DNA of 64,000 nt from Fuerstiella marisgermanici (GTDB lineage Bacteria > Planctomycetota > Planctomycetia > Planctomycetales > Planctomycetaceae): assembly GCF_001983935.1 (NCBI RefSeq), contig NZ_CP017641.1, positions 3,286,001 to 3,350,000 on the forward strand, given 5' to 3'. Below, piece by piece: positions 1-64,000 of this stretch. The notes under the pieces were generated by a model that was given only the letters and a program-made list of their open reading frames with translations, did not search any database and was not told the DNA's origin. Both the position numbers and the translations under genes were made by a program. Each line of letters opens with the position of its first letter. Position 1 is the first letter of the stretch.

Positions 1-1011
1 CCGCAGCGGAATCAAAAGCTGGGTGGTCACGTAGACCGCTAAAAACGCCAGCGTCCACCATTGACCTGCAAAGTTTGTTTCTGCGGTCGGATTTGCCAAT
101 CCGTTGGGCACGCCTTTGCAACGTTTCGCTGCTGCTTGCCAAAACAGAAAACGACGCGGCCAGGATGGTTCGAAGAAAATTGTCGTCAACGCGATCATCA
201 GCCACGGAAAGATTCCGATGTCAAACAGAAGTACATTCAGGAGGTGAAATCCGATTGCGACGAGGAACGCGAACGTTCGAGTCGGACGCCACAGCAGCAA
301 GGGGATGATCAGGAGGTCGAATGCCAGGCCGCCATAGCTGAATAACGCGATCATCCATTCCTCGCGGAAAAACGCCCCGAGGATCGGGAAATCTGTTTCC
401 CGGGCAAGCAACAAACGGACAGGTTGCAAGCGGATGATCCAATCCTGCTCGAGTTTCGCGAAGCCTGAATAGACATACACAATTCCCACTTGGAATCTCA
501 CCAACCACAACATCCAAACCGGCACAACAGACAAACGCAATTTGGGACGCCAACAGACATCCAGAGAAAAACTGCCGTGCGCCGGCACGACGGCCAGAAT
601 ACCGCTCAGCAAAATTATCAGGTAGTAATGGTTGTGATACGCGGTTCGGTCCAGCAACAGTACATAGGTAAATCCCACGCAGAACAGCAGTGCGGCATAG
701 CGATAGAACAATCCCAAAACGATGCATGCGGCCAGAACACTGAGTGCAGCAAAATGCAATCGCATGCCGGGCTCCGGCCAGGGGTGCACCCAGTTGAATC
801 CGAGGTAGCGGAAGTGAAACTGATCGGAATCGTAAAGGGCGTCGATGGCTCCAGACTGAAACAGCTCCCGCAAATGCCACAGCAAAATTGTGCCAAAGGC
901 AATTCGTATGAACACAAGGCTCGCAATGTCCACGGGGCGAAACAGTCGGCTCAGCACGGTCGGGCGATCTTTAGCAAGACCCACGACATCGGTTGTGGTT
1001 CCAGCCATCAT
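1..1011 (-). CDS. HTTM / vitamin-K-dependent-carboxylase-like membrane protein (3' end outside window)
   Basis: An open frame runs leftward from ATG 1011 to the window edge without a stop, giving at least 337 residues. Near the N-terminus it reads RPVDIASLVFIRIAFG, then LLLDRTAYHNHYYL, then GIVYVYSGFAKLEQDW and FDIGIFPWLMIALTT. This is the same order of motifs as in the HTTM gene just upstream, so the two are tandem paralogues. Several hydrophobic helices are evident, so it is an integral membrane protein. HTTM proteins are related to gamma-glutamyl carboxylase, but the bacterial substrate is generally unknown. Its ATG overlaps the upstream stop (ATGA), so translation is probably coupled, and the IS insertion upstream may be polar on it. 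The C-terminal part is not visible. Confidence 0.85.
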   Translation of the reverse strand, partial: MMAGTTTDVVGLAKDRPTVLSRLFRPVDIASLVFIRIAFGTILLWHLRELFQSGAIDALYDSDQFHFRYLGFNWVHPWPEPGMRLHFAALSVLAACIVLGLFYRYAALLFCVGFTYVLLLDRTAYHNHYYLIILLSGILAVVPAHGSFSLDVCWRPKLRLSVVPVWMLWLVRFQVGIVYVYSGFAKLEQDWIIRLQPVRLLLARETDFPILGAFFREEWMIALFSYGGLAFDLLIIPLLLWRPTRTFAFLVAIGFHLLNVLLFDIGIFPWLMIALTTIFFEPSWPRRFLFWQAAAKRCKGVPNGLANPTAETNFAGQWWTLAFLAVYVTTQLLIPLR

Positions 1012-2144
1012 AAAGAACCCGCATCTTCTGTCGCGGCGGGAAACAGTTCTGGAAAATCCTCTGCCCAGTCTCGCACTGGCACGTTCCATAGTTGCTCAGG
1101 CACTGCCTCCGTCAGGGGGAGCACGAATGGCCGGTGGAACATCGAACGTTGTTCCTGCGACAAATCCAGTTCGGGATCGATTAACAGCTGAGGCCGCCGC
1201 CCATTTAACGACACAAGTGCGACGGCGTGAATCTCGAAGTTTTCAAAGCCGTCCTTTTGAAAGCCTTCCGAAAGACGGTGAGCAAGCTGCAGAATCAGAT
1301 CGGGATCGCTGATCAGTCGTCGATATTGAAACCGCGACAACATCGGGCGAACGTCAATCGGCAGCCGTTGCGACGTTCCAGGCTTGACGGCATGAAACGC
1401 GACGCCCCCTCGTTTGTGGTTGAGCATCATTCGCCACGCAAAGTTGTCTCCTTCGCCCGTCCAGCTCGGATTGCCGGGATACAGGTGATGGCGAAATGGG
1501 ACCAGCAGTTGCACTACAACAAATAACAGCAGGACGAACACCGTCGCGGTATTAGGATCTTTTTCAGCGGCGGCAACAGGTTCGGTGATCTCCACAGCCG
1601 GACGCTGGTCTGACGCCTGGTTGCGGCCCCCAAACCGCATGGCTCGACGAGGCCAATCTGGCGGGAGAAACAGCGTCGTTGCGGCGATCATCAGCCATGG
1701 AAACACACCGATATCAAACAGAACGGCGTTGATGGTGTGAAACAAAGCCGCGATCGCGAAGGCGGCCATCCGAGTTCTCGGCCACAGTAGGCACGGCACG
1801 ATTGGCAAATCAAACAGCAGACCGCCGTAGACGATACTCCAGGCAGCCGTGTTGTGTTGCAGCCAGCTGCCAATGAACGGAACGTCCAGGCGTTCCTGCA
1901 GCCCCAATTGGACAGCCGCGCCCTGCAGCCAGTCGCGATCAAGTTTTGCGATGCCAGCATAAATATACGGAATCGCAATCTGAAATCGCAGCAGCCACAG
2001 TGTCCAGGCGGGCGTCGTCGAACCGGAATGTCTGCCCGGCCGCAGGCTGTCGCCCGACCAAACTCGGTGCGCCGGAACGAATGCCATGACGAAACAGAGC
2101 AGGCATATTAAATATTCATGATTCAGGTAGTAAGTTTTTTCCAA
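1008..2144 (-). pseudogene. HTTM protein, C-terminal part, separated from its N-terminus by an IS
   Basis: This frame begins inside the family motif (LLEKTYYLNHEYL) directly next to the IS at 2158-3412. It continues through IAIPYIYAGIAKLDRDW, FDIGVFPWLMIAA and a soluble C-terminal domain to TGA 1010-1008. Removing the IS and one copy of the 12-bp target duplication joins it in frame to the piece at 3413-3741 (GGYTYLFL + LEKTYYLNH), restoring about 488 residues, a normal HTTM length. The isolated 378-residue fragment lacks the first membrane helices and is unlikely to work. Confidence 0.88.
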
Positions 2145-2145
2145 C

Positions 2146-2157
2146 AGGAACAGATAC
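2146..2157. repeat. Target-site duplication, left copy
   Basis: AGGAACAGATAC is found here and again at 3413-3424, immediately outside the two ends of the IS. Twelve bases is slightly longer than the 8-10 usually quoted for this family, so one or two bases may match by chance. Confidence 0.85.
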
Positions 2158-3412
2158 AGGGGGATTGCACGTTAAGTCATTTGCCGAACAGGACTTTCGC
2201 GAGGTATGTCTCATCCCAGGCAGCATTGAGTCTTTTGTTTTTGATCCCCACCTTGGCTGTGGATTCGTTTTTCAGAAGACTCAACGCCGTGCGGCGAAGG
2301 ATGCTGAAGTTCATATCTGCGTGGCCTTTGCGGATCCTCGATTGATCTTCCTGGAAAGTGACGTCCAGTTGCCAATGCAAATTGTTCTCGACACCCCAAT
2401 GGCTCCGCACAGCTTCGGCGAAACGACGGCCGGAGACATAACGGCTTAAAATGTAATAGCGGATGCCGATGCACATTTTGCCGTCGCGGAGAGTGTTGTT
2501 GATCGCGATCCCGATCGCCTTCAGGTTCTTCCAGCGATGTGCGTCCGGAAGATCCTCCGGCGCACGACAGATCAGATACTGTCGCAAATCTTCGCGGCCG
2601 CCGGTGTTTTCTTTCGTTTCAAATCGTCGCACCGGACAGCGTGCAAAGTCATCTTCCAAATGGTCGGCGAAGAACGCGACAAGACCTGCGTGTAGCGTGG
2701 GCTGATTGCCTTTCGCGGCAAGACAATAGTCCGCCTCTGCGTCGACAATCTTCGACGCGATTTCCGTTTGGCAACCCATGGCGTCAATCGTCACTAAAGC
2801 ACCGGAAACCTCGATCAATTCCAGCAGTTTGGGAATCGCCGTAATCTCATTACTCTTCGCATCGACGACGACTTGCCCGAGACTGATATGATTGGCTGTG
2901 GCCCATGCACTGACCATGTGGATGGCCGACTTGCCACTGGCTTTGTCATAGCTGCGACGGAGTGTCTTACCATCGATCGCGATGATTTGTCCGTCACTGA
3001 TTTTCTGCAGAGAAGTGATCCAATTCAGTAAGCACTTTTCAAATTCTGCAGGACGAATCAGAGCGAGGATGGCGTTGAAACGATCGTGCGACGGAATCCC
3101 TGCGGACAGATCGAGATACTTCGCAAACCAATCTCGTTTCGTTCTGCCAAACTTCGCAATCGCGACAAAATCATCCGCGCCACTGATCACAGCACAGACT
3201 GCAATGAACAGAATATTTTGAAGCGGATAGACCGGCTCACCGCGCCTTGGATCCGTAACATCAGAGAAATGATCGACAAAACTGGTGGACAAAGGCATGG
3301 CAGGAATCCTTTCGCGGCTCAAACATTTCAGCACACATAGCAGCGTGAAACATCACACTGACACTGAAGGTTGCCATCTATACCATCTTATCCAATGTCG
3401 CGCAATCCGCCT
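2158..3412 (-). mobile_element. ISAs1-family insertion sequence (type A)
   Basis: The 1,255-bp element has imperfect terminal inverted repeats. The left end reads AGGGGGATTGCA and the right end, reverse-complemented, reads AGGCGGATTGCG. It carries one transposase gene on the minus strand, the same direction as the gene it interrupts. A 12-bp direct repeat flanks it, so this is a single intact insertion. It differs clearly from the element at 3912-5202 in both termini and protein. Confidence 0.88.
2177..3298 (-). CDS. ISAs1-family DDE transposase (type A)
   Basis: 373 residues from ATG 3298, preceded at good spacing by AAGGA. The N-terminal region FSDVTDPRRGEPVYPL is the typical ISAs1 H-repeat start. 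Catalytic-type acidic positions are visible in IAIDGKTLRR, in VTIDAMGCQ and in the C-terminal HWGVENNLHWQLDV followed by FQED. A frame-compatible ATG exists 12 codons upstream but lacks a better ribosome site. The frame is uninterrupted, so it is probably active. Confidence 0.93.
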   Translation of the reverse strand: MPLSTSFVDHFSDVTDPRRGEPVYPLQNILFIAVCAVISGADDFVAIAKFGRTKRDWFAKYLDLSAGIPSHDRFNAILALIRPAEFEKCLLNWITSLQKISDGQIIAIDGKTLRRSYDKASGKSAIHMVSAWATANHISLGQVVVDAKSNEITAIPKLLELIEVSGALVTIDAMGCQTEIASKIVDAEADYCLAAKGNQPTLHAGLVAFFADHLEDDFARCPVRRFETKENTGGREDLRQYLICRAPEDLPDAHRWKNLKAIGIAINNTLRDGKMCIGIRYYILSRYVSGRRFAEAVRSHWGVENNLHWQLDVTFQEDQSRIRKGHADMNFSILRRTALSLLKNESTAKVGIKNKRLNAAWDETYLAKVLFGK

Positions 3413-3741
3413 AGGAACAGATACGTGTAGCCGCCGCAAAAGAGGGCAACCGCAATTCTGTAGAACACCCCCAGCATGATAAACAATGCCAGCACGCCCA
3501 TTACGAAAACCAGCAGGTGCATTGCCACGGCTGGCAAAGGACGAACCCAGCCGAAGCCGAAATACGTGAAGTGAAGACGCTGCGCTATGTATTCCGACTG
3601 CACTCCACCGTGCAACAGAAAGTACCAGACCTTCCAAGCGAGCAGCATTCCGAACAGGATTCGAAAGCAAGCCAGCGAAGCAACGTCGACGGGGGCACAC
3701 AATCGGCGCCGGATGGCAGAAGAACGAGTGGATTCCGTCAC
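3388..3741 (-). pseudogene. HTTM protein, N-terminal part, truncated by the IS
   Basis: The likely start is GTG 3741, which has GGAGG five bases upstream; an in-frame ATG at 3798 is possible but less well placed. The protein begins with RLCAPVDVASLACFRI and runs through two hydrophobic segments to GGYTYLFL at 3413. It then enters IS sequence and stops at 3388. The lost remainder is the frame at 1008-2144. Transcription starts from the gap shared with the divergent SDR gene (3742-3875). Confidence 0.87.
3413..3424. repeat. Target-site duplication, right copy
   Basis: Identical 12 bases to 2146-2157, abutting the right end of the type A IS. Confidence 0.85.
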
Positions 3742-3875
3742 GCGTGCCTCCACATCATCCGGTTTGAACTCACACGCCAGCCTGCCGCATGCGTACATGC
3801 TTTGCTACACTTTCGCTGACTGTTATCCACGACTAAGAAAAACTGCGGCTGAGCACATGCAGCAGGAGCATCACA

Positions 3876-3911
3876 TTGAAACGGCGTGTCTTTTTGACTG
3901 GCGGTACGGGG
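3876..3911 (+). pseudogene. N-terminal 12 codons of an SDR/epimerase gene cut by an IS
   Basis: TTG 3876 follows AGGAG at seven bases and encodes LKRRVFLTGGTG, the first strand and the start of the Rossmann glycine motif. The IS at 3912 cuts between GGTG and YIG. With the IS and one duplication removed, the frame reads on into 5213 (TGGTGYIGTPLV), giving a 299-residue protein. It is too short to be called on its own and is recognised only by reconstruction. Confidence 0.82.
3903..3911. repeat. Target-site duplication, left copy
   Basis: GGTACGGGG occurs here and at 5204-5212, on the two sides of the IS. A one-base uncertainty in the right IS end prevents fixing the exact length at 9 or 10. 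Confidence 0.8.
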
Positions 3912-5202
3912 CAGGGCCAGCGCGCACTTTGGGCAATTTAGGCTGGCGCGACAAGTGAGTATTGGTTAGTCTTTTCGTGTCGTAACATCGGACTTCACGA
4001 GGAGAGGACAAGAGATGTCGACAGTTGAACTGGCGGTCACCCAGGAGCTGACAGGAAACATTGTTCATTACTTTGATCAATTGAAAGACCCGCGTTCCAA
4101 CATCAATCGTCTGCATCTGCTTGGTGATGTGATTGTGATCGCCATTTGCGGAGTGCTGGCCAACGCCGACGGCCCCAGTGCGATTGCGGAATGGGCGCGA
4201 CTGAATGCCGATGGCCTGCAGAAACACCTGGCACTTCCGCATGGCATTCCGAAAAAAGATACGTACCGGCGCGTCCTTTCTCTCCTGAAGCCGAACGACT
4301 TTCAAGCGTGCTTCGTGCAATGGATTGAATCGCTGGAAGGACTTTCCGACGAACAGAAAGAAGGCTACAGAAAACAGATTGCGATTGATGGCAAAGCACT
4401 CCGTCGATCACATGACAAAAAGAATGGGCTGGGTGCGTTGTTCATCGTGAGTGCGTGGGCTTCTGATCAGGGGATTTCTCTGGGACAGGTGGCGACGGAA
4501 GAGAAGTCGAACGAGATCACCGCGATCCCGAAATTACTGAACGAAATCAATATCGATGAGGCGATCATTACGATTGACGCAGCGGGTTGTCAAAAAAACA
4601 TTGCGCAGCAGATCGTGTCTGGCAATGCAGACTATGTGTTAGCCCTGAAAGGCAACCAACCGAAACTCTATGAGGTCGTGCAGAAGTTTTTTCTCGATCA
4701 CCTGGAGGATGACTTCGCTCGCTGTCCCGTCAGTCGCTATGAAGAAACAGAGAAGGGACACGGTCGGCAGGAACAGAGAATCTACTATCAGGCGACCGTG
4801 CCTGTCGATTTTGACGTGGGCCACAAATGGGCCGGACTCAAGACCATCGGAACGGCGATCCGAATGTACGAGCAGGACGGCATTCATCATTCTGACGTTC
4901 GCTACTACATCAGCAGTCTGCGTCGCAAAGGCGAGCTGTTCGCAACAACGGTTCGTGGTCACTGGGCCATAGAAAACACGCTGCACTGGAGTCTCGACAT
5001 GACCTACCGCGAGGATGAGAGTCGAGTCCGAAACCGAATCTTCGCGAACAATTTGTCATGGCTCAGACGACTCACACTCAGCCTCATCAAGAAACATCCT
5101 GGCAAACAAAGCAACGTCATGAAAAGAAGAATGGCCGGATGGAACATTGACTATTTGATGCAAATCCTTACCGGCAAAACAACTTAGTATGCGCTGGCCC
5201 TG
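3912..5202 (+). mobile_element. ISAs1-family insertion sequence (type B), copy 1
   Basis: The 1,291-bp element has terminal inverted repeats: left CAGGGCCAGCGCGCACT, right (reverse-complemented) CAGGGCCAGCGCATACT. It carries a single transposase gene. It is inserted in the Rossmann motif of an SDR gene and flanked by GGTACGGGG. A second copy starting at 62803 looks base-for-base the same over the part inside the window. Confidence 0.9.
4015..5187 (+). CDS. ISAs1-family DDE transposase (type B), copy 1
   Basis: 390 residues. ATG 4015 follows GAGGAGAGGAC. The N-terminal FDQLKDPRSNINRLHLLGDV is typical of the family. The acidic catalytic positions lie in IAIDGKALRRSHD, in ITIDAAGCQ and in HWAIENTLHWSLDM followed by YRED. 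The frame is intact. It shares clear family similarity with the type A transposase but is a different element. Confidence 0.94.
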   Translation: MSTVELAVTQELTGNIVHYFDQLKDPRSNINRLHLLGDVIVIAICGVLANADGPSAIAEWARLNADGLQKHLALPHGIPKKDTYRRVLSLLKPNDFQACFVQWIESLEGLSDEQKEGYRKQIAIDGKALRRSHDKKNGLGALFIVSAWASDQGISLGQVATEEKSNEITAIPKLLNEINIDEAIITIDAAGCQKNIAQQIVSGNADYVLALKGNQPKLYEVVQKFFLDHLEDDFARCPVSRYEETEKGHGRQEQRIYYQATVPVDFDVGHKWAGLKTIGTAIRMYEQDGIHHSDVRYYISSLRRKGELFATTVRGHWAIENTLHWSLDMTYREDESRVRNRIFANNLSWLRRLTLSLIKKHPGKQSNVMKRRMAGWNIDYLMQILTGKTT

Positions 5203-6076
5203 GGGTACGGGGTACATCGGAACGCCCTTGGTCAAACGACTGCTGCAAAGTGATGCCATCGACGAAGTGAACTGCCTGATCCGCACGACAGCCGATTCCG
5301 ATCGTTTCCCTTCGAGGTCGCTTTTGCGATATTCCGTCGGAGACATCACTCAACCGGCGGCGTACGCAGGCGAATTGAAACAGTGTGACACGCTGATTCA
5401 TATGGCGGCTGCGACAGGAAAGGTTTCGAAGGCTGAGCATTGGCGGGTTAATTGTGAGGGGACCAAAAATCTGGTTGACGCGAGTGTTGCGGCTGGAATT
5501 CGTCACTTCATCTTCATCAGTTCCATCGCCGCCGGGTATCCCGACAACAAATACTACCACTATGCTCAGGCAAAATCCGCAGCGGAACAATATGTACTAA
5601 ACAGTCCGCTGCAGGCGACCGTGGTTCGACCGACCATTGTGACCGGGCACGACGCTCCCGTCACCCAAGGACTGCGGAAGCTGCGAATGGGGCGGTTGCT
5701 TTTGCTGTTCGGAACGGGTGAAGTATGCGTTCAGCCGGTTTCGGTCAGCGACCTTGTCGAAGTTTTACACGAAGTCACGCTGCAGCAGCCGACGAGGCAA
5801 ATTATTGAAGTTGGCGGTAAGGATGTGTTGACGCTGCGTCGCTTTATTGAATGCATTAGTTCACCGGATTCCAAACCTTTGATCCCGATCCCCATTCCTC
5901 TGCGGCCCGCCCGATTTCTGCTGGCGATGATGGAACCTGCGATTAGTCGCTGGCTGCCGCTTACGGCCGGGCAACTCGCACTGTTCCGCAACAACTCGAC
6001 AGCAGCCACTTCCGATGTCGGCAGCACTCATGAATTCATGTCACTTGAAGAATTGGTTGCCCAGTGTCACGGCTGA
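5189..6076 (+). pseudogene. SDR-type NAD(P)-dependent epimerase/dehydratase, 5' end lost to an IS
   Basis: Genuine gene sequence begins at 5213 with YIGTPLVKRLLQ; the first residues of the open frame are IS sequence. It has the extended-SDR pattern: DTLIHMAAATGK, the FIFISSIAAG strand, and YYHYAQAKSAAEQYV holding the catalytic YxxxK. Cut off from the glycine motif and start codon at 3876-3911, it should be inactive unless the IS excises precisely. The gene overlaps the next one by 13 bases. Confidence 0.88.
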
Positions 6077-6549
6077 ACCCTGAGCAGCAGCGCCGCCGAG
6101 AAGCTGAGGCTTTCGCTCGTTACTTGTTTCGGATGAACTGCCCGGAAGAGGTCGCTAAATCGTACGTGCGATTTAACGAACAGCACTTGGCCCGTTTCAA
6201 TTCTGGGTGCGGTGGATTCGATCGACTGTTGATGAAGATGGGCAGACATCGCTGGCTGTTACGCATCGCGGACTGTTACGCGGCTTTGTTTCGTCGCCAT
6301 TCCATTTTGCGACAACGCCTGGTGCTGTGCCTCGCCTTGTTGGAATGTCGCCCCGAGTTCGACCAGGCACTGCAGTGTCGCCGACCGATTGGTAGATTGC
6401 GGGCGAGCGTTGAACTGGTGTCTGCTTTGGCGGTGCAAGCGGGGGTCGCAGCGGCAGCAGTTACTCTTCTGGGCCCAATCGACGTGGCTAGTCGTTTGTT
6501 TTATTTCGGAACGGGCGCGCAGTCAAAAGAAGAGGCAGCCGTCCGGTGA
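6064..6549 (+). CDS. Hypothetical protein between SDR and GMC genes
   Basis: 161 residues from GTG 6064, overlapping the end of the SDR gene. The protein is Arg/Leu-rich with a basic N-terminal helix (EQQRRREAEAFARYLF) and a moderately hydrophobic C-terminal stretch near residues 117-145 that could be membrane-associated. I do not recognise a family. Its stop overlaps the next start (GTGA). Its position between an SDR and a GMC oxidoreductase suggests a small accessory subunit of the oxidoreductase, but that is inference from context only. Confidence 0.7.
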   Translation: MSRLNPEQQRRREAEAFARYLFRMNCPEEVAKSYVRFNEQHLARFNSGCGGFDRLLMKMGRHRWLLRIADCYAALFRRHSILRQRLVLCLALLECRPEFDQALQCRRPIGRLRASVELVSALAVQAGVAAAAVTLLGPIDVASRLFYFGTGAQSKEEAAVR

Positions 6550-8174
6550 AGGAGCCAATCGTTATCATTGGATCAGGAGCCGCCGGAGTCCATTGTGCGC
6601 TGACGTTGCTTCAGGCGGGGTGCCGCGTCCAGATGCTGGATGTCGGGCAATCCGGATCGATACCGCCGTTGCCAAACGTTCCAATTTCAGAACTTAAATC
6701 ACAACTGGCAGATCCTGAATCCTACTTTCTGGGGAAAGATCCGAACGCCATTCGGCTGCCGGGTGACGATGGTGAATACTATGCGCTCCCACCGTCCAAG
6801 AGTCACGTCGTCGAATCGGGACTCGCGACCGATCCACGGTCGGCCGGCTTCTCACCTCTTGTGTCCTTCGCTCGCGGCGGCTTCGCTGACGCATGGACGG
6901 GCGGCTGCTACCCCTTTGATGACAATGATCTCCGCGACTTCCCGATCGACTTCGCCGGGATGCAGCCGTTCTACGACGAAGTCGCAAAGCGAATCGGCAT
7001 CTCAGGATCGGACGACCTGGCGTCGTTGATTCCCTATCACGATGGTATTCAGGAACCGCTGGAACTCGATCCGCATTCTGAATTTCTGTTGCGCACGTAT
7101 CATGAAAGAGTGAAAGACAAATCGCCAGGGATTCACCTGGGACACGCTCGGTCAGCAGTGATTTCCCAGGCGACTGACGGGCGATCCGCCTGCAGTTCAC
7201 TGGGACGGTGTTTGTGGGGGTGCCCGACTTCGTCGTTTTACGTTCCATCGCTGACACTTGCGCAATGCCGAACTTATGATTCCTTCGATTACCGGCCGGG
7301 GCTGCGAGTTTCGCATGCGGTCTGTGATTCCACACGGCAGGTAAAAGCAGTGGAAGCGACCGATGAACAAGGAGAAAAACACCTGTTCGATGTCGGTACT
7401 TTGGTGCTGGCTGCCGGTACGTTATCCACGTCGGCGATCTATCTGCGCACGCTGGAGCAGGCTGGTGTGTCAGAACCGGTGCTGACTGGATTGATGGACA
7501 ACCGCCAAATTCACATACCGTTTGTGACGCCCGCTTTGTTCGGGCAGCCGATCGCGGCGGATGCCTATCAATACCATCGCCTGGCAATGGTTGTTGAAGA
7601 CGCTCAACTTCCGGCCAGTTGTCATGGGCAGTTGACAACTCTAAAGGCGGCGATGACTCATCCGATTTTGCAGCGGCTGCCTATTGGGTTGCGGAGTGCT
7701 GTGCGAATGTTTCGCAATGTTCGATCAGGTATGGGGCTGTTGAATTTAAGCTTTCCCGAGACTCGCCGCAGCAACAATCGAATCCGATTGGTTGCGCAGA
7801 AAGCAGACGGTCAGCAACCTTCACTGCACGTTGCTATCGACTACTACCCGCCCGTTGCCGAGCGGCAAACTCACAAGCGGGTTAAGCGGCAGGTGCGGCG
7901 ATTCATGAAGCAACTCGGCTGCCACACGTTTGGGTTTTGGAATTCCACTCGCGACATGGGCGCGAGCATTCACTATGCAGGCACGATCCCCATGTCGGCG
8001 ACCGCTGCGCCACACACCGTAAGCCCTTCCGGCAATAGCCACGACTTTCCAAACCTGTGGATCGTCGATGCCAGCGTCTTTCCATCGCTGCCCGCCAAGA
8101 GTCTTACGCTGACAACGATGGCCAATTCCATTCGTACGACCAGGTTAATGCTTGAATCCCTCAAGTCATCGTAA
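6546..8174 (+). CDS. GMC-family FAD-dependent oxidoreductase
   Basis: 542 residues from GTG 6546, which overlaps the upstream stop by four bases. The N-terminal IVIIGSGAAGVHCALTLL is the FAD dinucleotide-binding motif. A central LVLAAGTLSTSAIYLRTL matches the GMC signature region. The C-terminus holds HYAGTIPMS and NLWIVDASVFPSLPAKSLTL, as expected for a GMC oxidoreductase. It probably oxidises an alcohol or sugar hydroxyl; the substrate is unknown. It sits third in an operon whose first gene is broken by an IS, so its expression may be lost or may depend on IS read-through. Confidence 0.88.
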   Translation: MKEPIVIIGSGAAGVHCALTLLQAGCRVQMLDVGQSGSIPPLPNVPISELKSQLADPESYFLGKDPNAIRLPGDDGEYYALPPSKSHVVESGLATDPRSAGFSPLVSFARGGFADAWTGGCYPFDDNDLRDFPIDFAGMQPFYDEVAKRIGISGSDDLASLIPYHDGIQEPLELDPHSEFLLRTYHERVKDKSPGIHLGHARSAVISQATDGRSACSSLGRCLWGCPTSSFYVPSLTLAQCRTYDSFDYRPGLRVSHAVCDSTRQVKAVEATDEQGEKHLFDVGTLVLAAGTLSTSAIYLRTLEQAGVSEPVLTGLMDNRQIHIPFVTPALFGQPIAADAYQYHRLAMVVEDAQLPASCHGQLTTLKAAMTHPILQRLPIGLRSAVRMFRNVRSGMGLLNLSFPETRRSNNRIRLVAQKADGQQPSLHVAIDYYPPVAERQTHKRVKRQVRRFMKQLGCHTFGFWNSTRDMGASIHYAGTIPMSATAAPHTVSPSGNSHDFPNLWIVDASVFPSLPAKSLTLTTMANSIRTTRLMLESLKSS

Positions 8175-8590
8175 GACCGCAGACTTATAACGCATTCGAC
8201 GATTCAGGAGACCGTGCCTGTCGAGAAAAAGGCCGGGCAGGATTTTGTCAACGACAGCGAGACCTTTTAAACGGGATGACGTTCAACTCCTGCATGAGTA
8301 TTGGTACCAGCGTCAAGGCCGCGACAATGCAACCGCACAGACGTTATCGGTTGTTGAAGTGCTCAGTCACGCGACATTGCCGCAATACACTTCCTGTTTA
8401 AGTATCATGTGCTGGTCGCGCACTTAGACACGTTCTATTTCAGGTTTGGGTGATTCCGCGAAAACACGCATGACAAGTCGCGTCTGCGTGGCTAGCATTA
8501 AGGTCCCTCCATGCTCACCACCCTCTGGCCCCACCAGATTGGGCGTTACTCGCCCGCAAGCCTCTGGTGACAAGCAAGAAAGACGACACG
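8175..8590. other. Intergenic region before the DUF1501 gene
   Basis: No convincing gene. Close to the downstream start is a nested inverted repeat. ACCAGA (8533-8538) pairs with TCTGGT (8563-8568) and encloses GGGCG (8541-8545) pairing with CGCCC (8551-8555). It may be a leader hairpin; no promoter consensus stands out. Confidence 0.5.
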
Positions 8591-10021
8591 ATGCTTAGAC
8601 TTCTGGGAAGTCCTCGCCGGTGCTGTGACGGATTGACGCGACGCGACACACTGCGAGCCGGTGGCTTGTCGATGCTCGGCGGAATGTTTGGACTTCCCCC
8701 GCTGGCGGCGAACGCAGCCAACAGCACCGAGGGTCGACGTCCTGGTAAAGCGAAGAGTGTCATCATGCTGTATCTGCTCGGCGGTGCTCCGACGCAGGAC
8801 ATGTTCGACATGAAGCCGCATGCTCCGACGGGCATTGCCAGTGACTTCCGACCGATCCGTTCGGATGTTCCGGGCATGGATGTCTGCGAACTGCTGCCCA
8901 AGTCCGCTCGGTGGATGGGCAAGTCAGCCATTGTCCGCACGGTCAACCACAAAGCGGGCTGTCATAATCCCATGGCCAGCTTCACCGGTTATCCGGAACC
9001 GCTGCCGTCAATCGGCGTGCTTCAGGACAACCTGCCGCCCAGCATGGGATCGGTATGTGAGTATCTCAACGAAGAACCTGGCGGCTTTCCCGACTATGTA
9101 CACCTGCCGTGTATGCTCGGTTGGGGACAACACATTCGACGCGCCGGACCGTATGCCGGATTTCTGGGAAGTCAGTACGATCCGCTGTTCACGGAATGCA
9201 ATCCGACATCCGCGAAGACGTCGCCGAGTCAGTACGCTCCGCAGCCCGTGCTGGGTTATCCGGAACTCCCGAACGCCAAGCTACCGGCCGGGCTGACTCT
9301 GGACCGGCTCAATAAACGGCGAGCACTCACGCAACAGTTTGACGACGCACTGCGCCGTCCGGGACTCGGCGAAGAATTCGAACGTGTTCAGGAAGGAGCG
9401 ATGTCGCTGCTGACGTCCAAACGAATTCGCGATGCGTTCGATATTGATAACGTCGATGCCAAAGTGCGAGAAGCCTATGGCCCGACATTGTTCGGTTCGA
9501 GTGCTTTGATTGCTCGCAAGCTGGTCGAAGAAGGTGTGCGGTTCGTGACTGCGACGTGGGATGTTTTCGCGACGCGACCGGGACTGCTGGATGGCGTTGC
9601 CTGGGACACTCACGCCGCCAACTTCCCGATTCTGAAGGACATCCTGCTGCCGATTTACGACAACACGTTCGATGCATTGATGGACGACCTGCACAAGCGA
9701 GGATTGCTTGACGAAACGCTTGTGGTGGTGATGAGCGATATGGGGCGAACTCCGAAAATCAACACGAACGGTGGTCGCGATCACTGGACGTTTTGCTATT
9801 CGGTGCTGATGGCCGGCGCGGGGATTCGAGGTGGCACTTTGTACGGTGAGTCAGACGATCAGGCGGCCTACGTGAAGTCCGATCCTGTCAGTCCAGCAGA
9901 TATTTGTGCAACGATTTACGAATGCCTGGGGATCGATCCTGACATGCAGATTCCGGATTCAGCCGGGCAGCCGGTGCGGATCCGCATGGGTGGCAAAGTC
10001 ATCAACGACATTCTGGCCTAG
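8591..10021 (+). CDS. DUF1501 (sulfatase-fold) Tat-exported protein
   Basis: 476 residues from ATG 8591; an in-frame GTG at 8567 is an alternative. The N-terminus has LTRRDTLRAGGLSMLGG, a twin-arginine signal. The body carries DUF1501 landmarks: SVIMLYLLGGAPTQDMFDMKP, NHKAGCHNP, AWDTHAANF, VVVMSDMGRTPKI, GGRDHWTFCYSVLMAG and the C-terminal PADICATIYECLGID. The fold is related to alkaline phosphatases/sulfatases, but no enzymatic role is established. In planctomycetes it is regularly paired with a DUF1549/DUF1553 protein, as here. Confidence 0.92.
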   Translation: MLRLLGSPRRCCDGLTRRDTLRAGGLSMLGGMFGLPPLAANAANSTEGRRPGKAKSVIMLYLLGGAPTQDMFDMKPHAPTGIASDFRPIRSDVPGMDVCELLPKSARWMGKSAIVRTVNHKAGCHNPMASFTGYPEPLPSIGVLQDNLPPSMGSVCEYLNEEPGGFPDYVHLPCMLGWGQHIRRAGPYAGFLGSQYDPLFTECNPTSAKTSPSQYAPQPVLGYPELPNAKLPAGLTLDRLNKRRALTQQFDDALRRPGLGEEFERVQEGAMSLLTSKRIRDAFDIDNVDAKVREAYGPTLFGSSALIARKLVEEGVRFVTATWDVFATRPGLLDGVAWDTHAANFPILKDILLPIYDNTFDALMDDLHKRGLLDETLVVVMSDMGRTPKINTNGGRDHWTFCYSVLMAGAGIRGGTLYGESDDQAAYVKSDPVSPADICATIYECLGIDPDMQIPDSAGQPVRIRMGGKVINDILA

Positions 10022-10111
10022 ACAAAAGCAGAAGTAAGACGCGTCGGCACCGTGCTTCTGAAGGGCAAGTGCCACAGCTATCTGGAATCATGCGATTGGA
10101 GACGGTCATTC

Positions 10112-12718
10112 ATGTTGCGTAATACATTCGTTATTTGGGCACTTCATTTCTGCGTGAGTGTTCCGCTCTTATTTGCAAGTCCTCCAACCTCGCCGGAGGA
10201 ACGTCTGGCCGCCATTGGAGAACCGACAACTCTGGAAGTTGAACCGGAGACGTTTGCCTTGTCGGGGCCGCGAGCCAATCGTCAGGTGCTTGTCACCGGG
10301 CATTACGCCGACGGGACCACACGAGACCTGACACAACTGAGTGAATGGAAGTCACAGTCGCCTGACGTTGTCGCGGTTACCCCGAGCGGTCTGGCAACCG
10401 GATATAGCGACGGTAAAACGACGATCGATGTCCGAGTGGGAAATCTTTCCGCCAGCATCCCTGTGACCATTGCTGATGTCGGGCAACCGCATCCGATCAG
10501 TTTTCGGCGTGAGTTCATGGCACTGTTGAGTTCTGCGGGGTGCAGCGACATCCGTTGCCATGGTGCGCCCAGTGGCAAGAATGAGTTTCGTCTCAGCCTT
10601 TGGGGGCTGGATCCGAAACTGGATTTTCGGCAGCTCACCCATGATGCACTTGGTCGCCGGACGAATTCGATTAATCCGGACAACAGCTTGATCCTTCAAA
10701 AAGCTTTGACGCGTGTCCCACACGCGGGCGGTCAACGATTCACCGCTGACAGCTCTTTCGCGAAATTGATGACCACCTGGCAGGCTGAAGGTCTGCGTGA
10801 CGATGCAGGCAAGCCGCCCCTGAAATCGCTGACCGTTTCTCCGGCACGACGTGTCCTGCAGGCACCAGCGAACTGGCAGCAAATTTCTGTGCGAGCCGAG
10901 TTCGCTGACGGGCGTTCCGAAGACGTGACTCGACTAACCACCTTCTTTAGCAGTGACATCGCCCTCGCAGACGTTGATCGCACCGGATATGTAGAATTCA
11001 AATCGCAGGGCGAAGTCGCGATTTTGTGTCGCTACATGGACCAGATGAGTTCGGTGCGTCTGATGTACATCGAAAAGCCTGCCGCAGATTACCAGTGGCC
11101 GGACCCTGCCGAAAACAACTATGTCGACAAGCACACCTTCGCCAAACTCAGGATGCTGAACATCGCCCCGTCGGAACTTTGCAGCGACGAACACTTTGTC
11201 CGCCGCGTGTATCTGGATGTGTGCGGGGTACTGCCGTCACCGGAAGAAACTAATAGTTTCGTCGGATCAACAGAACCCGACAAGCGCCAGCAATTGATCG
11301 ACACCTTACTGCAGCGCCCCGAATATGTTGATTTCTGGACCAAGAAATGGATGGACGTGCTGCGTTCCAGTCGCGACGCCATTCAACTGCAGGGAGCTCA
11401 GTCCTATCAAGCCTGGCTGCACAAGCAAATAGCCGCAGACGCTTCATTCGCCGACGTAGCCCGCACGCTTCTGACATCGCAGGGGAAATCCTTCACTGAC
11501 GCGCCCGCAAACTTTTTCTGCGTCGCTCCCACTCCTAAAGAAATCACCGACCCCGCGTATCTGCAGAAGGATCTGACAGAAGCGACGGCTCAGTTGTTCC
11601 TTGGCGTTCGTCTCCAGTGTGCGAAGTGCCACGATCATCCTTATGAACGGTGGAAGCAGGACGATTACCTCGCACTGGCCGCGCATTTTACTCAGGTGAA
11701 ACAAAGCCGAGTTGGAAAAGCCGGACCGGCCGGGCGCCCCGACCGGCGGGAGATTGAAATCACGCTGGACAACAAAGCTCCGGAAATCAAAGACGACAAG
11801 GGTGCAGAAGTCGCACCTCGACTTCCTTTGCACCAGTCGCCCGAACTTGCAGATGGGCAGGACCGTCGCGAGTTACTCGCGGACTGGCTGACACAGAAAG
11901 ACAATCCGTTCTTTGCCAAAGCCATGGTTAACCGAATCTGGTTCCATTTGCATGGCCGAGGCATCGTCGAGCCGGTTGATGATTTTCGTGACTCTAATCC
12001 TTCAGTGAACGACGAATTGCTGGAAGCTCTTGCCGCAGAGTTCATCGCCAACGGATATCGATTGAAGCCACTGATTCGAACCATTGTGAATTCACGCACC
12101 TATCAACTGAGTGCCATCCCGACGGCCACCAATGCATCAGACGGTCGGTACTTCTCTCATATGCAATCCAGAACGCTGTCGGCCGAAGTTTTACTGGACG
12201 CTGTTTGCAGCGTCACGGAAGTTCCCGAGGTGTTTGAAATCACAAAAGACTATATCTCCGGACTGCCGGACGGCACGTTGAAGCTGCCGGTCGGCACGCG
12301 AGCTGTGCAGTTGCCGGTCAACGATTTCACAACGCTGATCAATACGATGGGCAAGTATGTTCGGTACGAATCACATCCGTTTCTACGCACGTTCGGGCAA
12401 CCGGGACGCACGCAAACCTGCGAATGTGACCGTGAACAAACCTTCGGTCGCAAGCAGGCTCTCGAACTGATCATCGGGCAGGAAACGTCGGATCGACTGA
12501 CCGAAAAAGGCAATTGCTTGAGTGGCCTACTCACGCAGAAACTTACCGATGCCGAAATCCTGGACAATCTATACGTCCGAGCCCTCTCCCGCCGCCCGTC
12601 TGAAAGCACGGCAGAATCCCTGCTGCAGTACGTCGCAAGCACTGAGGACAAACGGCAGGCCTGGGAAGATATCCTATGGACGATTTTGAACTCCCAGGAA
12701 TTTCTCTACCAGCATTAA
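10112..12718 (+). CDS. BIG2 / DUF1549 / DUF1553 cytochrome-like exported protein
   Basis: 868 residues from ATG 10112, giving a clean signal peptide (LRNTFVIWALHFCVSVPLLFA); the frame is open 20 codons further upstream. Order of parts: a BIG2-like Ig domain (about 40-130), a haem-type C-x4-CHG motif in SSAGCSDIRCHGAPSGK (near 150), a second Ig-like stretch, DUF1549 with CAKCHDHPYERWKQDDY, and a C-terminal DUF1553 with MVNRIWFHLHGRGIVEP. It is probably periplasmic and electron-carrying, working with the DUF1501 protein 90 bases upstream. The in vivo reaction is not known. Confidence 0.9.
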   Translation: MLRNTFVIWALHFCVSVPLLFASPPTSPEERLAAIGEPTTLEVEPETFALSGPRANRQVLVTGHYADGTTRDLTQLSEWKSQSPDVVAVTPSGLATGYSDGKTTIDVRVGNLSASIPVTIADVGQPHPISFRREFMALLSSAGCSDIRCHGAPSGKNEFRLSLWGLDPKLDFRQLTHDALGRRTNSINPDNSLILQKALTRVPHAGGQRFTADSSFAKLMTTWQAEGLRDDAGKPPLKSLTVSPARRVLQAPANWQQISVRAEFADGRSEDVTRLTTFFSSDIALADVDRTGYVEFKSQGEVAILCRYMDQMSSVRLMYIEKPAADYQWPDPAENNYVDKHTFAKLRMLNIAPSELCSDEHFVRRVYLDVCGVLPSPEETNSFVGSTEPDKRQQLIDTLLQRPEYVDFWTKKWMDVLRSSRDAIQLQGAQSYQAWLHKQIAADASFADVARTLLTSQGKSFTDAPANFFCVAPTPKEITDPAYLQKDLTEATAQLFLGVRLQCAKCHDHPYERWKQDDYLALAAHFTQVKQSRVGKAGPAGRPDRREIEITLDNKAPEIKDDKGAEVAPRLPLHQSPELADGQDRRELLADWLTQKDNPFFAKAMVNRIWFHLHGRGIVEPVDDFRDSNPSVNDELLEALAAEFIANGYRLKPLIRTIVNSRTYQLSAIPTATNASDGRYFSHMQSRTLSAEVLLDAVCSVTEVPEVFEITKDYISGLPDGTLKLPVGTRAVQLPVNDFTTLINTMGKYVRYESHPFLRTFGQPGRTQTCECDREQTFGRKQALELIIGQETSDRLTEKGNCLSGLLTQKLTDAEILDNLYVRALSRRPSESTAESLLQYVASTEDKRQAWEDILWTILNSQEFLYQH

Positions 12719-13259
12719 AGCGGTTTCCGCACGCACCTGATTGATCCTTTGTGGAGTTGGGATCGAGCGAGTTCCTCGGTCTTCGTTCTGCGCTCTCAGT
12801 CTGCCGACGCTTTCGTTGACGTCGTCATGCCAGCGCGATACGACGCATTTCGCGAGGCTCAACCGTGCTCGGTGCATTCTGCGCCACGACTTCGACGGCA
12901 TGGTTTCCCGTCGACGGCAGACGTGGTCAGTTTCGATTTCCTCGATGACACTCAGAGGAAACACGTGTCGGCCTGCCCGGTTGGCGGGACTACCAGACAC
13001 TTTCGTGCGATTTCCGAAAGTTCCGAGGCCTCGATGTTCGCGCGGTCGGCTGCCAGTTGTACTGTCTGGAACGCGGCTGCCTGGTTGGTGGTGGGTTAGC
13101 TGGACAGCGCCATGTTGGTGCGAATGGTAACCCGAAGTGTAAGCGAGGAATCGATTTGCGACGAATCCCTCGCTTACGCATCGGGTTACCCAAAACACGG
13201 CCCAATGACCAAAGGTGGCGCTGTCCAGTTAGGAAGCATCCGACTATTCTCCGTCCATC
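12719..13259. other. Intergenic region containing a nested palindromic element
   Basis: No recognisable gene. Open frames in 12.7-13.1 kb have no family resemblance. The 3' half contains the inverted-repeat element at 13100-13228. The AraC gene promoter should lie in the last 30-150 bases. Confidence 0.5.
13100..13228. repeat. Nested inverted-repeat (MITE-/REP-like) element
   Basis: Outer arms CTGGACAGCGCCA (13100-13112) and TGGCGCTGTCCAG (13216-13228) are perfect complements. Inside, a 23-base arm at 13126-13148 (begins GGTAACCCGA, ends AAGCGAGG) pairs with 13168-13190 with two mismatches. Similar palindromes rich in TAAGCGAGG/CCTCGCTTA are, from memory, common between planctomycete genes. 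No coding capacity. Confidence 0.8.
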
Positions 13260-14234
13260 ATGGCAACTGCGAAATCTACCGACAACCTGTATGACCCGCG
13301 GCGTGGTGGCGAGGCAGTTCGACTCGACACTTTGCGGATTGACGGTGATCCGTATGAGCCGGCTCGGACAAACTACTTCACGGTGTATCTGATCGAATCC
13401 GGTTCAGGCACGTTTTGGGCAGATGCGGCTGAATTTGCGTTCGGTCCGAGTTGTGTTCTGTTTTTCGTACCGTACCAGCACATCCGCGTGGTTCCTGATT
13501 CGCAGGTTCGGGGCCGCGTGATTCAGTTTCATGCAAATTTCCTGTGCGTTGAAACTTTCCATACCGACGTGGGATGCAGCGGAATCCTGTTCAACGATCC
13601 ATACGGCATACCGGTGGTGTCGTTCGACGAACAGATGGAGACCAAAGTGCTGAGCCTGATCGACGACCTGCAAAACGAACAGGCCGATCGGGAGCTTGCT
13701 TTCGAAGAAGCGATGTTGGCTCACCTGAAAGTCCTGCTGATCCTGGCCACGCGGTTGAAATCGTCGAATGCTGGTGCCTGCGGAGCTTCTGTGCATGATC
13801 CTCAGCATCCCCTTCTGATCGAACTTCGCGACTTGATCGAGGAACATTATTGCTCGCTGCACGCCCCCGCTGACTACGCCGCATTGCTGCATGTGACGGC
13901 CAAGACGCTCGGTCGGATCGTCCGCGAAAACCTCGGCACCACGCCCACTGAACTCATTCGCGCCCGCGTTCTGACTCATGCAAAATGGCAACTTCTGCAT
14001 ACGCTTAGGCCCGTCAAGGAGATCGCGAGGGAAGTCGGCTTTAATGACGAACTCTATTTCAGCCGCCTGTTCAAGAAGGCGACCGGCTATTCACCGACGT
14101 TCTTTCGGGCATTCGAGACAGAGATTCGCGGAGGGAGCAATTTGTCCATGACTTCGAGCCATGCGCCCATTCCGCCCCCAGCATCAGATGCTGATACTGC
14201 CTCTCGGACTAAACCGAAACAGACCGAGACGTAA
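13260..14234 (+). CDS. AraC-family transcriptional regulator
   Basis: 324 residues from ATG 13260. The N-terminal cupin-like sensor (about 20-150) contains YFTVYLIESGSGTFWAD. The C-terminal pair of HTH motifs includes ALLHVTAKTLGRIVRENLG and VKEIAREVGFNDELYFSRLF, followed by KKATGYSPTFFR. It lies 35 bases upstream of a DUF417 membrane-protein gene in the same direction. This resembles the E. coli rclR-rclC arrangement, in which an AraC regulator answers to reactive chlorine. Several cysteines are present in the sensor domain, but equivalence to RclR cysteines was not established. Confidence 0.9.
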   Translation: MATAKSTDNLYDPRRGGEAVRLDTLRIDGDPYEPARTNYFTVYLIESGSGTFWADAAEFAFGPSCVLFFVPYQHIRVVPDSQVRGRVIQFHANFLCVETFHTDVGCSGILFNDPYGIPVVSFDEQMETKVLSLIDDLQNEQADRELAFEEAMLAHLKVLLILATRLKSSNAGACGASVHDPQHPLLIELRDLIEEHYCSLHAPADYAALLHVTAKTLGRIVRENLGTTPTELIRARVLTHAKWQLLHTLRPVKEIAREVGFNDELYFSRLFKKATGYSPTFFRAFETEIRGGSNLSMTSSHAPIPPPASDADTASRTKPKQTET

Positions 14235-14247
14235 CGACTCTCGGTCT
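14221..14247 (+). terminator. Hairpin at the 3' end of the AraC gene
   Basis: AGACCGAGA (14221-14229) pairs perfectly with TCTCGGTCT (14239-14247); the AraC stop codon is in the loop. Only a short T run follows, so it may be a weak terminator or an mRNA-processing stem that sets the AraC to DUF417 ratio. Confidence 0.5.
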
Positions 14248-14269
14248 TTCTGACGAGAGGAATGTTGAC

Positions 14270-14839
14270 GTGGTGAAGTTGTTCGAAGCGCTGGCACGAC
14301 TGGACAAAGTCGGCGTGACCGTGGCCCGCCTTGGGTTGATCGTGGTACTACTTTGGATCGGCGGACTTAAGGTGTTTCCTTACGAGGCGGACGGCATCGT
14401 TCCGTTTGTCGCCCACAGCCCCTTCATGAGTTTTTTCTATGCCGATGGCGAAAACTACAAAGCGCACATGAACCCGGAAGGCGTCTTAGACGACGAAAAT
14501 CGAGCGTGGCACGAAGCCAACCACACCTACAAGTTTTCCTATGGTCTGGGTGCCGTGATCGTTTTTTACGGACTGCTGCTCTGTCTGCACCCGTGGTTGC
14601 CACAAGCAGCAACGCTGGGCAGTTTTCTGGTCGTCGTGATGTCGTTCGTGACGTTGTCATTCCTGATCACTACTCCGGAATGCTGGGTGGCAGATCTCGG
14701 CGACGCCCATCACGGGTTCCCGTACCTTAGCGGTCGCGGCAGGCTGGTAATCAAGGACGCTATTATGATGGGGGCGGCAATCGTGACGATGGCTGACTCA
14801 GCAAAGGCTTACCTGAGAAAACGGGCGATGCTGGATTGA
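14270..14839 (+). CDS. DUF417 (YkgB/RclC-like) inner-membrane protein
   Basis: 189 residues from GTG 14270, preceded by GAGAGG. About four hydrophobic helices are visible. Family landmarks are VVLLWIGGLKVFPYEADGIVPFVAHSP near the N-terminus and SFVTLSFLITTPECWV, then GFPYLSGRGRLVIKD near the C-terminus. DUF417 belongs to a DoxX-like group. The E. coli member RclC contributes to survival of hypochlorous acid; the mechanism is not settled. Context with AraC, Crp/Fnr and bufferin genes fits an oxidant/copper-stress cluster. Confidence 0.88.
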   Translation: MVKLFEALARLDKVGVTVARLGLIVVLLWIGGLKVFPYEADGIVPFVAHSPFMSFFYADGENYKAHMNPEGVLDDENRAWHEANHTYKFSYGLGAVIVFYGLLLCLHPWLPQAATLGSFLVVVMSFVTLSFLITTPECWVADLGDAHHGFPYLSGRGRLVIKDAIMMGAAIVTMADSAKAYLRKRAMLD

Positions 14840-14896
14840 CCTGTCAAACGGCGGTGAATAGTGCGAAGGTGTTAGTCGACGAGAACAATGCAAACG

Positions 14897-15616
14897 TCAC
14901 TGGAGGGAATCAGGTTGAGTCAGAACGATTCGTCGACGGTCCATGCGAATCAGTCCTTCGGAACGCAGTTGACCAAGAGTGATCGTGATTGTCTCGCGTG
15001 AGACCCCGATAAAGCGGCCGAGGTCCTGGTGGGAAAGTGGAAGGTGAATCTTGATCCCGTCGCCATCGGGAATTCCGCCGATCTGAGCGAGTTCCTGAAG
15101 GAGGCGGATGACTCGATGGCGAGTTGATTGGAATAAGACGGATTCAAGCCGTCTCGTCATGTTGCGTCGCCTCTGTCCACACAATGTCAGCATTGCAAAC
15201 GCCGCCGCAGCGTTCTGCTGCAGAATCTCGCGTAGTCGTGATGCATGGACTGCGACAATCGAGGAGTCTTCCGTGACATCGCATCGTTCTTCACGACGGC
15301 CTGGAACGCAGACGCCGAGTTCCCCGAATATCTGACCCGGCTGAATGAGTGCGTAGATGACGTGCTTGCCATTGCCGTCAATATGTCCAGTTTGAACGGC
15401 GCCGTGAACCAGAAGATAGGCGTAGAGAGGTGCATCGGTGGCGGAGTAAACGGTGCTTCCGCGCCGGAGCGTAAGATGCTGACAATCTGCAGCCAACTGT
15501 TCGTATTCAGCGGATGTCAACGCCTGCAATGTGTCGCACGATTTCAAGTAGCCTGCGATACGCTCCAATTGCTCGATCCCCGTTTTTGCCACTGACTGCT
15601 GCATTGAAGCCTCCAT
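14897..15616 (-). CDS. Crp/Fnr-family transcriptional regulator
   Basis: 239 residues. The N-terminal cyclic-nucleotide-binding fold spans about 30-150 (GAVQTGHIDGNGKHVIYALI, PGQIFGELGVC). The C-terminal winged HTH contains LSHQDLGRFIGVSRETITIT. The SRET of the recognition helix matches E. coli CRP Arg180-Glu181, the pair that reads TGTGA; the position of CRP Arg185 is not conserved. No N-terminal Fe-S cysteine cluster of the FNR type is visible. The gene is divergent from the bufferin operon, and a perfect CRP-type box lies between them, 181 bases from this start. Confidence 0.92.
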   Translation of the reverse strand: MEASMQQSVAKTGIEQLERIAGYLKSCDTLQALTSAEYEQLAADCQHLTLRRGSTVYSATDAPLYAYLLVHGAVQTGHIDGNGKHVIYALIQPGQIFGELGVCVPGRREERCDVTEDSSIVAVHASRLREILQQNAAAAFAMLTLCGQRRRNMTRRLESVLFQSTRHRVIRLLQELAQIGGIPDGDGIKIHLPLSHQDLGRFIGVSRETITITLGQLRSEGLIRMDRRRIVLTQPDSLQ

Positions 15617-16088
15617 CCCATCCGGAACTCTGCTTTCAAAAAGGCATGACGTCGTACATTTGCTCCGCCACTAAGAACGCAGACATGGCTTCGGCCCATT
15701 CCTTACACCGTCTGTCGAAGGAATGTTGTCATCTGTGAAAGCAGCTCGTAAATCTGCGCATAGGTGCCGATTGACCGGCCGCTTCCCCGCCAGCAATGTG
15801 AGGCACCTCACAATTCAGCCGTCGCTCATTCAGTTCCGGCGTTGTTTCCGGATGACGCCTCGCCCTATCAAACTTGCGGCGCTTAAGGGGCGACAAAAAC
15901 AATCTCAGAAAAGTCTGTAAGGCGCAGAAACATTCGCCGTCTTCGGCAGAAACAAGGCACCAGTCGATGCTTTCGCCGAGCTGCTGATTCGTCAATCGAG
16001 TTTGCTGTTCACAGAACTGACTGGATGTCGTGGTTCAGTTGCGCGACTGAACGAGTTTCTGTGTTTCCCGATTTTTGAGGGGTAAAGA
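15617..16088. other. Divergent regulatory region between Crp/Fnr and bufferin genes
   Basis: No gene seen. It contains the CRP-type palindrome at 15797-15812. A GAGGGG ribosome site precedes ATG 16089. Promoter hexamers could not be assigned reliably. Confidence 0.6.
15797..15812. promoter_or_regulatory. Perfect CRP-type operator TGTGA-N6-TCACA
   Basis: The site reads TGTGAGGCACCTCACA: two 7-base arms (TGTGAGG / CCTCACA) around a CA centre, flanked by A/T bases as in the E. coli CRP consensus. It lies between the Crp/Fnr regulator gene and the bufferin operon, the natural place for autoregulation and control of the operon. Confidence 0.75.
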
Positions 16089-16517
16089 ATGAGTAAGTCC
16101 AATGTAAACCGTCGTGGTTTTCATGCGTTGACAATGGCGGCGGCAGGTGGCTTGATGGCAGGTGCCGGAGCAACCGCTCGAGCAGAAGATGGCAAATCGA
16201 ATCTCACTGTTGATCCGTCGTTGCTGATGTCATCACCCAACACCTGCAAAGGACTCAACGCCTACAAAGGCGAAGGTAAGGGAACTCACGACTGTGCGGG
16301 CATGAGTTCCTGTGCGGAAGTCGCTAAGCATGACTGCTCTGGCGAAAACGACTGCAAAGGGCACGGCGGCTGCGGCGGCTACCCCGGCCAGAATACCTGC
16401 AAAGGCAAAGGTCACTGCGCCGTGCCGCTCAAAAAGGACACCAGGAAGCTCGCACGAAAACAGTTCGAGCAGCTTATGAAGGACGCTGGCAAAAAATTTG
16501 GGCCTGCTCCGAAGTAG
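16089..16517 (+). CDS. bufA: Bufferin-type Cys-rich RiPP precursor
   Basis: 142 residues from ATG 16089 (GAGGGG upstream). Residues 1-33 form an export signal with NRRGF and a hydrophobic stretch ending in ATARA. The core has eight cysteines (53, 69, 75, 83, 89, 95, 104, 110) in repeats such as NTCKG, HDCSGENDCKGHGGC and NTCKGKGHC. The tail is basic. The next two genes encode the DUF692 (MNIO) enzyme and DUF2063 partner that define bufferin operons; these modify precursor cysteines to make copper-binding peptides. Exact bufferin subclass and metal are inference. Confidence 0.85.
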   Translation: MSKSNVNRRGFHALTMAAAGGLMAGAGATARAEDGKSNLTVDPSLLMSSPNTCKGLNAYKGEGKGTHDCAGMSSCAEVAKHDCSGENDCKGHGGCGGYPGQNTCKGKGHCAVPLKKDTRKLARKQFEQLMKDAGKKFGPAPK

Positions 16518-16665
16518 TCACCGTCACAGCTTTTTTTAGACGTGGCGTTCAATCTGCTGTCGTCCCCGCCTCGAACCGTTCCGAGTTTCCCGGAGTTATC
16601 GAGGCGGGTGGCGATGCATTCGACGCGAAGTTCTACTGATCGATCAAATCGTAACAGAGGCCCAG

Positions 16666-17643
16666 ATGTCGGAATCCTCAACGCACTCGAACCTTGGGCT
16701 GGGAGTTGGGCTGCGCACGCCCCATTTTCAGCATGTTCTCAACCACAACCCGGCCGTGGATTGGTTCGAAATCATCTCTGAAAATTTCATGGACTGTAGC
16801 GGCAGACCACGGCACATTCTGGACCAGATTGCTGAACGCTACCCGATCGTCATGCACGGCGTCTCGATGTCGATTGGCAGCACCGCCCCGCTCAACCGTG
16901 ACTATCTGAGTAAGTTAAAAAAGCTCGCCGAAGATGTGCAGGCACGCTGGGTGTCGGACCACGTCTGCTGGACGGGAGTCGCTGGCCTGAATGCTCATGA
17001 TCTTCTGCCGGTGCCATACAACGAATCAACGTTGCAACACCTTGTTGAACGAATTCGAATCGTGCAGGACATTCTGGAACGTCTGCTGATCCTTGAAAAC
17101 CCCAGCACGTATGTCACCTTCCGTGATTCTACGATGACTGAGTGGGATTTTTTGAAGTACATGGTTGAAGAAACGGAATGCCGCTTGCTGCTTGATGTGA
17201 ACAACGTCTACGTGTCTGCCGTCAATCACAATTTTGATCCGGAAGAATACATTCGCGCCGTTCCGCATGATCGAATCGTTCAGTTTCACCTTGCTGGTCA
17301 TACGAACCTTGGCACGCACTGCATCGACACGCACGATGGCGAAGTTATCGATCCGGTGTGGGAACTGTACCGACTGGCTCATCAACTGACCGGCGGTGCG
17401 TCTACGTTGCTGGAATGGGACGCACAAATTCCGGAGTTCCCGGTGCTGCATTCTGAGGTTCTGAAAGCGAAACGACACATTGCGGAAGCGGACGGTTTAA
17501 TGAGCGACTCAACGCATGCCGATGCATCTGATCACCACGAAAGATCGGGGCGAATCACAGCGAACGCGAATTCTTCGCAACGGACTGGATCCACGGCAAT
17601 GGTTCCGCAACCCGCCGTAACAGTCTCAGCGGAGCTTGAATGA
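16666..17643 (+). CDS. bufB: DUF692 multinuclear non-haem iron oxidase (MNIO) for bufferin maturation
   Basis: 325 residues from ATG 16666 (AGAGG upstream). It is a TIM-barrel protein with all family landmarks: [81 protein letters not shown] and [11 protein letters not shown]. The His, Glu and Asp residues in these motifs are the usual iron ligands. Such enzymes oxidatively modify cysteines in precursor peptides, here presumably the product of 16089. The last 45 residues are a polar, low-complexity extension. Stop and next start overlap (ATGA). Confidence 0.93.
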
Positions 17644-18569
17644 TGACATCGCCGCCCAACATTCCCGCGACACCGTCGCTGGATCAGGTGCAACGATGGA
17701 TGCAGGCCGTCATTTTTGACCCGGACGGTATTGAATCGGGATTGGCGTCCGAAGCCGCACGCGATCAGATTTCCGTTGGTCTGTTGGACATCGAAGAAGT
17801 CATCGACGCCTCTCAAACCATGACGAGCGTCGAGCGGCTGCAGGTGTATTCGAACGCCTACTATGCGCGACTGCTGGAGTGTATGCGCGACGAGTTTCCT
17901 GCTTTGGCACACGCGTTGGGCGACGAAACATTCGAAGCATTCGCCTTTGGGTACCTGCAAAGCTACCCGTCTTCCAGCTATACGCTGTGTGATCTCGGTG
18001 CGAACTTTCCCCGCTTCTTTGCGGAAACGCGACCAGCTGACGAAGACGATCCTGAACTTTTCGGTGACTCGGAAAGAACGGCGGCGTCATGGCCAGACTT
18101 TCTGATTGATATCGCGACCGTCGAACGACTCTACAGCGAAGTCTTTAGTGGGCCGGGCGTAGAAGGTCAGAGTATTCTGCCCCCTGAAGATGTGTCGACG
18201 CTTTCTCCAACAGATTTCGCAGCGGCGCGGCTGGATCCGGTGCCGTGTCTTCGGCTGCTGAAGCTCCGCTATCCGGTTCACGAATACATCAGCGCCGTGC
18301 GGCATGAGACCACGCCGACTTTGCCAGAGCCTGCTGCAACCAATCTTGTGGTGACGCGACGCCAGTACGTTGTGCGTCGCTGTACGGCAGACCCTGTGGA
18401 GTTTGAGCTTCTACAAAGCCTGCAATCCGGCCAGGCAATCGGAGCAGCCATTGAATCGGTTGCCTCGCGATCGGATGAAGCCTACGCGATCCTCGAATCC
18501 GAACTGCAGAATTGGTTTCGCCAATGGGCCGTTGCAGGATTCTTTCAACGCATCGAATTGCCAGAGTAG
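17640..18569 (+). CDS. bufC: DUF2063 bufferin maturation partner
   Basis: 309 residues; ATG 17640 overlaps the MNIO stop by four bases. The N-terminal domain (about 60-125) has the DUF2063 pattern [18 protein letters not shown], then [22 protein letters not shown] and [20 protein letters not shown] second domain follows with a winged-helix-like C-terminus. DUF2063 proteins bind MNIO enzymes and present the precursor leader, so this is the substrate-recognition subunit. Confidence 0.92.
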
Positions 18570-19091
18570 CCGCGAATCCGGGTTCGCTAGCGTCTGCCAT
18601 TCGGTTGATTTCGCGTAACGCGATCGCAGTTCAAAGCGTTGTTTCCCGAGCTTCCTCTTCGAGGATTCCTCAGCAGCGAATACGCTCGACACGGCTAATC
18701 TCGCAAAATCCCAGGAAGGCCGGTAAGGCGCGGCACGGACTGGCGTCTGTGATATGAGGACCCTTCGCAAGTCGAAGGTCTCTCGCCCAACACAATTCTG
18801 CACCGGGCAATCTTACTGCGTTTGTCGCTGAGGTGACGGTGCTGGCGCTAGTCGAACCGCCGATGACGTTCGCTCAATCGGTAACCAGATGGGTTGCGTT
18901 CAGTATCACGGCGACGGCGCGGTCGGCGCTGATATCGCTTTTCTGAACAACGCCCTTCCGCCAACTGTGGTGCTGAACTTTACCTCCTTCGATGTGAATC
19001 GGCGGGAGACATTGGGAGGCTAGCTCGCACACGATTCACTTCTCACTGATGCTCGGCTGGGATGAGCGGAGCGAAACACAAAGGAATGACC
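18570..19091. other. Intergenic region with a possible gene remnant
   Basis: A start-less open frame ends at TAG 19021-19023 and reads SIGNQMGCVQYHGD, then ADIAFLNNALPPTVVL. It looks protein-like but has no start, ribosome site or recognised family, so it may be the tail of a lost gene. Nothing else seen. Confidence 0.4.
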
Positions 19092-19946
19092 ATGCTACAT
19101 TTTAATTCGATTTTCGGCCTGCTAATTGCTGTGTCTCTCATGGCTGTATGTGCCGACTCTGCAAATGCCGGGCCGCCGGTTTACGTCGGGCAGCGTGCGG
19201 CTGGACGCATTCCCTTTGAACAAATTAACCATGCACCATGGGATGCATTGCTGGAGAAATATGTCGATCGAGATGGCTATATGAACTATCACGTTCTGCA
19301 TGCTTCCGCCGCTGACCGCCGAACTCTGGACGGATACCTGACGACTTTGTCGCAGGCCAACCTGCAGGCCAAAACTTCCAAAGACGCCACATTGGCGTTC
19401 TGGATTAACGCATACAATGCGGTTACCGTCCACGGAATTTTGCGAGAATACCCGACGACCAGTATTCGAAATCACACGGCGAAATTAGTTGGCTACAACA
19501 TCTGGAAGGATCTGCAACTGTTGGTGGGAGGTCGGCCGTACTCACTGGAGGCTATCGAACATCAGGTCCTGAGAAAGATGGGTGAACCGCGAATTCACTT
19601 TGCGATCGTGTGTGCGTCGATCGGGTGCCCGCGTTTGTTGAATCAGGCCTATACCGCGGCCGATGTTCAGCGACAGCTCGAAACGAACGCACGCGACTTT
19701 TTCAGCCGACCTCAGAACTTTCAGTTCGACATGCGCACCGGGCAATTTCAGTTGTCTGAAATCCTAAACTGGTTCGGTGAAGACTTCGGCCCTGACCAGC
19801 CGGCTCAATTACGAACGATCGCGAAATGGCTTCCCAACCAGGCGGCCCAGGCTGCCGCTCAACGTGGTGCTGGCCGCGTTTCGTTTATCCCATACAACTG
19901 GGACCTCAACGATCAAAGATCGCGCCGCGGTGTCGCGCGGGAATAA
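19092..19946 (+). CDS. DUF547 exported protein
   Basis: 284 residues from ATG 19092, chosen because AAAGGA lies six bases upstream and it gives a clean signal peptide ending near SANAG; in-frame ATGs at 19062 and 19086 are alternatives. The DUF547 landmarks are present: ATLAFWINAYNAVTVHGIL, YSLEAIEHQVLRKMGEPRIH and FAIVCASIGCPRLLNQAYTA. The family's cysteine and histidine suggest a thiol-hydrolase-like active site, but no function has been proved. It appears to be a single-gene unit. Confidence 0.9.
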   Translation: MLHFNSIFGLLIAVSLMAVCADSANAGPPVYVGQRAAGRIPFEQINHAPWDALLEKYVDRDGYMNYHVLHASAADRRTLDGYLTTLSQANLQAKTSKDATLAFWINAYNAVTVHGILREYPTTSIRNHTAKLVGYNIWKDLQLLVGGRPYSLEAIEHQVLRKMGEPRIHFAIVCASIGCPRLLNQAYTAADVQRQLETNARDFFSRPQNFQFDMRTGQFQLSEILNWFGEDFGPDQPAQLRTIAKWLPNQAAQAAAQRGAGRVSFIPYNWDLNDQRSRRGVARE

Positions 19947-20013
19947 TGCCTCAACGATGTTGGACATGGAATGTTTCACTCGACGGTGACCCGCACTTCG
20001 GGCTACTCGACTA

Positions 20014-21546
20014 TCACTTCACCGCTTGCTTCGGCTTCTTGGTGTACGGGATCACGGGGCGTTTAAGTGAACTGGTTGGTTCTCGAAAGACCCAGGGCTC
20101 CCACATCTTTCTCACTCGCTGCCATTCTTCGAGCGTCCGCGTTGGGTACCAGCCGGGGTTGCCGTATTTTTGAGTATCAAACTTGTCAGCGTTGTTCTGA
20201 ACCCATTGGCCGACGGTCGGTGAAGGATTGGTTTTCGGGTAAATGCTGCCGCCGCGGAAATCATCGGAAACGCCCTGGTCGTGGATGACGTTTGTTCGCC
20301 ACTTGTTTAGCTCGGCCAGCATTTCCTTTTTCACATCGGCGTACTTCGGATCGTTGGCCACATTGTGGATTTCGTGAGGGTCGCTGCGGAGATCGAACAG
20401 CTCGATCTCTGGTTTACTGGTTGCCATAAACGCGGCCTGTTCTGGTGTTAGTTTGCCCTGCAGATTCAGAACATTCATTTCGGCCAGCGGCGGGTACGCG
20501 CTCTCTTTGTAGAAGCTAAACTGGCAGTACGCACGCTCAGGCATGAGGTTTAAGATTAACTTGTGGTCTTTCGATCGGATCGATCTCATCGCGTCGTGCG
20601 TTGTGTCCATCTTGTCGCGAGCGGCGAAGGTGTATCTCCGTTGCTTGACCTCATCGCTGAATAGACTTTTGCCATGCAGCGGAACGGGTGGTGTGATGCC
20701 TGCGGCTTCCAGGATGGTTGCACAGATGTCAATCGACATCACAAGGGCATCATTCACCTGCCCCGCTTTGACTTTTCCTGGCCATCGCAGAATCATTGGG
20801 ATCCGAGTGCCTTCGTCGTACAAAAATTGCTTGCCGCGAATATGGCATCGGCCATGGTCGCCAATAAAGAATACCATGGTGTTGTCAGCTAGGCCTTCGT
20901 CCTTCAGTCGTTTCAGCAGCTCACCGACTTCGCGATCGACGAGCTGCATTTGCTCAAGGCCGTTGGCCCAGTCACGGCGAATAAACGGTGTGTCGGGGTA
21001 GTACGGCGGCAACTCCACATCAGAGATGTCGATCGGCCGCTTTGGATCGCGATTCCAGGCTCGATGCGTTCCGCCGAAGGTGATGCGTGCGAAGAACGGC
21101 TGATCCGGATCTCGATCCTTCCAATCGTTGCCCATGAACAGCTGATTCCTTTTATCGGGCAGGAAGTTGCAGTCCGTTTTCCAACTCATCAAACACGTGT
21201 AGTACCCGGCATCGGCAAACAGATGGGGTATCGGGCGAATCCCAAAGGGCAGCGGCTTCTTGTCGCTCGTGCGATGTTGATGTGCGCCGATGTAGTTTTG
21301 ATGGAATCCCGTCATCATTGCCGAACGTGAAGTCGAGCACACGGGCGACGTTGTGAAGGCTCGTTCGTAGCGGATTCCTTCCGCCGCCAGCTGGTCGACG
21401 TGCGGCGTATGAATTCCCTTCGTGCCGTAGCAAGACAGGTCTGGTGACCAGTCTTCGATGGTGATCCACAGAATGTTGGGACGTTCAGCAGCGGAAAGCT
21501 GGCCGATCAAAGTCAGCGCGAAGAAGATTGCTGCGAATTGTTTCAT
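20014..21546 (-). CDS. Type I sulfatase, exported
   Basis: 510 residues from ATG 21546 (AGGAAA upstream), which gives the signal peptide KQFAAIFFALTLIGQLSAA. The formylglycine motif is at Cys70: SPVCSTSRSAMMTG. Metal-ligand motifs are ITIEDWSPDLSCYG near the N-terminus and FIGDHGRCHIRGKQFLYDEG. The third motif position is Thr rather than the Pro or Ala of the textbook CxPxR/CxAxR, a variant I associate with planctomycete heparan-N-sulfatase-like members. It probably desulfates a polysaccharide or glycosaminoglycan in the periplasm. No sulfatase-maturing enzyme is in the window. Confidence 0.92.
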   Translation of the reverse strand: MKQFAAIFFALTLIGQLSAAERPNILWITIEDWSPDLSCYGTKGIHTPHVDQLAAEGIRYERAFTTSPVCSTSRSAMMTGFHQNYIGAHQHRTSDKKPLPFGIRPIPHLFADAGYYTCLMSWKTDCNFLPDKRNQLFMGNDWKDRDPDQPFFARITFGGTHRAWNRDPKRPIDISDVELPPYYPDTPFIRRDWANGLEQMQLVDREVGELLKRLKDEGLADNTMVFFIGDHGRCHIRGKQFLYDEGTRIPMILRWPGKVKAGQVNDALVMSIDICATILEAAGITPPVPLHGKSLFSDEVKQRRYTFAARDKMDTTHDAMRSIRSKDHKLILNLMPERAYCQFSFYKESAYPPLAEMNVLNLQGKLTPEQAAFMATSKPEIELFDLRSDPHEIHNVANDPKYADVKKEMLAELNKWRTNVIHDQGVSDDFRGGSIYPKTNPSPTVGQWVQNNADKFDTQKYGNPGWYPTRTLEEWQRVRKMWEPWVFREPTSSLKRPVIPYTKKPKQAVK

Positions 21547-22301
21547 AACGGTTTCCTTATGTTGAATGTGGCCGCCGCAGTATACCAAGCAGGGAGTCAT
21601 GCGTTAAACATAAGGGTTGCGTCATCCGGTAACGCTGATACTGAATGCTGTTGAGCCATCGGGCGTCGCCCCAAACTGGTCAGTGGTATCGGGTCTGGAA
21701 TCTTGGATCCGGAATCGCAGAGGGCAAGTGGGAAGACTTGTTGCCGGGCGGCATGATTGATCCTGTTTCACGAACGCGAGGGGCCTTCATTTCTGAAACC
21801 AAATACAGGGGGCTTCGGCCGGAAGATTTTCGCCTTCATATTCGGACACGGCGGAAACCCCGGGTTTCCTTCGCTGGGCTTAGTCCACCCCCGGCCACAT
21901 TCTGCGGGGCAGTCATTTAGCATCTCGGGGAATATGAGCCTCCGAACGACGCGTGGGCCAGGCGGTGCGAATGATTTGGCCGATCGAAATCGATCGAGAG
22001 GCCTGTGCCGTTATTCGCGACTTCGACCTGACCGACGGCGGGAAGCGTGTGACATCGTTCCCCAGAAACGCACCCGGACTGTTCATGTGGCCCGGATTCA
22101 TCGCGGGGCTTGTGACGTTAGTGACAAACGGCGTGGTTATTTTTCTGACGGTGGAATCGCTGCTTGACACGAGTCGTCGCGATAGGTCAGCCAGATCCTG
22201 GACGCCGGCCGCACAACGTTGCACATTCACAGTCATTGCACTTTAATTCCGGCATTCGATCGCGTTGTCAGTTCCATCTTCCCACATAGTGCGACATCAA
22301 T
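21547..22301. other. Long intergenic region
   Basis: No recognised gene. It holds one copy of a dispersed repeat at 21858-21899. A 97-codon frame at 21953-22246 and its antisense frame have no ribosome site or family resemblance and are not called. Confidence 0.5.
21858..21899 (-). repeat. Short dispersed repeat, copy 1
   Basis: Begins CCCCGGGTTTCCTTCGCT and ends AGTCCACCCCCGGCCACA. The reverse complement of 38997-39037 matches it closely with a few substitutions and a short indel. Non-coding. Confidence 0.7.
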
Positions 22302-23738
22302 ATGAGTCACCACAGTCCCGGCTACAGTCTTACCGTGCGTCTTAGCTACCCGGACAGGCCCGGTTTTCTAGGGCGCATCACTTCCACAATCGGTGAAGCG
22401 AACGGACTGATTGGTGCCGTTGACGTCGTGGACACTCGTGACAACTGCATCGTGCGCGATGTGACCATTAGCGCCACCAATGTTGAACACGGCGAAGACG
22501 TTGTTGCGGCACTGCGAAGTCTTCCGGATGTCGAGATCCTGCACGTGTCGGATCGCGTCTTCTTGATGCATCTTGGCGGCAAGCTGGAAGTCAAATCCCG
22601 CGTGCCGCTGAAGAACCGTGACGACTTGTCGATGGCTTACACGCCGGGTGTGGCTCGAGTATGCACCGCCATTCACGAAGATCCGGAATCCTCGTTTTCG
22701 TTGACAATCCGCCGCAACACCGTTGCCGTCGTCAGTGATGGTTCTGCCGTGCTGGGCCTGGGCAATATCGGGCCTCGAGCCGCCATGCCGGTGATGGAAG
22801 GCAAGGCTGTTTTGTTTAAGGAATTCGGTGGGGTCGACGCGTTTCCGATCTGCCTTGAAACTCAGGACACCGAAGAAATCATCGCCATCGTAAAAGCACT
22901 CGCCCCAACGTTTGGTGGCGTCAATCTGGAAGACATCTCTGCCCCCCGTTGCGTGGAAATCGAGCAGCGTCTGGTGTCGGAGCTTGAAATCCCCGTCTTT
23001 CACGATGATCAACACGGCACCGCTATTGTGGTGCTCGCAGCGCTGACGAATTCGCTGAAAGTTGTCGGCAAGACGATGGAATCTGTGCGAATTGTCATCA
23101 ATGGAGCGGGGGCCGCCGGAGCCGCGATTGCTCGATTGTTGCTGGCGGCCGGTGCAAACCACATCGTGGTGTGTGACCGTTCCGGAGCCATTCATCGCCA
23201 GCGCGGTGAACTCACAGACCTCAAACAATGGATCGCCGAAAACACCAATCATGATTCCGCTGCGGGCACTTTGTCAGACGTCCTACCCGAAGCGGACGTT
23301 TTCGTGGGTGTTTCTGCCAAAGATGCTCTGAAAGTCGACGACGTAAAAAGCATGGCCGACGATGCCATCGTCTTTGCGCTGGCCAATCCCGACCCTGAGA
23401 TCACGCCGGAGGACGCCGAGCCGCATGTGCGAGTCATGGCGACCGGACGGTCGGATTATCCTAATCAGATTAACAACGTTCTGTGTTTTCCCGGGCTCTT
23501 TCGTGGCGTCCTTGACGTGCGAGCTCGTAATATCAACGAGCCAATGAAGATGGCAGCAGCGCACGCGATCGCTTCGATCATCACGGAAAATGAACTGCAT
23601 GCGGAATACGTTGTCCCCAGTATTTTCGACCGTCGAGTCACCGCCGCCGTGGCCGAAGCGGTCGCTCGTACAGCCATCGAAACTGGTGAATCCCGACGAG
23701 AGCAGGTGCCGGGACTCAGTGCTGAATCCGAGTCATGA
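22302..23738 (+). CDS. ACT-domain NAD(P)-dependent malic enzyme
   Basis: 478 residues. An N-terminal ACT domain (about 8-85) is followed by the malic enzyme core: [11 protein letters not shown] with the catalytic Tyr, [17 protein letters not shown] with the catalytic Lys, [13 protein letters not shown] as metal ligands, and [20 protein letters not shown] as the NAD(P) motif. It converts malate to pyruvate and CO2 in the cytoplasm. The ACT domain suggests control by an amino acid or similar small ligand. It appears monocistronic. Confidence 0.94.
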
Positions 23739-23806
23739 CGCTCTGAAACTTACCACCGACCAGTGCAACTGCGAATTTTTGCCAACGCTTTAAATGACTA
23801 CTATCA

Positions 23807-24157
23807 ATGAGTGAACTCCCCAACTGTCCAGAGTGCAATTCCGAATACACCTACCAGGACGGCCCACTACTGGTCTGCCCCAATTGCGCCCACGAATGGT
23901 CTGCGTCTGATGATCCGTCGTCGGGGCCGGGCGATTCCGACGAAAAGGTGGTCCGTGACGCCAACGGCAATGTTCTGCAAAATGGCGACACGGTGATTGT
24001 TATCAAAGACCTGAAGGTCAAAGGTTCGTCTACCGTGGTCAAAGGCGGCACCAAGGTGAAGAAGATTCGGCTTGTCGATGGCGATCACGATATTGATTGC
24101 AAAATCACCGGCATCGGCTCAATGGGACTGAAGTCGGAGTTCGTCAAGAAAGCTTGA
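23807..24157 (+). CDS. phnA: PhnA/YjdM-family zinc-ribbon protein
   Basis: 116 residues. The N-terminal zinc ribbon has [21 protein letters not shown] split as two CxxC pairs. The C-terminal beta-barrel domain has [20 protein letters not shown], then [20 protein letters not shown]. This is the full-length PhnA domain protein of E. coli YjdM type. Despite the alkylphosphonate name its function is unsettled. It stands alone after the malic enzyme. Confidence 0.93.
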
Positions 24158-24640
24158 GCGAACTCGATTAGTTCCGCGATCACGTTCTCCATACCTCAGC
24201 CATTCCTGGCACTGAAGCGCGTCCGCTCACGACTAGGCCGGATGCTGCCAAAGCTTGAGCGAACGCACGCGACAGATCCTCCAGCTTGCATCGCTCGATA
24301 GCAGCGTGCGATTGTGCGCGCTGGCCTGCACACCTCGCGTGCTGGCACTGAGCGTTCATCGCTTGTCTTGTATTGCGATGTGAAACGAGCAACTTCAGGC
24401 AAGTGCAGGAACCTGCATGGTGGTGCAAGTTATTGCACTGTGCAGACACGTGCAGCGGCCGAGTCGCTGCTCTCAGCTTCGGGACGGTGTAATACGTCAC
24501 GTGTTTTATCGTGAGATAGTACGCGCCTCCATTTTGGTTCAGCGACTTTCCAGCGTGGCATGCATGTTGCAACAGCGCCATCTGCACGCACTTGCGATCG
24601 CACAAGTGATTCCCGGAGAACAAACCATCGGAGATCTGAA
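24158..24640. other. Intergenic region rich in TGCA-type inverted repeats
   Basis: No gene seen. The first 100 bases end with a second copy of the 15-base sequence AAAGCTTGAGCGAAC (24149-24163 and 24250-24264), which spans the phnA stop. Further on are the inverted repeats listed at 24404-24438. Confidence 0.55.
24404..24438. promoter_or_regulatory. Two adjacent inverted repeats, candidate operators
   Basis: TGCAGG-AA-CCTGCA (24404-24417) and GTGCAA-N4-TTGCAC (24423-24438) are both perfect. They sit about 205-240 bases upstream of the small membrane-protein gene, and more GTGCAG motifs follow. This is a plausible regulator-binding region; the regulator is unknown. Confidence 0.45.
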
Positions 24641-25009
24641 TTGAGTTCCTCGTCATTGCATCCCACCGCCATCGAACCCGCCGGCCATCAAGTCACGCAG
24701 CCGACTGAAACTGAACACCAGCCAGACACTCCTTCCCCTGATGCTTTGTTCACGTCCCTTGAGATTGAACAATTTGCCGCAGACGACGCAGCGGCCGGTC
24801 AGATTCTTGGACGCATCCTGAGCGGTGGGTTCGTGTTTACGATCGTTGCAACAGGTGCCGCCGGATTTTGGACAATGTGGCATCACGGAGGCGAAAGTAT
24901 TGAGAAGTTCGTGGTGGTTCCTTCGATCATTGTCGTTTGTCTCTGCATCGCTTTCGGTTGGGGGAAGGCAATGACCGACTATGGCGCTGAGCACGATGAC
25001 CTTGAATGA
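24641..25009 (+). CDS. Small two-helix membrane protein upstream of the DAB operon
   Basis: 122 residues from TTG 24641, chosen because GGAG lies seven bases upstream; the frame is open to an ATG at 24560. A polar N-terminal third is followed by two hydrophobic segments, one with GGFVFTIVATGAAGFWTMW and one with VVVPSIIVVCLCIAFGWG. I do not recognise a family. It is separated from dabA by 435 bases containing a terminator-like hairpin, so co-transcription is uncertain. Confidence 0.7.
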   Translation: MSSSSLHPTAIEPAGHQVTQPTETEHQPDTPSPDALFTSLEIEQFAADDAAAGQILGRILSGGFVFTIVATGAAGFWTMWHHGGESIEKFVVVPSIIVVCLCIAFGWGKAMTDYGAEHDDLE

Positions 25010-25444
25010 TGCTTGATCGCCTGGCAGTTTTGTCGCATCGGGTCTGACGCGTTGTGGAAACACCAGGCAGTTCCTCACGCAAAAGCATCAAAAAAGGCGC
25101 TGGCGAAACCTGCAGTTAGCTGCACGCGAGGTGCAGGTTTTTGCAGACCTCAATCGGCAAAGATTCGCTGCCGGTAAAGCACGGGCGTTCTGCGTTTTAC
25201 GGGAATTGGTTGGCAGAATGCATGGAGATGCAGCGGAGACGATGATTCATAGGGCGTTCCGCGCGTCTTCGATGGACCAGAACGGCGGAATTTTTCCAAA
25301 ACTGAACACTGGCACACCGCTTGCTGCCAGTGGATCGACCCGCTTCCTGTCGTCCGTGGCCATGAAGCGAGCCATTCAGCTCACTTCAACAAAGGCAGAA
25401 CCAACTCGGCATTCTGCCAGAGTCTTCACAAAGAGAATCACAAC
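25010..25444. other. Leader region of the DAB operon
   Basis: No gene seen. It holds the hairpin at 25106-25140; the promoter for dabA is expected in the remaining 300 bases but no clear consensus was found. Confidence 0.5.
25106..25140 (+). terminator. Terminator-like hairpin with T tail
   Basis: AAACCTGCA (25106-25114) pairs with TGCAGGTTT (25132-25140) over nine bases with a 17-base loop; two more T follow. The stem uses the same TGCAGG/CCTGCA words as the operators at 24404-24417. It could end the small membrane-protein transcript or attenuate into dabA. Confidence 0.55.
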
Positions 25445-28400
25445 GTGTCAGCGGTTGATATCGAAGCCACCTCAGATCGAAGCCCCGAATCCGTCCATGC
25501 TCAGGAACACTCAATTCGGCACCTTATCGAGCACGCAGCGCACTTCCTGCCGGCTCAGGGGCCGATCGAAGTTTTCGTTCACCACAACACTCTGCACGCT
25601 TTTGAATCGCAGCCTTTTCATGCGGCCGTCAAAGCTGGATATGATCGCTACGGAGCGGAACCGTATCTTTCGGAGCCGGAATTTCGCCGACTTTATACAG
25701 AAGGACGAATCGCCGACCACGACCTTGAAGCCGTCCTTCAGAACGATCTGGGAGAGAGCCGCAACGACGAGATCAATGGCCTGGGAACGCGTACCGAGAT
25801 TCGCTTCGCCATGCTGCGACATGCGATTCACGTGGGGCCAGACGCAGAATTGCGATGGATTGTGGCGGAGACGGACGCTCTGGAGCGTTTTCGCGAAAAG
25901 ACGACGCAGATCAATCGAAGTCGAATTATCTCTGCCGCCCGAAAGTGGTTACAGGAATGCGATGCCGAACGAAAGCCGATTGGCGACCTCGCCAGCCTGC
26001 TGACGAAATTTGGCCGCCGTTCAAACAAGTGGAAAGACGCTGAGTGGGAAACGTTTGCACTCCACCTTCTGTGGCGAATCTGTCTGAACGGTGCTGGTTC
26101 CCATCCGGAGGCCGCCAGGCAAAAGCAATTCGTCCGCCCGCGCGACTTATTGGTGCATGCAACGGGTGACGACATCGATCGAGGTGTCCATGAAGTTCTG
26201 ATTCGCTTCTGTGCCGCCTACGTCGACCAAGGGTATTCTGATTGGATACTGCCGAATCGCGATCAGGGATTCTTTGAATCGTTCCTTGCACTGTATTCCA
26301 TCCCTTCGCGAGGCACAGATCGCTGGCTACGGCGACTTCCCGAAGAATTGGCGACTTTGATCGACACCAACGTATCAGCAGAAGAGTCGATCGAGGCTTC
26401 TCTCCGTGAGCTTGGTGTTGCCGACAGTGATCGTGAAGAATTCATCACGCAATCGCTCATGGCACTTCGTGGCTGGGCAGGGATGGTGTGGCAGCTGGAA
26501 TCGGGTGTCGACTGGGTAGTGCATGCCATTCCCAAAGGTTCGCTGGTTGGGATGCTGGCCGTTCAGTTGATCCTTGAAAAACATGCCATTCGCGGCCTGG
26601 CAGAAGAAACGTTTGGAGAGTCCGGCTCAATAGAAAGCATTCTTCAGGCGGCACGCGATCGTATAGCGGAGCCCCGGCCGCTGACTGAGGAACGACGCGC
26701 GTTTCTGCTGTTTCAGGTCGCTCAGATGCTGGGCTGGACGCCGCTGGAATTGCTGCAGTTAACAGAAGCGCAGTGGCATGAACTCAGCAACGAAGTGGAG
26801 AACTTTTCGCCGATTGAACGGCGGCGCATCTTTCATGAAGCGTACGAACGCAGGTATCGCCACGCGGCGTTGGATGCCATCGCCACTCATGCAGCCCGCC
26901 GCAAGACTGTCGAGGCGCCATGGGGTTCCGGCCGACCGAGCTTCCAGATCGTGACGTGCATTGATGACCGGGAAGAATCGCTGCGTCGACATTTGGAAGA
27001 AGTTGAACCAACGTGTGAGACGTTTGCCGCCGCAGGGTTCTTTGCCGTTGCAATCTATTACCGAGGCGCGGCCGACGGTTTCTACAAACCGCTGTGCCCG
27101 GGCGTCATGATTCCGGACCACTATGTCCAGGAGGATGTGGGCTACACATTTGAAGGCATACATCGAGGCCGAGCCGAACTACGAAGAAGGCTCGGCTTGG
27201 TCAGCCGCGCATTTCACACTCGCAGTCGCACATTCGTGGGCGGTATGTTCGCCGGAATCATTGGATCATTGGCGACTGTGCCACTGGTTGCTCGCGTCCT
27301 GTTCCCGCACCTGACGTCTCGCATTCGACGACGCTTCGGTTCGTGGCTGCAACCTCCACCAGTGACGAACCTGCAACTGGAACGCTATGCAGAAGAACCC
27401 GGTCCGGCCGACGGTCACATCGGATATTCGACAGACGAAATGGCAGGAGTCGTGCTGCGGATGCTTCAGGATATGGGGCTGACTAAGTCCAGGGACTTCT
27501 CAAGACTGTTCATCGTCTGCGGGCATGGTTCTTCAAGTCTCAACAACCCTCATGAATCGGCCTACTGCTGCGGAGCATGCGCCGGAAAACGAGGTGGCCC
27601 GAACGCCCGTGCTTTTGCTCAGATGGCCAATGACTGGCGGGTGCGAGCTAAGGTCGCGACTCATGGCGTAACAATTCCGGACGATACGGTTTTTGTCGGA
27701 GCGTACCACAACACCTGTGACGATTCCGTTGTCTTCTACGATCTCGATCGCCTTCCATCGTCGCACCGAAGCGACTTTGAGTCAGCCCGCGAGTCCATCG
27801 ATGAAGCTCGCCGACGCAACGCGCACGAACGCTGCCGCCGATTCGTGTCTGCGCCGCTAACCATTTCTACAAAGGATGCACTGCGGCACGTTGAAGGTCG
27901 AGCACAGGATATTTCACAAGCGCGGCCTGAATACAACCACGCCACCAACGCGCTGTGTCTGGTCGGCCGCCGTCACTGGTGTCGAGGCTTGTTTCTCGAT
28001 CGTCGCGCGTTTTTGAATTCGTACGACCCGTCGCAGGATGACGAAGACCATTCCATTCTCGCTCGAATTCTGGCCGCCGCGATTCCGGTGTGTGCGGGGA
28101 TCAGCCTGGAATACTACTTCTCGTGTGTGGATTATTCCGAATACGGCTCAGGTTCAAAACTGCCACACAACCTTGTTTCGCTGTTGGGGGTTATGGAAGG
28201 CACGTCGAGTGACCTGCGCACCGGCCTGTATCAGCAGATGGTTGAGATTCACGAACCGCTGCGGATCATGTTCGTTATCGAATCCACGCTCGCCGCTATG
28301 TTGTCAATCATGCAGCGGAATGCTGCCATCGACCAGCTTGTGCGTGGAAGCTGGGTACATCTGGCCGTCATTGATCCAGGCACGTCGAAGATAGAAGTTT

Positions 28401-28534
28401 TCGACGCCGGCAGATTTCGGCCTTATGAAGTTGGGTCGCCCAAGCTGTCGACAGCCGCTTCGTCATCGGAATGTTATCAGGGTTCACGTGAGCATCTTCC
28501 GTTCTTCTCCATTCGTGAAACGGGAGCGGCTTAA
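25445..28534 (+). CDS. dabA: DabA, zinc subunit of the DAB inorganic-carbon pump (DUF2309)
   Basis: 1,029 residues from GTG 25445. DabA is a beta-carbonic-anhydrase-like subunit proposed to hydrate CO2 vectorially using the ion gradient through DabB. The expected zinc site is visible: Cys505 and Asp507 in [10 protein letters not shown], His694 in [15 protein letters not shown] and Cys709 in [13 protein letters not shown]; the H-to-C spacing of 15 matches the characterised enzyme. N-terminal [12 protein letters not shown] and C-terminal [18 protein letters not shown] are also family hallmarks. Stop and the next ATG overlap (TAATG). DAB operons are best known in autotrophs. Confidence 0.95.
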
Positions 28535-29928
28535 TGACAACGGAATCCGTTTTGTACATTCTTGGCCTTCTAGTTGTCGCCGGTCCTGCGGTGTTGCTTG
28601 CTGCGCTTGGTTTGCCGTTGCTGGCAGGAGTCAGGCTAAGCGAACCATCGCAGGCGCGGCTGACCAAGACAGCAGTCGTGACGGGGTTACTTGCGGCCGT
28701 CGGGATCCTTTCGATCATGCTGTTGACGGGTCGGCGACATGTGCCAATCGAACTCGGCCATTGGGTATCGATCGAGCATGAGCACGAACACTTCCACTTT
28801 CATATCAAGTTCATCTTCGACCGCCTGTCTGTGCCGTTTACGATTCTTTCCTTCGTCTTATGTGGGACCGTTGGTGCGTTCGCGAACGTCTACCTTCATC
28901 GCGAAAGTGGCTATCAACGTTTCTTTCTGCTGTATGCCCTGTTTCTTCTGGGCATGGTGGTGTCGTCGCTAGCTGGAACGATTGAGACACTCTTCTTTGG
29001 TTGGGAACTGGTTGGCCTCTCGTCTGCATTGCTCGTTGCATATTTCCACGAACGCCCTGGCCCCGTGCGAAACGGGCACCGTGTTTGGACGACCTATCGA
29101 ATCGCGGACGCGGCATTCCTGATTGCTGCCTTGACGATGCACCACCTGACCGGAGCCGGTGACTTTGAAGGTCTGATGGGATCGGGATCATGGCCGGACG
29201 GGGTTGCGAATATTGGCTCATGGCAGGCACTTGCGGTGGGATCATTGCTGCTGCTCGCCGCAGCCGGAAAGTCAGGACTGGTGCCATTTTCAGGGTGGCT
29301 GCCGCGAGCGATGGAAGGGCCGACGCCGTCAAGCGCCGTGTTCTACGGTGCGTTGTCCGTTCATCTTGGCACGTTTTTGTTGTTGCGTGTCAGCCCGCTG
29401 CTTGATGTTTCGATGCCGCTGCGAATAGCCGTGATCGTGCTGGGACTTGTCTCCGCCACATTCGGGGCGCTGGCATCACGAATTCAAAGTGATGTGAAGA
29501 ATGCTTTGGCATTCGCGTCCCTGACTCAGATTGGAATCATCACCGTTGAGATTGGACTAGCATTGCGATACATCGCGTTAATTCACATGATTGGACATGC
29601 CTGCCTGCGAACGTTGCAGCTGCTGCGGGCACCATCTGTTCTCCGCGACCATCAAATGCTCGAAGACGCGGTCGGCGAACACTTAACTGGCGACGTTGTA
29701 TCGCCAGCCCAACCAGTGACGGCAACGCAGCTACGGCTATATCGCTTCGCGTTGCAGCGAGGCAATCTCGACGCGGTTCTCAACGACTGGGTTGTTCGTC
29801 CCTTTGTTAAGGTGTTTCAATTGTTTGATTTGCTGGAGCGTCGGTGGACCGATCTGCTTTCCGGAGGTGCATCACGAGAATCTGATAAGCTTTCGCCCTA
29901 TAGCGATTCGCTGGAGGATGTCTCCTGA
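28534..29928 (+). CDS. dabB: DabB-type proton-conducting membrane subunit (NuoL-like)
   Basis: 464 residues, polytopic. It carries the antiporter-family core: [21 protein letters not shown] with the conserved Glu, [20 protein letters not shown] with the conserved Lys, then [19 protein letters not shown] and [18 protein letters not shown] His-rich loop ([13 protein letters not shown]) lies near residues 76-90. It is the expected energy-coupling partner of DabA. It starts one base inside the dabA stop and ends one base inside the next start. Confidence 0.92.
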
Positions 29929-31484
29929 TGTCAGAACTACATCTTCCGTGGGTCGAGCTTTCGATACTGGTTCCCATTGTCGGAGCCATCTGGGTTTCAA
30001 TGCTGAACAATCGCGATCGAGCGCGAACTCACAGCATCGTGTTCTGTTCACTGACGTTGATTTTTGCGGCGGGAGAGTGGTGCGACTTCGCATCACTCGG
30101 CACGTTTGAAGCTCACGATCAATGGGACGTTTTTCGGTACTTGCTCGACCGTGATATCTTCGTGATTGACGAACTAAGTGCTCCGCTGCTGCCGCTCGCG
30201 GCGCTGCTGTACCTGGCGACTGTACTGACGACGCTGCGAACGAAGATCAATCGCTTCTCCTTCGGTTGGACGCTGTTTTCGGAATCGATCCTGCTGGCCA
30301 CTTTGGCGTGCCGGCATCCGTGGCTGATCATTCTGTTGCTGACGGTGGCGACTATCCCTCCGTTTATTGAATTGCGCAAACGAAATCAAAATACGCGCGT
30401 GTTCACGCTGCACATGGGTCTGTTTGTCCTGCTGCTTGTGAGTGGCCAGTTGTTGGTTTCGTCTGACGCGAGTGCCGCGAATCCGCCCATTCTTGCGGGC
30501 TGCCTTCTGACTGCCGGAGCCCTCATCCGCAGCGGCATCTGTCCGCTGCATTGCTGGATGACGGATCTGTTTGAGAAAGCGACCTTCGGCACGGCACTGT
30601 TATTTCTGATGCCGATGACGGGAGCTTATGCCGTCATGCGACTTGTTTTTCCCATCGCACCTTCCTGGGCTCTGCAAAGTATTGCAATTCTTTCGCTGGC
30701 TACGGCCGTCTACGCGGCAGGGATGGCTCTTGTGCAAAAAGATTCACGACGGTTCTTCTGCTACCTGTTTCTTAGTCACTCGTCGCTGGTTCTGGTTGGC
30801 CTCGAAATGGCGAAGCCGATTGGATTAGCCGGAGCTTTATGTGTCTGGCTGTCCGTCGGGATTTCTATTCTGGGCTTTGGGCTTGCGCTGCGAAGTGTCG
30901 AAGCTCGAACCGGGCGGCTGACGCTGGACGTCTTTCACGGTCTGTACGAACACACGCCGTTTCTGGCGGGCATGTTTTTGGTGACTGGTTTGGCCGCCAT
31001 CGGATTTCCGGGAACGATTGGCTTCATCGGTATGGAACTACTCATCGAAGGGGCCGTCGAGGTTTATCCGCTGATTGGAATGGCTGTCGTGGTCGCTGCC
31101 ACGCTAAACGGCATTGCCGTAGTGAAAGCTTACTTTCACATTTTCACGGGAACGCGGCACAGAGCTTCCGTTTCGTTGGGGTGTCGGCCCGCGGAACGCA
31201 TCACGATTTTGATCATGGTCGTGTTGATCATCGGTGCCGGAATTGTTCCGCAGCCCGGCGTGCAGTCGCGCTATCACGCCGCACGCGCTTTGCTCGAACA
31301 TCGCCTCGAAGTCGACGATCAGCCACAAAATACAGAAGCTGCCGAAAGCCAGGCCGTGGCGGCCGAGGGGGCAAACCCTTTCAAGAGCCTCGACAACCTG
31401 AATTCTTCGAACGTTCTGACGACGTCCGTTTTGCAAACAATCGGCCAGCACAATTCAACAGTTACTGAAAATCGCAAACAATGA
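29928..31484 (+). CDS. Second proton-antiporter-type membrane subunit (NuoM/NuoN-like)
   Basis: 518 residues with about a dozen hydrophobic segments. The antiporter signature is partly degenerate but recognisable: [31 protein letters not shown] and [30 protein letters not shown] in fragments, plus [20 protein letters not shown]. The C-terminal 70 residues are polar and cytosolic-looking. Canonical DAB systems have one DabB; this second, divergent subunit, translationally coupled on both sides, suggests a heteromeric three-subunit pump. Confidence 0.87.
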
Positions 31485-33475
31485 GTAACGAAGTGAACAA
31501 CGAATCAGAAGTGCCACGCGGCAACATTGCCGGTTTCCGGCAGTACTTAAAGTACGACCTTCTTTCCGGATTCCTGGTGTTTCTGATTGCGCTGCCGTTG
31601 TGCCTTGGGATTTCCATCGCGTCGGGCTATCCGCCGATCGCTGGTATCTTCACGGCCATCATCGGTTCCTTGTTAACGACATGTCTCAGCAACAGCGAGT
31701 TGACCATCAAGGGACCGGCGGCGGGGCTGATTGTGATTGCCATTGGCTGCGTGAACGAATTCGGCGGACCGGGCGATCCCGATGCTTACCGAGCCGCACT
31801 CGCCGTCGGTGCAGCGGCAGCCGTGCTGCAAATTCTGTTCGGGCTGTTTCGCGCTGGAATTCTGGGCGAATTTTTCCCTATCTCCACTGTGCATGGGATG
31901 CTGGCCGCGATTGGCATGATCATCGTGCTAAAACAGATTCCGTTTGCGTTGGGAGTCATCGACGGGGAGACAGGTCGCGCGCCCAGTGAAGCGCCGCTGG
32001 AGATGTTCCGGAAGATTCCCGAGTACATTCACGAGGCCAACCCATACATCGCCATGATTGGAATGGTCAGCCTGCTGATTATGTTTATCTGGCCGTGGGT
32101 CGGCACAAAGCTTCAGTTCTTAAAACGAGTTCCAGCGCCGATGGTTGTTCTGCTGGTTGCCGTCCCGATGGGGATCGGCTTCGACCTGCTGCACCCTCAC
32201 TCGTACACGTTGCAGAACCACGAATACCAACTTAGCGAACAGTACCTGGTCGACATGCCGGACCGCGTGTTTGGAATGTTTGATGAGATCACGTTTCCGA
32301 ATTTCGAAGTACTCACTCAACTTGCCGCGTGGAAGTGGGTCACCATGTTCTTCATTATCGGAAGCCTCGAATCTTTATTGAGCGCCAAGGCCATCGATCT
32401 TCTGGACCCGTGGAAACGGAAGACCAACATGGATCGAGACATGATTGCCGTTGGCTGTGCCAACCTTGTCACGGCGGGTGTTGGCGGATTGCCGATGATT
32501 TCAGAAATCGTCCGATCGAAAGCTAACATCGATAACGGAGCCCGCACAAGATTTGCCGACATGTGGCATGGGGTGTTTCTGCTGTTGTGCGTCGCTCTGA
32601 TTCCGACTGTGCTGCATCGAATTCCGTTGGCGGCGTTGGCCGCCATGCTGGTGTATACTGGCTATCGGCTCGCTCATCCCACAGAATTCCTGCACGTTTA
32701 CCGTATCGGGAAAGAGCAACTGGCGATCTTCATCACGACGCTTGTCATCGTGCTTGTTGAGGATCTGTTGATTGGCGTAGCCGCCGGAATCGTCCTGAAA
32801 ATGATCATCCACGTTGCCAACGGTGTGCCGCTGAAGTCGCTATTCAAGCCATATATCGAAGTTGAGGAAGTTGACAGTTCAACAAGCATCATCATTGCTC
32901 GCGAATCCGCCGTGTTCAGCAACTGGATCCCGTTCAAGCGACAGATCGAAGACATCGGACTTGTTCAAAAACGAAACCTGATTATCGACGTTTCGGATAC
33001 GAAACTTGTCGACCATAGCGTGATGGAAAAGCTCGAAGAAATGGAACGCGACTTCGAGCAGGAAGGGCTAACATTCGAGGTCCGAGGATTAGGCTCACTG
33101 CGTCCGCTTGCCGACAGCCCTCACGCTGCTCGTAAAGGCGGACTCGCGGCAATGCGTCGGCTTACTGTCGTGGCTGACGCCGAAATCGAACAATGGCTGG
33201 AAGAACAGTTTATCGAACGAGGTGCCACTGGCTTCACGTCACAGCCATGCAGCGGAGCAGGCCGACGCGAACTGGAAGGCGGCTTTGCGGCCACGAATTC
33301 CAAAGCTCGCATCGAAGTCGTGATGCCTCACCATACCTGCGAAACTATTCTCGGCTTCCTACGGCAGGACGTGCTGCCGTTGCACAACGTGACGGCCTGC
33401 GTGGAAACTGTCGATGTGGTCCGCCGTGATCATTTCGAATCGCCACTGGTGGCTGTAGCAGAGAAAGAGGCGTAG
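31481..33475 (+). CDS. SulP-family anion (bicarbonate) transporter with STAS and PII-like C-terminus
   Basis: 664 residues; ATG 31481 overlaps the upstream stop (ATGA). The SulP membrane domain covers about 20-445 ([53 protein letters not shown]). A STAS-like domain follows at about 460-545 ([19 protein letters not shown]). From residue 558 a ferredoxin-like repeat is apparent: [37 protein letters not shown], then [19 protein letters not shown] and [12 protein letters not shown]. That order resembles SbtB/CPII-type PII proteins. Likely role: bicarbonate uptake alongside DAB; the fused PII-like sensor is inference. Confidence 0.9.
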
Positions 33476-33567
33476 CAATCCCAGGTCGTGGAAACCGCGG
33501 GCTGGATGTAAGTCGCAGAGACATTCGCGTTGATGAAATTCGAAAGTCGCTGCAACGGGCCAGCAGT

Positions 33568-34389
33568 TCAGTGGATTAAGCGGCGCCAGAGTAGGTCGAT
33601 GTGGTGAAGGTGCTGCATGTGGTCCTTTCCGGTCGTGCCGTCAAATCCGAGCACCTGAAACTGGCCCCGTTCTGCCCGGCTTGTTTGCCACATTGATTCC
33701 GTCAAATGCATATCCACCGGGTTCCGCATCAGATGACGCGAAGCTAGTAGGTAATTTGCGGTTTCTGTCGTGCTGGCATAGGGAGTCGCCTGGGAAGAAT
33801 GTGATAGCACGAACCGCTTTTTATTCTGTGCTGCCAGCGAAGCAAATCTCAGGAAGTCTCGCATATTTGCTTCATCAACTTCACGCTTCGGTTCCTTCTG
33901 CTGCAACCCGGCATAAATGGAATCGGCCGCAACGATGCCGTCGATTTGTTCGAAGTATTTTGGTGTCTTCAGGATCTCGCGCACGGCACCGTAGCCCGCA
34001 CTAAACGACGACAGCATGACGTGTTCCCAGTGGACGTCCTTCGCCGGAGAAGTATTCGCAATTGCAGATTTGGCTCGCGCCTGAATCAGTTTAAACAGTT
34101 GCGGATCGCTGGCAAACGGCTTTGAATAGGCCGTTGATAGACCGGGAAAGTTCACCACGACAAGCACCGCGTTCAACTCACTTCGCGCGAAGGCATGCTT
34201 CACAGTCTCCGCATCGCCGTGAAAGTGAATCAGTAACCGGGTTGCATCCGTTTTCGCCGACCGCATGACAACCATGCTGCCGTCGGCCAGCGACGTTGGC
34301 GATGTGGTTTGAATGTCGTCCGCTACGGAATACATGCTGCCGCTAAGAACCGTGAAAACAGTGAAGATTCGCAGCGCTCTCATGTTCAT
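33568..34389 (-). CDS. Exported alpha/beta-hydrolase-like protein
   Basis: 273 residues from ATG 34389 (or 34383). A signal peptide (RALRIFTVFTVLSGSMYSVA) is followed by LLIHFHGDAETVKHAF and LVVVNFPGLS, typical first strands of an alpha/beta hydrolase. VMLSSFSAGYGAVREIL fits a nucleophile elbow (SFSAG), and FDGTTGKDHMQHLHH could hold the catalytic His. Probably a periplasmic esterase-like enzyme; substrate unknown. It lies downstream of the carbohydrate operon but 250 bases away. Confidence 0.8.
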   Translation of the reverse strand: MNMRALRIFTVFTVLSGSMYSVADDIQTTSPTSLADGSMVVMRSAKTDATRLLIHFHGDAETVKHAFARSELNAVLVVVNFPGLSTAYSKPFASDPQLFKLIQARAKSAIANTSPAKDVHWEHVMLSSFSAGYGAVREILKTPKYFEQIDGIVAADSIYAGLQQKEPKREVDEANMRDFLRFASLAAQNKKRFVLSHSSQATPYASTTETANYLLASRHLMRNPVDMHLTESMWQTSRAERGQFQVLGFDGTTGKDHMQHLHHIDLLWRRLIH

Positions 34390-34642
34390 TCATTTCCAAG
34401 TGAAGTTCGCTCGTACAGTTCGCCAATCTCCGTCAGCGCGACAAACCGCATTGCGTCAGCATTGAACTGCCAATTTTCTACTGCCGCGTTCCATTCAAGT
34501 TGCAAACGTGCTTGTGCTCAGCGGTGGCGAAATTCGGTCCGAAACGGCGGGTTGAGTCACGCTTGGGCTCTATCGCGACCCGGCATGCGAGCCGAGAACT
34601 TGAACGCATCAGTAAGGCGCCGGCCACCATCGGCTGGATCGT

Positions 34643-35668
34643 TTACTTTTGACGAAGCGGGCCGATGTAGTCGGTCGCGACGACGACGTCATCGAACCAG
34701 ACTCGGTTGGCGTGGCCTGTCGTTCCCTTCGTGATGTAAACGTACAACCACAGGAAATTCAGATTAAGTTTCTCGTCCGTCCGAAATCGGAAGCCGTCGA
34801 ATGGGTCGCCACCAGAAGCCGTTTTGAAATGCTCACGATCACCCTTGTCTGGGTTCCAGCGAACTCCGTCTCCTTCCTGTCCGGGGTAAAACTTATCGAA
34901 GATCCATTTGCCGCGAGGAAAGCCTTCGCCCAGATGGCTGACCTGACGACCGTCGATCCACAAAGCCAGTTCGCCGTTGCTGGTGTCGACGTCATTCATC
35001 TTCACCATGACTTCCACACACGTCCACTTTCCACGTTGAACTTTCAACGTGTCGTCGCGGATGAACGAATTGCCCCACGTCTGTCCGCGAGGTGGGCTGC
35101 CACGCATTTCGCACCAGTATGCGTAGTAGTCCCACTGCCACGATTTGCCAAACGGTTCGATACCCACCCAGAAAGATTTGTCGCCATTTGTCGGCTGTCC
35201 GGCTTTCACACTGGGCCAACGCGTGGCCGGATTGTTGCCTCCAACACACGTGCCGAAGTGGTGAACCGGTTCGCAGTCTTCCGCAAATCGGACGTACATT
35301 CGCGTGTGGAGTTTGTCGTACCCGTCGCCGAGCACTCGGTACAAATCGCCGCCCGTTCCGTTTTCTGCCCGCTGCGTCATCAGCAGCGATTTGGTTCCCG
35401 AACTTCCCGCCGGGACATCACTGCTAAGCGACATGACGTCACGATCTCGAACAGTGTCCCACTGCTTTCCAATTATGTCGACGGTGGACTTCTCAAAGTT
35501 CTCAGCAAACACAACCTGCGGGTCGTCCTCGATACCTCGATCACCGACGTAGCGGTTGGCAATTCCACTGACAGGTTTTGACGAGGGCGACTGGCCGAAA
35601 GCCACGGCATTCAACAGTGCGACGCACTGAAGACATCTCACCAGTATCGTCCAGCGGAGCATAGTCAT
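34643..35668 (-). CDS. Exported jelly-roll (LamG / polysaccharide-lyase-like) protein
   Basis: 341 residues from ATG 35668 (AGGA upstream). The signal peptide ends near VAFGQ. The body has the alternating beta pattern of concanavalin-like folds, with VVFAENFEKSTVDIIGKQW, LHTRMYVRFAEDCEPVHHFG, GKWTCVEVMVKMNDVDTSNG and the final RVWFDDVVVATDYIGPL. This resembles planctomycete polysaccharide-lyase or binding proteins, but I cannot name the family. It lies 41 bases after the isomerase gene, probably the last cistron of the SSS/DJ-1/isomerase operon. Confidence 0.75.
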   Translation of the reverse strand: MTMLRWTILVRCLQCVALLNAVAFGQSPSSKPVSGIANRYVGDRGIEDDPQVVFAENFEKSTVDIIGKQWDTVRDRDVMSLSSDVPAGSSGTKSLLMTQRAENGTGGDLYRVLGDGYDKLHTRMYVRFAEDCEPVHHFGTCVGGNNPATRWPSVKAGQPTNGDKSFWVGIEPFGKSWQWDYYAYWCEMRGSPPRGQTWGNSFIRDDTLKVQRGKWTCVEVMVKMNDVDTSNGELALWIDGRQVSHLGEGFPRGKWIFDKFYPGQEGDGVRWNPDKGDREHFKTASGGDPFDGFRFRTDEKLNLNFLWLYVYITKGTTGHANRVWFDDVVVATDYIGPLRQK

Positions 35669-35709
35669 AAACGTAGTCCTCGCTTTGCGTTCGTTGGCGA
35701 CAGTGAAAC

Positions 35710-36552
35710 TTAGGCCCGCTCCAACATGCCTCGAAGGAATTTGGCGGTCTGAGTTGCAGCCTCAAGTGCCGTTAGGTTTTCATCTTCGGGAGCCGATTGA
35801 TGCACGGTGACTGGTCCGTTGTAGCCGATCTTTTTGAGGCCTTCAAAGATTGAAGGGAAATTCAATCCGCCGGAGTCGTGGATTTCACAGAGGTCGATTG
35901 TCACGGGGCCATTGCACCACGTTTCCAGCGTGATCGAGCCATCAGGCGTCATGCGCTGGTTTTGCAGGTAGACGTTCTTGATCCACGGAGCAAGGCGTTC
36001 TATCGCGGCTACTCCGTATTCCTGCCCGCATTGTTCAAGATTGGCTGCTTCGAAGATTAATCCGAAATTCGGGCGATCGATTGCCTGCAACCGGGCTTCG
36101 ATTTCGTCGAGCGTTTCGAACAAACTCTGCACGTGACACTGATGGACGAGCACCAGACCTCGTTGCGCCGCCTGATCTGCAGCAGCTTGTGCCTGGATAA
36201 TGTCGTCCGGCTGTTTGATGCACACGCGGATCATCGGTGCACGCAGGGATTCCGCCAGATCCAGATAGGGCGTGATGTTTTTCAAGCAGTCCGGTCCGCG
36301 ATCATTGTTGTAGACGATGTTGAAGTCGCCCGAGATCATGCTGACGTTCAAGCCTCGTTCATCAAGAACTCGCCGCGCGTCTCGGACAGCATCCGGCGCC
36401 GATTGCACGCCGATTTGGGATGCTCGCATACAGATCGCGTCGTAGCCGGCCGCCACCGCCAGGTCCGCCAGCGATTCAAATGACATACTGGCTTCTTCTT
36501 TCGACAGGAAGCCTTCTGCAATACGACACGAAACGGAAAGCTGAATCGTCAT
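35710..36552 (-). CDS. Sugar-phosphate isomerase/epimerase-type TIM-barrel protein
   Basis: 280 residues. It is an AP-endonuclease-2/xylose-isomerase-like barrel: SFESLADLAVAAGYDAICMR at the start, NVSMISGDFNIVYNND, LVLVHQCHVQSLFETLDEIE, NFGLIFEAANLEQCG, and the late KIGYNGPVTVHQSAPEDEN. Such proteins isomerise or epimerise sugars, inositol derivatives or hydroxypyruvate. The start overlaps the DJ-1 stop by one base (TAATG), so they are co-translated. Confidence 0.88.
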   Translation of the reverse strand: MTIQLSVSCRIAEGFLSKEEASMSFESLADLAVAAGYDAICMRASQIGVQSAPDAVRDARRVLDERGLNVSMISGDFNIVYNNDRGPDCLKNITPYLDLAESLRAPMIRVCIKQPDDIIQAQAAADQAAQRGLVLVHQCHVQSLFETLDEIEARLQAIDRPNFGLIFEAANLEQCGQEYGVAAIERLAPWIKNVYLQNQRMTPDGSITLETWCNGPVTIDLCEIHDSGGLNFPSIFEGLKKIGYNGPVTVHQSAPEDENLTALEAATQTAKFLRGMLERA

Positions 36553-37118
36553 TAAGCTGCCTCCTTCAACATGCGCAAAAACTGTTTCAAAACTTCGGTG
36601 TTCTGATCGTAGCCACGCCCCGTGACGAGCCGCCCATCGACAACCACGTCTTCGTCGGTGTAGATCGCTCCGCCCTGTTCACCATCCATGGCGCACTTGG
36701 GGACTGTGGTGAAACGCTTTCCCTGAATGCAGTCCGCCGCGGTCAGAATTTCGATTCCGTGGCACAGACAGGCGATCGGCTTTCCGGCGTCGGCGATCTC
36801 GCGAACAACGCGGCACAGATCGCGGTCGTAGCGGATGTATTCGGGAGCTCGCCCGCCCGAAATGAAGGCTCCCGCAAAGTCGTCCGCGTTCAGGTCGCGA
36901 AACGCTGTCGACGCGCGCAGATGATACCCGGGCCGTTCCTGAGTGATGTCCCACGGCACGGCCGGATTCGGCGGAATCTCATGCAGCACGGTGTGGTAGA
37001 GTCGCGCTTCCGGACCGGCGACGATGACCTCATAGGCGTCTTCCGGCAGTCGATAGTACGCATAGAAAGTGTCAAGAGCTTCGGTGCCGTCACCGATCGG
37101 CATAAGGATTTTCGCCAT
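36552..37118 (-). CDS. DJ-1/PfpI-family protein
   Basis: 188 residues from ATG 37118, one base after the symporter stop; the frame is open further upstream but that would overlap the symporter. It has AKILMPIGDGTEALDTFYAY, GAFISGGRAPEYIRYD, and PIACLCHGIEILTAADCIQG with the nucleophile-elbow Cys-His of the family. Members act as glyoxalases, deglycases or proteases. Here the operon context suggests removal of reactive carbonyls during sugar catabolism (inference). Confidence 0.9.
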   Translation of the reverse strand: MAKILMPIGDGTEALDTFYAYYRLPEDAYEVIVAGPEARLYHTVLHEIPPNPAVPWDITQERPGYHLRASTAFRDLNADDFAGAFISGGRAPEYIRYDRDLCRVVREIADAGKPIACLCHGIEILTAADCIQGKRFTTVPKCAMDGEQGGAIYTDEDVVVDGRLVTGRGYDQNTEVLKQFLRMLKEAA

Positions 37119-37119
37119 G

Positions 37120-38748
37120 TTAATTGTTTTCGCTGGGTGCCTGCTCAGTGGGTGAGGGTTCTCTTCGTCCTGAAGCAAACTGAGCGGCAAGGACGCCGAC
37201 GAGCACAATGGAGCTCGTTCCCAGGACAATGGTCATAAATGAATGCAAAGGATTGGACCAGTCGCTAAGTGACGCTGGCCAGAAATCCGTTGTGGAAAGT
37301 GACAGCCACAGAATCAGCAGAATTCCCACCGTCACGGCGACGATCGCTTGCGCATTTTTCGCTCGGCGCGAGATAAGTCCCAACAGAAACAGCCCCAGCA
37401 TTCCGCCCGTAAAAATGCCCTGCAGATTCCACCAAACATCAAGTGCACTCTTCACTCGAATCATGGCGAGCGCCGTGAACGTGCCGACAACGCCGAATGC
37501 GAACGTTGAGATGTACAACACCTTCATCGATTCACGTTCGCCGACTTCCGGGCGGAAGTGGCGTTTGTAGATGTCGCACAGAACCAACGTGGCTGAACTG
37601 TTTAGGCTTGTGTCCATGCTGCTCATCGCGGCTGCGAAAATTGCGGCAATCAGTAGCCCAGCCAGACCTGCTGGAAGTTTCCTCACGATAAAATGAGGCA
37701 GCACCTTGTCGCCGATATCCGCTGGCTCCAGTGTTGCGGCCTTCGATGCGATGGCGGCTTCCGTCGGTTCGATCCCGTCCTGAACAAGCTGCGTTTCAGC
37801 GACCTGAGCTTTGACCTCGCTAAGCAGAACCGGATCGCTGTAGTACAGACTGAATAAGCCAGTCCCGATGAAGAAAAACAGAACCGAAACGAGCGGAAAA
37901 AGAATTGCTCCCAGCCATACGCTGAATGCGGCGTCACGATTGGATTTCGCCGTGATGTAGCGTTGCACGAAGCTCTGATCGACGCCGAAGTTTTGAAGAT
38001 TGATGAACAGTCCGTAAATCAGCACCATCCAGAACGTTGGATCCGGCATTTTTAAAGTGGCGGGGTCCAGACTGAAGCTGCCAAGACTGAATTTGTTGTT
38101 CGCGTTGGCGACATCAAACAACTGGCCGGGACCTTCCGGCATTCCTGTTAGCAGCAGCACTACACACAGGATGGCACCAGCGATCAGCACGATGCTTTGA
38201 GCAACGTCTGTCCAAATAACTGCCTCGATTCCGCCCAGCAGCGTGTAGACGGTTACCAGCAGTCCGGTGATCAGGATGATTGTCTTGACATCCCAGCCCG
38301 TCAGCGGAGCCAACGCCAGCGCGACCAGATACAGAATGGTTCCAATACGTGCCAGCTGAGACAACAGATAGCAAATCATCGCATATGTTCGAGCCCATGG
38401 ACCGAAGCGGTTTTCCAGGTGAGCGTACGCCGAAATCGCGTCGCTGCTGCGATACAGCGGCACAAAATACTTCACTGCGATGACGGCGGCCATGGGCAGA
38501 GTCAGGCCGAAAACCCACGAATTCCAATTGCCACCGAATGCTTTGCCAGTGTTCCCAAGAAAGCCGATGCTGCTGACGTACGTTCCGAAGATGGAAAGGC
38601 CAACGGCCCATCCCGGCAGAGAACGTCCGGCCGCCATAAATTCCTTCGTCGTGCCGCTCTTTCGAGCGAACCAGCACCCCAGCCCGAACACGCCCGCCAT
38701 GTATATGACGAGCACAACCAGATCCGTGGTGCGAAGTTGGTTTTCCAT
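37120..38748 (-). CDS. Sodium:solute symporter (SSS family)
   Basis: 542 residues with about 13 hydrophobic segments. Family motifs include [41 protein letters not shown], and [26 protein letters not shown] in fragments near 390-415, the typical SSS sodium-site region. It probably imports a sugar, uronate or similar solute with Na+. First gene of a four-cistron unit with DJ-1, isomerase and jelly-roll genes. Confidence 0.92.
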
Positions 38749-39086
38749 GAGGGACGTTGTTTACGATTTGGATATTGGACGATGCCGGAAGGCAGCAAGG
38801 CGGGGATGAGTTCTGAAGCTCAAGGCGTGGGCCGCTATGCTATCGCCGCAGACAACCTTATTCCAGCAACAGAATTGTCAAGTGCACCGCCGATTGGACT
38901 TGAAGGTACACGGCGGCGAATTGAATTTTCAAATGCGTACGGCGACAATCAGCGGCTGGATAACTTCCCAGTAATCTGGCCGCACGTTCGTTCAAGTGTG
39001 GCTGGGGTTGGACTGAGCGAAGCGAAGGAAACCCCGGTAGTCGCCTTCAGAACTCACCGACTCTCACAACAACACAAAGGCTACGC
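38749..39086. other. Divergent intergenic region with a dispersed repeat
   Basis: Holds promoters for the leftward symporter operon and rightward RraA-like gene, and the dispersed repeat at 38997-39037. No gene seen. Confidence 0.5.
38997..39037 (+). repeat. Short dispersed repeat, copy 2
   Basis: Reads TGTGGCTGGGGTTGGACTGA, then GCGAAGCGAAGGAAACCCCGG. It is the reverse complement match of 21858-21899 with small differences. Confidence 0.7.
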
Positions 39087-39854
39087 GTGCCCTCAACAAC
39101 AACTCCGCTCGATCATTCCACGCTTCTGGAACTCAAACGCTGGAATACTCCCACGATCTATAACGGCTGGGAACAAATCACCGCTCGCGATCCTGGCAAA
39201 GATTGCTTCAACCTTGAGGAGACTCATGATTTCATGCCGCAGATGGGGCCGATGGTCGGATATGCCGTGACTGTGGTGATTGAACCCGGCAATTCGAAGC
39301 ACAAATCAGCAGACTCAAATGCATGGAAGGATTACCGGAAGTATGTCGCGTCCGTGCCGGGACCAAAGATCGTCGTGGTGCAGGATCTGGACAAACCTGC
39401 GACCTATGGTTCGTTCTGGGGCGAGGTGAATAGCAACATTCATCGGGCACTCGGGTGTGTTGGCGTCATTGTCGATGGGGCTATTCGCGATGTCGACGAA
39501 ATGACGAACGCCGGCTTCAAAGCGATCGCTCGAAGACTTTGCGTCGGACACGCCTACAGTACGCCCGTTCGCTGGAATTGCGATGTCGAAGTGTTCGGCA
39601 CAAAAATTGAATCCGGCGCCCTGGTTCACGCCGACAAACACGGATTTCTTGCCGTCCCACACGATGAATCCGCTCGCCTGCTGGACGCAGCCACGGCAAT
39701 GGATTCATTTGAATGCCAAACAATGATCCCAGCCGCACGCAGCGCTGCCGGACAGTCCACCGAAGACCTGCTAACCAATATCGACGACGCGTGTACGGAA
39801 TTCGGGCGATTGGTGAGCGAACGATTCTCTAACAAAGACGGCGAGTGGTCGTAA
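39087..39854 (+). CDS. RraA-like aldolase-family protein
   Basis: 255 residues from GTG 39087 (AAAGG upstream). Contains the RraA/HMG-aldolase core: MGPMVGYAVTVVIEPGNS, KIVVVQDLDKPATYGSFWGE, ALGCVGVIVDGAIRDVDEM (the G-x20-R-D type motif) and GALVHADKHGFLAVP. Members are either regulators of RNase E or class II aldolases/decarboxylases of oxo-acids. In this catabolic context the enzymatic role is more likely. Confidence 0.88.
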   Translation: MPSTTTPLDHSTLLELKRWNTPTIYNGWEQITARDPGKDCFNLEETHDFMPQMGPMVGYAVTVVIEPGNSKHKSADSNAWKDYRKYVASVPGPKIVVVQDLDKPATYGSFWGEVNSNIHRALGCVGVIVDGAIRDVDEMTNAGFKAIARRLCVGHAYSTPVRWNCDVEVFGTKIESGALVHADKHGFLAVPHDESARLLDAATAMDSFECQTMIPAARSAAGQSTEDLLTNIDDACTEFGRLVSERFSNKDGEWS

Positions 39855-39903
39855 CGGTTCCGCTTGATCGATCTGCGGTGCGTGGGCTGGAAAACTGACG
39901 TGC

Positions 39904-40827
39904 CTAAGGTTCTGGGCGAGTGTATTCGTTGAACACTTTCGTGATTGCTGCTGCGTCAGCGTCCTTGTGGATCCAGACGGCGTATCGCAGTTTGAGTGTC
40001 TCGCCCGGCCTGACGATCACTTTGCTCGGTTCGCCCTTCTTCATTGCGGCGCGGCCGAAGGGGTTCGCGGCGAGCAGGCCGTAGTCGCGAGCGTGAAACC
40101 AACTTTCACGAAAGTTTTGAGGGTGAGTCATAATCGTGATCCCAACCCGGTGCCCATCGACCTCACCGCTGTAGTCGCACCACGCAGCTGAGTGACTCCA
40201 GATTGCTTTTGCATTTGTGCGGCCGGTGGCGTCGGTGAGCTGACCGCCTTCGACTTCGCTGATTGGTGTTGCGACGCGGACGCCCAACCCCATTTCTTCC
40301 TGGTCTCCGAAGTAGAAGTCCTTTTCTGAATGAAAAGTTGATTGCAGCAGAAACAGGTAACCGTCGTTATCGACGCGAATCGTAGTCTGAAACTCTTCAT
40401 CACAAACGACTGTTCCGTCCGGCATCAGATAGCGTTTCTGCTGGACGAACGTTCCCTGGTCGCCTTTCACCGTCGGAGCCTGCAGAAACCTGACGTGCTT
40501 TACCTTAGCTTTGTTGCGCCAGAAATCGTTGCCGCTGATATCGCCGAAGGCCAGCCAGATCCCGGGATGCATCGAGGCGTGATCGTCGCGGTCGCCAGTT
40601 TTGGGAGGATGATTGCGAGTCACCTGCATTCCGCCCGGAGCTTTCACGTGAGTAAAGTAGGGGCGCAGGATGACATCGTCGTTGTAAACATAGGTTGCGA
40701 TCGGGCTATTGTCGACACTGATGGCGAATTGCCCGTCGGTGTGCTTAAAGCTGAGTCGCGGTTGCTGGGCCGTTGCTGTCGCTACCACCAATGTCGACAG
40801 GAGCAAAGCGGATAATTTTCGGTTCAT
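39904..40827 (-). CDS. DUF6807 (PmoA-like) exported protein
   Basis: 307 residues from ATG 40827 with a signal peptide ending ATATA-Q. It has the family hallmarks VYNDDVILRPYFTHVKAPGG, NHPPKTGDRDDHASMHPGIW and, near the end, RDYGLLAANPFGR. Despite the name it is unrelated to methane monooxygenase PmoA. It is a beta-rich protein found beside Gfo/Idh genes in planctomycetes; function unknown. It lies 12 bases after the Gfo/Idh gene, so it is the second cistron. Confidence 0.9.
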   Translation of the reverse strand: MNRKLSALLLSTLVVATATAQQPRLSFKHTDGQFAISVDNSPIATYVYNDDVILRPYFTHVKAPGGMQVTRNHPPKTGDRDDHASMHPGIWLAFGDISGNDFWRNKAKVKHVRFLQAPTVKGDQGTFVQQKRYLMPDGTVVCDEEFQTTIRVDNDGYLFLLQSTFHSEKDFYFGDQEEMGLGVRVATPISEVEGGQLTDATGRTNAKAIWSHSAAWCDYSGEVDGHRVGITIMTHPQNFRESWFHARDYGLLAANPFGRAAMKKGEPSKVIVRPGETLKLRYAVWIHKDADAAAITKVFNEYTRPEP

Positions 40828-40839
40828 TGTGCTCTCCGC

Positions 40840-42141
40840 TTAAACGCCTGGTACCGACCAATGTCCGTCTGCCCGATACTTTCGGCCCAACAACGCGGTG
40901 GCTTCCGTATCGTTCTGAATTGTTTCCTGTTGAGGATCGATCGTCAGTGACCGGCCGGTGCGCAGGCAGATGTTGGCCAAATGCACCAGGCTGCACGAAT
41001 CATGTCCGATTGCAATCTCAGCGGTCGGCGAGTGACCGGCAGAGATCGCTTCCAGAAAATCGACCTGATGATTTCTTGCGAGTTTCGGCTTCTGCTTGGG
41101 CGCAGGATTCGGAATGAGTTTGTTCGAGTCGCCCCAGACGCTTAGCTTGCCACGTTTACTGACAAACATCATTCCTTTCGTACCGTAGAATTCGACACCC
41201 GTGTCGCAGTTGTGTGGATAGTTCTTTGACCAGATCCGCATTTCAAAGATTAGCTGCTTTTGTTGACCAACCTTGCCGTCGCCGGGCCACTGAAACGCAC
41301 AGGTCGCGGTGTCAGGAAATTGTTGGTCGTCGTCAAAGTAGAACTTTCCACCGATTGCCGAAGCTGTCGTTGGCAGTCCGTCGACACCGAGCCCCCAACG
41401 AGCGATATCCATTTCGTGAGTGCCATCGTTGCCGATGTCGCCGGTTCCAAAGTTGTGCCACCAATGCCAGTCGTAGTGAAAGCGATTCGATTGAAAAGGC
41501 ACGAATTCGGCGGGACCAACCCATGTGTCGTAATCCACGGCAACCGGTGGTGACGCTGCGTCTGCGTGTCCGATGTTCCTTCGCCGCTGAACATTCCAGC
41601 CTTTGGCGATCAGTACGTCACCGATGACGCCTTCGCGAAGCATCTGGATGGCGCCAGCAATCAACGAATCGTTGCGGCTTTGCGTGCCGTGTTGCACGAC
41701 CACTTTGTTTTTTCGAGCGGCCTGAACCAGCAACTGGCCTTCGCGGAAGTTATGGCTGCATGGCTTCTCCACATAGACGTGCTTCCCAGCTTCACATGCC
41801 ATGATGGCTGCAGGAGCGTGCCAGTGGTCGGGAGTTGCCACCACGATGGCGTCTACTGATTGATCGTCCAATACGTGACGCAGATCACCTGTCACTTGTT
41901 TTGCACCCGACGCCTGTTGGAATTCCGTCGCACGTTTCTTATCTGGATCACAGGCCCATGCCACAATCGCATCGTCACGAAATCCGCCGAGTAAGCCTTT
42001 GGACCGCCCACCGCAACCGACAAAACCGACGACCGGGCGGGCACCATTCGCGGCAGCACTGGCGATACGAGAATACGAAACAGCCGATAAGCCAATCGCT
42101 GCGCCGGACTGAATGAAATTTCGACGTGTTGGTTTCGGCAT
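40840..42141 (-). CDS. Gfo/Idh/MocA-family oxidoreductase, Tat-exported
   Basis: 433 residues from ATG 42141, which has GAGG eight bases upstream; the frame also opens at a TTG two codons earlier. A Tat signal (KPTRRNFIQSGAAIGL) precedes the Rossmann motif PVVGFVGCGGRSKGLL. The catalytic-site strand is AGKHVYVEKPCSHNF (EKP motif), followed by YDWHWWHNFGTGDIGNDGTHEMD in pieces. It oxidises or isomerises a sugar using NAD(P), and exported members act on cell-wall or scavenged sugars. Confidence 0.93.
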   Translation of the reverse strand: MPKPTRRNFIQSGAAIGLSAVSYSRIASAAANGARPVVGFVGCGGRSKGLLGGFRDDAIVAWACDPDKKRATEFQQASGAKQVTGDLRHVLDDQSVDAIVVATPDHWHAPAAIMACEAGKHVYVEKPCSHNFREGQLLVQAARKNKVVVQHGTQSRNDSLIAGAIQMLREGVIGDVLIAKGWNVQRRRNIGHADAASPPVAVDYDTWVGPAEFVPFQSNRFHYDWHWWHNFGTGDIGNDGTHEMDIARWGLGVDGLPTTASAIGGKFYFDDDQQFPDTATCAFQWPGDGKVGQQKQLIFEMRIWSKNYPHNCDTGVEFYGTKGMMFVSKRGKLSVWGDSNKLIPNPAPKQKPKLARNHQVDFLEAISAGHSPTAEIAIGHDSCSLVHLANICLRTGRSLTIDPQQETIQNDTEATALLGRKYRADGHWSVPGV

Positions 42142-42343
42142 CTGCAATTCCTCGCTTGTCGTTGCCAGAGCTCCAGGAAGTCATTCGGACTGCGATGCAA
42201 TCCTACAGAAAGCCACGCCAGAACGCATCTGTGGCCAACGATCTGTTGTTACCGACGCGAATCGCTGCCATCCCGGACAGGTTTCGCATAGTCTTTCGAC
42301 TTGCACGCACGCACTTTTGCAAAGCTCGAGGTCAGGTCAAACA

Positions 42344-43783
42344 ATGGCAGACGGCGAACAACAAACATTTTTGATGGACCGCAAGGGCCGCCTGCTTGTG
42401 CTGACGGCCGCTTTTCTCGGTTGGATGTTTGCCGGCTGGGAGATGTCGCTGCTGCCGTTGTCTGCTCGATCCGTCACCATCGGTATGCTGCAGGAAGACG
42501 CCGACCATTCCGACTGGGTCACGTCAGCACGGCGGACGCTGGAATCCCAGGAAGACGGCTCGGTTGACGATCAGGAAGCCGCGAACCGGTTAAACGCAAT
42601 TGTCGGGGAATGGTTCGCTCGCTACATCGCGGCGTTTCTGTTCGGTGCGGCTCTTGGCGGATGGGTGTTCGGCTGGTTTGGCGATCACGCCGGACGCGTG
42701 AAAGCGATGTCGCTTAGCATTGTATGGTACGCTGGTTTTACGGGGCTGAGCTACTTCGTCACTTCGCCAATGCAAATGTGCGTGATGAGGTTCGTCGCGT
42801 GCATGGGGATCGGCGGCATGTGGCCGGCAGGAGTTGCTCTGGTGGCGGAAGCCTGGCCAGATGTGTCGCGGCCGACGCTGGCCGGTTTGATCGGTACGTC
42901 CGCCAACGTGGGCATCGCACTGCTGAGTATCGTTGTGAAACAGATCGGCACTTTATCACCGCAATACGAACTGACTCCGGATTCCTGGCGTTGGATGATG
43001 TTGCTCGGTGCGATCCCACTGCTGCTGGGTGTTTGGGTTCTTCTAAAGGTGCCGGAATCGCCGCGCTGGCTGGCCCGTCAGAATTCAACGGCAAAGAAAG
43101 TCACGCCGCTGGTTGAGGTCTTGCGGCCGCCTTTGTTGAAGTACACGCTGTCGGGGATTGCTTTGGGGACGATCCCGCTTCTTGGTGCATGGGGTTCGCA
43201 AAAATGGATTTTGCCGTGGGCCGGTCAGGTCGGTGCGCAAATCGGGCAGGAATCGCTGAAGGCGGATACTCAGACGATGTGGGCGATCGGTGCGGCGCTC
43301 GGAAGTTTATGTGGTGGCTGGCTGGCATCCTTCTTCGGACGCCGCACGACGTACTTTGCCGTGAGCCTTGGTTCACTGATTCTGGCACAGCTCATCTTTC
43401 TGCGACTTGAGCCGTCACCAGACTGGAAGTTTCTGGGCCCCGTTTTCCTGCTGGGACTTGTAGCGACGGTGTACTTTGGCTGGTTGCCGCTGTTTCTACC
43501 GGAGATGTTTCCAACTCGGGTGCGAGCGACAGGAAGTGGCGTCTCGTTCAATTCCGGGCGCATCATTTCGGCCGTAGTGATCCTCACAATTTCTGGCTTC
43601 GTGGCGTCTTTGAATAACGACTATGCGAAGATCGGATCGCTGATGAGCTGGATTTATGTGGCGGGAATGATTGTGATCCTGCTTGTGCCAAAATCATCAG
43701 AATCGTTGGAAGAACTGGATGCCGAAGGTGTACCGCCGGACGATCTCGCATCAACACCGGCCAGTGCCAAATTGGAGTCGTGA
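42344..43783 (+). CDS. MFS transporter
   Basis: 479 residues from ATG 42344; the frame is open upstream but would overlap the Gfo/Idh gene and its leader. Twelve-helix pattern with the motifs GGWVFGWFGDHAGRVKAMS (loop 2-3) and CGGWLASFFGRRTTYF (the repeat in loop 8-9), plus VPESPRWLARQ as in sugar-porter relatives. It probably moves a sugar or organic acid. The stop is directly followed by the ATG of the next gene. Confidence 0.9.
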   Translation: MADGEQQTFLMDRKGRLLVLTAAFLGWMFAGWEMSLLPLSARSVTIGMLQEDADHSDWVTSARRTLESQEDGSVDDQEAANRLNAIVGEWFARYIAAFLFGAALGGWVFGWFGDHAGRVKAMSLSIVWYAGFTGLSYFVTSPMQMCVMRFVACMGIGGMWPAGVALVAEAWPDVSRPTLAGLIGTSANVGIALLSIVVKQIGTLSPQYELTPDSWRWMMLLGAIPLLLGVWVLLKVPESPRWLARQNSTAKKVTPLVEVLRPPLLKYTLSGIALGTIPLLGAWGSQKWILPWAGQVGAQIGQESLKADTQTMWAIGAALGSLCGGWLASFFGRRTTYFAVSLGSLILAQLIFLRLEPSPDWKFLGPVFLLGLVATVYFGWLPLFLPEMFPTRVRATGSGVSFNSGRIISAVVILTISGFVASLNNDYAKIGSLMSWIYVAGMIVILLVPKSSESLEELDAEGVPPDDLASTPASAKLES

Positions 43784-44653
43784 ATGTCGGACGAACAGCG
43801 AATAGAAAACTCTGTCGCTTTGATCGGAATCGGGCTGTTGGGCACAGCTGTGGCCGAACGACTGCTACGAGCCGGCTACCATGTCCTCGGGTATGATGAG
43901 TCCGCCGACGCCATGGATGCCTTCGCGGCATTGGGCGGACAAGCGTCGCCGCAACTTCTCGACCCGCCACTGGCGGCGCCGACGATCATGCTATGTCTTC
44001 CGAATTCGGACATCGTAAAACAGGTTGCGGCCGACATCATGCCCAACCTGAAGCCTGGCACAGTGGTAATCGACACAACCACTGGTCACCCGGAAGTGAC
44101 TCGCAACCTCGCGACACAGCTTGCCGAACGCGAGGTGGCTCTCGTCGATACATCGGTACTCGGTTCAAGCGAGGTCACTCGTCGCGGCGAAGCGGTGTTG
44201 ATGGTTGGCGGATCGTCAGATGCGGTTTGCGAAATCCGCAAGGTGCTGGAGGCCATTTCCAACACGATTTATCACCTCGGCCCGGTCGGCAACGGCCAGC
44301 AAATGAAGCTGGTGGCCAACCTTGTGCTGGGCCTGAATCGAGCAGTCCTGGCGGAAGGCCTGCACTTCGCGAAGACATTCAATTTGCAACCGAACGTCGT
44401 GCTGGACGTGCTGAAATCCGGCGCGGCGTATTCGCGAGTGATGGACACCAAGGGCTCAAGAATGGTTGAGCGAGAATTCGCGCCGGAGGCGCGACTGAGT
44501 CAGCATTTGAAGGATGTTAACCTGATGCTGGAACATGCGAAAGAGGCTCAGACCACGCTTCCGCTTTCGCAGGTACATCAGAGTTTGTTAAAGAAGGTTG
44601 AGGCCGCTGGTCACGGCCATCTGGACAATAGCGCCGTGATCCAAGCATGGTGA
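43784..44653 (+). CDS. 3-hydroxyisobutyrate-dehydrogenase-type NAD(P)-dependent oxidoreductase
   Basis: 289 residues; ATG 43784 abuts the MFS stop. The Rossmann motif is SVALIGIGLLGTAVAERLL. The family substrate-binding strand appears as VALVDTSVLGSSEVTRRGEA, the catalytic Lys region as GPVGNGQQMKLVANLVLGLN, and a C-terminal helical domain follows. Such enzymes reduce or oxidise beta-hydroxy acids such as tartronate semialdehyde in sugar-acid catabolism. Overlaps the frame of the next gene only if the latter's earliest start is used. Confidence 0.92.
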   Translation: MSDEQRIENSVALIGIGLLGTAVAERLLRAGYHVLGYDESADAMDAFAALGGQASPQLLDPPLAAPTIMLCLPNSDIVKQVAADIMPNLKPGTVVIDTTTGHPEVTRNLATQLAEREVALVDTSVLGSSEVTRRGEAVLMVGGSSDAVCEIRKVLEAISNTIYHLGPVGNGQQMKLVANLVLGLNRAVLAEGLHFAKTFNLQPNVVLDVLKSGAAYSRVMDTKGSRMVEREFAPEARLSQHLKDVNLMLEHAKEAQTTLPLSQVHQSLLKKVEAAGHGHLDNSAVIQAW

Positions 44654-44685
44654 ACGTTACGTCGCCTGAGGAAGAAAATATCGTT

Positions 44686-46683
44686 ATGCATCGCTTTTTA
44701 TTCATTGTGCTCGCAGCCGTCGCCGGTTCAAAGACGACGTCGTACGCCGACGATATTGTGTCGTCGGCATCGGCATCGGCATCGACTGAGTTGCTTTCGT
44801 TGACGAACGCTTCGGCCAAACAGTTGGGTCATGCGCAGCAATTGGGCGTGATCGAAATCGCCCCTGTGAATCTGCCGCCAGAGTCTGCGGGTGACTGCAA
44901 TCACCTCGGCTGGCCGATTGCGACGATGACCGGCGATACGATTGTCGTCATGCATCGCCAGATTCCGGGCCACAAAGCCAAGGGGGCCGGAAACCCGGAC
45001 CCTTCGATGTCGTACGGCATCGTGCTGCGAAGTGAAGACGGCGGCAAGACCTGGTCGAAACCTCATGACCTGCGCGATTGCATGGCGCCGGAAGACCGTC
45101 TTCGCGGCGGAATTGTGCCGTTGTCGCATCGAGCCAAGTTCGACAAAAGCAACAAGTCGACGCTCGGTTATAAGGTGCACCTGCATTCAATCGGCACGAC
45201 GCGAGACGGAGCGGTTATCGCCATCAACAATCACGGCGTGTTTCGTTCGGACGATCACGGGCGCACGTGGAAACATTTCTCAACCGCACTGCGCGACGAC
45301 AATTTTCCGCATGAAATCGTCAACCTTGGGCCGCGCGTACTAGACCATCCGACACACGGGCTGATGGCGTTCGGCAACTGGTTTGGTGAAGCCAACGCCT
45401 ACCATAAACTCAACAACAAGCTGGTGGCTCTGACGTCTGCTGATCGAGGTGTGACGTGGTCGGTTGAAGAGAACGACGCTGGTTTCCCTCAATACGAACC
45501 TTCAGTCCTGCTGCACGAAGACAGTTTTCTGTTCGTCACACGCGATCAAACCAAGGTTCGAGGCCACAACCAGATGTCATGGTCGCCGGGGAAGTCACCG
45601 ACGATCATCGACACAAATCTGAAAGACCCGCGACTGGTGGACACGGTCGACTTCAGTTTCAATCCGATCACGAGACGTTTTGAATTGGTGCGATCCGAAC
45701 GGCATCGAATGGAGCTATGGCTGTGGAGCATGGATCCCGCCGATTGGGCCAGCGGCATTTGGCGACGCGAATGTCGCCTGCTGGGGAGGACCGGGGATTT
45801 CTATTCGACCGCCGATGGTTTTCACCCGGCCGGAGCCGTTATCGATGCCAAACGTGGCGTTCAACATATCTTCGTTTATTCAGGACACCCGAATGGCCCG
45901 GCAGGAGTGTTTCGGATCACTCGCACGCTTGATACGCCCAAGCTGACAGCGGCACTGGCCAAACAGCCGCCTGCCACGGCGCCGGCGAAGCTGAGCAAAG
46001 GCGGTGTGGTGATGACGTTTGATGACCGCAACTTTAACGACTGGATCAAGGCGCTACCGCTGTTCGACGAGTTCGGAGTCAAAGCGACGTTCTTCATCAG
46101 TGGGAAGATCGACGCCACAGCGAGGGAAGCCATTCAAGAGCTGCGAGATCACGGGCATGCGATTGGTTCTCACAGTGTCAATCACTTGAAGGCTGTTGAG
46201 TACTTTGAAGAAAAATCGCCGGAGACGTTTCTGCAGAAAGAAATTGATCCACAGTTGAAAGCATTCAAAGCAGCTGGCGTCGCTCCTGTTTCGTTTGCCT
46301 ATCCGATGAGTCGCAACAATAAGGCAACAGACGAAACGCTGCTTAAAGTGTTTCGGCATTTGCGTACAGGCAGGAATGTCGCTGCCGGAAAACGACTTAG
46401 CGAAGACGACGCCTTCTTCGTCGCGGCGGACAGGATTGGCGAACATGGCTGCCTGTATGGAAAAGGCATCGACTACGCCCCACTGCGAGCCGACCGCACC
46501 TATGAACAGCTCGACGGTGCTCTTGAACGAGCCGCGAGGAACAGCGAGATTATCGTGCTGTACGCACACAGAATTTCAGAAGCCGGACCAGGCAACTTTG
46601 TGAGTCCTGAAGCACTGACTCGTGTCTTCAGCAAAGCCAACGAACTCGGATTGCAGTTTTACACCTACGACCAATTGCCGTAA
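44686..46683 (+). CDS. Sialidase-type beta-propeller fused to a NodB polysaccharide deacetylase
   Basis: 665 residues from ATG 44686 (GAGGAAG upstream), signal peptide HRFLFIVLAAVAGSKTTSYA. The N-terminal part (about 40-430) has three Asp-box repeats, SEDGGKTW, SDDHGRTW and SADRGVTW, of a six-bladed sialidase fold. From about 438 a deacetylase domain begins: GGVVMTFDDRNFNDW with the Asp pair, KATFFISGKID, and HAIGSHSVNHLKAVE with the HxxxH metal motif. A late VSFAYPMSRN completes the NodB motifs. One exported polypeptide may bind or cut a glycan and de-N-acetylate it. The fusion is uncommon. Confidence 0.9.
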   Translation: MHRFLFIVLAAVAGSKTTSYADDIVSSASASASTELLSLTNASAKQLGHAQQLGVIEIAPVNLPPESAGDCNHLGWPIATMTGDTIVVMHRQIPGHKAKGAGNPDPSMSYGIVLRSEDGGKTWSKPHDLRDCMAPEDRLRGGIVPLSHRAKFDKSNKSTLGYKVHLHSIGTTRDGAVIAINNHGVFRSDDHGRTWKHFSTALRDDNFPHEIVNLGPRVLDHPTHGLMAFGNWFGEANAYHKLNNKLVALTSADRGVTWSVEENDAGFPQYEPSVLLHEDSFLFVTRDQTKVRGHNQMSWSPGKSPTIIDTNLKDPRLVDTVDFSFNPITRRFELVRSERHRMELWLWSMDPADWASGIWRRECRLLGRTGDFYSTADGFHPAGAVIDAKRGVQHIFVYSGHPNGPAGVFRITRTLDTPKLTAALAKQPPATAPAKLSKGGVVMTFDDRNFNDWIKALPLFDEFGVKATFFISGKIDATAREAIQELRDHGHAIGSHSVNHLKAVEYFEEKSPETFLQKEIDPQLKAFKAAGVAPVSFAYPMSRNNKATDETLLKVFRHLRTGRNVAAGKRLSEDDAFFVAADRIGEHGCLYGKGIDYAPLRADRTYEQLDGALERAARNSEIIVLYAHRISEAGPGNFVSPEALTRVFSKANELGLQFYTYDQLP

Positions 46684-46840
46684 ACTCGGCCTGGATTTAC
46701 GACCGACCCTTGAGATGCTTGCCGGCCGCGAAGACGGTGGCATTATTTGTTGCTCAGTAGTTTCCGCGAAAGCCTTGCACCTGTCGGCCGGAAGATGGCT
46801 GACAACACCTCACGTAACCTTTTTTCGTACAGGTTTTGCC

Positions 46841-49507
46841 GTGCCTTCATCATTCCATTCTGCCGCGTGTGTGCTTTTGGCGATTGCCGGCTTCACTTCT
46901 GCCAGCGCCGAAGACTTTATCTGGGTCGAAGGCGAAGACGCAGCGACACATTCAATGAAACGCAACGGCTGGTACGATTCGGTTAAGAAGGCAGAATTGT
47001 CAGGTGGCGAGTGGTTGTCACACTTCGGCAATGGGGAAATGCCGGTCGCTCAATTCAACGTTAAGGCGGCAGCAGAAGGCGAGCACGAACTTTGGCTGCG
47101 AGCCAACCCGATCGGCGCTGCGATGTCGATCCGAATCAACGGTGGCGACTGGCAAGGTGTTTCGTTTTCCAAAAGCGAACAACAGTTGAACATCGCCAGC
47201 GATGGCAAACCGGACTTAAGGTTTGTGGCCTGGGTCAAGGCGAAGCCGGTGTCGCTGAAGTTGGGGGCCAATTCCGTTGAGGTGCGTTTCGAAAGCAGTA
47301 ACAACCGGCATGGTGGTCTGGACTGTTTTGTGCTGAGTCCAGAACCGTTTCTGCCTCAGGGCAACCGCAAGCCCGGTCAAAAAACCGGATTGGCAGACGA
47401 AGGAACCTGGGCGTTCGAACCTGACCGAGATCGGTTTTCTCCTGACGCGATTTTGGACCTGAGTGACCTGAATGAAAAACCGGCGGGTAGGCATGGGCGG
47501 GTCGCTCGTTCGGCAGACGGAGCGGACTTCGTAGATGGAGCGGGCCGACCGTTACGTTTCTGGGCCGTGAATACAGGAGTTCACCGTCGCGACGACATGG
47601 CCACGCTGGAAGAACACGCCAGGTGGTTGGCCAAGCGCGGAGTCAACATGGTTCGGCATCACGGGCACCTCGCGCCGGAAAGCGGTTCCAAACTGACAGA
47701 CGTCAACCAAAAGGATGTCGACGCCGCGTGGAGACTGGTGGCGGCGATGAAGAAACAGGGAATCTACGTCACGCTGTCGCCGTATTGGGCCGTCAGCGTT
47801 AAGGCGAATCCGTCGTGGGGGCTGAAGGACGCCGGTGGTGACAACCTGACCGGGCTGATCTTCTTCGACAAGCAACTTCAGGATGCCTACAAGGGCTGGC
47901 TGAAGGCTCTATTGACACGACCAAATCCGCACACGGGAATTTCTCTGGCAGACGATCCCGCAGTAGCCTTGTTTCAAATCCAGAATGAAGACAGCCTCTT
48001 GTTTTGGACGGAACAGTCCATTCAGGGTGAGCAGCGTATGGAGCTGGGGCGTCACTTTGCAAAGTGGCTTCAGAAGAAATACGGATCACTCGACAAAGCT
48101 ACTCAGGCCTGGGGCGGAACAGCGCAGAACAAGGGAGACGACTTCAGCGGCGGGCTTGTGATGCCGCACACAATCTACCACTTGACTCAGGATCAACGCG
48201 GCCCTTTGGCAAATCGGCTGAACGATCAACTTGAGTTTTACGCTCGGCTGATGCATGACTTCAATTCAGAAATCGCTCGCTATCTAAAGAAAGATCTCGG
48301 ATACACAGGACTCATTAATGCCGGCAACTGGCGAACAGCCAGCGCCGCGAAGCTGTTCGACGCCGAACGCTTTTCCTACACAGCCAACGATGTGATTGGC
48401 GTGAATCGCTACTACAACGGCGGCAGTCATGTGAATCCCACAGACAAACGACGTGCCGGGTACCTGATCAGTCAGGGGGATGAATTTTCCAGCCAATCGG
48501 CTCTTAAACAGCCATGGGATTTTCCACTAGCGTTGAGGCAGGTCGCCGGGCATCCGATGATCATCTCGGAAAGTGCCTGGGTGCCACCGCTTCGGTATCA
48601 AAGCGAAGGACCGTTTCTTGTCGCGGCTTACGGCGCATTGACGGGCTTCGATATCTTCTATTGGTTTGCGACCGACGACATCGGTTTCGGCCCGCCGATG
48701 GCCAAGTGGCAGCTGTCGACGCCAGCTCAAATCGGCATGTTCCCGGCGGCCGCACTGATGTTCCGACGCGGTGATATTCAACAGGGAACGCCAGCGCTGG
48801 TCGAACGTCGATCACTGGCCGAAGTTTGGTCCCGCCAATCTCCACTGCTGCCCGAAGAAGCAGGGTTCGATCCGAATCGAGATTCCCGACCGCCGGCATC
48901 TGAAGCAGAGGCCGCGAAGCAGGGCAGCATTACGCCGCTGGCATTTCTGACCGGTCCGGTCGAAGTCGACTTTCAAGCAGGGAAAACGGAAGTCGCCGAT
49001 CTGAAGGCATTCATCAGCGCCGACACCCAAACGGTGCACAGCGTCACCCGACAACTGGCATGGAATTACGGCGATGGCGTTTGCACTTTGAACGCGCCCA
49101 AAGCTCAGGGAGCCACCGGAGATCTGGCCTCCGCGGGCGTTATCCGTCTGGATACGATCACGATCACCAGCCGCAACAAATATGCTTCGGTTCTTGCCGT
49201 GTCGATGGACGATCAGCCGTTGTCAACGTCCAACAAGGTGCTGCTGCAAATCGGCACGACAGCTCGACCACACGGCTGGAAGACCGAAGCGGCTGGCAGC
49301 AATAGATTAAAAATTACCAGCCTTGGCAGCAGCCCCTGGAACATTGACAACACGCAACTCGAATTCACGATCGCGAACCCGTCGCTGCGGACAGCAACTT
49401 TGCTGGATGCAAACGGAGTCGCCGTAGAAGAAATCGAAGTCGCGAAGAAGGAAGGCTCCCTAGCAGTCGCTCTGCCACAAAACGCGATGTATGTCATCCT
49501 GCGATAG
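46841..49507 (+). CDS. Large exported clan-A glycoside hydrolase with carbohydrate-binding N-terminus
   Basis: 888 residues from GTG 46841, chosen because it gives a signal peptide (SSFHSAACVLLAIAGFTSASA) and has ACAGG nearby; the frame is open to 46622, inside the previous gene. Residues about 25-190 form a beta-sandwich module (FIWVEGEDAATHSM...RFESSNNRHGG). The TIM barrel follows with WLAKRGVNMVRHHGHLAP, VALFQIQNEDSLLFW (likely acid/base Glu) and MIISESAWVPPLRY (likely nucleophile Glu). The C-terminal beta domain ends ALPQNAMYVILR. Probably GH5/GH42-like; substrate unknown. Confidence 0.87.
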   Translation: MPSSFHSAACVLLAIAGFTSASAEDFIWVEGEDAATHSMKRNGWYDSVKKAELSGGEWLSHFGNGEMPVAQFNVKAAAEGEHELWLRANPIGAAMSIRINGGDWQGVSFSKSEQQLNIASDGKPDLRFVAWVKAKPVSLKLGANSVEVRFESSNNRHGGLDCFVLSPEPFLPQGNRKPGQKTGLADEGTWAFEPDRDRFSPDAILDLSDLNEKPAGRHGRVARSADGADFVDGAGRPLRFWAVNTGVHRRDDMATLEEHARWLAKRGVNMVRHHGHLAPESGSKLTDVNQKDVDAAWRLVAAMKKQGIYVTLSPYWAVSVKANPSWGLKDAGGDNLTGLIFFDKQLQDAYKGWLKALLTRPNPHTGISLADDPAVALFQIQNEDSLLFWTEQSIQGEQRMELGRHFAKWLQKKYGSLDKATQAWGGTAQNKGDDFSGGLVMPHTIYHLTQDQRGPLANRLNDQLEFYARLMHDFNSEIARYLKKDLGYTGLINAGNWRTASAAKLFDAERFSYTANDVIGVNRYYNGGSHVNPTDKRRAGYLISQGDEFSSQSALKQPWDFPLALRQVAGHPMIISESAWVPPLRYQSEGPFLVAAYGALTGFDIFYWFATDDIGFGPPMAKWQLSTPAQIGMFPAAALMFRRGDIQQGTPALVERRSLAEVWSRQSPLLPEEAGFDPNRDSRPPASEAEAAKQGSITPLAFLTGPVEVDFQAGKTEVADLKAFISADTQTVHSVTRQLAWNYGDGVCTLNAPKAQGATGDLASAGVIRLDTITITSRNKYASVLAVSMDDQPLSTSNKVLLQIGTTARPHGWKTEAAGSNRLKITSLGSSPWNIDNTQLEFTIANPSLRTATLLDANGVAVEEIEVAKKEGSLAVALPQNAMYVILR

Positions 49508-49914
49508 GCCGACTTCGCAAATAGACGCATTTCCTGCGTTTAAGGCGGCGACCGACTCCCGCGCTCCCGCCAGCTTGCGGCAGGGGGCAAGCGGCAATCG
49601 AGTCACTCAGGAAGCTGTTCAACATGCGGCGGGGGGCCCGGAAGTCTGTTGGAATGGACTCGCTGCGGTTGCGGCATCCATTCATTGGGCCATGGCGGCG
49701 ATAGTCGTGACGGACACGATGGCGCGACAACAAGGCAAAATCGGCCACGTCGTACGCAACGGGAGAACAGCAAGTCCATTCTGGCGAAACGTCGCGTTCG
49801 GTAAATACAACCCGACGTTCTAAAGATACACTACTCGAATTGGCCTGCCGCTCGTTACACTGTCGACACCTGCATTCAACGACCGCCCGGAACCGGGATC
49901 CTGTGGAGATGGAC
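49508..49914. other. Intergenic region
   Basis: Nothing recognisable; GGAG precedes the dioxygenase start at 49915. Confidence 0.5.
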
Positions 49915-50607
49915 ATGAATCGCCAAACGACAAATGTGACACGTAGAAGCATCATCCAGTGTGGTGCGGCATTCGGAGCGGCTTGGTTTACGACTCCGGG
50001 ACTGTTTGCCGAACAGCTGGTCGCCACACCACGATCAACCGAGGGGCCATTTTATCCCGACAAGTTGCCGCTGGATAAAGACAACGACCTGATCATTATC
50101 AACGATTCCACAACGCCGGCAATTGGTCAGATTACTCACCTGACGGGAACGATCTCGGACGTCAAGGGGCAGCCGATCCGCAACGCGTTGATCGAAATCT
50201 GGCAGTGCGACAGCAACGCGGTCTATCTGCACACCGCTGACAGTGGCAAGAAGAAGGATCAACAGGACCCCAACTTTCAGGGTTACGGCCGCTTTGAAAC
50301 GAATGCCAAAGGCGAATACCGGTTCCGCACCATCAAGCCAGTCCCGTATCCAGGCCGCCCTTCACCGCACATCCACTTCAAGGTGACCAAGGGAGATCGC
50401 GAACTGCTGACGTCCCAGATTTTCATCGCCGACTTTGCAGGAAACCAGAAAGACGGTGTCTTCAGGCGTCTTGGCAACGCTGCGGCTCAGAAGCAATTAC
50501 AGGCGGAATTCACGCCGATCAAAGAATCGAAAATCGGTGAGCTGTCTGCGAAGTTCCCAATTGTCGTGGGACGAACGCCGGATGAGTCAAAGGGCAAACG
50601 TGGCTAA
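49915..50607 (+). CDS. Intradiol ring-cleavage dioxygenase, Tat-exported
   Basis: 230 residues from ATG 49915 (GTGGAG upstream). A Tat signal (NVTRRSIIQCGAAFGAAW) precedes the protocatechuate-3,4-dioxygenase-like domain: EGPFYPDKLP, IRNALIEIWQCDSNAVY, and QGYGRF, then YPGRPSPHIHFKV with the Tyr and two His of the Fe(III) site. It opens catechol-type rings between the hydroxyls. An exported copy in a heterotroph suggests action on extracellular aromatics or on phenolic decoration of polymers. It seems monocistronic. Confidence 0.93.
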   Translation: MNRQTTNVTRRSIIQCGAAFGAAWFTTPGLFAEQLVATPRSTEGPFYPDKLPLDKDNDLIIINDSTTPAIGQITHLTGTISDVKGQPIRNALIEIWQCDSNAVYLHTADSGKKKDQQDPNFQGYGRFETNAKGEYRFRTIKPVPYPGRPSPHIHFKVTKGDRELLTSQIFIADFAGNQKDGVFRRLGNAAAQKQLQAEFTPIKESKIGELSAKFPIVVGRTPDESKGKRG

Positions 50608-51234
50608 CTGCATCGCTGAGAATCAAAGGCACGGCTGCAGTGTCTTCCGCGCCTTGGGAGTTCGGTAGCGAAAGTCATAGGGAACACTTGCGCTCACCGA
50701 TGAACGAGTTCGTGTAATTTAGCGAATGCGAATTTTGCCGAGGATTCGAGCATGGCCTTTGGATAGACGCTTTTTCAGCGTCTACCAGAATTGGGTGAAG
50801 CTTGCGAAATCGGGTTGGTTCTTCCGCCGCTGTCTGCAGGTTTTCCGAGAGACCTTCGTTCGTGGAATCCGTATCTCTGGCATGAGCGACCATCGACGGT
50901 TTCTCGTCCCGTGTGCCCGTGCGTTTCGTACCCTCTCTACGCAGCGCGTTCAGGACTGATGGCCACTCGACGCTGGTCGGATGCGAATCCGAAACATTTC
51001 AGCACGAAATGGTGCGATGGCGGGAGCGAATGGCGAGCGAGCCAGAATGCATCGGCATTGTATTGAGCGATTACTTGCCCTGTCGCCGTCACGATGCGAA
51101 GAGAAAGCCGCGTAAAACGCATTCGTCATCGTAAATCTACTGCATCTGGTCTTCAGGTCGTTTAATCTTTGCTGGTGGGGCGAAGGGACGATCAACGTCC
51201 TTCCTGGCACGCTTTTACTGCGGGAGATCATGAC
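50608..51234. other. Long intergenic region with a hairpin
   Basis: No gene recognised. TAGACGCT (50764-50771) pairs with AGCGTCTA (50777-50784) around a five-base loop. Short frames at 50.7-51.1 kb lack ribosome sites and family resemblance. Confidence 0.5.
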
Positions 51235-51741
51235 ATGTCGACGAACGTATCCGTTCTTGCTCTGGCCAATATTCTGGTGCTGATGGGCACGGCATTCGGT
51301 CAGGAACCGGCTGGCGCGGATGACGGGAAAAAGCATGTTGGCGCGCCCAGCGTTTCCGGCCTGCTGCAACATGCAAAGATTGACGACATTCTTTTGATCG
51401 CTACCGAATTGCGGAAGGCCAGCGATTCGATGAAGAGCTTTGGCGAATCGTTGAACGATGTCTCTGTGGTTACTGCGGAAGCAGCCGGGACAACCAGTAA
51501 ACACCTGGCAGCGATCGGGGGCGAATTTGATCCGTTTGGTTTCAAGAAGGCCTTCGAGACGATCCAAAAACAAAACGCGATTATTCAGGCTCAGAGCCAG
51601 ATGATTATCGAGTTGCAGCAGAAGGAAATTCGTCGTCTGCAGAAAGAAAACAAGATGCTAAAGCAACCGCAACGGCAGTCACGCAAACGTAAACCGTCGC
51701 AGACTCAGAAGAAGTCCGACGACGCGCGACCACAGGAGTGA
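51235..51741 (+). CDS. Exported coiled-coil protein, hypothetical
   Basis: 168 residues from ATG 51235 (GGGAG upstream). The signal peptide ends near GTAFGQ. A helical middle part is followed by a coiled coil rich in Gln/Glu/Lys (QSQMIIELQQKEIRRLQKEN) and a very basic tail. Not recognised as a family. It may act as a structural or nucleic-acid/polyanion-binding periplasmic protein. Single gene, with no obvious link to neighbours. Confidence 0.75.
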   Translation: MSTNVSVLALANILVLMGTAFGQEPAGADDGKKHVGAPSVSGLLQHAKIDDILLIATELRKASDSMKSFGESLNDVSVVTAEAAGTTSKHLAAIGGEFDPFGFKKAFETIQKQNAIIQAQSQMIIELQQKEIRRLQKENKMLKQPQRQSRKRKPSQTQKKSDDARPQE

Positions 51742-51995
51742 CATCCCAGATTGTGCTCACCGCGCATGCCGCCAGGAATCGACGACGGCTTCACAGTTCG
51801 ACGAACACGCAAAAATGCTCAAAAAAGCCGGGGTGATCGCGCCCGCGACCAAGTGGGATCATGCCGTGTGGATGTTTGGCACTGAGGTTGCCATCCAATG
51901 TAGGCAAAGTGGGGGTCGAAATTCATATTGGTGATGACAAACTTTTGACCATCACGATAATGTTTTGCAGAGCTTGATTTAATAAAGGACAGTTC

Positions 51996-52457
51996 ATGTT
52001 TCCGTGTGCCGCAAAATTCCTGACTCTCCTGAGCGTGATTCTTCACGCAGGGCTGGGATGTTGCGCTCACCATGGACATTGCTCGGTCCCGTCCGCAACG
52101 CCATCGGCTGCAGAGCCTCAGAAATCAAACGAAGCTCACCGGTGCAGTTGCGAGTTTCATGCTCATAACGCGACGGCAGCCGCCAGTGAAGATGCTGTCA
52201 ATGTTGGGACCGGCGATGATTCGTGCCCATGTGGGGACGATCATCAAGGCTGCACAGATCACTGTTCGTGGTTGACGAACTCAAAGGTAGAAGTGCCGAC
52301 GGATCACCACATCGCACTTCCCGCTGCCATTGCTGATGCGTGGTCCGAACGCACGTCCAGTGCTTCATTGGTCGCCAGCATTTCTTCTGCCGAACCTCCG
52401 TGCCTGTCTGATTCCAAGGACACGCTGCGCGCTAAAGCTCAGGTCTGGCGACTGTAA
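51996..52457 (+). CDS. Exported Cys/His-rich protein preceding the cus operon
   Basis: 153 residues from ATG 51996 (AAAGGA upstream). The signal peptide FLTLLSVILHAGLGCCAHHGH merges into a metal-ligand-rich stretch: HRCSCEFHAHN, then DDSCPCGDDHQGCTDHCSW. These are likely soft-metal ligands. The protein could be a periplasmic or surface metal trap. It comes 222 bases before a CusB-type adaptor, suggesting it belongs to the same metal response. No family name can be given. Confidence 0.75.
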   Translation: MFPCAAKFLTLLSVILHAGLGCCAHHGHCSVPSATPSAAEPQKSNEAHRCSCEFHAHNATAAASEDAVNVGTGDDSCPCGDDHQGCTDHCSWLTNSKVEVPTDHHIALPAAIADAWSERTSSASLVASISSAEPPCLSDSKDTLRAKAQVWRL

Positions 52458-52497
52458 CAGAGTTCACGAGCGCCGCTGCTTTGGCTCTGATTTACTG

Positions 52498-52514
52498 TGT
52501 CACGTACTGTGACA
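52498..52514. promoter_or_regulatory. Palindrome TGTCAC-N5-GTGACA upstream of the adaptor gene
   Basis: Perfect 6-base arms; it also contains a direct repeat TACTGTG with 12-base period (52493 and 52505). It lies about 165 bases before ATG 52680 and is a candidate operator for the efflux genes. Confidence 0.5.
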
Positions 52515-52679
52515 TTTGCTGCGCGAATGCTTTCGAAATTCTGCGAGCAACCATTCAGCCCTTCTCATTAGGCCCGCGTCCGAATTGCTCCATCGTGCCT
52601 CCAACAGCGTCGAAGCTGCGTGAACGGTATTGGCGTGCTCATTCCTTTCTCTAAGACGTTCTTCAGGTAGTAGTCTCGA

Positions 52680-54191
52680 ATGAAAGCTCGAATGTCCAAA
52701 ATACAAATACAATACGTCTGGCCCGCTGCGATTATTGTCGTGGTAGTCGCAGGGATAATGACGCGTGGACGCTGGTTGCCGACCCTGAATTCGTGGGTGC
52801 AATCAACCGTCGCGGATAATCGTGCCCCGGCGAGCCAGGATCATCACAGCGAAGACGATCACGATCCTCATGCTGGCCACGACCATGCGGGCCACGATCA
52901 TGCGGGCCACGATCATGCCGGACACGACGAAACCACGTCGCTGGAATTATCCCAGCAGGCTCGGCGGAATCTCGGCTTAACCGGCGACGGCACCGCTGAA
53001 ATTGAACTCACCACGTTCAGTAAATCGATCACCGTTCCGGCTCTGGTGGTGGAACGTCCCGGCAGAACGCGAATCCAGGTGGCGACTCCGATGACGGGTG
53101 TCATCACAGGCATTCACGCCGCAGCTGGTGAAGCCGTCGAACCCAATAGTCTGCTGTTTGAAATCCGACTAACGCACGAAGACCTTGTGCGTTCGCAGGT
53201 GGAGTTTGTAACGACACTTGGCGAACTGGAAATTGAAAACCGCGAGATCGCACGACTGCAGGATTTAGCGACGTCGGGCGGAGTCGCTCGCAAAACGCTT
53301 TTGGAACGGCAGTATGCCCGAGACAAGCTGCAGTCACTGCTGGTCGTTCAGCAGGAAGCGCTCCGGTTACATGGTCTGTCAGAAGCTCAGGTTCAGAAAA
53401 TTGCACAAGACCGCCGTCTGTTGCAGGAACTGAAGCTTTATTCCCCCAATGCCGACGGAACGTCATCGAAGGAATTGAAGCTAAGCCGAGCGTTCCAGCA
53501 GACCGCCATTCGACCAATAAGCCTGGGAGCCACCGCCGCTGATCCACCACTGATCCTTCGAGATCTCCTCGTCCATCGAGGCCAGGCAGTCAATGCGGGT
53601 GAACCTCTGGGAACACTCGTGAACTACGCAGAACTGTATATCGAAGGAATGGCGTTTGAGCAGGACATCGCTCAGCTGTCCAATGTGAACAATAACGACT
53701 GGAAAGTGACCGCTCTGTTCGACGAAGCAAACGGTAAAGCGACGGAAGTGCCGGACCTGTCCATCGCGTATCTCGATACCGAAATTGATCGCACGTCCCG
53801 GACTCTAAAATTCTTTGTTGGCCTTCCAAACGAACTGACTCACGAAAATAAACGTCAGGACAATATCCGTTTTGTCAACTGGCGATACCGTCCCGGCCAA
53901 CGATTGCAGCTTCGCGTCCCCGTCGAACAGTGGGAGAACCAGATTGTTCTGCCCGTCGACGCGGTCGCTCGCGAAGGCGCCGAGTACTTTGTCTTCCAGG
54001 AGAACGGCGATCACTTCGACCGACTGCCCGTTCACGTGAAGTATCGCGACCAGTTTTCCGTCGTCGTCGCCAACGACGGACAGTTGTTCCCGGGTGACGT
54101 AGTCGCAATGCGAAGCGCCCATCAAATGCAAATGGCGTTAAAGAACAAGGCCGGTGGCGGGGTGGATCCGCACGCGGGGCATAGTCACTGA
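52680..54191 (+). CDS. cusB: CusB/CzcB-type RND periplasmic adaptor with His-rich segments
   Basis: 503 residues. An N-terminal membrane anchor (YVWPAAIIVVVVAGIM) is followed by a His/Asp-rich repeat at residues 55-85 (GHDHA units). Next come the lipoyl/barrel-sandwich halves (VATPMTGVITGIHAAAGEAV; LLVHRGQAVNAGEPLGTLVN), a helical hairpin with many Gln/Glu, a beta-barrel and a C-terminal DPHAGHSH. The two His-rich ends should bind metal ions and hand them to the pump. It works with the CusA-type protein downstream; no TolC-type outer-membrane gene is nearby. Confidence 0.92.
   Translation: MKARMSKIQIQYVWPAAIIVVVVAGIMTRGRWLPTLNSWVQSTVADNRAPASQDHHSEDDHDPHAGHDHAGHDHAGHDHAGHDETTSLELSQQARRNLGLTGDGTAEIELTTFSKSITVPALVVERPGRTRIQVATPMTGVITGIHAAAGEAVEPNSLLFEIRLTHEDLVRSQVEFVTTLGELEIENREIARLQDLATSGGVARKTLLERQYARDKLQSLLVVQQEALRLHGLSEAQVQKIAQDRRLLQELKLYSPNADGTSSKELKLSRAFQQTAIRPISLGATAADPPLILRDLLVHRGQAVNAGEPLGTLVNYAELYIEGMAFEQDIAQLSNVNNNDWKVTALFDEANGKATEVPDLSIAYLDTEIDRTSRTLKFFVGLPNELTHENKRQDNIRFVNWRYRPGQRLQLRVPVEQWENQIVLPVDAVAREGAEYFVFQENGDHFDRLPVHVKYRDQFSVVVANDGQLFPGDVVAMRSAHQMQMALKNKAGGGVDPHAGHSH
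52875..52919 (+). repeat. 15-bp tandem repeat coding the His-rich linker
   Basis: Three 15-base units GGCCACGA(C/T)CATGC(G/C) at 52875, 52890 and 52905, differing at two positions, followed by a partial unit. Each adds Gly-His-Asp-His-Ala to the adaptor. Such a repeat can expand or contract by slippage. Confidence 0.8.
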
Positions 54192-54205
54192 TCGGGGAAG
54201 TGGAA

Positions 54206-54231
54206 AATGGGGAATGGAGAATTTTGGGAAT
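54206..54231. repeat. Left inverted repeat around the four-helix-bundle gene
   Basis: AATGGGGAATGGAGAATTTTGGGAAT in two pieces (AATGGGGAATGGAG + AATTTTGGGAAT). It is the reverse complement of 54653-54677 apart from one indel and one mismatch. Bounds the small gene on the left. Confidence 0.75.
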
Positions 54232-54246
54232 AGAAGGAATTGTGGG

Positions 54247-54627
54247 ATGACGACTTATCGACGACACACGGATTTGCCGGTTTACCAGGCAGCGTTTGAG
54301 GCAGCGATGGAAATATTTCGCTTGTCGAAATCGTTTCCTGAAACAGAAACCTATTCGTTAACGGATCAGATTCGCCGATCTTCGCGAAGCGTTTGCGCAA
54401 ACATTGCTGAGGCTTGGCGCAAGCGTCGGTCTGCTGCCTTTTTTGTCAGCACGCTGAACATCTCAGAGGCGGAAGCGGCGGAGACTCAGGTGTGGCTGCA
54501 ATTCGCCGTCGAGTGTGGCTACGCGACCGGTGATGAAATTCGAACCATCTACAAACGCTACGACGAAATTCTCGCGCAAATCGTCCACCTCATCACCAAT
54601 CCCGATCCGTGGATTCTAAAAACTTAG
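54247..54627 (+). CDS. Four-helix-bundle protein (23S rRNA intervening-sequence / S23 type)
   Basis: 126 residues from ATG 54247; the frame is open upstream into the adaptor 3' end but lacks a better start. The sequence has the family pattern RRHTDLPVYQAAFEAAMEIF, KSFPETETYSLTDQIRRSSR, SVCANIAEAWRKRR and the final helix KRYDEILAQIVHLI. Members occur inside 23S rRNA intervening sequences and as stand-alone genes; their function is unclear (possibly nucleic-acid binding). It sits between the adaptor and pump genes inside inverted repeats, so it looks like an inserted cassette rather than part of the pump. Confidence 0.9.
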   Translation: MTTYRRHTDLPVYQAAFEAAMEIFRLSKSFPETETYSLTDQIRRSSRSVCANIAEAWRKRRSAAFFVSTLNISEAEAAETQVWLQFAVECGYATGDEIRTIYKRYDEILAQIVHLITNPDPWILKT

Positions 54628-54652
54628 CTGCACATCGCTCCGCAGATTCTCC

Positions 54653-54677
54653 ATTCCCAAATTCTCCATTCCGCATT
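54653..54677. repeat. Right inverted repeat around the four-helix-bundle gene
   Basis: ATTCCCAAATTCTCCATTCC plus GCATT, complementary to 54206-54231. It ends nine bases before the pump start codon, so it may have displaced the original leader of that gene. Confidence 0.75.
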
Positions 54678-54685
54678 TGCTTCCA

Positions 54686-57600
54686 ATGCTCAACGCAATC
54701 ATAAGATTCGCCCTTCGCCAGCGGCTACTAACGATCGCTGCCGCAATATTCCTGCTGGGATACGGTTCGTGGCAGGCGATGCAGATGGACATCGACGTGT
54801 TTCCGGATCTGAACCGGCCGCGCGTGGTCATCATGACAGAAGCTCCGGGGCTGGCTCCGGAAGAAGTCGAAACACTGATCACCTTTCCGTTGGAAACCGC
54901 GATGAACGGCGCCAACGGGGTCCAGGCGGTTCGCAGTTCGTCAGGCATCGGGATTTCCGTGGTCTACGTCGAATTCGACTGGGGTACCGACATCTACACT
55001 GACCGGCAAATCGTTATGGAACGTCTGCAGCTTGTGCAGGACCGAATGCCGCAGGGAGTCAAACCAACGCTGGCACCGATTTCCTCCATCATGGGCCAGA
55101 TTCTGATGCTGGCGATGTGGAGTGAAAACGAGGAAACCGATCCGATCGTACTTCGCACCACGGCTGACTGGGTTGTCCGTCAGCGAATCCTGACGATTCC
55201 CGGCGTGTCTCAGGTGTTCACCATGGGAGGCGGCCGCAAGCAGTTTCAGGTTCTGGTCGATCCGGACGAAATGATCCGTTATGGCGTCACGCTGCATCAG
55301 GTCAAGCAGGCGGTTGTCGGCAGCAACGAAAACGCGACAGGCGGCTACCTTGATGAACAGGGACCAAACGAACTTCTCGTGCGAGCGCTCGGCCGGATTC
55401 AGGACATCGATGACCTGCAGAAGGTGGTTGTTGGAGTCCGCGATGGGCGGCCGATCGCGTTGGCTCAGATTGCCAGAGTCGTCGAAGGTCCTCAGGTGAA
55501 ACGAGGCGACAGTTCGGCATTCGTCCGCAAAGAGGATGGCACACTTTCCGGCGGTGAATCCGTCGTGCTGACCATCAACAAACAGCCGGGCGCGGATACT
55601 CGCCGCATTACCGATGCGATTCTGGAAGCCGTCGAAGACCTGAAGCAGACCATATCCGACGACATTCAGATCGTCCCGGTGTACTCCCAGAAATCGTTTA
55701 TCGATCGAGCGATCGCGAATGTCGTGGAAGCCTTACGAGATGGTGGAATTCTGGTTGTGGTGATTCTGTTTCTGTTCCTGCTGAACTTCCGCACGACGTT
55801 TATCACTCTGACCGCAATCCCATTGTCACTGGTGATGACAGCCGTTGTGTTCTCCATCTTTGGACTCTCCATCAATACTATGACGCTGGGCGGACTCGCT
55901 GTTGCCATCGGGGAGCTTGTCGACGATGCGATTGTCGACGTCGAGAACATCTTCCGGCGACTCAGGGAAAACCGGCAGGCAGCAGTCCCCAAACATCCGC
56001 TGGTGATTGTTTATCAGGCGAGTTGCGAGATCCGAAACTCGATTGTCTTCGGCACGATCATCGTCATTCTGGTTTTCATTCCATTGTTCGCATTGTCGGG
56101 CATGGAAGGGCGGCTGTTTGCTCCGTTAGGAGTGGCCTACATCGTTTCTATCCTGTCGTCGCTGGTGGTGTCGCTGACGGTCACGCCTGTGCTGTGCTAT
56201 TGGATGCTGGGCCGATCGAAGTTGATGGATCACGACAAGGATGGTTTCTTTCTGCGAGGGTTAAAGTGGATTGGCGATCATGTGATCCGATTCAGTCTCG
56301 CATTTCCTCGCTCCAATCTGACATTCACGGTACTAGCAGTGGCCCTCGCCGGCCTGTTTATGTTCAACCTGGACCGCGACTTCCTGCCGCCGTTCAACGA
56401 AGGTTCGATGCAGCTAAATGTTGTGTTGCCGCCAGGAACTTCCCTGGCGACGTCCAACGAGATCAACAAGACAGTCGAACAGCGATTGCTGGAACTCGAC
56501 GACGTGGATCGCTTTGTGCGACGAACCGGTCGAGCTGAATTGGATGAGCATGCCGAAGGCGTGAACATGAGTGAGTACGTGCTGGAACTGGATCCGGATT
56601 CGCCTCGCAGTCGAGAAGAGCAGCTTACAGAAATCCGCGAAGCGATGGCGGATATCCCCGGCATCGTAACGGCCGTCGAACAGCCGATCGCTCACCTGAT
56701 TTCTCACATGCTGTCTGGTGTGAAGGCTCAGATCGGCATCAAGATCTACGGCGACGACCTGGACGTGCTGCGTCGCAAAGCCGGTGAAATGGAAGCGGCT
56801 ATCAAGGGCGTGGCGGGAGTCACCGACCTGATGGTCGAACCACAGGTCATTATTCCTCAGATGCGTATTGAACTAGATCGCGACAAACTGCTGCTATATG
56901 GCATGACGGCGGCCGATGTGAACGAATTCATCTCCACCGCGATGAACGGCGACATTGTTTCCGAAGTTCTGCTTGGGCAACGAACATTTGACCTGATGGT
57001 GCGGCTGGACGAAGACTATCGCGAAGACGTCCAGAAGCTGAAGCGTCTCACGATCGACCTGCCGGACGGTGGTAAAGTGCCGCTGAAAGCGGTTGCGAAT
57101 ATCTACGAATCCGGTGGGCCAAATACCATCAATCGAGAAAGCGTGCGGCGACGAACCATTCTGCAGTGCAACGTCAGCGAACGTGGCGTGGTGGATGTTG
57201 TCGAAGACATTCAGAAGGCCGTCGCCCCGGTCATCGCGACGATGGACGACGGTTATTTTGTCGAATTCGGTGGACAGTTTGAGAGTCAGCAGTCGGCCAC
57301 GCGAGTCATCGGCGGCCTGTTTGTGGTCTCGATGATCGGCGTGTTTATGGTGCTGTTCACCATGTTCCGTTCGGTCAATCTGTCGCTGCAGGTAATGGCC
57401 GCCTTGCCAATGGCGTTTATCGGTTCCGTGGCGGCACTCGTCATCACCGGCCAAACGCTAACGGTTGCGGCCATGGTCGGGTTTATTTCACTGGGCGGCA
57501 TCGCATCACGCAACGGCATTCTGTTACTGAACCACTACCTGCACCTGGTGAAGTACGAAGGCGAAAGCTGGACGAAGGAAATGATCGTTCGAGCTGGCCT

Positions 57601-57853
57601 GGAACGGCTGGCTCCTGTGCTGATGACAGCTCTGACTTCTGGCATCGGACTGGTTCCGTTGGTCATGGCGTCCGGCGAACCGGGCAAGGAAATTCTTTAC
57701 CCCGTCGCCACCGTCATTCTTGGCGGGCTCATCAGTTCGACGCTACTTGACTTCTTTGTCCACCCGGCGTTGTTTCTGCTGTTCGGCATGAAAGAAGCAC
57801 AACGAGTAATTGAGGCGTCGGATACGCAAGTCGCTTTGACTGAAGAGCACTGA
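54686..57853 (+). CDS. cusA: CusA/CzcA-type heavy-metal RND efflux pump
   Basis: 1,055 residues from ATG 54686 (an in-frame TTG lies three codons upstream). Has the RND layout of two 6-helix halves and two large periplasmic loops: DIDVFPDLNRPRVVIMTEAP near the N-terminus, and the TM4 motif VAIGELVDDAIVDVENIFRR. The latter keeps the second Asp and the Glu of the CzcA triad but has Ala at the first Asp position, as in CusA, so Cu(I)/Ag(I) is more likely than Zn/Co (inference). Proton-driven export across the envelope with the adaptor at 52680. Confidence 0.94.
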   Translation: MLNAIIRFALRQRLLTIAAAIFLLGYGSWQAMQMDIDVFPDLNRPRVVIMTEAPGLAPEEVETLITFPLETAMNGANGVQAVRSSSGIGISVVYVEFDWGTDIYTDRQIVMERLQLVQDRMPQGVKPTLAPISSIMGQILMLAMWSENEETDPIVLRTTADWVVRQRILTIPGVSQVFTMGGGRKQFQVLVDPDEMIRYGVTLHQVKQAVVGSNENATGGYLDEQGPNELLVRALGRIQDIDDLQKVVVGVRDGRPIALAQIARVVEGPQVKRGDSSAFVRKEDGTLSGGESVVLTINKQPGADTRRITDAILEAVEDLKQTISDDIQIVPVYSQKSFIDRAIANVVEALRDGGILVVVILFLFLLNFRTTFITLTAIPLSLVMTAVVFSIFGLSINTMTLGGLAVAIGELVDDAIVDVENIFRRLRENRQAAVPKHPLVIVYQASCEIRNSIVFGTIIVILVFIPLFALSGMEGRLFAPLGVAYIVSILSSLVVSLTVTPVLCYWMLGRSKLMDHDKDGFFLRGLKWIGDHVIRFSLAFPRSNLTFTVLAVALAGLFMFNLDRDFLPPFNEGSMQLNVVLPPGTSLATSNEINKTVEQRLLELDDVDRFVRRTGRAELDEHAEGVNMSEYVLELDPDSPRSREEQLTEIREAMADIPGIVTAVEQPIAHLISHMLSGVKAQIGIKIYGDDLDVLRRKAGEMEAAIKGVAGVTDLMVEPQVIIPQMRIELDRDKLLLYGMTAADVNEFISTAMNGDIVSEVLLGQRTFDLMVRLDEDYREDVQKLKRLTIDLPDGGKVPLKAVANIYESGGPNTINRESVRRRTILQCNVSERGVVDVVEDIQKAVAPVIATMDDGYFVEFGGQFESQQSATRVIGGLFVVSMIGVFMVLFTMFRSVNLSLQVMAALPMAFIGSVAALVITGQTLTVAAMVGFISLGGIASRNGILLLNHYLHLVKYEGESWTKEMIVRAGLERLAPVLMTALTSGIGLVPLVMASGEPGKEILYPVATVILGGLISSTLLDFFVHPALFLLFGMKEAQRVIEASDTQVALTEEH

Positions 57854-58033
57854 CCAAAGGGACATGGGCCATAGAGGACGGTGGAAGAATCGCATGCTTA
57901 ATTCCCCATCCCCCATCCCGCATCCCCCATTCCTCAATTTACAACGAACCACCGCCACGTTTGCAGAAACAACAACGATCTCCTCCGTCGAAAAGACATC
58001 GCCGGAAAGAGCGAAAGATTCAAGGAGAACAGA
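57854..58033. other. Repeat-like A/C-rich spacer after cusA
   Basis: Contains TTCCCCATCCCCCATCCCGC followed by ATCCCCCATTCC (57901-57936), a direct-repeat run resembling the right inverted repeat of the four-helix cassette. No gene. Confidence 0.5.
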
Positions 58034-58630
58034 ATAAAATCGATCCTCAGAACAATTCTGCTCACTCAATTGGCTCTCAGCCTCGGAATCGGCAGCTCAC
58101 CGGTGCTGGCTCAAACGACGACTGCCAACCCGCCGTCAGTGACCTGTCGCCAGAAAGCAACTGAAAGAATCCACCTCGACAATGCCCGAACAGCGGAGTT
58201 GCATCTGGACGCCGTAAAGAAGCTCGGCTGATATCGCGGAAAGCGTTGCCCCTGGCCGACGAGACGACCGCCCATCAGTGGGAAGTCTGGATGAAAAAAA
58301 ACGAGCTTCGAAGCACTCCATGCTCATGGTGAGGACCACGACCATTCGGGCATAATCATGCAGGACACAATCACAGTCTGGGCCCACAGGGGCATTCGCA
58401 TGATGGCGGCCACGACCACGGTGATGAAGTCCTGTCCTATTCGATGCCGGAATGGCAAACCACATACCGGACATCTGGATGAAGAACGCACAAAACCTCG
58501 CATGGTCGGGAAGTTCACCGGTAGGTCCTATCGCGGTGAGATCAAGCACGACACGACCACGATGAACTCAAAGCCCACTACGACGATGAAGGTCACAAGA
58601 GCCCAAGATCGGTTGCGGTGGCATGCCGGA
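58034..58630 (+). pseudogene. Decayed exported His-rich protein
   Basis: AAGGAG (58022-58027) is followed at normal spacing by ATA where ATG is expected. The frame then reads a good signal peptide (KSILRTILLTQLALSLGIGS, then SPVLAQ) and stops at TGA 58229. Downstream, His-rich sequence continues in pieces: HAHGEDHDHSG from 58319. After a one-base shift comes HNHAGHNHSLGPQGHSHDGG from 58351, with a TGA at 58480, and then HDHDELKAHYDDEGH from 58552 in the same frame. Together these show a once-intact His-rich metal-binding protein with several lesions. Confidence 0.7.
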
Positions 58631-59035
58631 TTTCCTGTAGTGTTCAGCTCGCACCCGGTTACTGAGTTAGTGGAATCATCGCAACGCCTCCTAATGGATC
58701 GTCACAGCATTGCCGCGTTGCTCGCTCTGCGACAAGGTGTTGCCAGCTCCTCAAAGCATCCGGCGCAAACTAACGTCACCTTCAAGCACCGCGGCGAAAT
58801 AGCAAAACAGAGTTCTGCGAATGCCTCATTCAACGCTTGCCGTAAGCTGCCTGCCACGCTCCCGCGAGATGTCTCGCAAGCCAGGACGCTGCCACTTTCC
58901 GACCGCGAAACGGCACGCCTGCGCACCGCCGTCAGCAGCTCTACCTCTTGAATGCGCACTATCTGTATAACGCAGGTCACAAGAGCAAGCGACTGGTCCC
59001 ACTGCATTCGATTCGGCTCACTGGGATAGTGCCAA
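58631..59035. other. Intergenic region
   Basis: No convincing gene on either strand; open frames here lack ribosome sites and recognisable families. Confidence 0.45.
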
Positions 59036-59434
59036 TTACGAACTTCTTTGCACCAGAAAACTGCGTTCACCGCGGGTCACGTAGATCGCATCTTCGTTAA
59101 GTTTGTTACACATCCCGACCAGAAACTCGATCAGGCGATCGAATTCGGATTCGCTGCCGAATGAAACTTCAAACCGTTCCATCACATCATGGACCAGCTC
59201 GGAATTTTGATCCACCCAATACCCCTTCACCGGCGTCGGCGATTGGGTGTAGGCTCGATAGCGGTCCATCAGAAATTCATGGATAGCCGTACGCGCGGTT
59301 TGAGTTCCGAAGAAATAGCGAGGGTCATCCAGCTTGTGCGACGGAATGTAGAACACGGTGACCTTGCCCAGTTCGAGGACATGGGCTGCCGTTAGTATCG
59401 GCGAGTCTTCAGTCGACATGTTATCGGCAGTCAA
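59036..59434 (-). CDS. Hypothetical small cytosolic protein
   Basis: 132 residues from ATG 59434 (or 59419). Soluble, acidic, with VLELGKVTVFYIPSHKLDDP, ARTAIHEFLMDRYRAYTQSP and FEVSFGSESEFDRLIEFLV. It looks like a compact alpha/beta protein; the composition is clearly protein-like. No family recognised. It lies alone between decayed sequence and the XylR-like regulator. Confidence 0.65.
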   Translation of the reverse strand: MTADNMSTEDSPILTAAHVLELGKVTVFYIPSHKLDDPRYFFGTQTARTAIHEFLMDRYRAYTQSPTPVKGYWVDQNSELVHDVMERFEVSFGSESEFDRLIEFLVGMCNKLNEDAIYVTRGERSFLVQRSS

Positions 59435-59813
59435 AAGATGCGATCAGGGCGTGAGGCTTCAGAGGGCTTGATCTTAATGAAACATTTGCAGTTCTTCGGT
59501 TGCGTCGAGCGATATTTCTGCAGAAATAAGAGCGTCGCATCGGATAGGGGAGATTCCACACGTATCTACAATGCGAAGCGTGTTCTTTCCATCTGGCAGT
59601 AGCTCGGTGAGTAAAAAAGTCGACGTTGTTAAATCAAAATCACGACAGCGTGGGCTGTTCTCAAACAACGTAGCGATAAACGACCTTCGACTCAGTGTGG
59701 TAGGTGCGAGACGCTCTTGACGCCCGGCCCACCGTTAGCCTTTGACTGCTCACGCTGTCTGCCATTGCGTCATTGCACTGCCCGTATCGCGTGACTAGTC
59801 AGCGTTTCAAACA
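59435..59813. other. Intergenic region with a short leftward frame
   Basis: A leftward frame ends at TAA 59474 (last residues EISLDATEELQMFH). It is open from about 59745 and contains LLTELLPDGKNTLRIVDTCG, but its only start is a TTG at 59668 without a clear ribosome site. Possible small gene or remnant; not called. Confidence 0.4.
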
Positions 59814-60956
59814 TTACTGCCGAAACTTTGTGCGAAGAGCTGTCGGTGAGGTTTGGAAATGGCGTTGGACTTGCTGAGTGAGGCTGGAGCTGCTTGTGAA
59901 GCCGGTTCGGAAGGCGATTTCGGTGATTGTCAGATCCGTTTCGCGCAACAGGTGCGACACGTGTTGCATGCGCAGGTGTCGAAGTTGTTCGGCCGGGGAA
60001 CGCCCCAGTTTTTGCCGGAATTTCTGTTCCAGTGACCGGCGAGAGATCGGGAACTGGTGAAGTACGTCAGCAACACTCAGCCCACGTTGTATGTTGTCGG
60101 CCATGTATCTCAGGATCGCAGCGATCTCAGTGTCTTCAATCGCCAGCAGGTCGGTGGATCGCCGAGCATTCACGTGCAGCGGTGCGACCAGCGTAGGTCG
60201 AGACGGAATTTTTCCTCCATCCATCAGCTTCGTCAGCACAGACGCCGCACTGGTTCCGATTTGAGCACACGCCAGTTGGATGCTGGAAAGTTGCGGTGAC
60301 GATACCGAGCACAACAGATCGTCGTTGTCTCCCGAAAGTATTGCCACCTCGTCGGGAACCGCAATGCCATTCAGTTCGCAGATTTCTGCCAACTGCCGAG
60401 CGGGATAGGGATCGGCGGCGAAGACGGCCAGCGGTCGTGGCAGTTCTGCCAGCCATTCGACAACATGGTCGTGATCGACTTCCCAGCCCTGAGTGTCACC
60501 GCGTTGCGCGAATACGTCACACGAATAACCTTCCGCAGTAACTACGTCTCGGAACGCGTTTGCTCGAGCAATCGGGTACCGACCGATCGCAGGAGCGTAG
60601 CAGGCGAAGTTCTCCAGCCGCCGTTCGCGAAAATGTTCGAAGGCCATCTGCGCGCTTGCTGCGTCATCCGTGGCGACTCGGCCAAGCCAAACACTGTTCG
60701 GCATCATGATGGATAGGTCCACAGCGGGAAGACCGGAACGGCGAACGTGATCGACCATCGATCGGTCACGCAACGAAACCAGAACTCCGTCGCCCTGCCA
60801 TTTGCCTGGCAGTCGAAGTCGATGCTGATGGTCACGCGGAGCGATCAGCAGTCGCCACTGCTTCTCGCGAGCGTACGCCGCAATGGAGGCAACCACGCTG
60901 CGGCCCCAACTGTCGTCCGTTTCGATCAGTATGGCGACTCGCCGAGGTGTTGCCAT
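59814..60956 (-). CDS. XylR-like regulator (sugar-binding domain plus AraC HTH)
   Basis: 380 residues from ATG 60956. The N-terminal periplasmic-binding-protein-like domain (about 5-265) starts RRVAILIETDDSWGRSVVASI and includes AVFAADPYPARQLAEICELN and AILSGDNDDLLC. The C-terminal AraC HTH pair is SVADVLHQFPISRRSLEQKF and ITEIAFRTGFTSSSSLTQQV. This is the architecture of E. coli XylR, so a sugar effector is likely. It is divergent from the DUF1611 gene; repeated TGCGCA words and a 16-bp palindrome lie in the shared gap. Confidence 0.92.
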   Translation of the reverse strand: MATPRRVAILIETDDSWGRSVVASIAAYAREKQWRLLIAPRDHQHRLRLPGKWQGDGVLVSLRDRSMVDHVRRSGLPAVDLSIMMPNSVWLGRVATDDAASAQMAFEHFRERRLENFACYAPAIGRYPIARANAFRDVVTAEGYSCDVFAQRGDTQGWEVDHDHVVEWLAELPRPLAVFAADPYPARQLAEICELNGIAVPDEVAILSGDNDDLLCSVSSPQLSSIQLACAQIGTSAASVLTKLMDGGKIPSRPTLVAPLHVNARRSTDLLAIEDTEIAAILRYMADNIQRGLSVADVLHQFPISRRSLEQKFRQKLGRSPAEQLRHLRMQHVSHLLRETDLTITEIAFRTGFTSSSSLTQQVQRHFQTSPTALRTKFRQ

Positions 60957-61048
60957 GAATTCACTTTTTGAATCAGAATTGCTGAAAAGCGGCTGTCGCG
61001 GTCTGCCGCATGGATTCACCGTCCTTTACGTCGGACTCAAACCTGCGA

Positions 61049-61084
61049 TGCGCATAATATCACTACTTGTGCGCAATTGCGCAC
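61049..61084. promoter_or_regulatory. Candidate operator: TGCGCA direct repeats and 16-bp palindrome
   Basis: TGCGCA occurs at 61049, 61070 and 61078. The first two are 21 bases apart, the spacing usual for AraC/XylR tandem half-sites. The last two lie in the perfect palindrome GTGCGCAATTGCGCAC (61069-61084). The site is midway between the divergent starts at 60956 and 61163. Confidence 0.6.
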
Positions 61085-61162
61085 GTCGAGCCGGCTCGCA
61101 TTTCGTATGATCACCAACCAATTGGCAGAAAATTGACGAGTACACTCAGGGCTTCAACGAAA

Positions 61163-62245
61163 ATGGAATCTGGCAACGACGACGTTCTTCGAAAGGCGAT
61201 GACATCGCATCGGCGGATCGTCCTGATCACTGACGGCTACTCGACCCCGTTCGTCGCCAAAACGGCGATCAGCATTCTTCGCTACCGAACCGACGATGTT
61301 GTAGCAGTGATCGATCAGGAGGCATCGGGCACGACGGCTCAGCAGTTGCTGTTGGCAGGCGGAGATATTCCCGTTGTCGGATCACTTTCCGCTGTCAATG
61401 ATGCCGACGCTCTGTATGTGGGGATCGCGCCGCCTGGAGGCAAACTTCCGGATGAGTGGCGACCACTAATTCTGGAGGCGCTGCGCAGAAAGATGGACGT
61501 TGTTTCCGGGCTGCACGACTTCCTGATCGACGATGAAGAATATGTCGCGGCGGCCAAACAATCGGGAGCACGATTGATTGATGTGCGTCGCAATCGCCAC
61601 AAGTCGACCGCCAAGCGGCACCGGTTTCGTCCTGGCAATGTGAGAATTCATGCGGTCGGGCACGACTGCAGCGTCGGGAAAATGGTGGTGACGCTGGAAA
61701 TTCAACGGGGCCTTGCTGCGGCCGGGCATGACGCGAAGTTTCTGGCGACAGGGCAAACCGGCATCATGATTTCCGGTGAAGGTGTGCCCATTGATTGTGT
61801 GGTTGCGGACTTTGTGAATGGTGCCGCCGAAGAACTGGTGAAGGCCAATGAGCAGCATGACTTTCTGCTGATCGAGGGCCAGGGCAGCATTTCTCATCCT
61901 TCGTTTTCGGCTGTCACGCTGGGGCTGCTTCACGGGTGTGCGCCGGACGGGTTGGTGTTTTGCTACGAAGCTGGACGAGACCAGGTGAAGGGGCTGGATA
62001 ACGTCGACATCCCTGATTTGGCCGATCAGATTCAGGCCTACGAAGCGGTTGCGAACCTGCGGCATCCCTGCAAAATGATAGGGATCGCGGTGAACACTCG
62101 AAACCTGACCGCTGAAGAAGCCGACGCAGAATTGTTTCGAGCGGAAGACAGATTCGGTTTGCCGGCCTGCGACGTCTATCGTACGGGGGCCGACAAACTT
62201 GTGCAGGCCAGCATCGCTCTTCGTGAAGAGGTATTTGCCCGATGA
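61163..62245 (+). CDS. DUF1611 (DgcN-like) P-loop protein
   Basis: 360 residues from ATG 61163; the frame is open upstream through the operator region, and ATG 61199 is another option. N-terminal Rossmann-like part: [20 protein letters not shown], then [19 protein letters not shown]. The P-loop-like motif is [20 protein letters not shown], followed by [23 protein letters not shown]1611 includes DgcN, a D-glutamate N-acetyltransferase. It usually neighbours an epimerase, which is not seen here. The stop overlaps the next ATG. Confidence 0.88.
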
Positions 62246-62832
62246 GGACGACACTTCAACAGGTCAAATCGCGGCTGGCTGTAACGGCGTGCTGGATTCT
62301 TGTGCTGGTGATTCCTTTACTGGCGTCGTTCGCGGTTGCCGCCGATGTGTCAGCAAAGCACGGATGGTCGGCGGAGGGTCTCCGCGCGGCTCGCGAGTAT
62401 TCAGAAACACTCGACACGGCTGCCGTTGTCATCCTGCACAACGGCGCGACGGTTGACGAATGGGGCGCGACGGCACTCCCGTTGATGTGCCATTCGGTGC
62501 GCAAAAGCCTATTAAGTGCCTTGTACGGTCGGCATGTTAAAAACGGTACGATCGATCTGAACCGAACGTTGAAGCAACTCGGCATCAACGACAACGAACC
62601 GTCCCTAACCGAAGCAGAACTTGGTGCTCAGATCCGGCATCTGCTGATGGCGCGGTCGGGAGTCTATCATCCGGCGTTATACGAAACGGCGGCGATGGCG
62701 AAGGCTCGACCAGCGCGAGGTTCGCATGCTCCGGACACGTTTTGGTACTACAACAACTGGGACTTCAATGCGGCAGCAGCGATCTTCGAAAACCTCACCG
62801 GGCAGGGCCAGCGCGCACTTTGGGCAATTTAG
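62242..62832 (+). pseudogene. Serine hydrolase (beta-lactamase family), truncated by an IS
   Basis: ATG 62242 overlaps the DUF1611 stop (ATGA). The signal peptide is about 1-33 (ends FAVAAD). Class-C-type motifs: SVRKS (SxxK, near residue 85) and FWYYNNWDF (YxN, near 170). Host sequence ends at 62802; the last ten codons and the stop (LWAI then TAG) belong to the IS. The C-terminal part of the gene, with the HxG/KTG region, must lie beyond the IS, outside the window. Confidence 0.85.
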
Positions 62833-64000
62833 GCTGGCGCGACAAGTGAGTATTGGTTAGTCTTTTCGTGTCGTAACATCGGACTTCACGAGGAGAGGAC
62901 AAGAGATGTCGACAGTTGAACTGGCGGTCACCCAGGAGCTGACAGGAAACATTGTTCATTACTTTGATCAATTGAAAGACCCGCGTTCCAACATCAATCG
63001 TCTGCATCTGCTTGGTGATGTGATTGTGATCGCCATTTGCGGAGTGCTGGCCAACGCCGACGGCCCCAGTGCGATTGCGGAATGGGCGCGACTGAATGCC
63101 GATGGCCTGCAGAAACACCTGGCACTTCCGCATGGCATTCCGAAAAAAGATACGTACCGGCGCGTCCTTTCTCTCCTGAAGCCGAACGACTTTCAAGCGT
63201 GCTTCGTGCAATGGATTGAATCGCTGGAAGGACTTTCCGACGAACAGAAAGAAGGCTACAGAAAACAGATTGCGATTGATGGCAAAGCACTCCGTCGATC
63301 ACATGACAAAAAGAATGGGCTGGGTGCGTTGTTCATCGTGAGTGCGTGGGCTTCTGATCAGGGGATTTCTCTGGGACAGGTGGCGACGGAAGAGAAGTCG
63401 AACGAGATCACCGCGATCCCGAAATTACTGAACGAAATCAATATCGATGAGGCGATCATTACGATTGACGCAGCGGGTTGTCAAAAAAACATTGCGCAGC
63501 AGATCGTGTCTGGCAATGCAGACTATGTGTTAGCCCTGAAAGGCAACCAACCGAAACTCTATGAGGTCGTGCAGAAGTTTTTTCTCGATCACCTGGAGGA
63601 TGACTTCGCTCGCTGTCCCGTCAGTCGCTATGAAGAAACAGAGAAGGGACACGGTCGGCAGGAACAGAGAATCTACTATCAGGCGACCGTGCCTGTCGAT
63701 TTTGACGTGGGCCACAAATGGGCCGGACTCAAGACCATCGGAACGGCGATCCGAATGTACGAGCAGGACGGCATTCATCATTCTGACGTTCGCTACTACA
63801 TCAGCAGTCTGCGTCGCAAAGGCGAGCTGTTCGCAACAACGGTTCGTGGTCACTGGGCCATAGAAAACACGCTGCACTGGAGTCTCGACATGACCTACCG
63901 CGAGGATGAGAGTCGAGTCCGAAACCGAATCTTCGCGAACAATTTGTCATGGCTCAGACGACTCACACTCAGCCTCATCAAGAAACATCCTGGCAAACAA
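62803..64000 (+). mobile_element. ISAs1-family insertion sequence (type B), copy 2 (right end outside window)
   Basis: Starts with CAGGGCCAGCGCGCACT. As far as the window extends, the 1,198 bases look the same as 3912-5109, so it is a recent copy in the same orientation. The left flank (GAAAACCTCACCGG) differs from copy 1, showing an independent insertion. Confidence 0.92.
62906..64000 (+). CDS. ISAs1-family DDE transposase (type B), copy 2, 3' end outside window
   Basis: Frame opens at ATG 62906 with the same GAGGAGAGGAC leader as copy 1 and continues without a stop to the window edge (365 of an expected 390 residues). The same catalytic segments are present (IAIDGKALRRSHD, ITIDAAGCQ, HWAIENTLHWSLDM). 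Confidence 0.93.
   Translation, partial: MSTVELAVTQELTGNIVHYFDQLKDPRSNINRLHLLGDVIVIAICGVLANADGPSAIAEWARLNADGLQKHLALPHGIPKKDTYRRVLSLLKPNDFQACFVQWIESLEGLSDEQKEGYRKQIAIDGKALRRSHDKKNGLGALFIVSAWASDQGISLGQVATEEKSNEITAIPKLLNEINIDEAIITIDAAGCQKNIAQQIVSGNADYVLALKGNQPKLYEVVQKFFLDHLEDDFARCPVSRYEETEKGHGRQEQRIYYQATVPVDFDVGHKWAGLKTIGTAIRMYEQDGIHHSDVRYYISSLRRKGELFATTVRGHWAIENTLHWSLDMTYREDESRVRNRIFANNLSWLRRLTLSLIKKHPGKQ

Follow-up and report, generated by a model that had tools for sequence, protein, structure and literature searches.

The window, by which we mean the whole stretch of 64,000 nucleotides of Fuerstiella marisgermanici DNA that was analysed, contains three consecutive genes on the forward strand that together form an operon. 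The first (positions 16,089–16,517) encodes a bufferin-like (BufA-type) precursor of 142 aa with eight cysteines, located at residues 53, 69, 75, 83, 89, 95, 104 and 110, exactly where the original prediction for this DNA had placed them. The second (16,666–17,643) encodes an MNIO maturase, which matches PF05114 with 363.2 bits (cut-off, 25) in a Pfam search and the NCBIfam model MNIO_BufB with 361.5 bits (cut-off, 310), and which is thereby assigned to the BufB type of bufferin operons. The third gene (17,640–18,569) encodes the partner protein (BufC, or PME-type 1), in which DUF2063 (PF09836, 67.8 bits) and NGO1945_C (PF22106, 30.1 bits) both score over their cut-offs; DUF2063 together with an RRE-type domain is the combination of bufferin operons (MNIO-PME1 captophorins). 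The MNIO and partner genes overlap by 4 nt (ATGA at 17,640–17,643). Both the order MNIO (DUF692) then DUF2063 with this overlap and the assignment to the bufferin type had been proposed beforehand, and these matches bear them out. Judged by its gene content, the operon is of the bufferin type: a small Cys-rich precursor plus an iron enzyme pair predicted to convert cysteines to metal-binding groups. It belongs to a widespread planctomycete branch of the known bufferin family, with an export signal apparently unlike that of the described members. The window MNIO is the single PF05114 match in its 8.92-Mb genome.

The 148-nt gap between the precursor and MNIO genes contains a predicted hairpin (16,555–16,618, forward strand), a possible attenuator or mRNA stabiliser. 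The folding of this gap has a z score of -2.79, and 0 of 200 shuffles were as stable. Among 59 distinct precursor–MNIO gaps, each compared with 40 shuffles and with the MNIO start approximated, z was below -2 in 38 and above 2 in none (mean -2.8). Distant loci have hairpins of different sequence where these were compared; the feature thus recurs without being conserved. A reasonable guess is that the hairpin terminates transcription in part, or stabilises the mRNA, and would so raise the precursor relative to the enzyme. Many gene ends have hairpins, and the comparison is with shuffles alone. A scan for promoters and terminators gave nothing beyond shuffle level.

Upstream of the operon, a near-perfect palindrome (GTTCAGTTGCGCGACTGAAC, 16,033–16,052), possibly an operator, is located between the precursor gene and a divergent CRP/FNR-family gene (14,897–15,616, reverse strand). 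Also close to the operon, and downstream of an AraC-family gene, is a gene for an RclC-like DUF417 protein (14,270–14,839; 267.2 bits, cut-off 275), and a DUF547 gene (19,062–19,946) lies downstream of the operon. When the neighbours in 61 loci were compared, leaving aside the operon genes and any ORFs that overlap them, the most frequent families were DUF547 genes, in seven loci (six genera), CRP/FNR regulators, in five (five genera), and genes for thioredoxin-like proteins, recognised by eye, in ten (five genera); these are too few loci to count any of them as operon parts. An example of the thioredoxin-like family, again identified by eye, is the ORF at L209:3193–4062, which contains WCGYC. 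Inspection by eye of the recurrent neighbours in the 61 loci brought up no copper gene.

The Precursor and Its Relation to Buf2

No Pfam family matched the precursor at E ≤ 1; it hence lacks DUF2282 (PF10048), and membership in the Buf1 group is ruled out. Membership in the oxazolin group is likewise ruled out, because EGKCG repeats are absent from the sequence. The best NCBIfam match is BufA2 (NF050166), with 25.9 bits, below the cut-off of 60 bits, and the same model is matched at E ≤ 0.01 by 56 of 62 aligned homologues. This alignment was taken from a list of 65 rows, of which a row with a chance RR (L057), an acidobacterial 12-Cys precursor (L084) and an 8-Cys precursor whose last Cys is Gly (L213) were left out. 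Pfam DUF7640 was matched at E ≤ 0.01 by 14 of the 62 aligned precursors.

The core of the precursor consists of two halves. The first (16,245–16,316) contains C53, C69 and C75, with Y59 replacing a Cys, and the second (16,329–16,427) contains C83, C89, C95, C104 and C110. In an hhalign comparison, the two halves scored 45.1 with each other, versus a maximum of 22.7 among 100 permutations of the columns and 20.8 when one half was reversed. Against the repeated unit of 12-Cys BufA2-type proteins they scored 44.5 and 68.7, with permutations reaching no more than 24.2 and 23.0; the corresponding scores against the six-Cys Buf2-type unit were 36.2 and 38.7 (permutations up to 15.7 and 25.4). Four loci supplied the 12-Cys unit, and L084 alone scores above the BufA2 cut-off, with 79.3 bits as against 41.5 to 49.6 bits for the rest. 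The precursor is thus homologous to the six-Cys Buf2/BufA2 unit, and most plausibly a degenerate tandem duplication of it. Since its halves match each other and the 12-Cys unit, the nine-Cys protein typical of the family is best read, from these profile scores, as a 12-Cys duplicated Buf2 that lost three cysteines, with the window copy lacking a fourth. The original prediction held that the Cys layout differs from that of the DUF2282 precursors, so that the modification pattern may be new. The layout is indeed unlike that of the DUF2282 precursors, but, given the homology to Buf2/BufA2, it is not new among bufferins as a whole. The internal duplication, like the RR-type signal and the C-terminal helix described below, goes beyond what that prediction mentioned. 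Buf2/BufA2 precursors are described as having 6 or 12 conserved cysteines (PMC12452194, accessible part), as against eight in the window precursor and nine in most of its relatives.

In window numbering, the cysteines of the nine-Cys core are spaced C-x5-C, C-x5-C, C-x5-C-x5-C and C-x5-C. Homologues in genomes of the same class were scored at 71 places, and the core has nine cysteines in 66, eight in three and ten in one. The remaining place (L164:8110) was misread: its start was missed by the pattern, which scored 0 Cys and no RRxF, and inspection by eye gave nine Cys and RRxL. The eight cysteines named in the original prediction are thus not the rule; the window copy has lost one. Six of the nine cysteines occur in all 62 aligned homologues and each of the remaining three in 61, the invariance of C110 being due to the exclusion of L213. 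A basic residue directly follows C53 in 61 of 62 sequences, C59 in at least 55 of 61, C89 in 59 of 62 and C104 in at least 51 of 62. This Cys-then-basic pattern resembles that of the Cys-Lys group in the accessible part of PMC13097082. The window copy is without one of these four basic-flanked cysteines, C59.

The window copy deviates at three of the 36 columns with at least 90% conservation, and two of the 62 sequences deviate at more. Two of its deviations, Tyr at the second of the nine cysteines (C59Y) and Arg at the near-invariant Trp (W119R), are each found in the window copy alone among the 62. It could be argued from this that the window copy is a decaying precursor and by now a poor substrate, all the more so because the sole other genome of the genus in our sample (G172) has neither a precursor nor an MNIO match. 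The reading frame, the signal and eight cysteines are intact, however, as are the MNIO and partner genes, and pN is 0.19–0.23 versus a pS of 0.86–0.88 (saturated) in comparisons with three near relatives, so that we give decay only a small chance. The window copy is a slightly reduced member of its family, and perhaps not the best first test case.

Bufferin-like cores also occur within larger ORFs. At L159:1749–2819, a DoxX domain (PF07681, E 1e-17) and a bufferin-like core are combined in one ORF located between the MNIO and DUF2063 genes, and in Plesiocystis (L080:2632–4956; start uncertain) a Ferritin-like domain (PF12902, E 4e-35) is followed by a bufferin-like core in an ORF that adjoins the MNIO gene.

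The Predicted Export Signal and the C-Terminal Helix

The precursor begins with a predicted signal peptide (16,089–16,184) that is twin-arginine-like (NRRGF, residues 7–11, with RRGF at 8–11). It is predicted to be cut after residue 32, where A30-R31-A32 precede E33, so that the protein is predicted to be exported; the window copy has no lipobox. Conservation of RR within the alignment is circular, because its members were chosen for RRxF, but the 71 class places were not selected for RR, and 69 of them have RRxF before the core, the other two having RRxV and RRxL (by eye). In 44 of the 62 aligned sequences, a Cys occupies one alignment column where the signal ends, which is interpreted as a lipobox; the window copy has Ala there. 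In the Tat consensus, Leu directly follows the Phe and a basic residue stands two positions after the Phe. The fit of the precursor signals to this consensus is partial: K or R is present two residues past the Phe in 51 of 62, and H, S, N or T stands directly after the Phe, in place of the Leu, in 55 of 62. The Tat-signal model TIGR01409 matched the window copy at E 0.21 and 6 of the 62 relatives at E ≤ 0.01; at the latter threshold, the Rieske Tat signal was found in five and the formate Tat signal in two. The signals of the RR precursors are less hydrophobic (median 1.63) than those of 14 bufferin-type precursors without RR (median 1.98; p 6e-6). The latter signals were delimited by eye, 11 of them in precursors with six, eight or twelve cysteines and three in four-Cys precursors. 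The genome of F. marisgermanici encodes TatC (203.7 bits), and RRxF signal and TatC are thus both present, as for a Tat substrate.

An alternative explanation is that the RRDF segment has nothing to do with Tat, that export is by Sec, and that the RR pair is a leader motif read by the DUF2063/RRE partner. The low number of TIGR01409 matches and the replaced Leu are in line with this, and a Sec signal peptide is the leader for bufferin and oxazolin in the accessible part of PMC13419390. The basic residue two past the Phe, the weaker hydrophobic stretch and the matches to some Tat models point the other way, and we consider Sec export unlikely, while giving it serious weight. We keep to a twin-arginine-like signal, through which the precursor would be exported.

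Bufferin signal peptides have been described as Sec (PMC12452194, accessible part), and compared with these the RRxF twin-arginine-like signal looks new. In the literature, covered with few subscription papers included, no relevant report tying an MNIO to twin-arginine export was found; under the name MNIO, a paper on ChrH was the one hit that mentions planctomycetes, and under the name DUF692 there were five. The acidobacterial 12-Cys precursor over the BufA2 cut-off (L084:4565–4924) also begins with an RR-type signal (MKRRDF), so that this signal is not limited to the nine-Cys form. The Tat system is generally held to carry folded proteins, and for this reason a Tat route, if true, could answer the problem of export before modification. 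How a signal-bearing precursor escapes that fate is a question raised in PMC12452194 (accessible part).

The segment that follows the core (16,434–16,511) includes a predicted helix (residues 116–132) with the motif W-x3-R-x3-E, in which W119 is Arg in the window copy. In an AlphaFold2 model of the precursor based on 62 sequences, mean pLDDT was 55.9 and block means exceeded 70 solely at residues 111–140; this helix is the only one predicted within those blocks, and the rest of the model is poor. The motif W-x2-[AVT]-[RH] is present in all 26 actinomycete homologues and in all but two of 77 RR-type precursors (75), the window copy being one of the two without it. It is absent from the four twelve-Cys Buf2-type proteins and from two others with six and eight Cys. 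Three of the precursors (L076, L077 and L078) have a long C-terminal extension, and that of L078, the one scanned, gave a weak Big_1 match (E 0.011). The helix looks new as a lineage feature, and it may be a follower recognition element.

The actinomycete homologues, from 26 loci between L053 and L092, mostly have eight Cys, with the Cys of DCAG replaced. They keep the helix, yet they appear to be without a signal peptide: in 23 of the 26, the top 17-residue hydrophobicity before the core is below the minimum of the RRxF set, 0.98 (medians 0.57 vs. 1.52), subject to uncertain ORF starts; the exceptions are L069, L072 and L089. This combination would fit recognition partly by a follower rather than by a Sec leader alone. 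The eight actinomycete partners that were tested all have DUF2063 over cut-off, and none matched NGO1945_C at E ≤ 0.001. Precursors that have no signal but a DUF2063 (PME-type 1) partner would contradict the link, reported in the accessible part of PMC12452194, between signal-less precursors and PME-type 2 partners. With RR-signal planctomycete precursors and apparently signal-less actinomycete ones sharing a C-terminal helix, leader versus follower recognition becomes directly testable.

Co-Retention with the MNIO and Its Specificity Site

A sample of 248 genomes of the class, the own genome counted, was drawn from a larger group. Precursor homologues were found in 69 genomes at E ≤ 0.01 and in 66 at E ≤ 1e-3, the latter in 72 places; the one place not among the 71 scored above is, by deduction, a fragment at a contig edge (G146:C235:31–312). 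PF05114 is present in 94 genomes. A BufB-like MNIO (at least 340 bits) is present in 65, the threshold being set post hoc after a gap between 341 and 300 bits and PF05114 rows below 229.9 bits being kept outside the co-occurrence table. Of the 66 precursor genomes, 64 have such an MNIO, which disposes of the concern, raised with the original prediction, that homologues of the precursor might occur mostly without MNIO genes. Two genomes (G198 and G203) have the precursor without any PF05114 match, and one of the 65 (G155) has a BufB-like MNIO without the precursor. The co-occurrence has a Fisher p of 7.5e-56, a value that overstates independence because the genomes are related. Precursor and MNIO genes are linked, defined as sharing a contig and strand and lying no more than 5 kb apart, in 53 genomes, and both are present but unlinked in 11, eight of them from one genus. 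In one of the unlinked pairs (G201), the genes lie about 3 Mb apart on one contig; the other ten are on different contigs. Co-retention of precursor and MNIO is thus near-absolute in the class sample, unlinked cases included, which makes these genomes a natural set for trans-acting MNIOs. Two Schlesneria MNIO genes (L038:3996–4928 and L041:3996–4928) have no adjacent precursor gene and are preceded by a carbonic anhydrase-like ORF (by eye).

The BufA2 model gave 13 genomes at E ≤ 0.001 in the sample and 0 over the cut-off; it also found nothing in a Caulobacter vibrioides control, a species in which Buf2 is spoken of in the accessible part of PMC12452194. These negatives are weak, because the control with a reported Buf2 was missed as well.

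We also analysed a tree of 110 MNIOs, rooted at the midpoint. All 44 rows with an RR signal and 8–10 Cys fall in one branch of 67 rows (support 95/96), which they share with 12-Cys acidobacterial rows, and five six-Cys Buf2 rows, four pseudomonadote and one bdellovibrionote, are in the neighbouring branch (84/84), four of them grouped together; one 12-Cys row (L093) was labelled 6 Cys by the script. Redundancy filtering left 7 of the 11 unlinked MNIOs in the tree, and all seven group within the same clade as the linked MNIOs. A bin labelled Klebsiella pneumoniae (L095), probably in error, contributes an MNIO on a long branch next to a planctomycete row. The two precursor genomes without an MNIO match and the 11 unlinked pairs are what could be expected if the precursor were an unmodified protein of the metallothionein or disulphide type and the MNIO worked on another target. 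We regard this as very improbable in view of the co-retention in 64 of 66 genomes, unlinked cases included, the placement of the seven unlinked MNIOs of the tree in the same clade as the linked ones and the homology of the precursor to Buf2.

An alignment of 29 MNIOs, including that of the window, shows no variation at E35, H64, H99, E144, N145, D177, N180, H208, D221, E250 and D252, and conservation of 90% or more at H223. These conserved residues of the window MNIO presumably include the iron ligands, and its putative metal site is thus as intact as had been predicted. Iron ligands among the conserved MNIO residues are in part also given by PMC13419390, as far as accessible. Residues were mapped by alignment to 3BWW, whose E-R-D-F was taken as Asp249-Phe250 of FonB; by this mapping, D252 is probably the catalytic base and A253 probably occupies the site of the specificity Phe. 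This site is Phe in Lys-Cys MNIOs and Asp in Cys-Lys (Buf2-type) MNIOs in the accessible part of PMC13097082. The sequence EWDA is found at the site in 108 of 109 MNIO ORFs close in sequence to that of the window (phmmer E < 1e-115), a planctomycete-type group that is defined by E value, includes a few other phyla and counts duplicate fetches. Elsewhere, Asp is present in 26 of 31 actinomycete MNIOs and EWDA in 5 of 30 others. Ala is also present in the MNIO of L084, the locus with the 12-Cys precursor that scores over the BufA2 cut-off. Compared with the described bufferin systems, Ala at this known specificity site looks new, although the L084 enzyme makes it not unique. A motif in the C-terminal tail of the MNIO (66/109, 11/31 and 0/30 in the same three sets) was dropped because the pattern was judged too loose.

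The near-uniform EWDA in the window-like MNIOs, as against the Asp of most actinomycete ones, might mean that the window MNIO makes a different modification, or targets another set of cysteines, than in Buf1 and Buf2. We find this rather improbable: the enzyme scores over the BufB cut-off and its metal-site residues are conserved, Ala and EWDA also occur outside the group, in L084 beside a BufA2-passing precursor, and the F250A variant of FonB still yielded modified product (PMC13097082, accessible part).

Proposed Role and Comparison with Known Systems

We think it likely that the operon makes a Buf2-derived metallophore whose cysteines are oxidised in the cytoplasm and which is exported by a twin-arginine-like signal to buffer a metal, probably copper. 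The MNIO and DUF2063 proteins would bind the precursor in the cytoplasm and oxidise a subset of its cysteines; by analogy, 5-thiooxazoles (-4 Da each) are the most likely products. Once modified, the precursor would leave via its twin-arginine-like signal, which is predicted to be of the signal peptidase I type here and often of the lipoprotein type in relatives, and would, again by analogy, buffer metal outside the cytoplasm. The homology to Buf2 as a degenerate duplication, the BufB class of the MNIO, the PME-type 1 partner, the near-absolute co-retention with the MNIO in the class sample and the conserved RRxF are features of the sequences themselves. We infer the cysteine chemistry, the set of reacting cysteines, the use of Tat, the metal and recognition via the signal and/or the C-terminal helix, with chemistry and metal taken from the work on Buf1, Buf2, oxazolin and fontiphorin (PMC12452194, PMC13097082 and PMC13419390, accessible parts). 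Points against this proposal are the BufA2 score of 25.9 versus 60 bits, the weak Tat-model scores and the missing Leu, Ala rather than Asp at the specificity site, C59Y and W119R, the pLDDT of 55.9 and the lack of copper neighbours recognised by eye.

A bolder version, which we put forward tentatively and hold to be possible rather than probable, is that a bufferin exported by Tat arose in Planctomycetota. In it, a duplicated Buf2 unit would undergo modification, and perhaps folding or metal loading, in the cytoplasm before being exported in folded form. Recognition would be partly via the C-terminal follower helix, with the enzyme acting in trans on unlinked precursors in some lineages.

Among the known systems, the window operon shares with Buf2/BufA2 (NF050166; Cys-Lys captophorins) the homologous six-Cys unit, the order precursor-MNIO-DUF2063, a basic residue after several cysteines and an MNIO above the BufB cut-off. 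It differs from them in that the window family has nine cysteines (eight in the window copy), which stem from a duplicated unit that lost some, and the window precursor scores below the BufA2 cut-off, and in its RRxF signal (which L084 also has), its extra conserved C-terminal helix and the Ala at the MNIO specificity site. The Buf1 (DUF2282) bufferins have the same type of enzyme pair and the same operon order, but the window precursor is without DUF2282 and has another Cys layout. Oxazolin and fontiphorin (EGKCG, Lys-Cys captophorins) have the same combination of MNIO and PME-type 1 partner, whereas the window precursor has no EGKCG repeats, and the Arg16 and Phe250 sites of fontiphorin FonB appear to correspond, through the 3BWW alignment, to Thr18 and Ala253 in the window MNIO. 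Finally, the RiPP-lipoproteins of MNIO clusters (DybA and some bufferins) resemble the 44 of 62 relatives with Cys at a lipobox-like position, but the window family has an RR-type signal, and the window copy itself is without a lipobox.
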